A stretch of 35,434 bases of DNA, from assembly GCA_944321715.1 (NCBI GenBank), contig CALUMJ010000003.1:86567-122000 (forward strand), in the 5' to 3' direction. The stretch comes from an uncultured Muribaculaceae bacterium (GTDB taxonomy: Bacteria; Bacteroidota; Bacteroidia; Bacteroidales; Muribaculaceae). The position numbers and the translations under genes were made by a program. Below the pieces are notes generated by a model. The model was not told the DNA's origin. It worked only from the letters and a program-made list of their open reading frames with translations, and made no database searches. Positions 1 through 35,434 of this stretch are shown here, one piece after another (position 1 is the first letter of the stretch; each line of letters begins with the position of its first letter).

Positions 1-2
1 AA

Positions 3-1478
3 ACGCTGTATGGTATTGTGAAAGAATATATTTTGCACAAATTCGGCGATGGAACCGCCGGTTCATCGCAGTTTGTAATCATGCCTAATGACGATGGTGT
101 AGCTTGCAATTGCGACCGATGCATAAAAACTGGCAATACCGTGGGTGATGCCACACCTGCCGTGGCACTGTTTGTTGCTCGGCTTGCGAGAGAATTTCCG
201 CGCCATCGTTTTTTTATGGGGGCTTATAGCAGCACGATTACACCTCCAGCCGAGGCTATGCCGGCGAATGTGGGTGTCATTGTCAGTGCCATGCGTTTGC
301 CATTGGCTGTAATGTCGGGGCGACGGTTAACCGATTTCGATGCCGCTGTCGAGGAATGGTCTGCGAAGTGCCATCGTGTGTATGTGTGGGATTACATCAA
401 TAATTTCGACGATTATTTCACACCTTTCCCGGTGCTTGGCATTATGCAGCGGCGGTTACAGCATTTTAAGGAAATAGGCGTGGATGGAATTTTCCTCAAT
501 GGCAGCGGCGAAGATTATTCGGCATTCTCGGGATTACACAACCATGTGCTGGCTGCATTGATGGCCGACCCGCATGGCAGTATCGATGAATTGGTACATG
601 AATATTTCACGCAGCATTATCCCACAGCTGGAGCAATGCTTGCGTCGCAATATCTGCAATGGAAAGAAAAGGCCAGGAAATGCAAGAAACTCAACATATA
701 TGCACCCATAGGCCAGGCGATGGGCTACCTTGGAAGCTACGACGAGTTCAAGGGATTCTATGACACGTTGCGCGCCGCCGCCGATACCGCAAAGGGTGAA
801 GAGCGAGAACAACTTGACCGCTTGACAATTGCCATGTCATATACGATGCTTGAAATGGCACGTGCCACGGGAGCAATTACCGATGTTGCCAATGTGAAAG
901 GATGGTTACGAATGCTATCCCGCGCCAGCAGGTATGACAACATGGGCAAAATATCGGAAAGCGGGCTTACGGTGGACGACTATATGAAATGCTGGGAAAT
1001 GTCAATCCTCGGTCATGAGCAAGACAACTTGCTTGCCGGGTATAGTGTGAAGGCATTGACGCAGCTCGATAGCGGATATGCCGACTTGTCGGTGCTGACC
1101 GACTGCACCAACGGCCTGCCATGTGGTTACCATTATGGGTGGCTCATTTCGTCGCTTGGCGATAAGATTGAATTGGAGTTCCCATTGGTGGGTAATGCCC
1201 GGCGGCTTGAGGTGTCGTTCATGAAGCTGACGCGCCACAGGATAGCACTGCCCGTTTCGGTCGAATTGTTGCATGACGGCATTGTCGTTGCCCGGCAAGT
1301 GGCCGACGATGCAGCCGAAGTGGATTTGTTGAGGGAAGACAGCCGCAGGCTCGTTTACAGCTTCGATGTGGGCGAAATCGCAGCTACAGGAGCTGTAAGT
1401 TTGGTGCTGCGAATCACACGCCCACGTGGCAAGGTCAACCATATAGCCATAGATGAAATCAGATTGAAACAACGATAA
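3..1478 (+). CDS. DUF4838 domain protein, 5'-truncated by window edge
   Basis: The reading frame is open from base 3 with no start codon that looks genuine, so the N-terminus lies outside the window; the GTG at 18 is internal. The visible 491 residues contain a Cys-rich stretch (CNCDRC, near residue 35), a WDYINNFDDYFTPFPV segment and an IFLNGSGEDYSAFSGLHNHV segment, which I recognise as the DUF4838 family, proteins related to alpha-glucuronidase-type glycoside hydrolases. The last ~120 residues look like a beta-sandwich accessory domain. It is the first visible gene of an operon that continues with a lipoprotein 14 bp downstream and with NamZ, so a role in glycan breakdown in the envelope or outside the cell is likely. 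The substrate cannot be read from the sequence. Confidence 0.8.
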   Translation, partial: TLYGIVKEYILHKFGDGTAGSSQFVIMPNDDGVACNCDRCIKTGNTVGDATPAVALFVARLAREFPRHRFFMGAYSSTITPPAEAMPANVGVIVSAMRLPLAVMSGRRLTDFDAAVEEWSAKCHRVYVWDYINNFDDYFTPFPVLGIMQRRLQHFKEIGVDGIFLNGSGEDYSAFSGLHNHVLAALMADPHGSIDELVHEYFTQHYPTAGAMLASQYLQWKEKARKCKKLNIYAPIGQAMGYLGSYDEFKGFYDTLRAAADTAKGEEREQLDRLTIAMSYTMLEMARATGAITDVANVKGWLRMLSRASRYDNMGKISESGLTVDDYMKCWEMSILGHEQDNLLAGYSVKALTQLDSGYADLSVLTDCTNGLPCGYHYGWLISSLGDKIELEFPLVGNARRLEVSFMKLTRHRIALPVSVELLHDGIVVARQVADDAAEVDLLREDSRRLVYSFDVGEIAATGAVSLVLRITRPRGKVNHIAIDEIRLKQR

Positions 1479-1492
1479 AAAAGCATATAGAT

Positions 1493-2017
1493 ATGATAAA
1501 TAAAGCATTAGGTGTTGCGGCCATATTGTCGATTGCCATTTGTGCGACGGTGTTTTTATCGTCGTGCAAGAAAACAGTGGAAATGACCACAATCGAGATA
1601 GAAGACCAAGACCGCCATTATTACCCTATTTTGCAAGGCGAGGAACTGGAGCTGAATTACGGGTTCACAAACCTTGGCGAAGACCCTTTAATCATAAGGG
1701 AGGTGCAAACGTCGTGCGGCTGCATGTTTGTCAACGACGACTTGCCGATAGTGATATTGCCTCGCAAAAAGGGTTATATCCACATCAAGTATAACAGTAC
1801 CAAAAACATCGGGCTTGTGAAGCATTACATTTATTGCTACGGCAACATTGCGCCCGAGGGGCGCGCCGAGTTGCGCTTTGACGTGCATGTGGTGCCTGAT
1901 GCCGATTATACGCGAGATTACGAAGAATTGTATCGTGAGCAGCGTGAACTCAACGGTGCTGTGAGCGATGCGGTCGATGGCGGCTTGCAACGCGGATATT
2001 ACGTTGACCTTCCATAG
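1493..2017 (+). CDS. DUF1573 domain lipoprotein
   Basis: A 174-residue protein with a lipoprotein signal: a hydrophobic stretch at residues 5-22 followed by the lipobox LSSC, so Cys25 should be lipidated and the protein membrane anchored in the periplasm or outer membrane. Residues 45-115 carry the DUF1573 Ig-like pattern (GEELELNYGFTNLGEDPL, then a TSCGC motif, then a basic PRKKGYIHIKYNS strand). DUF1573 proteins are very common in Bacteroidota and have no agreed function. The start lies 14 bp after the preceding stop and NamZ follows after 29 bp, so it is co-transcribed with glycan-processing genes. I infer an accessory envelope role only. Confidence 0.85.
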   Translation: MINKALGVAAILSIAICATVFLSSCKKTVEMTTIEIEDQDRHYYPILQGEELELNYGFTNLGEDPLIIREVQTSCGCMFVNDDLPIVILPRKKGYIHIKYNSTKNIGLVKHYIYCYGNIAPEGRAELRFDVHVVPDADYTRDYEELYREQRELNGAVSDAVDGGLQRGYYVDLP

Positions 2018-2046
2018 AATTATAATTTTGAATCAACAATTAAATT

Positions 2047-3225
2047 ATGAGTAGAAGATTTTTTATGTGCATCATTGCGACATTGATGGTGTTGACTCCT
2101 CTTGTGATGCACTCGCAGTCAATCACCGTGGGCGCTGAACGTGTCACCGATTATGCGCCGTTGCTTGCAGGCAAGCGTGTGGCTCTGCTCGGCAATCACA
2201 CCAGCATGGTGGGTAATCGCCACACACTTGACGTTATGCTCGACAACGGTATCAACGTCACCACGATTTTTTCACCCGAGCACGGTTTCCGCGGCAGTGC
2301 CGATGCCGGCGAGCATGTGTCGAGCAGCGTGGACGAAGCTACTGGCATACCAATAGCGTCGCTTTATGACGGCAAGAAGCGAATGCCATCGGCCGAAACG
2401 ATGGCCGAGTTTGATGTGATAGTCACCGACCTGCAAGATGTGGGATTACGCTATTACACCTATTATGTGACGATGTTGCGGCTGATGAATGTTGCCGCCC
2501 AGTATGGCAAGGAGTTTATTGTGCTTGACCGTCCGAATCCCAATGGCATGTATGTCGATGGGCCAATTCTTGATATGAAATATAAGTCGGGAGTCGGCGC
2601 ATTGCCTATTCCGGTGGTGCATGGCATGACACTTGGCGAACTTGCTCTGATGATTGACGGCGAAGGGTGGCTCGATGGCGGCCGGCGGCTCGGCAACGAC
2701 CTCACTGTGGTGATTTGCAAAGGTTACACCCACCAGACCCGTTACGAATTGCCAGTGTTCCCGTCGCCCAATCTGAAGTCGATGCTTGCCATATACTTGT
2801 ACCCGTCCACATGTTACTTTGAAGGCACGGTGGTAAGCCTTGGGCGCGGCACCGACCATCCGTTTGAAATTTATGGCCATCCCGACATGCAAGGGTGCTC
2901 GTTCTCGTTCACGCCTCAGAGCATTGCAGGTGCTAAAAATCCGCCGTTGCTTGGGCGCAAGTGCTATGGTCGCGACCTTACAGGACTTGACAACGAAGCG
3001 GTGATTGCTGCCGGAATCAACCTTGAATATGTCATCGACGCTTACAATAACCTTGGGCTTGGCGACAAGTTCTTTACATCGTTTTTTGACCTGCTCATGG
3101 GCAATGGCGATGTGCGTCGCATGATAGTCGAGGGGAAAAGTGCTGCCGAAATCAAGACAACATGGAGCGACGACGTTGAGGCCTTTAAGGCTCGCCGCCG
3201 TGGCTATTTGTTGTATGCCGAATAA
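2047..3225 (+). CDS. namZ: exo-beta-N-acetylmuramidase NamZ (DUF1343, GH171)
   Basis: A 392-residue exported protein with a signal peptide at residues 1-24 and Gln at the likely +1 position (MHS/QSITV). The body matches the DUF1343 family throughout: LLGNHTS, FSPEHGFRG (about residues 80-88), TDLQDVGLRYYTY, a FIVLDRPNPNG motif, and FPSPNLKS followed by YPSTCYFEGTVVSLGRGT. The characterised member NamZ removes single N-acetylmuramic acid units from the non-reducing end of peptidoglycan fragments. Its length is normal for the family. The next gene, a sodium:solute symporter, starts 11 bp downstream, a pairing that fits MurNAc release followed by uptake. The enzymatic assignment rests on family membership; the MurNAc-salvage reading of the operon is inference. 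Confidence 0.9.
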   Translation: MSRRFFMCIIATLMVLTPLVMHSQSITVGAERVTDYAPLLAGKRVALLGNHTSMVGNRHTLDVMLDNGINVTTIFSPEHGFRGSADAGEHVSSSVDEATGIPIASLYDGKKRMPSAETMAEFDVIVTDLQDVGLRYYTYYVTMLRLMNVAAQYGKEFIVLDRPNPNGMYVDGPILDMKYKSGVGALPIPVVHGMTLGELALMIDGEGWLDGGRRLGNDLTVVICKGYTHQTRYELPVFPSPNLKSMLAIYLYPSTCYFEGTVVSLGRGTDHPFEIYGHPDMQGCSFSFTPQSIAGAKNPPLLGRKCYGRDLTGLDNEAVIAAGINLEYVIDAYNNLGLGDKFFTSFFDLLMGNGDVRRMIVEGKSAAEIKTTWSDDVEAFKARRRGYLLYAE

Positions 3226-3236
3226 AATGCGCATCT

Positions 3237-4709
3237 ATGACACCTATAATAGTTCTCGCCACCATAGCAGCATATTTCGCGTTGCTGTTTGTCGTTTCGG
3301 CCTTGGCCGGGCGAGGCAGCGACAATGCGAGTTTCTTCACAGGTAATCGTCAAGCCCCTTGGGTGGTTGTGGCGTTTGCCACTATGGGTGCGGCAATCTC
3401 GGGAGTGACATTCATCTCGGTTCCGGGCATGGTCGTCGCCAAGGGCTACAGCTACTTGCAGATGGTGCTTGGCTTCATTGTGGGTTATGTGGCGATAGCA
3501 TTTGTGCTTGTGCCGCTGTTCTACAAGCGCAATTTGTTGTCGATATATGGTTACCTTGAGCAACGTTTCGGCATGGCCACGTATCGCAGCGGCGCATGGT
3601 TCTTCTTTGTGTCGAAGATGCTGGGAGCCTCGGTGCGCTTCTTTGTCGTCTGTGTGGTGCTGCAAAGCCTTGCATTCGGGCCGTTGGGAGTGCCTTTTGC
3701 AGTGAATGTGGTCATCACCATTGCGCTAATTTGGCTTTACACGATGCAGGGAGGGGTAAAGACTGTGATATGGACCGACACGCTCAAATCGTTTTGCCTC
3801 GTCATGTCGGTGGTGCTGTGCATCGTTTTCATCGCCAATGGGCTTGGAATGGACTTTACTACTATGGTGGCGGCTGTAGCTGGCGACGAAACGTCGCGAG
3901 TGTTTTATTTCGACGACCCCAAGTCGGGCGAATACTTCTGGAAGCAGTTTGTGGCCGGCATTTTCATGGTGATTGCCACCTCGGGGCTCGACCAAGATAT
4001 GATGCAGCGCAACCTTGCGTGCCGCAACAGCCGCGACTCGCAGAAAAACATGATAGTGAGTGGCGTTTCGCAATTCTTTGTTATCGCCTTGTTTCTCGTC
4101 CTTGGCACATTGCTGGTGATGTATGTGCGGCATACTCCGGGGCTGTCGCTTCCCGAGAAGAGCGATGAGCTGTTTGGGCTTGTCGCATCACACGGCTCGA
4201 TGCCTGTGATTGTTGGCGTGGTGTTTATTCTCGGGCTTGTGGCAGCGGCCTATTCGGCTGCTGGGTCGGCGCTCACATCGCTCACCACGTCGTTCACTGT
4301 CGATATACTCGGTGGCAACCATCTCGACGAACACCGTCTGACGCTCACTCGCCGTTGGGTACATGTGGGTATGTCGGTGGCAATGGGGGTGGTGATAGTC
4401 GTGTTTTATGCCATCAGCGACAGCGATGCCATAAGTGCAGTTTACACGCTTGCCAGTTATACCTATGGCCCTATACTGGGGTTGTTTGCGTTCGGGCTTG
4501 CCGTGCCATTGCGTGTGCGCGACCGCTTTGTGCCTGTGGTGTGCATCGCAGCCCCGGTGATATGCTATTTCGTGCAGCGTGCGCTGCTCGTGCATTATGG
4601 CTACACGATGAGCTTTGAGTTGCTGCTGCTCAATGCGATTGTGACGATGGTAGGATTGTTGTTGCTTTCGACAGGGAGGGGTGCTGATGGCAAGGAACTT
4701 GATAAATAA
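3237..4709 (+). CDS. sodium:solute symporter (SSS family)
   Basis: A 490-residue polytopic inner-membrane protein with about 13 hydrophobic segments. The N-terminus carries the SSS signature region (SFFTGNRQAPWVVVAFATMGAAISG, residues 33-57), followed by the SVPGM loop and a cytoplasmic DQDMMQRNLACRN segment near residue 255, typical of this family. It couples inward sodium flow to solute uptake. The gene starts 11 bp after namZ and overlaps the next gene by 23 bp. In Tannerella the MurNAc transporter MurT belongs to a salvage locus, so MurNAc or a related cell-wall sugar is the most economical substrate guess. The sequence alone does not fix the solute. Confidence 0.88.
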   Translation: MTPIIVLATIAAYFALLFVVSALAGRGSDNASFFTGNRQAPWVVVAFATMGAAISGVTFISVPGMVVAKGYSYLQMVLGFIVGYVAIAFVLVPLFYKRNLLSIYGYLEQRFGMATYRSGAWFFFVSKMLGASVRFFVVCVVLQSLAFGPLGVPFAVNVVITIALIWLYTMQGGVKTVIWTDTLKSFCLVMSVVLCIVFIANGLGMDFTTMVAAVAGDETSRVFYFDDPKSGEYFWKQFVAGIFMVIATSGLDQDMMQRNLACRNSRDSQKNMIVSGVSQFFVIALFLVLGTLLVMYVRHTPGLSLPEKSDELFGLVASHGSMPVIVGVVFILGLVAAAYSAAGSALTSLTTSFTVDILGGNHLDEHRLTLTRRWVHVGMSVAMGVVIVVFYAISDSDAISAVYTLASYTYGPILGLFAFGLAVPLRVRDRFVPVVCIAAPVICYFVQRALLVHYGYTMSFELLLLNAIVTMVGLLLLSTGRGADGKELDK

Positions 4710-5583
4710 ATACATCTGGATTATCGATACAATCCAACGCTATGGACGCATCACTCGTGAGGAACTTAACAACCTGTGGGTGAAATCGTCGGTTAGCGAC
4801 GGAGAACCTCTTGCACGGCGCACGTTCTATAACTATCGTCAGGGCATTGCCGACACGTTCAACGTGGAAGTGGAATGTGACCCATCGACGTTTGAGTATT
4901 ATATCGACACTTCGGGGAACGAGCAGGACGACCGTTTGCGAAACTGGTTGCTCGATGCTGCCTCGATGAGCGGAATGCTGTCGGATTCGCGTGACGTGTC
5001 CGACCGTATAGTGCTTGAAGATGTGCCGAGCGCGCGTGGCAACTTGCCAGTGGTAATCCAGGCAATCAAGGAATCTAACCGCATAAACTTTTCATATCGG
5101 GCCTACAACAGAGTCAATACAAAGCGCAATATTACCATTGAACCATATTTTGTGCGCATATTCAAGCAATTATGGTATGTGATAGGATATAACACCCGCG
5201 ATGGTATGATTAAGACTTATTCGCTCGACCGCATGAGCGACGTAGTAATTCGTAAAGAGCATTTCTCCATGCCGAAAGGGTTCAGTGCCGCCGATTATTT
5301 CAAAGATTGTTTCGGCATCATGCAGAGCAAAGGAGAGCCTAAGGAGGTGGTGCTGAAAGTTACGAGCAACCAAGCTAAGTATTTCCGTGCATTGCCGCTG
5401 CACCGCTCGCAAAATGAGGAAATACACGATAGTTACTCGCTTTTCCACTATCGCTTGCTCATAACATACGATTTCATACAAGAAATTCTTTCGCATGGGT
5501 CGCAAGTTGAGGTCGTCGCTCCTCCCGAGCTGAAGGCTATGGTAGTCAATGAATTGCGTACAGCACTCGCACAATACAATTAG
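4687..5583 (+). CDS. WYL domain transcriptional regulator
   Basis: About 298 residues. I chose the ATG at 4687 rather than the in-frame GTG at 4681, because MARNLINKYIWIIDTIQRYG is the usual N-terminus of these regulators. An N-terminal winged helix (residues 1-75, with ITREELNNLW and RRTFYNYRQGI) is followed by a WYL domain (about 115-195), where YFVRIFKQLWYVIGYNTRDG supplies the Trp-Tyr-Leu-like core and TYSLDRM follows. The C-terminal WCX-like extension ends at AQYN. WYL proteins sense ligands, often nucleotides or nucleic acids, and act mainly as repressors. Its overlap with the symporter gene suggests it controls this operon. Its last codons lie next to a large inverted-repeat region. 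Confidence 0.88.
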   Translation: MARNLINKYIWIIDTIQRYGRITREELNNLWVKSSVSDGEPLARRTFYNYRQGIADTFNVEVECDPSTFEYYIDTSGNEQDDRLRNWLLDAASMSGMLSDSRDVSDRIVLEDVPSARGNLPVVIQAIKESNRINFSYRAYNRVNTKRNITIEPYFVRIFKQLWYVIGYNTRDGMIKTYSLDRMSDVVIRKEHFSMPKGFSAADYFKDCFGIMQSKGEPKEVVLKVTSNQAKYFRALPLHRSQNEEIHDSYSLFHYRLLITYDFIQEILSHGSQVEVVAPPELKAMVVNELRTALAQYN

Positions 5584-5624
5584 CAATTGACAATTGATAA
5601 TTGACAATGGTGTCTATTGTGTTT

Positions 5625-5649
5625 GTAGTGACGCACGGCTCGTGCGTCC
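5625..5649 (+). repeat. REP-like hairpin, family A, copy 1
   Basis: GTAG is followed, after one base, by a palindrome with a 3-base loop: (G)ACGCACG, GCT, CGTGCGTC(C). In this copy the first stem base is T instead of G, so the stem is 8 bp. The layout, a GTAG leader directly before a hairpin, is that of REP elements mobilised by REP-associated tyrosine transposases. Confidence 0.8.
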
Positions 5650-5738
5650 GTGGCGACTATGATATATTACACTGAAATGTAGTGCGTTATCGACGCTGTG
5701 CCATACGGGGTGTATCAAAATTAGCATCAATCTGGTTC

Positions 5739-5763
5739 GTAGGGACGCACGGCTCGTGCGTCC
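5739..5763 (+). repeat. REP-like hairpin, family A, copy 2
   Basis: GTAG followed by GGACGCACG, loop GCT, CGTGCGTCC: a perfect 9-bp stem. It faces copy 3 head to head (5826-5850), forming a BIME-like inverted pair separated by 62 bp. Confidence 0.85.
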
Positions 5764-5825
5764 GCGTGCTGCAAGGTACTATTAAATCGCTATGATTCAA
5801 CCCAATATATACATATTGACGCAGC

Positions 5826-5850
5826 GGACGCACGAGCCGTGCGTCCCTAC
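5826..5850 (-). repeat. REP-like hairpin, family A, copy 3
   Basis: Reverse-strand copy with an identical GTAG leader and the same perfect 9-bp stem with a 3-base loop as copy 2. The bases flanking both copies (TTCGTAGG / CCTACGAA) also match. Confidence 0.85.
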
Positions 5851-5915
5851 GAAATCACTTAAATCTGCATTTTGATACACCCTCCTACGAATAGGTCGTA
5901 TTATCCGAGAAATTG

Positions 5916-6572
5916 TCAATTGTCAATTGCTCTGTATTTCGTGCCTTTTAGCTCGAAGGTGATGCTGTCGGTGAGGTAGGGGCGCAGTATGTCGTAATCT
6001 TCACGGGTCATGGTGCCTTGCACAGTCGGGGTTATGGTCATTCGCCCTGTGGCAGGGTCGATGTTGCACTCCATTGATGGCATTTTTACCATTGTGGCCA
6101 AGTCGGCTTTTTTATGCGTTTTGTCGCCCTTTGGGATGACGATGAAGTCGTCCAATGAGGGCATTTTGAAATGTTTGGAGGTGTTCAATTCATTCCACTC
6201 GGTGTCGTAAGCGACGACATGGCTGTCGGCTGCTGGCAGCAATACAGTTTGCACGACGTAAAGCACTGTATCGCGCTTCGACGTGGCCATTAGCAGTTCC
6301 ACGTGGCTGCTGGCCGATGTGCGCAACTTCATGTAATTGGCCGAGAGTGTGTCGATAGAGGTTGTTCCGCCGAAATTGTTTGTTATCGGCATGTTCTGCC
6401 CGGCTTCGTAATAGTCGAGCATATCGAGCCTGTCGTCATGCGTGAGCGACATGAAAATCCCGTTTTGCTCGGCTGCAAAGAAGTCGCGCACAGTGCGAGC
6501 CGCCGTGGGCAAAGCCACGGCGACTGTGAGCAGCAGTGTGGTTATGGCTGATTTCACGATTGTCATAGTCAT
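5916..6572 (-). CDS. DUF3256 family exported protein
   Basis: A 218-residue protein with a signal peptide (hydrophobic residues 9-22, then PTAARTV). The body (RDFFAAEQNGIFMSLTHDDR, LDMLDYYEAG and a long C-terminal half ending RAIDN) matches DUF3256, a Bacteroidales-specific family of unknown function found as single-copy genes in many gut genomes. It starts 41 bp after the helicase stop with no promoter motif in the gap, so it is probably read from the helicase promoter. Its final codons are part of the outer arm of the intergenic inverted repeat. ATGs at codons 1 and 3 are both possible starts. Confidence 0.8.
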   Translation of the reverse strand: MTMTIVKSAITTLLLTVAVALPTAARTVRDFFAAEQNGIFMSLTHDDRLDMLDYYEAGQNMPITNNFGGTTSIDTLSANYMKLRTSASSHVELLMATSKRDTVLYVVQTVLLPAADSHVVAYDTEWNELNTSKHFKMPSLDDFIVIPKGDKTHKKADLATMVKMPSMECNIDPATGRMTITPTVQGTMTREDYDILRPYLTDSITFELKGTKYRAIDN

Positions 6573-6613
6573 AGTGGAATTACAGGTCGTGAAATTAAGA
6601 AATAAACCGCAGT

Positions 6614-8500
6614 TTATCGTTTTTTCTTTATAAATTTATCATAATTGCCGTGCATTTCTTTTTTGCGCTCGCCACCTTTTGCTTCTTTGCCGCGCTGGCT
6701 GCGGGCTTCGCGCGTCTTGAAGCCGCGTTCCTGGTCGCGGCGAGTGCGTCGGTCGATGCCGCCTTTGCCGCGTCGGTCGCGGTCGCGTCCTTCACCCTTC
6801 GACGAACGTTTTCCGCCCTTGCCTCGGTTTTCGGCTGCATAGTCCTTGTCGGGGTCGGCGATTTCGCTGTAAAGACGTTTGCCGAAGAAGTCGGAGTTGC
6901 GCAGAGCCGTTGCCACGCGTTGTCCGTCACCCTTGCGCACGTCGAATAGCGAGTATCCCGGCATCAAGTCGATGCGGCCCACTTCGATGCGTTCGCCTTG
7001 CACGTTGTCGTTGATGAGTCCTATGAGGTCGGCGGCAAAGAACCCGTCGGCCTTGCCGGCGTTGATATACACTCGGTCATATCCGGGTTCACCCGTGCGG
7101 CGGTCTTTTTCTTCTTTCGACATTTCGGCACCGCCTTTACGCTTCTTGCTGCCTTTTTCCTTGCCCTTCTTGTCGGTCACGATGTCGAGTTTTGGCGCGT
7201 CCTTGTAATAGTCGAGCAGGCGGTTGAATTCGAGCGAAAGCACGCGCTTGATTAGGTCTTCGCCCGAAAGCCATTCTAATTTCTTTTGTATGCCGGGGAT
7301 GTATTGGCTTATTACCTCTTCATCTACCTTGACTTTCTCGATGCGGTCGGCGAGGTTGTAGAGTTGGCGTTCGATGATGCGTTCGGGCGTAGGCACTTCG
7401 CGCAGCTCGAATTGCTTGCCTATGCGTTTTTCTATATCCTTGATTTTGCCTTTCTCGCGCGAGTGGACGATTGACACCGACACGCCAGTCTTGCCAGCGC
7501 GGCCGGTGCGGCCGCTGCGGTGGGTGTAGGTGGCCACGTCGTCGGGAAGGCCATAGTTGATGACATGCGTCAGGTCGCTCACGTCAAGGCCGCGTGCTGC
7601 CACGTCGGTGGCAACAAGCAATTGCAGGTTGCGCTCGCGGAACTTCTTCATCACTGCGTCGCGCTGTGCCTGCGACAGGTCGCCGTGCAGCGAGTCGGCA
7701 TTGTAGCCGTCCACAATCAGCTTGTCGGCAATCTCTTGCGTTTCGCGTCGAGTGCGGCAGAATATGATGCCGTATATGGCGGGGTTGTAGTCGGCTATTC
7801 GTTTCAATGCGAGGTACTTGTCGCGTGCATGCACGAGGTAGTATATGTGCCGCACATTTTCGGCACCTTCGTTGCGGGTGCCTATTACATATTCCTCGGG
7901 ATTGTGCATGAAGCGCGCAGCGATTTTGGCAATTTCGGGGGGCATAGTTGCCGAGAACATGAGCATCTTGCGCTCTTCCGGCACGTGGGTGAGGATATCG
8001 TTGATGTCATCGACAAATCCCATGTTGAGCATCTCGTCGGCCTCGTCGAGGATTACCGTGTGCACGTTCTCAAGGTTGACTGTGCCACGCTTGATGAGGT
8101 CGAGCAGGCGGCCAGGTGTGGCCACGATGATTTGCACGCCGTTGCGCAGCGCGCGTATTTGGCTTTCGATGCTTGACCCACCGTAAACGGGCAGCACTTT
8201 CAGTCCATTGATATATTTTGAATAGTCGGCGAGGTCGCCGCCGATTTGCAAGCACAACTCGCGTGTGGGCGATATGATGAGTGCTTGAGGAACTTTGCGT
8301 TCTACGTCGATGCGTTGCAGCACTGGCAAGCCGAAAGCTGCCGTTTTGCCTGTGCCTGTTTGGGCAAGGGCAACCACGTCGTTGTCTTCGTTCAGCAAGT
8401 GTGGAATAACTTTTTCTTGTACTGGCATCGGGGTTTCATACCCCATTTCTGTTATAGCCTTCAATAAATCCTCGCGGACTCCTAATTCTTCAAATGTCAT
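6614..8500 (-). CDS. deaD: DEAD-box RNA helicase, DeaD/CsdA-like
   Basis: A 628-residue ATP-dependent RNA helicase with all core motifs: Q motif (PMPVQEKVIP, about 24-33), Walker A AQTGTGKT (46-53), PTRE (78-81), DEAD (152-155), SAT (183-185), RGLD and HRSGRTGR in the second RecA domain. After the core come a helical region, a DbpA-type RNA-binding domain (YINAGKADGFFAADLIGLIND to GYSLFDV, about 480-540), and a basic Arg/Gly/Lys-rich tail. Length and architecture match E. coli DeaD, which remodels structured RNA and aids ribosome assembly, particularly in the cold. A promoter lies at 8588-8619, giving an ~80-base leader. Confidence 0.93.
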   Translation of the reverse strand: MTFEELGVREDLLKAITEMGYETPMPVQEKVIPHLLNEDNDVVALAQTGTGKTAAFGLPVLQRIDVERKVPQALIISPTRELCLQIGGDLADYSKYINGLKVLPVYGGSSIESQIRALRNGVQIIVATPGRLLDLIKRGTVNLENVHTVILDEADEMLNMGFVDDINDILTHVPEERKMLMFSATMPPEIAKIAARFMHNPEEYVIGTRNEGAENVRHIYYLVHARDKYLALKRIADYNPAIYGIIFCRTRRETQEIADKLIVDGYNADSLHGDLSQAQRDAVMKKFRERNLQLLVATDVAARGLDVSDLTHVINYGLPDDVATYTHRSGRTGRAGKTGVSVSIVHSREKGKIKDIEKRIGKQFELREVPTPERIIERQLYNLADRIEKVKVDEEVISQYIPGIQKKLEWLSGEDLIKRVLSLEFNRLLDYYKDAPKLDIVTDKKGKEKGSKKRKGGAEMSKEEKDRRTGEPGYDRVYINAGKADGFFAADLIGLINDNVQGERIEVGRIDLMPGYSLFDVRKGDGQRVATALRNSDFFGKRLYSEIADPDKDYAAENRGKGGKRSSKGEGRDRDRRGKGGIDRRTRRDQERGFKTREARSQRGKEAKGGERKKEMHGNYDKFIKKKR

Positions 8501-8587
8501 ATTGTAATTTTAATCTTTAATCGTAAGTAATCGTGTGTAACAAGCTGTATTGCAGTGGCTGGGACCAAATGCCACCTTATTGGGGTG

Positions 8588-8619
8588 CAAAGGTAAGCAT
8601 ATTTTGTCGGATATGCAAG
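8588..8619 (-). promoter_or_regulatory. Bacteroidota promoter for the DEAD-box helicase
   Basis: On the minus strand TACCTTTG (8588-8595) fits the -7 consensus TAnnTTTG, and CTTG lies 20 bases upstream (8616-8619) as a near match to the TTTG -33 box. The start of transcription should be near 8581, about 80 bases before the helicase ATG. Confidence 0.7.
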
Positions 8620-8777
8620 TTGTAAAGCCAAAATGGTTGCAGGTAAATTAATGTGTGTTGGCAGGTAATTGCGTATTATTTTGTTAAATATGACTAAATG
8701 ATGTGGTGTCGTTAGGGCGTGAGATGTTGGGAGTGGCGTTAAATCAATATGTGATGTGAAATTTGTTAGCTTATGTT

Positions 8778-8808
8778 TTTGCATATTGATTTAAAGAGTG
8801 TAATTTTG
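8778..8808 (+). promoter_or_regulatory. Bacteroidota promoter for the S8 protease
   Basis: TTTG (8778-8781), exactly 19 bases, then TAATTTTG (8801-8808): a perfect sigma-ABfr-type promoter. Transcription would begin near 8815, so ATGs upstream of it cannot be the start of the protease. Confidence 0.85.
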
Positions 8809-8838
8809 TCGCAATTTGCTATAATAATGGGATTTCTA

Positions 8839-11148
8839 ATGAAAAATAGTTTACAAAAAATGCTTACAGCGGCACTGTTGTGTTCGGCTGTGAATGTTGT
8901 GTACGGCGATGGCAGCAAGTTGTCGCCCTACACTAATATGTTTATTGAGCTGCAAAAGCGTGGCGAGATTGCAGCCGATGGTACTCTGAAGTCAATACCG
9001 ATGCCAGTTGGTGATGTTTCGACCAAGTCGGTCAAGGCATTGCCGCAAGCACGTCCGTTTACAAAAGTTGTCGATGTCAATGGCACGCAGATGGTCGAGG
9101 CATTCGTGATGCTTGCCGATGGTGCATCTACTGCCGACATCGAGGCTGCCGGTGCAGTTGTCGTTACCGACCTTGGCGACGTGGTTGTCGCCCAGCTGCC
9201 TGTTGATGCCATCGAGCAGATTAGCGAGCTTGAAAGCGTTGAGCGCATCGAGATTGCGCGACCGGTGCAGAAGTATAACGATGCGGCTCGTGAAGCTACG
9301 CACGTCGATATGGTTCATGCTGGCACTGGCTTGGCATCGCCGATGACTGGCGAGGGCGTTGTCGTGGGCGTTGTCGATACGGGGATTGACTTCAACCACA
9401 TTGCATTCAAGGACGATGAAGGAAACACGCGCATCGTGCGCGCCTATGTGGGCAAGCGTACCTACAGCGACCCTACCTCCATTGCGGCTCTCACCACCGA
9501 CAACGAGAATGATTTCCACGGCACTCACACATCGGGCACGGCTGGCGGCAGCGACGTCGGCAATGGGTTGCAAGGCATGGCACCGGGTGCCGACCTGTAT
9601 CTGTGCGGATTGGGCGATGAGATGTACACTACTTCCATTACCAGCCAAACGGCGTCGATTATCAATTATGCCCGTGAGCAGGGAAAGCCGGCAGTAATCA
9701 ACCTCAGCCTCGGTAGCAACACAGGCTCGCACGACGGCACGGGTGTGGCACAGCAACTGAGCGACATGACTGGCGAGGGTGCAATAATTGTCTCCGCCGC
9801 AGGCAACGAGGGCGATATTAACCTGTATGTTCACAAGGCATTTGAAAACGCCTCGACCGAGGAAGTGCAGTGCCAGACTATCATTGACGGCTCGCCATAC
9901 TACGATAGCGGATATTATTTAACGACCATCGACTGCTATACCTCGCAACCGGCGCAATTGCGACTCGCCGTGGTTGACACGCGGAACGACAATGCAGTGG
10001 TGTGCGAGAGCGAATTGTTTGACATTAGCGATTATAACTCTGAATATATCAGCAACCTGACATTTGATGGAACGTTTAGCAATTATTTCTCGGTAGGGTA
10101 TAGCTACTACAACACCATACAATCTATGCGCAATAGCAACGGCAAGTATGAAACTATCATAAACTTGTATATGACACCTGGGTCGTCAAATTTCACGCAA
10201 CGTTACTTGCTTGCCTTGAAGTTCTATGGTACACAGGGCGACGAGCTTTATATGTGGACCGATTCATACACCCAATTCACCGACAATGGCAATGCCGAGT
10301 TCACCGATGGCTCGTCGGCCGGCTCATACAGTGACATGTGTACTGGTGCAAACTTGATTTCGGTTGGCGCATATACCACCAAGCTGTCGTGGGACGCGTT
10401 ATTGGACAGTTCGGGACGTACACAGACGTTCTGGTATTGGAATAGAGAAACTGGCGAAGTTGATGGCACTGTGGGCACTATGGCATCGTTTTCGAGCTAT
10501 GGTACCGACCTTAACGGGGTGCAGCATCCCACAATTGTGGCACCGGGCTATGGCGTGGTGTCGGCCTACAACCGTTATAACTATCAAGTACCCCAATACG
10601 GATATACATATAGCAATGGGTGGTTTGTCAACGAAATTGAGAAGGACGGCGAAACTTACCGCTATTGCATCAGCCAAGGCACATCGATGGCTTGCCCGGT
10701 GGTGACAGGCATCATAGCCACATGGCTCGAATATGACCCGACGTTGACACCTGCCGACATCAAGGAGATTTTTGCTGCCACGGCACAGAAGCCCGAAGCA
10801 TTCGGCACTGTCATTCCCGAGCAATGGGGTCCCAATGGGTTGATTGATGCATACGCGGGGCTTGTATATCTTGGCAACACTGGCGTTAACGACGTGACCA
10901 AGAAGCAAGACATGGTGCTTGTAGGTCCTAATCCCACCGACGGGCAATTCAAGGTATATGCCCAAGGCGAGGAGAATGTGTCGCTGAGCATCTATAACAT
11001 GGGCGGCGCACAGGTGTTTGCACGTGACTACGCCACCGACAACGGCAGCATCGACGTTGACCTGCAAGGTGGCTTGGCAGCTGGCATATATGTGTTGCAA
11101 GTGCGTGGCGCGCATTGCAACTACAGCGGCAAGCTCATTGTAAAGTAA
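8839..11148 (+). CDS. secreted S8 subtilisin-like protease with type IX secretion sorting domain
   Basis: The open frame begins at 8773, but the promoter lies at 8778-8808, so the ATG at 8839 (or 8827) is the real start; it opens a good signal peptide (MKNSLQKMLTAALLCSAVNV). The 769-residue product has a propeptide-like region (about 25-165), then the subtilase catalytic triad: Asp180 in VVDTGID, His227 in DFHGTH, Ser616 in GTSMACP. About 240 residues inserted between the AAGNEG motif and the Ser region form an extra domain. The last ~80 residues (GPNPTDGQF, LSIYNMGG, GLAAGIYVLQV, KLIVK) are a type A sorting domain for the type IX secretion system, so the enzyme should reach the cell surface or medium. 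A terminator follows at 11169. Confidence 0.92.
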   Translation: MKNSLQKMLTAALLCSAVNVVYGDGSKLSPYTNMFIELQKRGEIAADGTLKSIPMPVGDVSTKSVKALPQARPFTKVVDVNGTQMVEAFVMLADGASTADIEAAGAVVVTDLGDVVVAQLPVDAIEQISELESVERIEIARPVQKYNDAAREATHVDMVHAGTGLASPMTGEGVVVGVVDTGIDFNHIAFKDDEGNTRIVRAYVGKRTYSDPTSIAALTTDNENDFHGTHTSGTAGGSDVGNGLQGMAPGADLYLCGLGDEMYTTSITSQTASIINYAREQGKPAVINLSLGSNTGSHDGTGVAQQLSDMTGEGAIIVSAAGNEGDINLYVHKAFENASTEEVQCQTIIDGSPYYDSGYYLTTIDCYTSQPAQLRLAVVDTRNDNAVVCESELFDISDYNSEYISNLTFDGTFSNYFSVGYSYYNTIQSMRNSNGKYETIINLYMTPGSSNFTQRYLLALKFYGTQGDELYMWTDSYTQFTDNGNAEFTDGSSAGSYSDMCTGANLISVGAYTTKLSWDALLDSSGRTQTFWYWNRETGEVDGTVGTMASFSSYGTDLNGVQHPTIVAPGYGVVSAYNRYNYQVPQYGYTYSNGWFVNEIEKDGETYRYCISQGTSMACPVVTGIIATWLEYDPTLTPADIKEIFAATAQKPEAFGTVIPEQWGPNGLIDAYAGLVYLGNTGVNDVTKKQDMVLVGPNPTDGQFKVYAQGEENVSLSIYNMGGAQVFARDYATDNGSIDVDLQGGLAAGIYVLQVRGAHCNYSGKLIVK

Positions 11149-11168
11149 GCAATCCTGATATGACATCA

Positions 11169-11206
11169 AGCGGGCATTGGCTGTTGCGGTCGATGTCCGC
11201 TTTTTT
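11169..11206 (+). terminator. Rho-independent terminator after S8 protease
   Basis: AGCGGGCAT and ATGTCCGCT form a 9-bp stem with one G-T pair, followed directly by six T residues; it lies 20 bp after the protease stop codon. Confidence 0.8.
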
Positions 11207-11370
11207 GTGGCAGTTTGTACAAGTTCGGCACTTTGGTACAAAATTAGGCACAAATAATCCTTTCCGAAGCCGCAGAAAGTTCCGACATTTGCAACGACGA
11301 TAACACACACAAATAGTAACACACGTAATTTGGTTGATAATACTTTTCTATACAGATTCTATTACAGAGG

Positions 11371-11399
11371 AGTCCTATTCGTGAGAACGGGACTTTTTT
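11371..11399 (+). terminator. second terminator-like hairpin with T-run
   Basis: AGTCC (11371-11375) pairs with GGACT (11390-11394), with extra pairs inside, and a run of T follows. It is about 170 bp past the first terminator, so it could end read-through or a short unrecognised transcript beginning in 11210-11360. No promoter matching TTTG/TAnnTTTG was found there. Confidence 0.45.
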
Positions 11400-11409
11400 A
11401 TGCTCTCAC

Positions 11410-11435
11410 GTAGCGATGCGATTCATCGCGTCTAC
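11410..11435. repeat. REP-like palindrome, family C
   Basis: A 26-bp imperfect palindrome beginning GTAG and ending CTAC, with GCGATG and CATCGC as inner arms. It is the third sequence family in the window with a GTAG leader at a palindrome edge; here the tetranucleotide is present on both sides, so its direction cannot be set. Confidence 0.65.
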
Positions 11436-11578
11436 CACAGGAACATTGATATATTTGATGTAATGGTTGATTATGCGTATATTATGTAGTAAAATAGTCC
11501 GAGGAACTTTTCGCTTGATTTTTCGTTTGCCGTTGTGCCATGGATAGCTTACGAATTGTAATGGATAAATGCACCTTG

Positions 11579-12373
11579 CAAGGGCGGCGAAGCCGTCCAA
11601 CTTTCATATAACCGGCGGTGACAAGCCCTCGAAGAGGGCGCAGGAACCGTCGGGAAAGACATCTATATAGAACGGGCCTCAAGGAGGTCCAACGATACAC
11701 TGCCGCAGACGGGAATTTCTCAAATAAAAGTATTCCGCCAAGCATATAGTTCCACAGATTTTTTCTAAATTTACGGCACAAACATATAGCACGATGAGCT
11801 ACTCCAAAGTCCTGTACCACATAGTATTCCGCACAAAGCATAGCCTCCCCGCAATTTGCGAGGAACACGAACAGGCATTGTACGCCTACATTTGGGGGTT
11901 CTTTAAGAACCGTTCTTGCCATCTATACAGGATTGGAGGAATGCCCGACCATTTGCATATTCTTGTGCAGGTGCCAATCACAGAATATATTCCCGACCTT
12001 ATTCGTGACATGAAAACCGCTGCACACCGTTTTGTCGCCGATAACCGCGATAAGTTCCCATTATTCAACGGTTGGGGAAAATCTTATTGCGCTTTGTCGG
12101 TGTCGTATGGCAACAAAGGTCACATAATCAATTATATAAAGAGCCAGAAAGAACACCACCGTAAAGTGTCATTGGTGGACGAATTGGAAAGCATCTTCCA
12201 AGAGCATGATGTGCCGTATGACACAAACTACCTGCTCAAAGACTGATAAAATGGCACGTTGGACCTCCTTGAGGCCCATTCTATATTGATGCCTTTACCG
12301 ACGGTTCCTGCGCCCTCTTCGAGGGGCTTGTCACCGCCGGTTATATGAAAGTTGGACGGCTTCGCCGCCCTTG
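11579..12373 (+). mobile_element. IS200-like Y1 transposase unit enclosed by 117-bp inverted repeats
   Basis: Left arm 11579-11694 and right arm 12257-12373 are inverted copies with about four mismatches and one 1-base gap. Each arm contains three tight hairpins with 3-base loops; in the left arm these are 11582-11598 (GGGCGGC, GAA, GCCGTCC), 11625-11639 (GCCCTC, GAA, GAGGGC) and 11674-11690 (GGGCCTC, AAG, GAGGTCC). Only a Y1 transposase lies between the arms. Typical IS200/IS605 elements have small subterminal hairpins and no long inverted repeats, so this arrangement is closer to a transposase flanked by a REP cluster. The exact element ends are unknown. Confidence 0.8.
11794..12246 (+). 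CDS. IS200-like Y1 (HUH) transposase
   Basis: A 150-residue single-domain HUH nuclease of the Y1 transposase family. The metal-binding His-x-His is His53-His55 in PDHLHILV, and the single catalytic tyrosine is Tyr114 in HIINYIKSQKEHH. The length is right for a complete TnpA. Such enzymes cut and rejoin single-stranded DNA at hairpin-marked sites; REP-associated relatives act on REP elements. There is no TnpB nuclease beside it. The gene appears intact and lies inside 117-bp inverted repeats; the right arm begins 11 bp past the stop codon and the left arm ends 99 bp before the ATG. Whether it is a true IS transposase or a REP-associated one cannot be settled from the protein alone. Confidence 0.9.
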   Translation: MSYSKVLYHIVFRTKHSLPAICEEHEQALYAYIWGFFKNRSCHLYRIGGMPDHLHILVQVPITEYIPDLIRDMKTAAHRFVADNRDKFPLFNGWGKSYCALSVSYGNKGHIINYIKSQKEHHRKVSLVDELESIFQEHDVPYDTNYLLKD

Positions 12374-12483
12374 AGTGGATAAATCGCATTTCTACAAAAA
12401 TCACAAAATCCTAAATTACGGCACACCACACAACCGCCCACCGTGACCGCCCCGTGTTTTTATGTTATTGAACATATACTGTG

Positions 12484-12515
12484 CTTGCGATTATGCTGCA
12501 AAAACATTATGTTTG
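12484..12515 (+). promoter_or_regulatory. probable promoter of the LemA operon
   Basis: CTTG (12484-12487), 20 bases, TATGTTTG (12508-12515). The -7 box is perfect and the -33 box has one mismatch. Transcription would start near 12522, leaving a ~140-base AT-rich leader before lemA. The rest of 12374-12480 shows no gene or clear repeat. Confidence 0.6.
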
Positions 12516-12663
12516 CAGTGCATAATAAAATTTATTAATTAATATAAATAAATGGAAATGAGAGATATGGCGGTATATATATGGGTGCAAAACGAAGTGT
12601 GACATGGAGGCTTGTAGGCATGATATTTGTTGCCTTTAACGATTAAAAATAAATTGAATTGAT

Positions 12664-13257
12664 ATGAAAAAAGGATGCTTAATTGCTGCAGTTGCAGTTG
12701 TTGTAGTCGTAGTTCTTGTGGGCGTGTGGGTCGCAGGGCTGCGTAACGGGTTTGTTACCCAAGAAGAGGAAGTAGCTAGCGCATGGTCGCAAGTTGAAAA
12801 TGTGTATCAACGTCGTGCCGACCTGATTCCCAACCTTGTGGCTACCGTTAAGGGGTATGCCGAGCATGAGCAGGAAACCCTTGAGGGCGTGGTGAATGCG
12901 CGCGCACGTGCCACCCAAATCACGGTTGACCCCGACAAGATTGATGCCGAAAACCTACGCAAGTTTCAAGAAGCGCAAGGTGAGCTGGGAGCTGCTCTTG
13001 GCCGATTGCTTGCCGTGAGCGAAAATTATCCCGACTTGAAAGCCAACGAGCAATTCTTGCAGTTGCAAGCCCAACTCGAAGGCACTGAAAACCGCATTGC
13101 AGTGGAGCGCAAGAAGTTTAACGAAACGGTGCGAGCTTATAATGTGTCGGTGCGCAAGTTTCCAGGCAACATTGCTGCGATGATTTTCGGATTTGAAACC
13201 AAGCCATATTTCGAGGCTGCCGACGGTGCGGAACAAGCTCCAAAGGTGGAGTTTTAA
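12664..13257 (+). CDS. lemA: LemA family protein
   Basis: A 197-residue membrane protein: a transmembrane segment at residues 5-27, then a long helical domain facing outward. The sequence (QEEEVASAWSQVENVYQRRADLIPNLV, VVNARARAT, LLAVSENYPDLKANEQF, ENRIAVERKKFNETVRAYN, FPGNIAAMIFGF) matches LemA from end to end. LemA proteins are widespread, have a four-helix bundle and no settled biochemical role, and are regularly encoded beside TPM-domain proteins, as here (next gene 12 bp downstream). It is the first gene of a three-gene operon. Confidence 0.93.
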   Translation: MKKGCLIAAVAVVVVVVLVGVWVAGLRNGFVTQEEEVASAWSQVENVYQRRADLIPNLVATVKGYAEHEQETLEGVVNARARATQITVDPDKIDAENLRKFQEAQGELGAALGRLLAVSENYPDLKANEQFLQLQAQLEGTENRIAVERKKFNETVRAYNVSVRKFPGNIAAMIFGFETKPYFEAADGAEQAPKVEF

Positions 13258-13269
13258 CGGTACGAGGCA

Positions 13270-13710
13270 ATGGCTTTGAATGATTTTATCCCCGAGGAGG
13301 GGCAGACCAAGGTGGTGTCGGCGATAGTTGCCGCCGAAAAGCGCACTTCGGGCGAGATACGTGTACACGTCGAGCCGCGATGCAAAGCCGGCGACCCATA
13401 CGAACGTGCCGTGCAGGTGTTCAATGAGCTGAAAATGTATGAAACGCGACAGCGTAACGCCGTGTTGGTGTATGTGGCATACGATTCGCATGTGTTTGCC
13501 ATTATCGGCGACAGCGGCATCAACGAGCGCGTCGGTGCCGGTTTCTGGAACAAGGAGAAGGATACACTTGCCGCCTATTTGCGGCAAGGCGACCCGGTGG
13601 GCGGATTGTGCGAGGTAATCGGGCAGATTGGCGAAAGCTTGTCGTCATATTTCCCGTGGCAAAAAGATGACATAAACGAACAAAGCGATGAAATTTCATA
13701 TACCGAATAG
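13270..13710 (+). CDS. TPM domain protein, no signal peptide
   Basis: A 146-residue protein made almost entirely of one TPM (DUF477/Psb32-like) domain: SAIVAAEKRTSGEIRVHVEP, then RNAVLVYVAYDSHVFAIIGDSGIN and GDPVGGLCEVIGQIGESLS. It lacks a signal peptide and transmembrane segment, so it should stay in the cytoplasm or act at the inner face of the membrane. Some TPM domains have phosphatase activity; most have no known role. It lies 12 bp after lemA, and its last 23 bases overlap the start of a second, exported TPM protein. The LemA/TPM/TPM trio is a known gene cluster in Bacteroidota. Confidence 0.87.
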   Translation: MALNDFIPEEGQTKVVSAIVAAEKRTSGEIRVHVEPRCKAGDPYERAVQVFNELKMYETRQRNAVLVYVAYDSHVFAIIGDSGINERVGAGFWNKEKDTLAAYLRQGDPVGGLCEVIGQIGESLSSYFPWQKDDINEQSDEISYTE

Positions 13711-14512
13711 AATTGCGGCGGTGCTGTCGGCAATGTTGCTCGTCGCAGTGGCCACGATGGCGCAAGTGCCGCCACGCCCCGACCCTCCGCGGCTTGTCAA
13801 CGACCTTGCCGGAATATTGACACCGCAGCAAGAGCAGTGGCTTGAAGACTCGCTTGCGAGGTTTGACCGCCGCACGAGCAATCAGGTAGCCGTTGTCATT
13901 CTTGCCGACCTCGGTGACATGGACCCGGCCGAGATGGCATACGAAATAGGCGAGCAGTGGCAAGTGGGCACGAGCGAGGACAACAATGGCGTTGTGATAC
14001 TCGTGAAGCCCAAGACGACCAGCTCGCGCGGACAGGCGTTCATTGCCACAGGCTATGGGCTTGAAGGTGCGTTGCCCGATGCCACGTGCAAGATGATTGT
14101 CGAGCGCGAGATGATACCACATTTCAAGCAGAACGATTACTTTGGCGGCATCGTGGCGGCCGTGGGAGTAGTGTGCCCGATTGCCGCGGGGGAATATAGC
14201 AAGGAACGCTATGAGGAAGATGGCGGCGGTGCCGTGGCTGGCCTGTTGGCACTCGGAGCTGCATTGTTTATGTTTTTCATTATTGTCGTTGTCATGCGCA
14301 AGTCGGGTGGCAATAACGGCAACCGCAGTGATGGCTTGGGAGGCACAGGCACGTTTGGCCCCGGCGGCATATTCCTTGGCGGATTGCCATTCGGGCATAT
14401 AGGTGGCTCTGGCAGGAGTGGCGGCTTCGACAGCGGAGGTTTCGGCGGCGGGGGCTTTGGTGGCTTCGGCGGCGGTAGCTTCGGCGGCGGCGGTGCCGGC
14501 GGCTCGTGGTAG
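13688..14512 (+). CDS. TPM domain protein, YgcG-like, exported, Gly-rich tail
   Basis: A 274-residue protein with a signal peptide at residues 1-25 (cleavage before QVPPRP, giving Gln at +1). The TPM domain spans about residues 35-170 (VNDLAGILTPQQEQWLEDSLARF, NQVAVVILADLGD, NNGVVILVKPK, FIATGYGLEGALPDA). A transmembrane helix follows (about 183-202), then a Gly/Ser/Phe-rich tail of about 70 residues built from GGF, GGS and GGG repeats and ending in GGSW, as in the YgcG family. It overlaps the preceding TPM gene by 23 bp and so is probably translationally coupled. The low-complexity tail may mediate surface or cell-wall association; that is inference. Confidence 0.9.
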   Translation: MKFHIPNRIAAVLSAMLLVAVATMAQVPPRPDPPRLVNDLAGILTPQQEQWLEDSLARFDRRTSNQVAVVILADLGDMDPAEMAYEIGEQWQVGTSEDNNGVVILVKPKTTSSRGQAFIATGYGLEGALPDATCKMIVEREMIPHFKQNDYFGGIVAAVGVVCPIAAGEYSKERYEEDGGGAVAGLLALGAALFMFFIIVVVMRKSGGNNGNRSDGLGGTGTFGPGGIFLGGLPFGHIGGSGRSGGFDSGGFGGGGFGGFGGGSFGGGGAGGSW

Positions 14513-14555
14513 CCACGTTGGCCGTGTTTTAAAATAGTAATTGCATACATTTATT

Positions 14556-14581
14556 GTAGAGCCGTCATATCATGGCGGCTC
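14556..14581 (+). repeat. REP-like hairpin, family B, copy 1
   Basis: GTAG, then AGCCGTCAT, loop ATC, ATGGCGGCT: a 9-bp stem with one G-T pair and a 3-base loop. It forms an inverted, BIME-like pair with copy 2 about 50 bp downstream. Besides these repeats and the promoter at 14794, the 14513-14889 gap holds nothing I can name. Confidence 0.85.
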
Positions 14582-14631
14582 GATTACCGCCCGATTGTAG
14601 CACAATATGCTGAAACTGTGGTAGTAACGAA

Positions 14632-14654
14632 CCGCCATGATATGACGGCTCTAC
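14632..14654 (-). repeat. REP-like hairpin, family B, copy 2
   Basis: Reverse-strand copy of family B with the same GTAG leader and 3-base loop; one base at the end of the stem differs from copy 1 (GGTT rather than GGCT). Confidence 0.85.
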
Positions 14655-14793
14655 AGCATATAAATGCAATTGTTATTGTGCCCCCTACAAGTGCGTCCAT
14701 GCTTTTTACAACCTAATAATAGTAATTGGTGTTATAAAGTTGTTTTGTTGTGCTATTTTTTTGTGGCAATTTTACATATATTCGACATTATTA

Positions 14794-14824
14794 TTTGCAT
14801 TTTGATAATTATTGTTTATCTTTG
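14794..14824 (+). promoter_or_regulatory. Bacteroidota promoter for the small sorting-domain protein
   Basis: TTTG (14794-14797), exactly 19 bases, TATCTTTG (14817-14824): a perfect match. The expected transcription start, near 14831, is about 60 bases before the ATG at 14890. Confidence 0.85.
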
Positions 14825-14889
14825 CTTTCCGATAGAGGGAAATAGATTCCTATATATGTAAAAATCAATTAATCTTCAATTTAGAAATC

Positions 14890-15372
14890 ATGAAACTAAG
14901 AAACAGACTGGTTTTGCTGCTTGCCACCATTTTTGTGGCAGGTTTCACGGCAAGAGCCGAACAAACCGAGCAGGAGTGGTATCTTGAAACCGACACCGAA
15001 GTGAGTATTCCCATGTCGGGTGTGGCTTTTTTGCTTGCTGCCGACGACGACACGCATTTTTCGGTAGTGACTGTCGATAACACCTCATACGATGGAATTA
15101 CACGTGCTACGTTTGCACAGCATTCCACTACTGGATTAGGACATGTGAGTGTATCTGACGAGATAGCAGTTTTCCCTACCATGGTAAATTCTACGCTTAA
15201 TATATCGGGCTGCAAGAGTGGTGCCGCAGTGCAAGTGGTGTCGCTCGCGGGGCAGACGGTGATTTCGGCTACTGTCGATGGCAGCGATGCGGCAATCGAT
15301 GTTAGCAATTTGGCACCGGGTTGTTATCTTCTCAAGGTTGGCAAGCAAGCGGTTAAATTCATAAAACGTTAA
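14890..15372 (+). CDS. small exported protein with a type IX sorting-domain-like tail
   Basis: A 160-residue protein with a signal peptide (residues 1-23, ending TARAEQ). Residues 25-90 match nothing I recognise. The C-terminal ~75 residues resemble the type A sorting domain of the type IX secretion system: VFPTMVNSTLNISG, AAVQVVSLAGQTV, IDVSNLAPGCYLLKVG, VKFIKR. The cargo part is therefore very small. It has its own strong promoter, and a second exported protein starts 21 bp downstream, so the two are co-transcribed. It may be a surface protein or an accessory to its neighbour; no function can be assigned. Confidence 0.75.
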   Translation: MKLRNRLVLLLATIFVAGFTARAEQTEQEWYLETDTEVSIPMSGVAFLLAADDDTHFSVVTVDNTSYDGITRATFAQHSTTGLGHVSVSDEIAVFPTMVNSTLNISGCKSGAAVQVVSLAGQTVISATVDGSDAAIDVSNLAPGCYLLKVGKQAVKFIKR

Positions 15373-15393
15373 ACCATTCACTTTTGTATCGAA

Positions 15394-16428
15394 ATGAAAA
15401 AGATTATACTTCTCATATCGGCCATGCTGATGACTGGAACAGCGGCGATGGCGCAGTTTGTAATTGAAAGAACCGATGGTACTTCGCAAGAAGTTGAAGG
15501 CAATGTGACGTTTTCGCAAGATGAATCGACAGGCGACTATGCAATAGGCGACACTTATCAGGCCGAAAACAGCATAGCCGGTGTGGCTTCAATCACTCGT
15601 AAGGCCAAGACACCCGAACCGTCGGTACCGCCAAAAATCGGTGACTATTATTATTCCGACGGCACATGGAGCGATGGCGGATTAATCAGCATAGATGCCG
15701 ATGGGCTTAATCCTGTGTGGGCCGAAGAGAAGCCCGCCCCAATCGAGGGGAAGACGGTAATAGGGATTGTGTTCCAAACCGACCAGTCGCGAATGGCCCA
15801 GACCGATATTGACGCAGGTTATACGCATGGCTATGTCATGGCCGTCAAGTTTGCCCACGGTCCCGATAAGATGACAACATGGTACACCACCGACTATAGT
15901 TTTGATTGCCTTGACACTGCAAAGTTGGCATCGACGTGGTATTCCAATGTAAATGGACGCCAAGAAACTCAAACGGTGCTTGACGAATACCAAGACGATT
16001 TGTCGATGTGTCCGGCATTTGACTGGATGGTAAATGATTTTATTGCGGCTCCCGAGTCGTCAAGCGGCTGGTTCTTGCCAAGTACCGGACAAGCATGGGA
16101 TATGATGGCAAACTTGTGTGGCGGCGAAGTTGCCGAATATATGAAAGAGTGGCAGACATACGGCTACGATGCCACATGGTATTGCTCTGAATATGTAAGT
16201 TACGACGTAATTGCCACCATCAACTCAACGATGGAAAAAATACCGGATGCCGACAAGGAGCTATTCACGACCGATGGCGAACGTTACACTTATGGAGGTA
16301 TATTGACTTCGACACCATACGACTCCGAGAGCGTGAATATTTTCAACATCGGTACCGACGGCCTCATAGAGTGCATGTGCAACTGGTATGACGGCGATGA
16401 ATATTGCCGCCCAATCCTTGCATTCTGA
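15394..16428 (+). CDS. exported protein with DUF1566/C-type-lectin-like C-terminal region
   Basis: A 344-residue protein with a signal peptide at residues 1-20 (MAQ, Gln at +1). The start FVIERTDGTSQEVEGNVTFS is typical of small exported Bacteroidales proteins. After a Pro-rich linker (TPEPSVPP, about 74-81), the domain from GDYYYSDGTWSDGG through PIEGKTVIGIVFQTD, AFDWMVNDF and SGWFLPSTGQAWDMM to the end CRPILAF resembles DUF1566/Lcl-like lectin-fold domains, which share the GWxLPS and final xxRPxxxF motifs. Such domains are common in surface and fimbria-associated proteins of Bacteroidota. Function is not predictable. A large perfect hairpin lies just downstream (16451-16495). Confidence 0.72.
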   Translation: MKKIILLISAMLMTGTAAMAQFVIERTDGTSQEVEGNVTFSQDESTGDYAIGDTYQAENSIAGVASITRKAKTPEPSVPPKIGDYYYSDGTWSDGGLISIDADGLNPVWAEEKPAPIEGKTVIGIVFQTDQSRMAQTDIDAGYTHGYVMAVKFAHGPDKMTTWYTTDYSFDCLDTAKLASTWYSNVNGRQETQTVLDEYQDDLSMCPAFDWMVNDFIAAPESSSGWFLPSTGQAWDMMANLCGGEVAEYMKEWQTYGYDATWYCSEYVSYDVIATINSTMEKIPDADKELFTTDGERYTYGGILTSTPYDSESVNIFNIGTDGLIECMCNWYDGDEYCRPILAF

Positions 16429-16450
16429 AGGGTGTGCAAATACAATTAAT

Positions 16451-16495
16451 GGGGGTGTATCAAAATAGCAACCTTGTATATTTTGATACACCCCC
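16451..16495. repeat. 17-bp perfect stem-loop, GTGTATCAAAAT module
   Basis: GGGGGTGTATCAAAATA (16451-16467) and its exact complement (16479-16495) flank an 11-base loop. The same GGGTGTATCAAAAT arms occur at 5708-5721 and 5869-5882, where they enclose REP hairpins. It may act as a transcript end between convergent genes, but there is no T-run after it. Confidence 0.8.
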
Positions 16496-16540
16496 GACTG
16501 TACGATTACAACCCATTGCGGTCGCTATCAGGCTGTCATC

Positions 16541-16566
16541 GAGCCGCCATGATATGACGGCTCTAC
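16541..16566 (-). repeat. REP-like hairpin, family B, copy 3
   Basis: Reverse-strand copy identical to copy 1 over the GTAG leader, both stem arms and the 3-base loop, 2 kb away from the first pair. Confidence 0.85.
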
Positions 16567-16614
16567 ATTAAATGTGTGTGTGATTGTGATGTTGGTACTT
16601 CTTGACGGGTGGGA

Positions 16615-17907
16615 TTATGCCAGCCCGAATTCTTGCTGCAGGCGGTCAACATAGTCGAGTTTTTCCCATGTGAACAGCTCGACGGTGACGGTCTTGTCGC
16701 CCTCATACTTTGAGTGGAAGTGTTTCACCACGATGCGCGGCTCACGGCCAACGTGGCCGTATGCGGCAGTTTCCTCGTAGATGGGGTTGAGCAGCTTCAA
16801 GTCGCGCACGATTGAGCTTGGGCGCAAGTCGAATATTCGAGCGAAGCGTTCGGCAATCTCGGCATCGGTATGCGGCACGTGTTTCGTGCCGAAAGTGCTG
16901 ACGTACAAGCTCACAGGTTCGGCCCGGCCGATTGCGTATGCCACTTGCACCAGCATTTCGTCGGCAATGCCGGCTGCCACAGCGTTTTTGGCGATGTGTC
17001 GCACGGCGTATGCTGCCGAACGGTCAACCTTCGAGGGGTCTTTGCCCGAGAATGCGCCGCCGCCGTGCGCTCCACGCCCGCCGTAAGTGTCAACTATGAT
17101 TTTGCGCCCGGTAAGCCCCGTGTCGCCGTGGGGACCTCCGATTACGAATTTCCCGGTGGGGTTGACGAGCAAAATCAGCTTATCATCGAAAAGCGCACGT
17201 ACTCGTTCGGGCAATTTGGCCATTGTGCGCGGCAGCAATATGTCGTGCACGTCGGCCAGTATGCGGTCGTGCATCGCCTTGTCGGCGGCATCTTGCGCTT
17301 CGGGAGTGTCGTTGTCGGGGAGGACAAACTCGTCATGCTGTGTGCTGACTACTATGGTGTGCACGCGCACGGGTCGGCGGTCGTCGCCATATTCCACGGT
17401 CACTTGGCTCTTTGCGTCGGGGCGCAGGTAGGTCATTACCTTGCCTTCGCGGCGAATGTCGGCAAGTTCGCGCAGCAGCAAGTGCGACAGGTCGAGCGTC
17501 AGCGGCATGTAGTTGTCGGTTTCGTTGCAGGCATAACCGAACATCATGCCTTGGTCGCCGGCACCCTGCTCCTCGGGGGTGCTGCGTTCCACGCCGCGGT
17601 TGATGTCTTGCGACTGTTCGTGCAGGGCCGACAGCACACCGCAGGCGTCGGCATCAAACTTGTACTCGCTGCGGTTGTAACCGATGCGGTTAATCACGCT
17701 GCGGGTGACATCCATCAGGTCGATGTAGGCACTCGACTTCACTTCGCCGGCAATCACCACTTGCCCGGTGGTTACAAGGGTTTCGCAAGCCACTTTCGAT
17801 GAAGGGTCGTAGGCGAGGAACTGGTCGAGGACGGCATCGCTGATTTGGTCGGCCACCTTGTCGGGATGGCCCTCCGAAACAGATTCGGACGTAAACAAGT
17901 AATTCAT
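16615..17907 (-). CDS. metK: S-adenosylmethionine synthetase
   Basis: Makes S-adenosylmethionine from methionine and ATP. The start is the ATG at 17907 ([17 protein letters not shown]), giving 430 residues; the in-frame ATG at 17919 would add four residues, but the family begins at LFTSESV. Motifs are intact: GHPDKVADQ near residue 17, [12 protein letters not shown] near 130, and the P-loop-like [19 protein letters not shown] near 275. The C-terminal half carries the divergent spacing common in Bacteroidota MetK. A perfect promoter lies at 18096-18126, and between it and the start codon is a SAM-II riboswitch, so expression should fall when SAM is plentiful. Confidence 0.97.
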
Positions 17908-17939
17908 TTTTCCAAACATTTTTTTGCTGTGGAAAAATG
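17905..17939 (-). promoter_or_regulatory. start-codon-sequestering hairpin of the metK leader
   Basis: In the mRNA, CAUUUUUCC (17931-17939) is perfectly complementary to GGAAAAAUG (17905-17913), whose last three bases are the metK start codon. The same upstream segment, extended (17928-17938), also pairs perfectly over 11 bases with the aptamer strand at 18053-18063. The two pairings exclude each other, which is the layout of a translational on/off switch. Confidence 0.7.
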
Positions 17940-18016
17940 CTAAACGACTTTTATGCCCCTATGAGTGTTGACGTTGAAAATGTGTGAGATATTCAACCAA
18001 GTACAGGATTTTGAGC

Positions 18017-18066
18017 GTTTTAGCATTTTTTTGTGTGGTTGCAAGCAGCCAAATTTTTCCACAAGT
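18017..18066 (-). ncRNA. SAM-II riboswitch aptamer (SAM_alpha) upstream of metK
   Basis: On the minus strand the ~50-base element has the SAM-II layout. P1 pairs UGUGG (18059-18063) with CCACA (18034-18038). The loop contains AAUUUGGCUGCUUGCAA, very close to the conserved SAM-II loop. Downstream, GCUAAA (18019-18024) can pair with UUUGGC of the loop (18048-18053) to form the H-type pseudoknot. It lies about 25 bases into the transcript of the perfect promoter at 18096-18126 and about 110 bases before the metK start codon. SAM-II is known from alphaproteobacteria and Bacteroidota in front of methionine/SAM genes, so gene and motif agree. Confidence 0.87.
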
Positions 18067-18095
18067 TGTTAAACACTATATTCATTTTGAGTTTG

Positions 18096-18126
18096 CAAAA
18101 TTATGCAATATCGGCGACATGGCAAA
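18096..18126 (-). promoter_or_regulatory. Bacteroidota promoter for metK
   Basis: On the minus strand TTTG (18123-18126), exactly 19 bases, TAATTTTG (18096-18103). Transcription would start near 18089, giving a ~180-base leader that contains the SAM-II element. Confidence 0.88.
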
Positions 18127-18229
18127 CAGCTGCTGCTTAAAAACTCTTAAAACGGCTTGAGTTCAGTTCTATTTTTCCGAATTAATATTACAAATAGGTG
18201 TGCTATTTTTCTTTCACGTAGATTTGGGC

Positions 18230-18237
18230 TAATTTTG
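18230..18237 (+). promoter_or_regulatory. -7 promoter box directly before the dus start codon
   Basis: TAATTTTG ends 7 bases before the ATG at 18245. A TTTT sits at the -33 position (18207-18210), one mismatch from TTTG with exact 19-base spacing. Transcription would start at or next to the start codon, implying a leaderless or nearly leaderless mRNA. Confidence 0.7.
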
Positions 18238-18244
18238 CAATACA

Positions 18245-19225
18245 ATGAAGATAGGAAACATAGACCTTGGTGCACGCCCGGTGCTGCTGGCTCCGATGGA
18301 AGATGTCACCGACCGCTCTTTCAGGCTCATCTGCCGGGAAGAGGGTGCCGACATGGTTTATACCGAGTTTGTGTCGGCCGATGCGCTAATCCGCAATATC
18401 GACAGCACTACGCGCAAATTGTATATCAACCCGGCCGAGCGTCCTGCCGCGATACAAATCTATGGCCGCGACATCGACTCGATGGTCGAGGCCGCACGTA
18501 TCGCCGAGGCCGCACGACCCGACGTGCTCGACATCAATTTTGGCTGTCCGGTGAAGAAAGTGGCTTCGAAAGGGGCTGGCAGCGGAATGCTGCGCAATGT
18601 GCCGCTGTTGCTCGACATAACACGGGCCGTGGTCAATGCGGTGAAAATTCCCGTCACAGTGAAGACTCGCCTTGGCTGGGATTGCGAGAACAAAATTATC
18701 ACCACGCTGGCCGAGCAGCTGCAAGACTGCGGCATACAGGCGTTGACAATACATGGGCGCACACGCAGCCAGATGTACACCGGCAGTGCCGACTGGACGC
18801 TGATAGGCGAGGTGAAAAACAATCCGCGCATCACAATCCCGATTATCGGCAACGGCGACATCACCACGCCGCAAGCAGTCGTGGAGCATTTCGACCGTTA
18901 TGGAGTCGATGGCGTGATGGTGGGAAGGGCTTCGATAGGCGCGCCGTGGATTTTCAGGGAAATCAAGCACTATATGCAACACGGCGAGCAGCTTGTAATT
19001 CCCGCTGCCGAGAAGATGCGGCTCATACGCCGCCAGATACGCGAGAGCATCGACCGCATCGACGAGTACCGCGGCATCTTGCACATACGTCGCCACCTTG
19101 CGGCCACACCGCTGCTCAAGGGCATACCCAACTTCCGCGACACACGCATAGCCATGCTACGTGCCGATACCTACGAAGAACTCGATTCGATATTGAATTT
19201 CATAGAGGAAAAATATTTGCAATAA
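18245..19225 (+). CDS. dusB: tRNA-dihydrouridine synthase, DusB-like
   Basis: A 326-residue FMN enzyme that reduces uridines in the tRNA D-loop to dihydrouridine using NADPH. It shows the full signature: APMEDVTD (16-23), MVYTEFVSADALIR, DINFGCPVKKV with catalytic Cys101, VKTRLGWD, TIHGRTRSQMYTGSADW, GNGDI and GVMVGRASIGAPWIF. The start MKIGNIDLG is the conserved N-terminus of Bacteroidota homologues, so the longer open frame beginning upstream is not used. The promoter box is only 7 bases upstream. A GIN-domain gene follows 17 bp downstream on the same strand. Confidence 0.93.
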   Translation: MKIGNIDLGARPVLLAPMEDVTDRSFRLICREEGADMVYTEFVSADALIRNIDSTTRKLYINPAERPAAIQIYGRDIDSMVEAARIAEAARPDVLDINFGCPVKKVASKGAGSGMLRNVPLLLDITRAVVNAVKIPVTVKTRLGWDCENKIITTLAEQLQDCGIQALTIHGRTRSQMYTGSADWTLIGEVKNNPRITIPIIGNGDITTPQAVVEHFDRYGVDGVMVGRASIGAPWIFREIKHYMQHGEQLVIPAAEKMRLIRRQIRESIDRIDEYRGILHIRRHLAATPLLKGIPNFRDTRIAMLRADTYEELDSILNFIEEKYLQ

Positions 19226-19242
19226 TATAACTTAATGTCGAT

Positions 19243-20040
19243 ATGAAACGATTTTTACTTTTTGTATGTGTTGCGATGTCGGCATGCGTTGCCATGCAGG
19301 CTCAGCTGCCCGAGGACAGTGTGCGCCGATATGAAATAAATGTGGGCGATTTTAAGAAATTGCGTGTTTCCGACAATTTGAATGTCATATATTGCGTTAA
19401 TGCCGACTCGGCAGGAATGGCAGTGTTTGAAGCATCGCAGAACGACATGCAGTCGCTCATATTCACCAATAAACGGCAAACATTGGTGGTGCAGGAGGCT
19501 ACCGAACACTTGATGGACGAAATGCCTATGCCATGGATAACCATCTATTCGAGTTCAATCGAGGAGATTGAAAACAAGGCCGACAGCACCGTGGTGGCTC
19601 GTGGCATAGAAACCGATGGCAAGGTAAAGTTCAAGTTGACCGACAATGGTACTATAATTGCGAAAGGTATTGCTGCCAACGAAGTTGAAGCAAAGATATT
19701 CACAGGTAGCGGCGCCATAATCCTGCACGGGGCATGCAGCAAGGCCTACTTGCGCTGCACTGGCACTGGGCATATTGATGCCGACGAATTGCGCGCGACC
19801 GACGTGGAGTGCATGATATTGGGTACGGGGGCTGTGCGGTGTTTTGTCGGTGGCGGAACGCTTGTCACCAAGGGCTGCGGCCCGGGAAGGGTCTATTACG
19901 ACGGCTCGGTGAGCGAAATAAAATCCTATCACCTTGGGCGGTTGCGCACTATACCCATCGACGAGGCAGTGCCTAACGATGCCGGTGGCACTGTCGATGA
20001 CGATGATGTCGAGCAGAAACAGGAGTTGCAGAAGATATGA
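19243..20040 (+). CDS. GIN-domain (DUF2807) exported protein
   Basis: A 265-residue protein with a signal peptide (residues 1-20; AMQA/QLPED places Gln at +1). From about residue 30 the sequence shows the DUF2807 GIN pattern, a repetitive beta-helix: FKKLRVSDNLNVIYC, then DSTVVARGIETDG, NGTIIAKGIAANE, SGAIILHGAC, TGHIDADELRA and GTGAVRCFVGG. An acidic tail (DDDDVEQKQE) ends the protein. GIN-domain proteins are abundant in Bacteroidota and are described as putative adhesin heads without proven function. It lies 17 bp after dus and has no promoter of its own in the gap. Confidence 0.85.
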   Translation: MKRFLLFVCVAMSACVAMQAQLPEDSVRRYEINVGDFKKLRVSDNLNVIYCVNADSAGMAVFEASQNDMQSLIFTNKRQTLVVQEATEHLMDEMPMPWITIYSSSIEEIENKADSTVVARGIETDGKVKFKLTDNGTIIAKGIAANEVEAKIFTGSGAIILHGACSKAYLRCTGTGHIDADELRATDVECMILGTGAVRCFVGGGTLVTKGCGPGRVYYDGSVSEIKSYHLGRLRTIPIDEAVPNDAGGTVDDDDVEQKQELQKI

Positions 20041-20053
20041 TTTGCCGTGACGC

Positions 20054-20084
20054 TTTGATGGTAGGGTAGAATTGATTATTTTTG
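20054..20084 (+). promoter_or_regulatory. Bacteroidota promoter for the LD-carboxypeptidase
   Basis: TTTG (20054-20057), exactly 19 bases, TATTTTTG (20077-20084): a perfect match, with the predicted start near 20091 and the ATG at 20112. Confidence 0.85.
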
Positions 20085-20111
20085 CCTATTGTTAAAAAAC
20101 GGCAAATATAA

Positions 20112-21098
20112 ATGAATAACGTAAAGAAATTTTTATTACTCGCCGCCGCCATTCTAACGGCAGCCGATGTGCTTGCGCAGGGGCTCGTGAAACCTGCTGC
20201 GTTGAAGCCGGGCGACAAAGTGGCTGTGATTAGTCCGGCAAGCGCATGCAAGGAGAGCTATGTGATTGGAGCTTGTGAAGTGCTTAGGCAATGGGGATAT
20301 GAACCTGTGCTTGGACGGCACGCATTGGGCAAGAATGTGTCGTTTTCGGGTACGATAGAGGAGCGCAAGAGCGACTTGGTCGAAGCCCTCACCGACCCCG
20401 AAATCAAGGCAATAATATGCACACGAGGCGGATATGGCTCGGTACAGGAGCTGTGCGAGATGGATTTGGGCATTTTTGCCCGCAATCCCAAGTGGGTGGT
20501 AGGTTACAGCGACATCACGGCGATGCACGGAGCCATCACATCACAAGGTGTCATGAGCTTGCATGCGCCCATGTGCGAACATATCGACAAGTTTGACGGT
20601 GCCGACTCGTGCAGCCGCGCCCTGCGCAACATACTTGCTGGCATCATGCCGCACTACAAGGTGGCTGCCGATGCCCGCAATCGTCATGGGCAGGCAAGCG
20701 GTTTGCTGCTGGGTGGAAACCTGGCGCTACTCAATAGTTTCACCGCATCGCCCATCGATATGCTCGACCACTATGCCGGCCGTGATGTAATACTTTTTGT
20801 TGAAGATGTGGGTGAGTCGCTCGAACGGCTTAACAGGTTGTTTTATACCTTGAAAATCAATGGCACATTCAGTCGCATAAAGGGATTGATTGTAGGCTCG
20901 TTCAGCGATGTGAAATACACTCCCGACTTTGCCCATGTGTATGACATGGTGCAAAGCATCGTCAAAGATTATGACTTCCCGGTGGCTTACGGCTTCCCCG
21001 TGGGTCACACCGATGCCAACTATCCCATGGTCGAGGGCGCGCAAGTGACGCTCACTGTCGGCAGCGACGGAGCCGAACTCCTGTTCCTCGGCAATTAA
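20112..21098 (+). CDS. LD-carboxypeptidase, peptidase family S66
   Basis: A 328-residue exported protein (signal peptide 1-22, cleavage VLA/QG, Gln at +1). S66 enzymes cut the L-D bond that holds the terminal D-alanine on muropeptides during peptidoglycan recycling; the related MccF acts on microcin C. The catalytic triad is visible: Ser133 in GYSDIT, Glu231 in FVEDVGE, His299 in FPVGHT. The family motifs PGDKVAVISPAS and CTRGGYGS are also present. Most LdcA enzymes are cytoplasmic, so the signal peptide places this one in the periplasm, as is common in Bacteroidota. It adds to the cell-wall theme started by namZ. Confidence 0.9.
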   Translation: MNNVKKFLLLAAAILTAADVLAQGLVKPAALKPGDKVAVISPASACKESYVIGACEVLRQWGYEPVLGRHALGKNVSFSGTIEERKSDLVEALTDPEIKAIICTRGGYGSVQELCEMDLGIFARNPKWVVGYSDITAMHGAITSQGVMSLHAPMCEHIDKFDGADSCSRALRNILAGIMPHYKVAADARNRHGQASGLLLGGNLALLNSFTASPIDMLDHYAGRDVILFVEDVGESLERLNRLFYTLKINGTFSRIKGLIVGSFSDVKYTPDFAHVYDMVQSIVKDYDFPVAYGFPVGHTDANYPMVEGAQVTLTVGSDGAELLFLGN

Positions 21099-21312
21099 TC
21101 ATTTTTCCGGCATTGTCCTTGGTGGCTTGACATCAGTTATGATAAAGGATTACAGGGTATAAGTTCCCTGAAGAAGCAACTGTGTAGCCAAGCCGCTCGG
21201 CATTACATATTTAATCAACAGAATGCGGAAAAATGCACCTATAGCGAGCGAGAGGGGGGATGCTGGTTAGCGATTCTGGTTAATTTGCCCGATGAAAAAT
21301 GAAAAAATAAAT

Positions 21313-21344
21313 TTTGCATTTTAAAATTTAATAGTATATATTTG
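21313..21344 (+). promoter_or_regulatory. strong promoter of the structured leader/ncRNA
   Basis: TTTG (21313-21316), 20 bases, TATATTTG (21337-21344). The upstream gap 21099-21312 shows no gene, tRNA or clear repeat. Confidence 0.82.
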
Positions 21345-21349
21345 CAAAT

Positions 21350-21557
21350 GCCACCCATTGCGGAAGCCTCGTTAGGGCTGGGCGGGGGTGGCGGACATAT
21401 AAGGAAAGACGTTTACTTGGCGTTTTGTTCTTGACACTTTGAAATTTCGCAACTTTCATCAGCGTGGGCTTCTGCGTTGCTCGTTCCGGCAGGAAGGGCA
21501 ATGCGAAGGCCTCAAAGTGTGGGACGAGTAACAGGTACAGGTTCCCGCGCTTTTTTA
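21350..21557 (+). ncRNA. structured RNA, about 205 bases, family not recognised
   Basis: A transcript from the promoter at 21313 would begin near 21350 and end at the T-run at 21551-21556. Predicted parts: a 5' hairpin closed by GCCACCC (21350-21356) and GGGTGGC (21386-21392); a small AAGACG/CGTTTT hairpin; a long arm closed by ACACTTTGA (21434-21442) and TCAAAGTGT (21512-21520) around an inner stem-loop (GCGTTGC/GCAATGC); then a terminator. I could not match it to SRP RNA, tmRNA, RNase P or a known riboswitch. It may be an independent small RNA or the regulatory leader of the maturase gene at 21640, which has no promoter of its own. Confidence 0.65.
21517..21556 (+). terminator. Rho-independent terminator of the structured RNA
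   Basis: GTGTGGGA (21517-21524) pairs with TTCCCGCGC (21542-21550), followed by six T residues. The 5' arm shares four bases with the 3' arm of the preceding long stem. In addition, GGTTCCCG (21540-21547) is complementary to CGGGAACC (21599-21606) downstream, so alternative folds are possible in read-through transcripts. Confidence 0.72.
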
Positions 21558-21639
21558 TGTGTGTAACTGAATGCTATTATAAAAAACATGTCTGTTCACG
21601 GGAACCGCAGACGCAAAGGCACCGCAAATAACCGTTTGT

Positions 21640-22791
21640 ATGATTAACAATGCACATATCGCTATATTATGTTTGACTCACAGCTGTAACTTGAATTGTG
21701 TATATTGCTTTGAAAAGAAGGATAGTACACATGAATTGACATTTGAAGTTGCTTGTCAATGTGTTGATGAGATTATTGGAACAAATTGCTTGAAAGATGG
21801 TAATACCGTCAATTTGAACTTGTTTGGAGGTGAGCCTCTATTGAAGTTTGAATTGATAAAGAAGATATATGATTATGTGCAAGCGAATTATCCAGAATGT
21901 AATGTCTCGTTTTTTGCTTCGACTAATGGCACTTTGTTATCGGAAGAAATGAAGCAATGGTTTTTCGAACGAAAGGATAAGTTTTGTTTAGGCCTTAGTT
22001 TGGATGGCGACAGAGATTCGCAAAATCACAACAGGAGTAACTCTTTTGATGCGATAGACATTGAGTATTTTGCAAGGAATTGGCCAAACCAATTTTTCAA
22101 GTTGACAATTTCGGAGTATTCTGTTCGGAATTACGCTCATGATGTTAAGTTTATACACTCTTTGGGCATTGGCGTTAATGGCGGCGATGTATGTGTGGGT
22201 AATTATAAGTGGGATAAAGAGCAACTATATTATGTATATGCAAAACAATTGTTAGAGCTTGTTGATTATTATGAAAATAATCATGATGTTAAAAATAGCT
22301 TGTTCGAAATTGATTTGGCATCGTGTACTTCACCTCGTGTGGATAGAAAATGTTGTGGTTGCGGTACATCTATTTCATATTATGAAACTGATGGTAATAA
22401 GTACCCTTGTACGTTTATAGCTCCGATGGCATTTCCGCTAAAAGATTTACAAGAGATGCTTGTTGTGGATTTTAATGATGTGCAAAATTTCACCGATAAA
22501 GAATGTAAAGCAAATTGTTATTTATATAATGTATGTCGAACATGTGCTGCCGAAAATTATATGTTACATGGGCGGTTCGATATGTACAATAAACGCAATT
22601 GTGGACTTAAAAAGATATTGGCAATAGCTGTTGCTGAATTGCAGGCTCGCAGGATTGCTAAAAATCCAAGCCTTTATGATGCGACAAAGGTTTATCATAC
22701 TATTGAGGCGATAAAGAAGATTAAAGAATTATATGTGCCAGAATATGGCAAATACTTCATGGAGGAAGTCGAAAATCCAACAACAGAGTAG
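21640..22791 (+). CDS. radical SAM/SPASM peptide maturase (RiPP enzyme)
   Basis: A 383-residue enzyme. The radical SAM iron-sulfur motif CxxxCxxC is Cys16, Cys20, Cys23 (SCNLNCVYC), with GGEP at 63-66 binding SAM. The C-terminal half is a SPASM-type domain with further cysteines at 229, 238, 239, 241, 257, 289, 293, 299, 302 and 321. The spacing Cys241-x10-Gly-x4-Cys257, followed by CxxxC, x5, CxxC, is close to the pattern of peptide-modifying SPASM enzymes that bind two auxiliary clusters. Such enzymes form thioether or C-C crosslinks or epimerise residues in a ribosomal peptide. Four tiny ORFs follow directly. The gene is AT-rich compared with its neighbours, suggesting transfer. No transporter or protease is nearby. 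Confidence 0.88.
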   Translation: MINNAHIAILCLTHSCNLNCVYCFEKKDSTHELTFEVACQCVDEIIGTNCLKDGNTVNLNLFGGEPLLKFELIKKIYDYVQANYPECNVSFFASTNGTLLSEEMKQWFFERKDKFCLGLSLDGDRDSQNHNRSNSFDAIDIEYFARNWPNQFFKLTISEYSVRNYAHDVKFIHSLGIGVNGGDVCVGNYKWDKEQLYYVYAKQLLELVDYYENNHDVKNSLFEIDLASCTSPRVDRKCCGCGTSISYYETDGNKYPCTFIAPMAFPLKDLQEMLVVDFNDVQNFTDKECKANCYLYNVCRTCAAENYMLHGRFDMYNKRNCGLKKILAIAVAELQARRIAKNPSLYDATKVYHTIEAIKKIKELYVPEYGKYFMEEVENPTTE

Positions 22792-22816
22792 GCATAACAA
22801 TTAAAATCTGTGCAAT

Positions 22817-22954
22817 ATGTTAAATTCAGAGTTGATGAGTAAACTACTGAAAGTTCAATCAAATTTTACGTCAGTAGCCAAGAATGTTTACCATGTGTCT
22901 GTAAGAGACAGCCCATGTGGGAAAGGTCCTACCAATTGCCAAAATCAGTGGTAA
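22817..22954 (+). CDS. candidate RiPP precursor peptide A1 (45 aa)
   Basis: A small ORF 25 bp after the maturase stop. It encodes 45 residues beginning MLNSELMSKLLKVQ and ending CGKGPTNCQNQW. A second ORF 482 bp downstream shares the N-terminus (MLxSELMSKLxxVQ) and the C-terminus (CxxGPTNCQNQW), while the middle differs. A conserved leader-like start, a conserved Cys-containing end and immediate linkage to a radical SAM/SPASM enzyme are what a RiPP precursor should show. Cys34 and Cys41, separated by six residues, are the likely modification sites. I do not recognise this peptide family. It is too short for ordinary gene calling. Confidence 0.75.
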   Translation: MLNSELMSKLLKVQSNFTSVAKNVYHVSVRDSPCGKGPTNCQNQW

Positions 22955-22963
22955 TTGACAACA

Positions 22964-22987
22964 ATTGTCTTTTAATTTAAAGACAAT
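22964..22987 (+). other. hairpin between peptides A1 and B1
   Basis: ATTGTCTTT and AAAGACAAT form a perfect 9-bp stem around TAATTT, just after the stop codon of A1. There is no T-run, so it may be a processing or stability element that sets the dose of A1 against downstream peptides. No equivalent exists in the second unit. Confidence 0.5.
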
Positions 22988-23041
22988 GTCTGAGTGTTAT
23001 GTAAGTATTTAATAATTAATTAGATTAAAAAAAGATTTATC

Positions 23042-23146
23042 ATGGCAACACCTACAAATGATGAGATTAAGGAGATTTATGCTGAAGAAACTGAAGCTCA
23101 AACAGCATGGGATGCTACTGAGGATGTATTACTTGGTATAAATTGA
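23042..23146 (+). CDS. small acidic peptide B1 (34 aa), possible second precursor
   Basis: The ORF starts MATPTNDEIKEIYAEE and ends TEDVLLGIN. It is rich in Glu, Asp and Thr, has no Cys and contains one Trp. It occupies the position in unit 1 that B2 holds in unit 2, with matching AT-rich spacer sequence before both starts, yet the two proteins share little beyond acidity and length. It may be a second precursor, a helper or immunity peptide, or a non-functional frame; linkage and position are the only support. Confidence 0.45.
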   Translation: MATPTNDEIKEIYAEETEAQTAWDATEDVLLGIN

Positions 23147-23155
23147 ATTTTGCAT

Positions 23156-23184
23156 AAAAGTGTTAAACCTCAATTAGCACTTTT
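23156..23184 (+). terminator. weak terminator-like hairpin after unit 1
   Basis: AAAAGTGTTAA pairs with TTAGCACTTTT (11 bp including one G-T) around a 7-base loop; the 3' arm ends in four T residues. It may reduce transcription into the second unit. Confidence 0.45.
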
Positions 23185-23298
23185 ACTTAAAATTACAGGA
23201 GAGAAAATTTGATTATGATAGATTATCTTTCCTATGGTTCATGGAGGAGGCCGAAAATCCAGTAACAGAGTAGGTATAACAATTAAAATCTGCGCAAT

Positions 23299-23430
23299 AT
23301 GTTAAGTTCAGAGTTGATGAGTAAATTGACGGAAGTTCAGAATGGTTTAGATGACATAAAGGAATATTGTGGACATGTTTTGAATGAAACATGTGCAGGA
23401 GGTCCGACTAATTGTCAAAATCAATGGTAA
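23299..23430 (+). CDS. candidate RiPP precursor peptide A2 (43 aa)
   Basis: A paralogue of A1: MLSSELMSKLTEVQ at the start and CAGGPTNCQNQW at the end. It has an extra Cys (Cys24) in the variable middle, besides Cys32 and Cys39, whose spacing equals that of Cys34 and Cys41 in A1. The preceding 60 bp repeat the 3' end of the maturase gene and the original spacer. Keeping both ends while the middle diverges suggests selection on the leader and the modified C-terminus. Confidence 0.75.
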   Translation: MLSSELMSKLTEVQNGLDDIKEYCGHVLNETCAGGPTNCQNQW

Positions 23431-23495
23431 ATGTTTCTTGTATGTGTTTAATGAATTGATATGTTAAATAATTAATTCTGTTAAAAAGCATTATT

Positions 23496-23612
23496 ATGAA
23501 ACGTTTTATAGAAATTGATGATTTTGAAGTTTTTGTTGAAGAGCCAGAACCTCCTCTTACTACTGAACGAGAAGTGTTCGTACCTACTGAGGAAGAATTG
23601 ATAATTGATTGA
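23496..23612 (+). CDS. small acidic peptide B2 (38 aa)
   Basis: Begins MKRFIEIDDFEVFVEEPEPP and ends TEEELIID. Strongly acidic, without Cys or Trp. It is placed like B1 in the duplicated unit. A strong terminator follows at 23667, so it is the last ORF of the operon. Function unknown. Confidence 0.5.
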   Translation: MKRFIEIDDFEVFVEEPEPPLTTEREVFVPTEEELIID

Positions 23613-23666
23613 TTTAAGTACAAAGAGGTAAACGTCTCGTAACCTGTATTAGCATTTATATAAAAA

Positions 23667-23706
23667 AACACAGGAAAGAAAATTTGGTTTCTGTTCCTGT
23701 GTTTTT
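23667..23706 (+). terminator. Rho-independent terminator of the peptide operon
   Basis: AACACAGGAA pairs with TTCCTGTGTT, with AGAAA/TTTCT pairs extending the stem inward, followed by a T-run. This is the strongest terminator in the window and marks the end of the maturase/peptide operon. A decayed form of the same segment is found after unit 1 (about 23200-23235). Confidence 0.85.
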
Positions 23707-23836
23707 CTGTGTCAGGCGATACGCCATAAAATGCTGCATGGGGGGCAACATTAGTGTTTGTTTGCATTGTGTTGCATTGTTTTGCACATAATGCCTGTCG
23801 GGTTAACAATTATAAGCAAAAAACCGCTGTTTTTCT

Positions 23837-23867
23837 TTTGTTTTATTCGATGGTTGCGCTATATTTG
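23837..23867 (+). promoter_or_regulatory. Bacteroidota promoter for the DUF2795 gene
   Basis: TTTG (23837-23840), exactly 19 bases, TATATTTG (23860-23867), a perfect match about 40 bases before the ATG at 23908. Confidence 0.87.
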
Positions 23868-23907
23868 CGCAAAATTTTTGGACTATAATCTTAAACATCG
23901 AAACACT

Positions 23908-24129
23908 ATGTATTGGACATTGGAACTTGCTACAAAACTTGAAGATGCACCATGGCCGGCAACCAAGGAAGAGCTTATAGACTACGCCATGCGCTCGGGT
24001 GCGCCGCTCGAAGTAATCGAGAACCTTCAAGAGATGGAAGATGAAGGTGAAACTTACGAAAGCATCGAAGATATTTGGCCCGACTACCCCAGCAAAGACG
24101 ACTTCTTCTTCAACGAGGACGAGTATTGA
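23908..24129 (+). CDS. DUF2795 family small protein
   Basis: A longer open frame begins at 23758, but the perfect promoter at 23837-23867 lies inside it, so the ATG at 23908 is the start. The 73-residue product, MYWTLELATKLEDAPWPATKEELIDYAMRSGAPLEVIENL and on to an acidic C-terminus (DDFFFNEDEY), closely matches the DUF2795 proteins conserved across Bacteroidales as short single-domain proteins. The role is unknown. Its composition is like the chromosomal core, unlike the AT-rich genes on both sides, so it may mark the boundary of the inserted segment. Confidence 0.85.
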   Translation: MYWTLELATKLEDAPWPATKEELIDYAMRSGAPLEVIENLQEMEDEGETYESIEDIWPDYPSKDDFFFNEDEY

Positions 24130-24156
24130 GCTGATAAGGAAAATTATTTAGCACGG

Positions 24157-24189
24157 ACGCGACGAACAAAGTTGATTTGTTTGTCGCGT
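24157..24189 (+). terminator. terminator-like hairpin after DUF2795
   Basis: ACGCGACGAACAAA pairs with TTTGTTTGTCGCGT (14 bp, one G-T pair) around a 5-base loop; a short T-rich stretch follows. Confidence 0.65.
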
Positions 24190-24267
24190 TAGTGTTTTAT
24201 GATGTAGTATTTTGCTTAAATTAATTTGATTTTGTTGTAAGATGTATGAATTCTTCATTTTTTATAA

Positions 24268-24275
24268 TATTTTTG
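24268..24275 (+). promoter_or_regulatory. -7 promoter box before the AlbA_2 gene
   Basis: TATTTTTG matches TAnnTTTG, 28 bases before the ATG at 24304; the -33 position reads TATG, so the promoter is weaker than others here. Confidence 0.5.
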
Positions 24276-24303
24276 CATAGAGTGTAATGAGCGAAAAGGT
24301 ACT

Positions 24304-26199
24304 ATGATAGATATAAAAGACATACAGGACTTTAACGATTATTTAGACACTCTTCTTAGCCAGACAGAGAGTGACGATATTGAGTTTAAAAGTGCGGCAG
24401 GAGGTTTCCCAGGCAGCTTTTGGGAAACTTATTCGGCTTTCGCCAATACTGATGGAGGTACTATTGTTTTTGGGGTAAAAGAAATAAAAGGTAAGTTCTC
24501 TTTAAATGGATTGTCTGACGAGCAAATCGAGAGATACAAAAAAGATTTTTGGAATAACGTAAACAACCGGTCTACTGTAAGTTGCAATTTGATGAAAGAG
24601 AATAGTGTATGTGATGCCGAGTATAAGGGATATAGGTTTCTACTGTTTTTTGTCCCGAGAGCAAGCAAAGCTCAGCGACCTGTGTTTAAAACTATGAATC
24701 CGTATAATGGTACTTTTAAGCGTAATCATGAAGGTGACTACTTATGCTCAAGGAGAGAAGTGCAACGTATGTTTGCTGACGCTGATGAACGACATCCTGC
24801 AGATAGCCGGATTTTGATGAATTACACTATGGACGATATTGATGCAGAAACAGTACGAGCATACCGCCAAAAATTTAGTGTATCTTCTCCCGACCATCCA
24901 TGGTTGACACTTAGTGATATTGATTTGCTTAAGAGATTAGGTGGGTATCGTAAAGATAGAGAAACAGGTGAGGAGGGGTTTACTGTTGCAGGTCTGCTGA
25001 TGTTTGGGAAAAGCGAGTCTATAACAGATGCCGAATGTACGCCCAATTTTTTCCCTGATTATCGCGAACATCTGACGGAGGATGAGAATATAAGATGGAC
25101 AAACCGTATATGTGCAGACGGAACATGGGAGGCAAATTTATTTAATTTTTATCAGCGAGTGTTACCTCGTCTGCAATCTGTGTTACCAAAGCCATTTAAA
25201 TTAGAGGGAAATATCCGAAAGGAAGAAACACCTGCTCATGTAGCTGTTAGAGAGGCTCTTATTAATCTTTGTGTTCATGCCGATTATACGGAAGATGCTT
25301 CGCTTGTTGTAATGCATAATACAAATGCTTTTATATTTTCAAATCCCGGAACTTTGCTCGTTTCTAAAGACCAGTATTATTCAGGAGGAGAAAGTGTGTG
25401 TCGAAACAAGTCGCTACAAAAAATGTTTTCAATGCTTGGTGTTGCTGAAAAAGCGGGGAGTGGTACTGATAAAATATTAAGGGGTTGGAAAGAGTCTAAT
25501 TGGCGAGCACCAATAATAGATGAACGCCAAAATCCTGACAAAGTCGTGCTTGTTATGCCGATGGAATCATTGTTGTCGGAGAGTGCAAAGTTAAGATTAG
25601 AAGAAAAGTTCGGTAACATAGTAAATACATTCTCGCATGATGTCTTATTTGTTTTGGCTTTGGCATGTGATGAAGGTAGTGTAACTAATGAAAGGTTACG
25701 GTATTCGTTAAATTTACATAAAGGAGAAATATCAATTTTATTGAAGCAAATGTGTCGGAGTGGGCTGCTTATGGCTCAAGGATATGGTAGGGGAATGAAA
25801 TATTATCTTCCCAAGGAGCCTAATAAAGACCTGTTTGCATCGCAAGTGGAAGATTTCTCATCTGAAAATAAGGGAACCTCTAAATTAACAGGGGAAGTTT
25901 TGGACGTTAATAGGGGAAGTTCTGATTGTAATAGGGGAAGTTCTGTTGATATGTCGTTTCATGAAAATGATAGGTCGCATTTCTCTAAAAAAAGATTGCC
26001 AAAACAGCAAATGGATGCTTTGGTTATAAGTATTTGTCAAGATTGGATGGATAAAGATGAAATAGCTAAGCAACTAAATAGAACGGTGAAATATGTATCG
26101 GATGTTGTGCTTCCTCGTATGTTAAAAGAAAAAACTATAGAAATGCTTTATCCTGGCACACCAAATCACCCAAGGCAAAAGTATAAGGTTAAAGATTAG
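24304..26199 (+). CDS. AlbA_2 (Schlafen-like) domain protein with ATPase-fold C-terminal region
   Basis: A 631-residue protein. Residues 14-150 form an AlbA_2 domain (ESDDIEFKSAAGGFPGSFWETYSAFANTDGGTIVFGV). Residues about 290-430 contain an ATP-binding-like C-terminal domain (HVAVREALINLCVHADY, FIFSNPGTL, LGVAEKAGSGTDKILRGW), as in proteins called putative transcriptional regulators or ATP-dependent DNA helicase-like. The remainder has winged-helix segments, including a final one after residue 560. A short 7-codon repeat (NRGSSDC, NRGSSVD) lies near residue 540. The gene is AT-rich with its own weak promoter, suggesting horizontal acquisition. The family occurs in mobile and defence-associated loci; no partner gene is present here. 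Confidence 0.82.
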   Translation: MIDIKDIQDFNDYLDTLLSQTESDDIEFKSAAGGFPGSFWETYSAFANTDGGTIVFGVKEIKGKFSLNGLSDEQIERYKKDFWNNVNNRSTVSCNLMKENSVCDAEYKGYRFLLFFVPRASKAQRPVFKTMNPYNGTFKRNHEGDYLCSRREVQRMFADADERHPADSRILMNYTMDDIDAETVRAYRQKFSVSSPDHPWLTLSDIDLLKRLGGYRKDRETGEEGFTVAGLLMFGKSESITDAECTPNFFPDYREHLTEDENIRWTNRICADGTWEANLFNFYQRVLPRLQSVLPKPFKLEGNIRKEETPAHVAVREALINLCVHADYTEDASLVVMHNTNAFIFSNPGTLLVSKDQYYSGGESVCRNKSLQKMFSMLGVAEKAGSGTDKILRGWKESNWRAPIIDERQNPDKVVLVMPMESLLSESAKLRLEEKFGNIVNTFSHDVLFVLALACDEGSVTNERLRYSLNLHKGEISILLKQMCRSGLLMAQGYGRGMKYYLPKEPNKDLFASQVEDFSSENKGTSKLTGEVLDVNRGSSDCNRGSSVDMSFHENDRSHFSKKRLPKQQMDALVISICQDWMDKDEIAKQLNRTVKYVSDVVLPRMLKEKTIEMLYPGTPNHPRQKYKVKD

Positions 26200-26256
26200 A
26201 ATTATTTGGTGGCTAAAGATAGAGCGTTCATCGTCGCATCTAAGAGAATACTATGG

Positions 26257-26448
26257 CTAAGAAACTGTTTTGAAATTTTACAGAAATAGTTTTATAATGG
26301 GATTCTTTGTTTCTGATTTGAGCATCTTTTCGGTCTTTTCCGATTATTTTCTTCGACGTTTTGCTCGCAAACTTACTCAAAAAAATAATCAAAACCTCCT
26401 CGAAAATCCATCTCAAATCATTGAATAAAAGGCAAAACAGTTCATAAG
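26257..26448. repeat. MITE-like non-coding repeat, copy 1
   Basis: About 190 bp, homologous along its length to 27426-27606. The ends form terminal inverted repeats (AGAAACTGTTTTGAAATTTT at the left, AAAACAGTT-type complement at the right), decayed at the right end here. It has no coding frame. The gap 26200-26670 holds this element and a promoter box only. Confidence 0.75.
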
Positions 26449-26560
26449 TAATGAAATCTTTGGGGATTATGAAAATTCAGTAACTTTTCGCTAAAAGAAA
26501 AGCTTCAATTTCAAATTTGTATTTCAGCCGAAATCCGACGGATATTTCACTGTTTTTATG

Positions 26561-26568
26561 TAACTTTG
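26561..26568 (+). promoter_or_regulatory. -7 promoter box before the rhamnose mutarotase
   Basis: TAACTTTG matches TAnnTTTG; no good -33 box is seen. It would give a ~95-base leader before the ATG at 26671. Confidence 0.45.
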
Positions 26569-26670
26569 CTTGGGAGATAGTATGGATGTCATGGCTTTTT
26601 GTATGGATTGCCATTTCTAATCTGTTTGTAATAACTTGAAATTTATTTAGCGAATTTGACTTAATGGGAT

Positions 26671-27048
26671 ATGGAAGGATATAGGGTTAAACAATACGGG
26701 GAACCAGTGAAACGGTATTGCCAGACACTCGACTTGCGCGACAACCCCGAGTTGGTGGCCGAGTACCGTAGGCGGCATAGCCGTGGCGAGGCTTGGCCTG
26801 AAGTGATTGAAGGAATACGTCAAGTGGGCATACTTGAAATGGAGCTTTATATCATAGGGACACGGTTGTTCATGATTGTCGAAACACCGCTCGACTTTGA
26901 CTGGGATACGGCAATGGCACGACTTGCCACGCTGCCGCGCCAGCAAGAGTGGGAGGACTATATGTCGGTATTACAAATGTCGGCTCCGGGAGTTACTTCA
27001 GCACAGAAGTGGCGGCTCATGGAACGTATGTTCTACCTATACGAGTAG
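26671..27048 (+). CDS. rhaM: L-rhamnose mutarotase family protein
   Basis: A 125-residue protein with the RhaM pattern: RYCQTLDLRDNPELVAEYRRRHS, WPEVIEGIRQVGILEMELYIIGTRLFMIVET, FDWDTAMARLATLPRQQEWEDYM. The family interconverts the alpha and beta anomers of L-rhamnose and acts as a small dimer in the cytoplasm. Length is slightly over the ~105 residues of the E. coli enzyme. No rhamnose catabolic genes lie nearby; Bacteroidales often carry this gene alone and it may serve other 6-deoxysugars. It converges on the YjbR gene with only 10 bp between the stops. Confidence 0.9.
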   Translation: MEGYRVKQYGEPVKRYCQTLDLRDNPELVAEYRRRHSRGEAWPEVIEGIRQVGILEMELYIIGTRLFMIVETPLDFDWDTAMARLATLPRQQEWEDYMSVLQMSAPGVTSAQKWRLMERMFYLYE

Positions 27049-27058
27049 CCACAGGCTG

Positions 27059-27424
27059 TCAGGTTGCAGGCGAGAGTGTGGCACGGATGGTGCGGGGAAG
27101 TTTGTCACGAACAGTGTTGTAGGACGTTGTAATCCATTCTTTTATGTGGGCATCGGTGAAGTCGCTGTGTTCCAGCATGATGTCGTTCCAGTGTTTTTTG
27201 TTCCAATGCCATGCCGGGCGCACGCCCTCGTAGTGTTCTCGCAATTCCTGCCCTAATTCGGGAGGCAACTTGATGGTGATGCGAGTGTCAAGTTGTCCGT
27301 CGAGCGGCAATGCCATGAATATCTTGCCTCCGATGCGGAACACGATGTAATCGTCGCCAAAAGGCATGTCTTCGGTGGCATGAGGCAACGACAATGCAAA
27401 CAGCCGGGCTTGTTCTATATCCAT
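27059..27424 (-). CDS. MmcQ/YjbR family protein
   Basis: A 121-residue protein matching the MmcQ/YjbR family over its length: MDIEQARLFALSLPHATEDMPFGDDYIVFRIGGKIFMAL, ITIKLPPE, PAWHWNKKHWNDIML, and a helical end. The fold is a compact DNA-binding-like domain, but its biological role is unsettled. The unusual feature is upstream: the ATG (27422-27424) is followed after a single base by the end of a 181-bp MITE-like element, so the whole leader of this gene is repeat sequence and the nearest promoter box (27627-27634) lies beyond it. Confidence 0.88.
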   Translation of the reverse strand: MDIEQARLFALSLPHATEDMPFGDDYIVFRIGGKIFMALPLDGQLDTRITIKLPPELGQELREHYEGVRPAWHWNKKHWNDIMLEHSDFTDAHIKEWITTSYNTVRDKLPRTIRATLSPAT

Positions 27425-27425
27425 T

Positions 27426-27606
27426 TTAGAAACTATTTTGAAATTTTGCAGAAATGGTTTTGTATGGAGTTATTTGTTCATGTTTTGAGTGTCTTTTCGG
27501 CTTATTCTCTTCGGCGTTAAACTCTTTAAACTTACAAAAAAAACAATCAAAACCGCCTCGAAAATCCATCTCAAGCCATCGAACAAAATTTCAAAACAGT
27601 TTCTAA
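27426..27606. repeat. MITE-like non-coding repeat, copy 2
   Basis: 181 bp with clear terminal inverted repeats: TTAGAAACTATTTTGAAATT at the left and the complement AATTTCAAAACAGTTTCTAA at the right (one mismatch). Shared internal blocks with copy 1 include TCGAAAATCCATCTCAA and TCTTTTCGG. It has no coding capacity. It fills the intergenic space from one base upstream of the YjbR start codon to about 20 bp short of the promoter of that gene. Confidence 0.82.
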
Positions 27607-27626
27607 GTTTTTTGCTTTGTTATCCA

Positions 27627-27634
27627 CAAATTTA
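27627..27634 (-). promoter_or_regulatory. -7 promoter box, probable YjbR promoter
   Basis: TAAATTTG on the minus strand matches TAnnTTTG; the -33 region has TTTC at 21 bases. Transcripts would cross the whole repeat before reaching the YjbR start. Confidence 0.5.
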
Positions 27635-27667
27635 CGGAAAAACGTGGAATGAATAGAAACAGTTTCC

Positions 27668-27675
27668 TAATTTTG
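27668..27675 (+). promoter_or_regulatory. -7 promoter box of the epimerase gene
   Basis: TAATTTTG, 23 bases before the ATG at 27699; the -33 box is not recognisable. Confidence 0.6.
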
Positions 27676-27698
27676 CAAAAAAGATAGGCACTACATAT

Positions 27699-28715
27699 AT
27701 GGCAAAACGTGTACTTGTTACAGGAGCTGGTGGATTTATCGGCGGATTCATAGTTGCCGAGGCCTTGCGTCGCGGTTACGAAACTTGGGCGGCGGTGAGG
27801 GCGACAACTTCTCGCCAATTTTTGCAAGATGAGCGTATTAATTTCATCGAGCTTGATTATTCAGATGGTGAAACTTTGTGCAGCCAGATAACCGAGGCCG
27901 TCGGTAAGATGGGCGGACGCTGGGATTATGTGGTGCATAACTTGGGCGCGACAAAGTGTGTCAATTTCCTTGATTTCAACAGGGTGAACTATGAATATAT
28001 GCGCGCACTTGTCGATGCGCTTCGTGCTGCCGATGCCACGCCTGATGCGTTTCTGCTCATGAGTAGCTTGAGCGTGATGGGGCTTGGCGACGAGAAGGGT
28101 TATACCCCGTTCAACACGCGCATGATAGCTCTGCCCGACACGCGCTATGGAGTGTCGAAACTCAAGGCCGAGACCTATCTGCAATCGCTGAGCGGCTTCC
28201 CGTACATAATATTTCGCGCCACTGGTGTGTATGGCCCGCACGAACGAGATTATTACATGATGATGCGTTGCATCAAGTATGGCTTTGACTTCAGTGTTGG
28301 ATTCAAGAAACAAGTATTGACGTTTATCTATGTCAAAGACCTTGCCTGTGCCGTGTTTGATGCTATTGAGAGTGAAAACACCCGGCGCAAAACCTACCTC
28401 ATAGCCGAGCCGCGCAGCTACACGCAAAAAGAGTTCCGCACGATAGTGGCCAAGGCATTGGGAAAACGATTGGTGCTGCCTGTGTGCTGCCCGTTGTGGA
28501 TATTGTATGCCGTGTCGGCGATTGCCGGCACCATAAGCAAGTTCACGCTAAAGCCCAGCACACTCAACCGCGACAAATATCGCATCATGCGTCAGCGCAA
28601 CTGGGCTTGCGACACGAGCGATGCCGTGCGCGATTTCGGCTTTTCGCCGCAATACACATTGGAGAAAGGGGTTGCCGAGGCCGTGGAGTGGTACAGACAG
28701 GCAGGTTGGCTGTAG
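27699..28715 (+). CDS. NAD-dependent epimerase/dehydratase (extended SDR)
   Basis: A 338-residue Rossmann-fold enzyme. The nucleotide-binding GAGGFIG is at residues 9-15, a LDYSDG acidic motif follows strand beta-3, and the active site YGVSK (Tyr-x3-Lys) is near residue 149 with the catalytic Ser in LLMSSLSVMG. The substrate half contains IIFRATGVYGPHERDYYMM and FIYVKDLACAVFDAI, typical of sugar-nucleotide or lipid-type extended SDRs. A hydrophobic segment (PVCCPLWILYAVSAIAGTIS, about 261-280) resembles those in 3-beta-hydroxysteroid-dehydrogenase-like members. The substrate is unknown and the gene stands alone. Its 3' end converges on a hairpin shared with the next gene. Confidence 0.9.
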   Translation: MAKRVLVTGAGGFIGGFIVAEALRRGYETWAAVRATTSRQFLQDERINFIELDYSDGETLCSQITEAVGKMGGRWDYVVHNLGATKCVNFLDFNRVNYEYMRALVDALRAADATPDAFLLMSSLSVMGLGDEKGYTPFNTRMIALPDTRYGVSKLKAETYLQSLSGFPYIIFRATGVYGPHERDYYMMMRCIKYGFDFSVGFKKQVLTFIYVKDLACAVFDAIESENTRRKTYLIAEPRSYTQKEFRTIVAKALGKRLVLPVCCPLWILYAVSAIAGTISKFTLKPSTLNRDKYRIMRQRNWACDTSDAVRDFGFSPQYTLEKGVAEAVEWYRQAGWL

Positions 28716-28720
28716 TTTCC

Positions 28721-28744
28721 CCCAAATCTAATGCCCGATTTGGG
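28721..28744. terminator. bidirectional terminator-like hairpin between convergent genes
   Basis: CCCAAATC and GATTTGGG form an 8-bp stem around an 8-base loop and fill the 29-bp gap between the epimerase stop and the stop of the tail-anchored protein gene. Confidence 0.55.
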
Positions 28745-29617
28745 TCAAATGGCTCCAAAAAGTCTTAGCAGCACGACCACGAATGCCACAAGCGCGCCCG
28801 TGGCTATGATGAGAGAAGCACGACCCTCCTTGCTCGAACGGTCGATGAGTTGTGTTTCCATATTCTTCAAAATGGAGTGAGTGCTGTTGCGCATCACCAT
28901 TACATCCTTGGCAATCAGGTTGAGTTTCTCTTCAAATTCCGACAGTTCTTGCCTCACCGCGGCAGCCTCGTCGCTGTAGTGCTGTGTGTTGCGATTTTCG
29001 GCAGAGGGTGCTGTAGCATGGCTTGAAGGCAGACGCATTGCCATATTGTCGATTTGAGTGCTCACCATTTCCATTTTGCCACTTATGGCGGACAATTGTG
29101 AAATGATGTCGTTGTAATCGATGCCACTTCCGTCAGGCTTGTTTGGGGCGATATTGTTTATTCCCTCGATGCTGTCGCGCAACTTGTCGATGCTATCCTT
29201 GAACTCGGGAAGTATGGCAAGCCGTTCGGCAACGATGTCGTTGAGCTCTTTTGCAACATCGGGCGCAGCAGGCTGCTCGTAGGCTGTTGCGGTGGGTTCG
29301 GCATTCTTTTCGTTGCTTGGTGCCAATTGCTTGAATGTGTCGATTGCTGCATCGAGTTTGCCGGATAATTGTTGCATTCGGTCACAAGTTTCCTCTGCAA
29401 GTTTCTTGTGTGCTTCATTGGCAGTCGAGGCAAAGTCTTTCACGGCATCGGTTACCGCATTGAGCGATTGCACATATTCGCCAAGCGAGCTGTTGATGCG
29501 TGCGGCAGCATCCACCACATCTTCGACCTGTTTTCGAGCCGAGTCGAGTTGTTCGAGCGACGTTTCGAGTTTTGTCAACGATTTCAATATTTCTTGGACG
29601 TTATTTTCAGGTGCCAT
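28745..29617 (-). CDS. tail-anchored coiled-coil protein of unknown function
   Basis: A 290-residue protein that I cannot assign to a family. Long amphipathic helices with heptad character cover residues 1-95, 130-175 and 215-265, separated by Pro/Ala-rich linkers (ATAYEQPAAPD near 115). A single transmembrane segment sits at the extreme C-terminus (LIIATGALVAFVVVLLRLFGAI, about 269-290) and there is no signal peptide, so it should be tail-anchored in the inner membrane with the coiled coil in the cytoplasm. Its start codon overlaps the end of the 1421-residue gene by 11 bp, indicating translational coupling. It may tether the large protein, or DNA bound to it, to the membrane; that is inference. 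Confidence 0.8.
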   Translation of the reverse strand: MAPENNVQEILKSLTKLETSLEQLDSARKQVEDVVDAAARINSSLGEYVQSLNAVTDAVKDFASTANEAHKKLAEETCDRMQQLSGKLDAAIDTFKQLAPSNEKNAEPTATAYEQPAAPDVAKELNDIVAERLAILPEFKDSIDKLRDSIEGINNIAPNKPDGSGIDYNDIISQLSAISGKMEMVSTQIDNMAMRLPSSHATAPSAENRNTQHYSDEAAAVRQELSEFEEKLNLIAKDVMVMRNSTHSILKNMETQLIDRSSKEGRASLIIATGALVAFVVVLLRLFGAI

Positions 29618-32600
29618 ATTTCTTGATAAAATTGTTCAACCATTCAGTGTGAGCTTTTATTTCTATGTCGAGTTCGTGCGTTTCGAGCATTTTCAAGCAA
29701 GCAGCAAATTCATCGTTTATTTCGAGTTGCGGCTTAAATTGGCTCCAAAGGTCGGCAAACTCGTCGCCATATTGCTTGCGCAGTTGGGCATAGCCATAGC
29801 GGTAGGCATCGACAATGCGCCCGGCAAGCAAAGCGATATGTCCGTAGCCCAATGCCATCATGCACAATGTGTCGAGAATTGCCAATGTGCCATTTGACAA
29901 CCCCGAACGCAATAGCCGCCGCACTGCGCCGTGGAGCTGGAGCAAGCGACCTGGGGTATCGTCGAATGTGCTTATGAGGGCTGTGTATTTCCCCAATATT
30001 TCGAGTGACGATATGTGTCCGCCGCAGGTATCGTCGGCCAATGAGTATTCAGTCATGTCGTCCGATGCAGGCAGCAAAAATGGCGAGTGGTAGTAGCAGT
30101 GCAAGTAATCTTTGATATACTCGTTCACGCTGCGGCGGTTGCCATTGCCGTTGTATGCGGCCGAGAATAGCATGTCTTCGATGTCGATAGCTGCCCTTCG
30201 GCGCACGATGGAATGTTTGCGCCGAGCAAATTGCCATAATGCTTCCACTGCGCTCTCGGCTTCGCTGTATTCCACGTTGTTGCATGCGTCAGATGCGAGG
30301 TCTTCGGCTTCGTGCTGGGGGAGATACCGCAGCAGCAATTGCAGCAAACGCCGGCAATAGTGACCGTCGTCTTGCCTTGTCGTTGTGACCGACAAGGTGT
30401 TTCGCGCATTGTCGATGGCGCAATTGTCTATCACGCCTACTTGCACAAACATGTACATGGCCGCCATTATGGTTTCGGTGTCGCTGGTCGCAAAACTTTC
30501 GTCTAAGGGCAGTGTCACGACTGTTGTCTCGCCGTCATTGAGCGTGTCGATAGCTTCGATTAATCCGGTGGCTTTGTTGCCTTTAATGTCGAAACTGGTT
30601 TCGTGCAGCAGTTTACGCATCATTTTGTGCCATGCAATCATGGCTTTGCCCCTCAAGTCGTTGCAAGGCATGGCGATATTGTACCCGCCAAACAGCGATT
30701 CGGGTAATGTGCGAGAGCTGTCGATGCCGTTTCCTTGGAGAAAATCGGCATAATCACTGGCTTTGAGCCACAGCGACGGCAGTGTGGTGTTGTTGCTCAA
30801 AGTGCAATTGCCATTCTCTTTGCAGTAGTTGCACAAGTGCGACATATATATGTCGTTGTCGATGGCGCAATTGACTCGTAGCAAGTCGTGTGCCATGTCG
30901 AAAACATCTACTTTAAACTCTGATGGCGATACTCCGCAATGGTGGCATAATTCTTCAAATTTGCCCATTGTAGTCCAGTGCCCTTTCAGTTCCAGCATAG
31001 GTTCGGGCAGCGAAGCAGCATTATCGTCGCGCAAGCGGCATAGGTCGATGTGGGGCAGCAACGTAGATACGACTGCAATTTTGCCATCGCGGCCGCATAC
31101 GCTGGCGACTGCCATCAGTTGCTCAATCGAATCGGGGTAACATAGATTGACTGCAAAACGTATGTTGGGCTTCTCGAAACACAGTGGCATGTCCATTGGC
31201 GACAAGGCAATCGGGTATTTGTCGGCAGCGAAATCTTCGATGCGTTCAATAGGTAGGTCGTTTTCGTCATATTCCGATGTAAACATCGAGATGGCTTTAA
31301 TCCCTGCCGAGCTAAGGTGTTGTTCAACCTCGCGATTGTTGTTGCGTATAGTGAATACCGTTCCGCCATGCTCATATCCTGTTGGTTTTTGCTCTAAATA
31401 GTTGTCGGGCATGGGAATGGTTGCCGCCATTGCCGTTATTCCGGTACGTGTCGCAAAGTTCTCGTTGATGCGCATCAGTGCGTCGGTGGTCTGGAATTCG
31501 CGCAGCATCAGTGGCAATTTGCATAGATAGTCGCATAGGAAATTCAGCTTTGACTGTTGTATTGCATCAAAATCATCGATGCTGCCTATGGCCGGAGTTT
31601 CGTTATCGCCGAATGCCGGAACACGTTCCACTGCGAATTGAACCTGGCATCGGTCGGCAATGCCGAGTGTCGCCGTTTTGACTGGTGATAAAGCTGACGG
31701 GGCTATGGCGGCCATTATATCGTAAGATATGTCGGAAGGCATGATTTGCGATATGGCGATGGCTGGTATTGCATAGTTGCCTGTTGCGGTGCGGAGTGCC
31801 ATGTCGTGGAATGGGTCGAAATGCTGGCTCCATAACGAAATGGCATCGGCATCGTGTATGACGTATCTTGCCAAGTATATGTGTTGCCGTTCCAACGATG
31901 TGAATTTGCAAGCAATGCCAGTGTCGGCAAATAGGTGTGAAGGCACGCTCACCACTTGGCAGCATGAACTTTCTATGCCCGACAGAGCCAAACTGAACTC
32001 ATCAGATGCCATTTTCGGCCCCAGGTGGCAGCAGTCAATCTTCATTTTTTGCAGCTCGCGGCACCTTAGCACTGCATTCTGCCCGGTCGCTGATGCCATT
32101 ATTGTCAAGCCCGGTTGCAGCAATGCGGCTGCAGTGGCAATGATTATGCCTGCGCACGGGTCGTTGGTTTGGATGAGGATTGGCTGTCCATGCAGGGCGT
32201 GCGACAAAGCTGCCGTCGCGTCGCAATCGGCCTTGTCGTGCCTGAAAAGCAATGCGAGCATATAGTCGATGTTGCGCGTGATGTCTTTGTCGTATATGAT
32301 ATTCCGCTTGCAGGTATAAACCGTTTTGGGTGGGTTGGGAATGCGGTTTTTTGCCGAAAATGTGCCAAATATGCAGCCGTTTTTCACCGTCAATTGTGGC
32401 AGGGAATAACTTTTGCTGTCGCATCGAGCTATTGATGTCTCGATTACCAAATCGTATTTGCGGCGATAATGCTGTTTTTGCAGGCTTGTTGTAGGGGCGT
32501 ATCCCAAGTGCAAGGGCGACGACACGTATTCTTGTGGCGAAACGATTTCGAGGCGGATTTGAGGCAAAGCCATTCGGCCGTATTCCGATGCCATGCCCGA

Positions 32601-33872
32601 TAGGTTATTGAAGAGCTCTTCAAGGTCGCGCATGGCAAGTGCACCGCAAGGCACGTCGTGCTCGATGACAAGCACGTTCCAATATTGCGAATTTATGTCG
32701 AGCCGCCCCGATAACATGGCTTCGATAGCCACCTTGTGTATGCGGGCCACCTCGATGGGTGAGAATGCCATCTGGTTGATGACCGCATTTTTTGAGAGTC
32801 CGCGCGACAGGCATTGCAGCAATTCTTTGCCCAAGGCTTTTTCCATGTTGCTCTCGTATCTGAGCCTTGCCCCGCGGTGTATGCGGTGGGTGAGTCCGAA
32901 AAACACAGAGAAAGACTGTTCCACGTTTGGCGACGCCAATGTTGGCACTCCGCGGGTGACTATATTGTTGGCAACGGCCAGTAGTGGGTGTATGTCGTCG
33001 CAGACCTCCGAGGCGATATAAAACGGGCTGTAAACTTCAAAACTCGCCCATCGTGCCATCTGCTGCGCAGCTTTGGCATTCCCGTCAACGCAGTCGAGCA
33101 TGTATGCCGCTCTCATATATGTGGGTGTGGGAAGCTGCTGCTTGAGCAACTCGGCGCACTTGTCGGCATCTACTGTAAAAGCAAAGATGGTTTCGCTGCC
33201 CGAGTTGTTGCGGCACATTTTGACATCACGGGCGGCTTCGCGCAAGTAATTGATGAATGCCGAGGCACGGCGGTTGCCTTGGAAATGGCATTTGCCGCAG
33301 CCTGCGACAATATTGGTACAATTGCTGTTGGCTGTGATGCGTGATGCAAGGCTCCTGAAGTCTATGCCCTCACGGTCAAACAAGTTATTGAATATGTGCA
33401 GCACTACACCGCTTGCGAAACGCAGGTTGTCGCTGATTACTTCTCCTACAGCCTTGTTGGCTGTCCTGACATCGCAGTTTGGGCAAGACTTTTTTACCAC
33501 AGTTGCGGCTCTTTCCAAAGATGGCAGCGACGCCTCGACCAGTTTCACGGCTTTTATTCCCGATGTAGGGTATGCCTTGCCTATATAATCGTTAAGTGCT
33601 ACAGTCGATACCCCTTGTCCGCAGTTCCAGTCTATTACATTGATTGGCTCGGAAAAATACTTTGGGTTTATTAGTCCGAAAGCGGCTTCGATGCACCCTG
33701 CTAAAGTGTCGATATTATTGGCAAGGTATAGGTTGAGTCGTTGCTCTTCGGCCGAAGCCACATTGCGCAGCTCTTCGGGCAAACCGTCATCCGACATTTG
33801 CCTTGCAATGTGTTTCAGCGTTTCCACCGAAATGTTATCTTCCTTGTCAATCAACGACTTGAACGTATCCAT
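29607..33872 (-). CDS. large protein: methyltransferase-like fold joined to a degenerate RecQ-like helicase
   Basis: 1421 residues without signal peptide or membrane segment. Residues about 75-190 look like a class I methyltransferase (INVIDWNCGQGVST as motif I, VKLVEAS as acidic beta-2, VVLHIFNNLFDREG as beta-4). From about 555 the order of RecQ motifs can be followed but catalytic residues are gone: QPILIQTNDPCAGI (about 560) lacks the Walker A GKS, followed by LLQPGLTIMAS; RYVIHDADAISLWSQHFDP (about 668-686) aligns with the RecQ DEAH-x-IS-x-WGHDFRP region; EKPNIRFAVN (about 899) aligns with DKPxVRFVIH; VCGRDG (about 925) keeps part of motif VI. A Cys cluster (CNYCKENGNC, about 1015) follows, then ~400 helical residues. 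It is probably a structural or DNA-binding pseudoenzyme. Confidence 0.75.
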   Translation of the reverse strand: MDTFKSLIDKEDNISVETLKHIARQMSDDGLPEELRNVASAEEQRLNLYLANNIDTLAGCIEAAFGLINPKYFSEPINVIDWNCGQGVSTVALNDYIGKAYPTSGIKAVKLVEASLPSLERAATVVKKSCPNCDVRTANKAVGEVISDNLRFASGVVLHIFNNLFDREGIDFRSLASRITANSNCTNIVAGCGKCHFQGNRRASAFINYLREAARDVKMCRNNSGSETIFAFTVDADKCAELLKQQLPTPTYMRAAYMLDCVDGNAKAAQQMARWASFEVYSPFYIASEVCDDIHPLLAVANNIVTRGVPTLASPNVEQSFSVFFGLTHRIHRGARLRYESNMEKALGKELLQCLSRGLSKNAVINQMAFSPIEVARIHKVAIEAMLSGRLDINSQYWNVLVIEHDVPCGALAMRDLEELFNNLSGMASEYGRMALPQIRLEIVSPQEYVSSPLHLGYAPTTSLQKQHYRRKYDLVIETSIARCDSKSYSLPQLTVKNGCIFGTFSAKNRIPNPPKTVYTCKRNIIYDKDITRNIDYMLALLFRHDKADCDATAALSHALHGQPILIQTNDPCAGIIIATAAALLQPGLTIMASATGQNAVLRCRELQKMKIDCCHLGPKMASDEFSLALSGIESSCCQVVSVPSHLFADTGIACKFTSLERQHIYLARYVIHDADAISLWSQHFDPFHDMALRTATGNYAIPAIAISQIMPSDISYDIMAAIAPSALSPVKTATLGIADRCQVQFAVERVPAFGDNETPAIGSIDDFDAIQQSKLNFLCDYLCKLPLMLREFQTTDALMRINENFATRTGITAMAATIPMPDNYLEQKPTGYEHGGTVFTIRNNNREVEQHLSSAGIKAISMFTSEYDENDLPIERIEDFAADKYPIALSPMDMPLCFEKPNIRFAVNLCYPDSIEQLMAVASVCGRDGKIAVVSTLLPHIDLCRLRDDNAASLPEPMLELKGHWTTMGKFEELCHHCGVSPSEFKVDVFDMAHDLLRVNCAIDNDIYMSHLCNYCKENGNCTLSNNTTLPSLWLKASDYADFLQGNGIDSSRTLPESLFGGYNIAMPCNDLRGKAMIAWHKMMRKLLHETSFDIKGNKATGLIEAIDTLNDGETTVVTLPLDESFATSDTETIMAAMYMFVQVGVIDNCAIDNARNTLSVTTTRQDDGHYCRRLLQLLLRYLPQHEAEDLASDACNNVEYSEAESAVEALWQFARRKHSIVRRRAAIDIEDMLFSAAYNGNGNRRSVNEYIKDYLHCYYHSPFLLPASDDMTEYSLADDTCGGHISSLEILGKYTALISTFDDTPGRLLQLHGAVRRLLRSGLSNGTLAILDTLCMMALGYGHIALLAGRIVDAYRYGYAQLRKQYGDEFADLWSQFKPQLEINDEFAACLKMLETHELDIEIKAHTEWLNNFIKKYGT

Positions 33873-33960
33873 TAGAATAGGTTTGTTGGCTCATCGTCAT
33901 CCTCTGTGGCGAGGCTGCATGGCACGATATTCAAAAGGTATAGATGTGCATATAATAGGA

Positions 33961-33992
33961 CAAAAATAAACAAAAAGTTCTGTAATTGCAAG
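33961..33992 (-). promoter_or_regulatory. promoter of the RecQ-like/tail-anchored operon
   Basis: On the minus strand TATTTTTG (33961-33968) with CTTG 20 bases upstream (33989-33992). It gives an ~80-base leader before the ATG at 33872. Confidence 0.65.
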
Positions 33993-34041
33993 GTTTATGC
34001 GTTAATTGGTGTGTAGGCTGCCACGGTCGGAAACGTTGCGA

Positions 34042-34073
34042 TTTGGCTGATGAGGTGGAATTTACTAATTTTG
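34042..34073 (+). promoter_or_regulatory. Bacteroidota promoter for the glutaminyl cyclase
   Basis: TTTG (34042-34045), 20 bases, TAATTTTG (34066-34073). The predicted start, near 34080, excludes the ATG at 33986 and supports the one at 34094. Confidence 0.82.
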
Positions 34074-34093
34074 GGCGTAAATTATGTAATGTC

Positions 34094-35071
34094 ATGAGAT
34101 ATTTCTGTATTCTGTTTATGGTAGCGATAGCTCTTGTGGGATGTTCATCGGGAAGCAATTCGGCGAAAAGCGAGAAGCAGCCCACAGTCGAAAATAGAGT
34201 GACCACAGTAGAATTTGATGCCGACTCGGCATACGCCTACGTTCAGGCACAGTGTGCCTTCGGCCCCCGAGTGCCGGGGAGCGAGGCGCATCGCTTGTGT
34301 GGCGATTACTTGTCGCAGAAGTTGCGCGAGCATGGCGCGGCTGTCATCGAGCAGCGTATGCAACTCGTGGCATTCGACGGCACACGGCTCGACTGCCGCA
34401 ACATAGTAGGGGAGTACAATCCCGATGCACAACGGCGCATTTTGCTACTCGCGCACTGGGATTGCCGCCCGTGGGCCGATAACGACCCCGACCCTGCCCG
34501 CCGCAGCCAGCCTGTGATGGGGGCGAATGATGGGGCGAGCGGAGTGGCTGTGTTGCTCGAAGTGTCGCGCCAGCTCGCTTCCAGGCTGCCATCAATCGGT
34601 GTGGACATACTCTTTGTCGATGCCGAGGACTGGGGCGATTCGGGCGGTGGCAATGATGACACATGGGCATTGGGTACGCAATATTGGGTGGCCAATCCGC
34701 ACCGGCCTGGCTACCGCCCGATGTATGGCATATTGCTCGACATGGTTGGTGCCAGTGGTGCAACGTTTGCGCGGGAGTATTTCTCGATGTACTATGCGCA
34801 GGGCATTGTTGATGAGGTGTGGCGTGTGGCAGCCGAGGCTGGCTATGACGATTATTTTATCGACGGCAGTGGCGGTGCGGTTACCGACGACCATGTTTTT
34901 GTCAACCGTGCCGGAATCCCGTGTATCGACATCATCGACCAGAAGAGCGACAATGGTACAGGTTTTTTCGAGCAGTGGCACACTACTGCCGACACACCCG
35001 ACATGATTGACACTGCCACGCTCAAGGCGGTGGGGCAGACGGTGCTGAATGTGATTTACAATTTTAAATAA
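34094..35071 (+). CDS. glutaminyl-peptide cyclotransferase-like M28 family lipoprotein
   Basis: The start at 34094 follows from the promoter and from the lipoprotein signal it opens (MRYFCILFMVAIALVGC, lipobox LVGC, Cys17). The 325-residue product has the M28/glutaminyl cyclase fold: FGPRVPGSEAH (56-66), LLAHWDCRPWADND (118-130), ANDGASGVAVLLE with metal ligand Asp146, ILFVDAEDWGD with an acidic ligand near 176-179, LLDMVGA with Asp216, VTDDHVF, and QWHTTADTPD with His296. Bacteroidal glutaminyl cyclases convert N-terminal Gln of exported proteins to pyroglutamate in the periplasm; many exported proteins in this window have Gln at +1. An aminopeptidase is the alternative reading, but the WHTTADT and AHWDxRP motifs favour the cyclase. 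Confidence 0.88.
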   Translation: MRYFCILFMVAIALVGCSSGSNSAKSEKQPTVENRVTTVEFDADSAYAYVQAQCAFGPRVPGSEAHRLCGDYLSQKLREHGAAVIEQRMQLVAFDGTRLDCRNIVGEYNPDAQRRILLLAHWDCRPWADNDPDPARRSQPVMGANDGASGVAVLLEVSRQLASRLPSIGVDILFVDAEDWGDSGGGNDDTWALGTQYWVANPHRPGYRPMYGILLDMVGASGATFAREYFSMYYAQGIVDEVWRVAAEAGYDDYFIDGSGGAVTDDHVFVNRAGIPCIDIIDQKSDNGTGFFEQWHTTADTPDMIDTATLKAVGQTVLNVIYNFK

Positions 35072-35083
35072 TTCAAACTAACA

Positions 35084-35434
35084 ATGAAATCTTATTTTTG
35101 TATAGCAATGGTTGGTTCTGCGATGTTGGCAACAAGTTGCTCGACAGGACAAGGGCGCGTGGATTATCCCGAAACGGCGCGCGACACGACTGTTGTCGAT
35201 GATTATTTTGGCACTAAAGTGGCCGACCCATACCGCTGGCTTGAAAACGACACTTCGGCAGCCACCGAAGCATGGGTTAAGGCCGAGAATGCCGTCACCG
35301 ACTCATATTTGGAGAAAATCCCATTCCGCGCGGCATTACGCGAACGCATGTCGCAGTTGTTCAACTATGAGAAAATGGGTGTTCCGTTCAAGCGCAACGG
35401 CAAGTATTACACATTCCGCAACACCGGGCTTCAA
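35084..35434 (+). CDS. prolyl oligopeptidase family (S9A) lipoprotein, 3'-truncated by window edge
   Basis: The ORF begins at 35084, 12 bp after the cyclase stop, and runs off the window after 117 codons. The N-terminus is a lipoprotein signal (MKSYFCIAMVGSAMLATSC, Cys19). The mature part reads YPETARDTTVVDDYFGTKV, then ADPYRWLENDTSAATEAWV and a helical VTDSYLEKIPFRAALRERMSQLFNYEK segment, the conserved start of prolyl oligopeptidases, in which the first beta-propeller blade follows. The catalytic domain is outside the window. Co-transcription with the cyclase places two peptide-processing lipoproteins in one operon. Confidence 0.88.
   Translation, partial: MKSYFCIAMVGSAMLATSCSTGQGRVDYPETARDTTVVDDYFGTKVADPYRWLENDTSAATEAWVKAENAVTDSYLEKIPFRAALRERMSQLFNYEKMGVPFKRNGKYYTFRNTGLQ

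Follow-up and report, generated by a model that had tools for sequence, protein, structure and literature searches.

Sequence analysis of an AT-rich island in the genome of an uncultured Muribaculaceae bacterium gives good support to a radical SAM RiPP maturase with two putative precursor peptides, A1 and A2, each lying close behind a copy of the DUF805b RNA element. The island was found in a window of 35,434 nucleotides, meaning the whole stretch of DNA that was analyzed, which covers positions 86567-122000 of contig C3 in a 2.8-Mb genome of 88 contigs (Table 1). A maturase-precursor pair is the best reading of these putative genes because of the homology of the enzyme, the peptides found beside related maturases, and the silent changes in the precursor tails, and the maturase, A1 and A2 very probably form a working pair. 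A preliminary description of this DNA had proposed an undescribed RiPP system; homology upholds the part of that proposal that concerns a radical SAM maturase with two precursors, but the enzyme falls in a ranthipeptide-type group, and the system is not a free-standing class.

Table 1. Features of the island and its upstream flank, in window coordinates.
Feature	Position	Strand	Remarks
LD-carboxypeptidase-like gene	20112-21098		named by eye; upstream flank of island
AT-rich island	21099..23745	.	between LD-carboxypeptidase-like gene and DUF2795 gene; edges approximate
Promoter-like TATATTTG	21337..21344	+	Bacteroides -7 type, pattern only
Radical SAM/SPASM peptide maturase	21640..22791	+	383 aa; single open frame, Pfam/NCBIfam profiles, structure matches
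DUF805b element 1	22759..22794	+	43.8 bits (gathering score 35.6); overlaps last codons and stop of maturase
Putative precursor A1	22817-22954	+	45 aa, core CGKGPTNCQNQW; starts 25 nt after maturase stop
Small ORF B1	23042..23146	+	34 aa, acidic, no Cys; coding status uncertain
Inter-cassette hairpins	23155..23239	+	23160-23180 and 23191-23239 in one fold, 23155-23185 in another; z -2.8, -1.5
DUF805b element 2	23241..23276	+	45.9 bits (gathering score 35.6)
Putative precursor A2	23299-23430	+	43 aa, core CAGGPTNCQNQW; paralog of A1
Small ORF B2	23496..23612	+	38 aa, acidic, no Cys; coding status uncertain
Terminator-like hairpin, then T	about 23664-23706	+	fold z -3.9; 1/200 shuffles as low

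The maturase

The gene had been described as an intact radical SAM enzyme with ten cysteines in its SPASM region, and the uninterrupted frame agrees with this. Cysteines 16, 20 and 23 form a CxxxCxxC motif, and ten more occur from residue 229 on (229, 238, 239, 241, 257, 289, 293, 299, 302 and 321). Alignment with 9-10 relatives showed that the first three, together with 239, 257, 289, 293, 299, 302 and 321, are invariant; seven of the ten late cysteines are thus conserved, fitting what we take to be the SPASM pattern. The radical SAM domain scores above its Pfam cutoff, and the CxxxCxxC motif and SPASM cysteine set identify the protein as a radical SAM/SPASM peptide maturase.

The best NCBIfam profiles for the enzyme were the PapB, CXXX, CcpM and SCIFF maturases, all of them peptide modifiers, and none of the 25 matches listed, of 60, exceeded its cutoff. 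Scores of 109.5 bits against a cutoff of 340 for the PapB ranthipeptide maturase (NF047865) and 91.7 bits against 350 for the CXXX-repeat maturase (TIGR04115) place the enzyme outside both families, and A1 and A2 hold no CXXX repeat. Among solved structures the top matches were 5wgg and 5why (E 2.5e-38 in a PDB profile search, 3.5e-13 in Foldseek, TM-score 0.63), presumably CteB, whose entry title names thioether formation. As this match starts only at residue 96 of the 5wgg chain, the N-terminal domain of that protein has no counterpart in the maturase. The AlphaFold model was of moderate quality, with a mean pLDDT of 72.3 from 10 sequences and values that drop under 50 in places within the SPASM region.

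Related maturases and their peptides

Related Bacteroidales maturases are 29-38% identical to the window enzyme, too distant to count as true orthologs, and mostly lie beside short cysteine-containing peptides of other types. The closest homolog found, at locus L076 (38% identity), pairs with it in two phylogenetic trees (support 100/99 and 100/98), and no closer relative was present among 201 genomes of the order. L076 comes from the same family as the Odoribacteraceae loci and has a CXXX-like peptide as its neighbor; the pair falls within a mainly CXXX clade, whose CXXX-type loci carry Cys-rich peptides, on a window branch of 1.7 changes per site, for which the tree tool warns that placement is unsure. 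A partial maturase match was also seen in a Lachnospiraceae locus (L042).

The first tree had 30 rows (14 labeled CXXX, 11 CxxC, 4 unlabeled, and the window enzyme); L034, L074, L049 and L007 appear only there, and L189 and L080 were added in the second. In both trees the window maturase lies outside a CxxC clade (support 98/99 in the first and 100/99 in the second) that comprises nine loci with maturases 29-34% identical to it, plus two further loci. The nine span Odoribacteraceae, Tannerellaceae, Prevotellaceae, Muribaculaceae and unplaced Bacteroidales. A peptide of 44-46 residues lies beside 11 of the 12 CxxC-clade maturases of the first tree, and these peptides end in CxxCGLGCxG[IT]VG (CGMGC in one) or CxxCTNCSGIVG. 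The fetched DNA held no Cys peptide at L049, which sits inside the clade on a long branch in the first tree, nor at L008, outside it. Four of the CxxC peptides were searched against NCBIfam and Pfam and none was recognized, the single match, at 19.8 bits, being to an unrelated family whose cutoff is 123; a literature search found nothing linking CGLGC with radical SAM enzymes.

Since A1 and A2 have TNC in common with the CxxC peptides, and a genome of the same genus (G003) has CSWCTNCSGIVGD, membership in the CxxCGLGC/CxxCTNC family was considered and rejected on the trees and a profile test. A profile of 11 CxxC precursors searched against 287 window ORFs ranked A2 first, at E 0.51, and gave A1 E 5.8, values that indicate no significant kinship. 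A YcaO partner was likewise rejected: YcaO genes occur in 4 of 11 CxxC loci, some of them short or cut, and in the window's own genome (93% complete) there is none.

A homolog on the Phocaeicola massiliensis plasmid OY725981.1 is 32.7% identical over 97% and is accompanied by two paralogous 47-residue peptides, both with CGCSGDCGSNWM. The window enzyme belongs to a large group of Bacteroidales maturases of ranthipeptide type that have several types of Cys-rich precursor.

The precursor peptides

The preliminary description had noted a 45-residue ORF within 25 bp of the maturase and a 43-residue paralog 482 bp on. Both are confirmed, the 482 nt being counted from start to start; A2 begins 344 nt past the A1 stop. 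Comparison of the two also recovered the leader MLxSELMSKLxxVQ and the tail C-x-x-GPTNCQNQW that had been reported as common to them, with a middle that diverges freely and includes a gap. As previously stated, two cysteines lie six residues apart (34 and 41 in A1, 32 and 39 in A2) and a Trp is the last residue of each peptide; A2 has an extra Cys24. Each peptide also contains C-x4-T (C34/T39 in A1, C32/T37 in A2). As short ORFs beside a maturase, with a leader and a cysteine core, both are putative RiPP precursors.

Over the ten codons of GPTNCQNQW and the stop, A1 and A2 differ at four bases, all at third positions and all synonymous; four random changes there would be silent throughout with a probability of 0.0009-0.0045, depending on transition bias, the block having been picked post hoc. 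The 13-codon tail has four synonymous and two nonsynonymous codon changes, and the 14-codon leader two and three, respectively. The silent-only differences in the GPTNCQNQW block point to selection on the peptide.

Neither precursor matched an NCBIfam or Pfam family. The degenerate GPTNCQNQW motif occurs twice in its own genome, and the search of relatives that had been suggested as a check on the core turned up no second genome: 0 of 197 others held the motif at up to 2 mismatches. The core is thus known from one genome, which leaves it without cross-species support, and the earlier view that it is uncatalogued is borne out as far as these searches reach.

The duplicated cassette and the DUF805b element

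Beyond what had been described before, a DUF805b RNA element precedes and a small ORF follows each precursor. These are parts of a duplicated unit that starts at 22756 and 23238, with its last repeated piece ending at 23214 and 23689, and that runs in the order RNA element, precursor A, small ORF B, hairpins. The repeat was also considered as a duplicated maturase end, and this was rejected: it starts 3 nt ahead of the DUF805b element, whose sequence happens to encode the last codons. B1 and B2 are only weakly alike and matched no NCBIfam or Pfam family, and their status as genes is uncertain. The set had been said to be closed by a strong terminator; a hairpin followed by T is indeed there and folds well, but it is absent from the list of a simple terminator scan.

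Both elements are members of the Rfam family DUF805b (RF02914), and each ends 22 nt before the ATG of its precursor; the TAG stop of the maturase falls inside the conserved AGAGUAGG of element 1. Among 20 related loci, DUF805b was found at two (L033 and L036), 22 and 20 nt before a CxxC precursor, and was absent at the gathering score from the other 18; at E 0.1 it was absent from L189 and L182. A third above-cutoff element in the window's own genome, on contig C4, precedes by 20 nt an ORF of 39 residues that ends in SGPCDMCWGDLSL, after which come radical SAM genes that by eye are SPASM-like (two) and MiaB-like (three). The C4 site is a second, different peptide cluster in the same genome.

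Across the family, 31 of 247 genomes match DUF805b at E 1e-7 and 30 of 247 are above the cutoff. We surveyed all 43 listed sites besides the two in the window. An ATG-initiated ORF of at least 25 aa begins 18-29 nt downstream at 37 of the 43 by script, and at 39 after two were read by eye. A CxxxCxxC gene starts within 700 nt at 8 of the 43, the C4 site included, and at all eight an ORF of 28-53 aa containing Cys lies in front of it; these radical SAM genes were called by Cys pattern, not by profile. We infer that this rate, 8 in 43, greatly exceeds chance. Genes of other kinds, many of them small or outer-membrane-like on inspection by eye, follow the element at the remaining 35 sites. DUF805b is therefore not specific to RiPPs, and a RiPP-only role for it was ruled out. 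No literature was found on DUF805 as an RNA motif in Bacteroidetes, and none of the listed DUF805 titles concerned the RNA.

DUF805b covaries as a pseudoknot, in which a loop triplet xCC is complementary to a 3' triplet GGy. In a set of 47 elements (the 43 sites, the window's two, L033 and L036), the outer pair is G:C in 20, U:A in 10, C:G in 8, G:U in 4 and unpaired in 5, and the remaining two pairs form in 47/47. The outer pair holds in 39 of 44 distinct sequences, a value reached by none of 100,000 shuffles (largest 30) in a test that ignores relatedness; after thinning to more than 4 differences, 26 of 31 still pair. In a chosen subset of 20 elements, 19 of them distinct and the five exceptions not among them, the helix is 100% paired with four pair types and the known DUF805b stem 89.5% paired, and sliding the partners abolishes the pseudoknot signal. 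Each window copy retains the three pseudoknot pairs, one being G-U. The structure line printed by Rfam shows the stem without the pseudoknot.

The island and its context

The genes that flank the island are adjacent without it in 6 of 8 congener genomes, their aligned ends being 30-118 bases apart; the remaining two have a different upstream gene. The 2.65-kb stretch had no blastn match in any of 9 fetched loci, and the island was either gained in the window lineage or lost in the others. The set had been called AT-rich, in agreement with a GC content of 0.361 over the island and 0.337 over 21640-23612, against 0.486 for the whole window; the lowest-GC 1970-base stretches of the window fall inside the latter region.

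No mobile vehicle was identified in searches of plasmid DNA, a phage catalogue, plasmid proteins and viral contigs. Plasmid DNA gave no match, the best protein matches were 30.5% (phage catalogue) and 32.7% (plasmid) identical, no viral contig held the GPTNCQNQW motif, and of two viral maturase scans the first confirmed 0 and the second 2 weak ones (22-28%).

The promoter-like sequence fits what we take to be the Bacteroides -7 type consensus, a pattern with 38 matches in the window against 24 expected. The island has no further long ORF on the + strand and so encodes no exporter or protease there; export and leader removal would therefore depend on genes elsewhere.

Proposed mechanism and alternatives

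We consider it likely that this is an inserted radical SAM RiPP island in which leader binding is followed by one or two cross-links in the core, most readily a C-x4-T thioether, and in which DUF805b sets precursor expression apart. For leader, core, cross-link and RNA we infer the following roles. A promoter near 21337 would give a transcript of the maturase and first cassette, and the DUF805b before each precursor could raise or gate precursor expression relative to the enzyme, probably setting the two apart. The leader of A1 and A2 would dock on the maturase, which is predicted to have three iron-sulfur clusters; the radical SAM cluster would generate a 5'-deoxyadenosyl radical while an auxiliary cluster holds a Cys thiolate. 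One or two intramolecular cross-links would then form in the 12-residue C-terminal core.

By analogy, the most likely chemistry is a Cys-to-Thr thioether of ranthipeptide type, a class defined by a thioether to a non-alpha carbon; it would join C34 with T39 in A1 and C32 with T37 in A2. A review states that the link in Tte1186a was first reported as Cys32-Thr37, that a later study put the CteA link at Cys32-Thr34, and that PapB requires an Asp or Glu acceptor (PMC8172795). The A1 and A2 core has neither Asp nor Glu, and the later Cys32-Thr34 link and acidic acceptor of PapB make the parallel in spacing only a lead.

A RiPP pair with another chemistry, such as epimerization or cross-linking at Asn, Gln or Trp, seems unlikely. 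Asn and Gln abound in the tail, the second Cys has no clear partner, the tail of the Phocaeicola massiliensis plasmid peptides lacks Thr, and the Foldseek matches include the epimerase EpeE and SuiB, which we take to be a C-C-linking enzyme. Both of these rank well below 5wgg and 5why, however, and both cysteines are kept in A1 and A2. Triceptides have an aromatic-x-x ring, and such a ring cannot start at a Trp that is terminal in both peptides.

It is very improbable that the cassette is decaying or orphaned, the enzyme being or having been a CXXX-type maturase and A1 and A2 relics or not its substrates: the long branch, the singleton core, the missing exporter and the CXXX-type peptide adjoining L076 would fit, but the maturase frame is open with all catalytic cysteines, the tail-block changes between the copies are silent only, and the RNA element is retained at both.

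A broader view can be offered only tentatively alongside the RiPP island with thioether chemistry. It holds that C-x-x-GPTNCQNQW defines a RiPP family whose twin precursors are switched by the pseudoknotted DUF805b, and that DUF805b is a shared controller of unlike radical SAM peptide clusters and surface proteins in Muribaculaceae. If it does control both the window island and the C4 cluster, the peptide makers of one cell would answer to one signal.

Comparison with known systems

Radical SAM areas were the commonest in a RiPP survey of 1,136 Bacteroidales genomes, the accessible portion of which makes no mention of the GPTNCQNQW core (PMC10352776). The radical SAM RiPP superclass is therefore already known in Bacteroidales, and the window core is, as far as searched, uncatalogued and so far single in sequence. 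The RiPPs of gut Bacteroidales are little explored, and the window adds to them an unlisted core and a divergent maturase, a minimal enzyme-plus-peptide pair in which to find a cross-link. The link of DUF805b to RiPP precursors is unexpected and deserves its own follow-up; with a catalogued RNA motif tied to such precursors by position and a covarying pseudoknot, its role becomes directly testable by reporter.

The CXXX-repeat systems (TIGR04115) resemble the window system in that small precursors lie beside the gene and the window enzyme pairs with L076, but the window core has two conserved cysteines and no CXXX repeat. Resemblance to the PapB/freyrasin and CteB-Tte1186/SCIFF ranthipeptides lies in PapB as the best profile and in what is presumably CteB as the best solved relative; unlike in these, the enzyme lacks the N-terminal domain and the core lacks Asp/Glu and does not have six cysteines. 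The C-x4-T spacing of the peptides is also that of the link first reported for Tte1186a. In the CxxCGLGC/CxxCTNC systems, too, a small peptide adjoins the maturase, which is 29-34% identical to that of the window, and DUF805b precedes two of these peptides, but the window enzyme is in a different clade and the precursor similarity is not significant. The OY725981.1 twins parallel A1 and A2 as paired precursors whose tails are fixed: the two paralogs have a fixed Cys/Asn/Trp tail and each lies behind a repeated hairpin, although they have three cysteines and a tail without Thr, and the hairpin is not DUF805b. The window copies of RF02914 stand before putative RiPP precursors, and their pseudoknot is absent from the structure line printed by Rfam.

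Peptides behind DUF805b and related maturase loci

At 39 of the 43 Muribaculaceae sites of DUF805b (RF02914) other than the window's two, a start codon lies 18-29 nt downstream of this RNA element, and covariation across the 43 sites (loci L129-L171) fits a pseudoknot in which xCC pairs with GGy. At L129, L130, L134, L142, L146, L149 and L152 the element is followed by a short Cys peptide and then by a CxxxCxxC gene, taken for a radical SAM gene by its Cys pattern; these peptides differ in sequence (for example, EWCDRCGQGGAAPLD and GCCDCFGGGCRCNH). The window's own genome (G000) carries a second RiPP-like cluster on another contig, C4 (loci L098 and L148), listed below with a window riboswitch.

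Features of the window and of the second cluster
Feature	Location	Strand	Basis
SAM-II riboswitch	window 18010-18068	-	60.5 bits
S-adenosylmethionine-synthetase-like ORF, downstream of riboswitch	window 16615-17919	-	named by eye
DUF805b and 39-aa ORF with C-terminal end SGPCDMCWGDLSL	G000:C4:61591-68275		
Two SPASM-like and three MiaB-like radical SAM genes, interleaved	G000:C4:61591-68275		named by eye

A Phocaeicola massiliensis plasmid (OY725981.1; L189:1830-4843) encodes a maturase and twin 47-aa peptides sharing CGCSGDCGSNWM, each preceded by a repeated TTGTCC...GGACAA hairpin that had no Rfam match. Elsewhere in Bacteroidales, radical SAM maturases are adjoined by CxxCGLGCxG[IT]VG or CxxCTNCSGIVG peptides (L033-L041, L074 and L075), for which no family model was matched by the four peptides scanned. 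A YcaO gene is present in 4 of these 11 loci. At L040:7291-9165, immediately downstream of a CxxCTNC precursor, lie genes for a family 92 glycosyltransferase and a MORN/SH3 protein.
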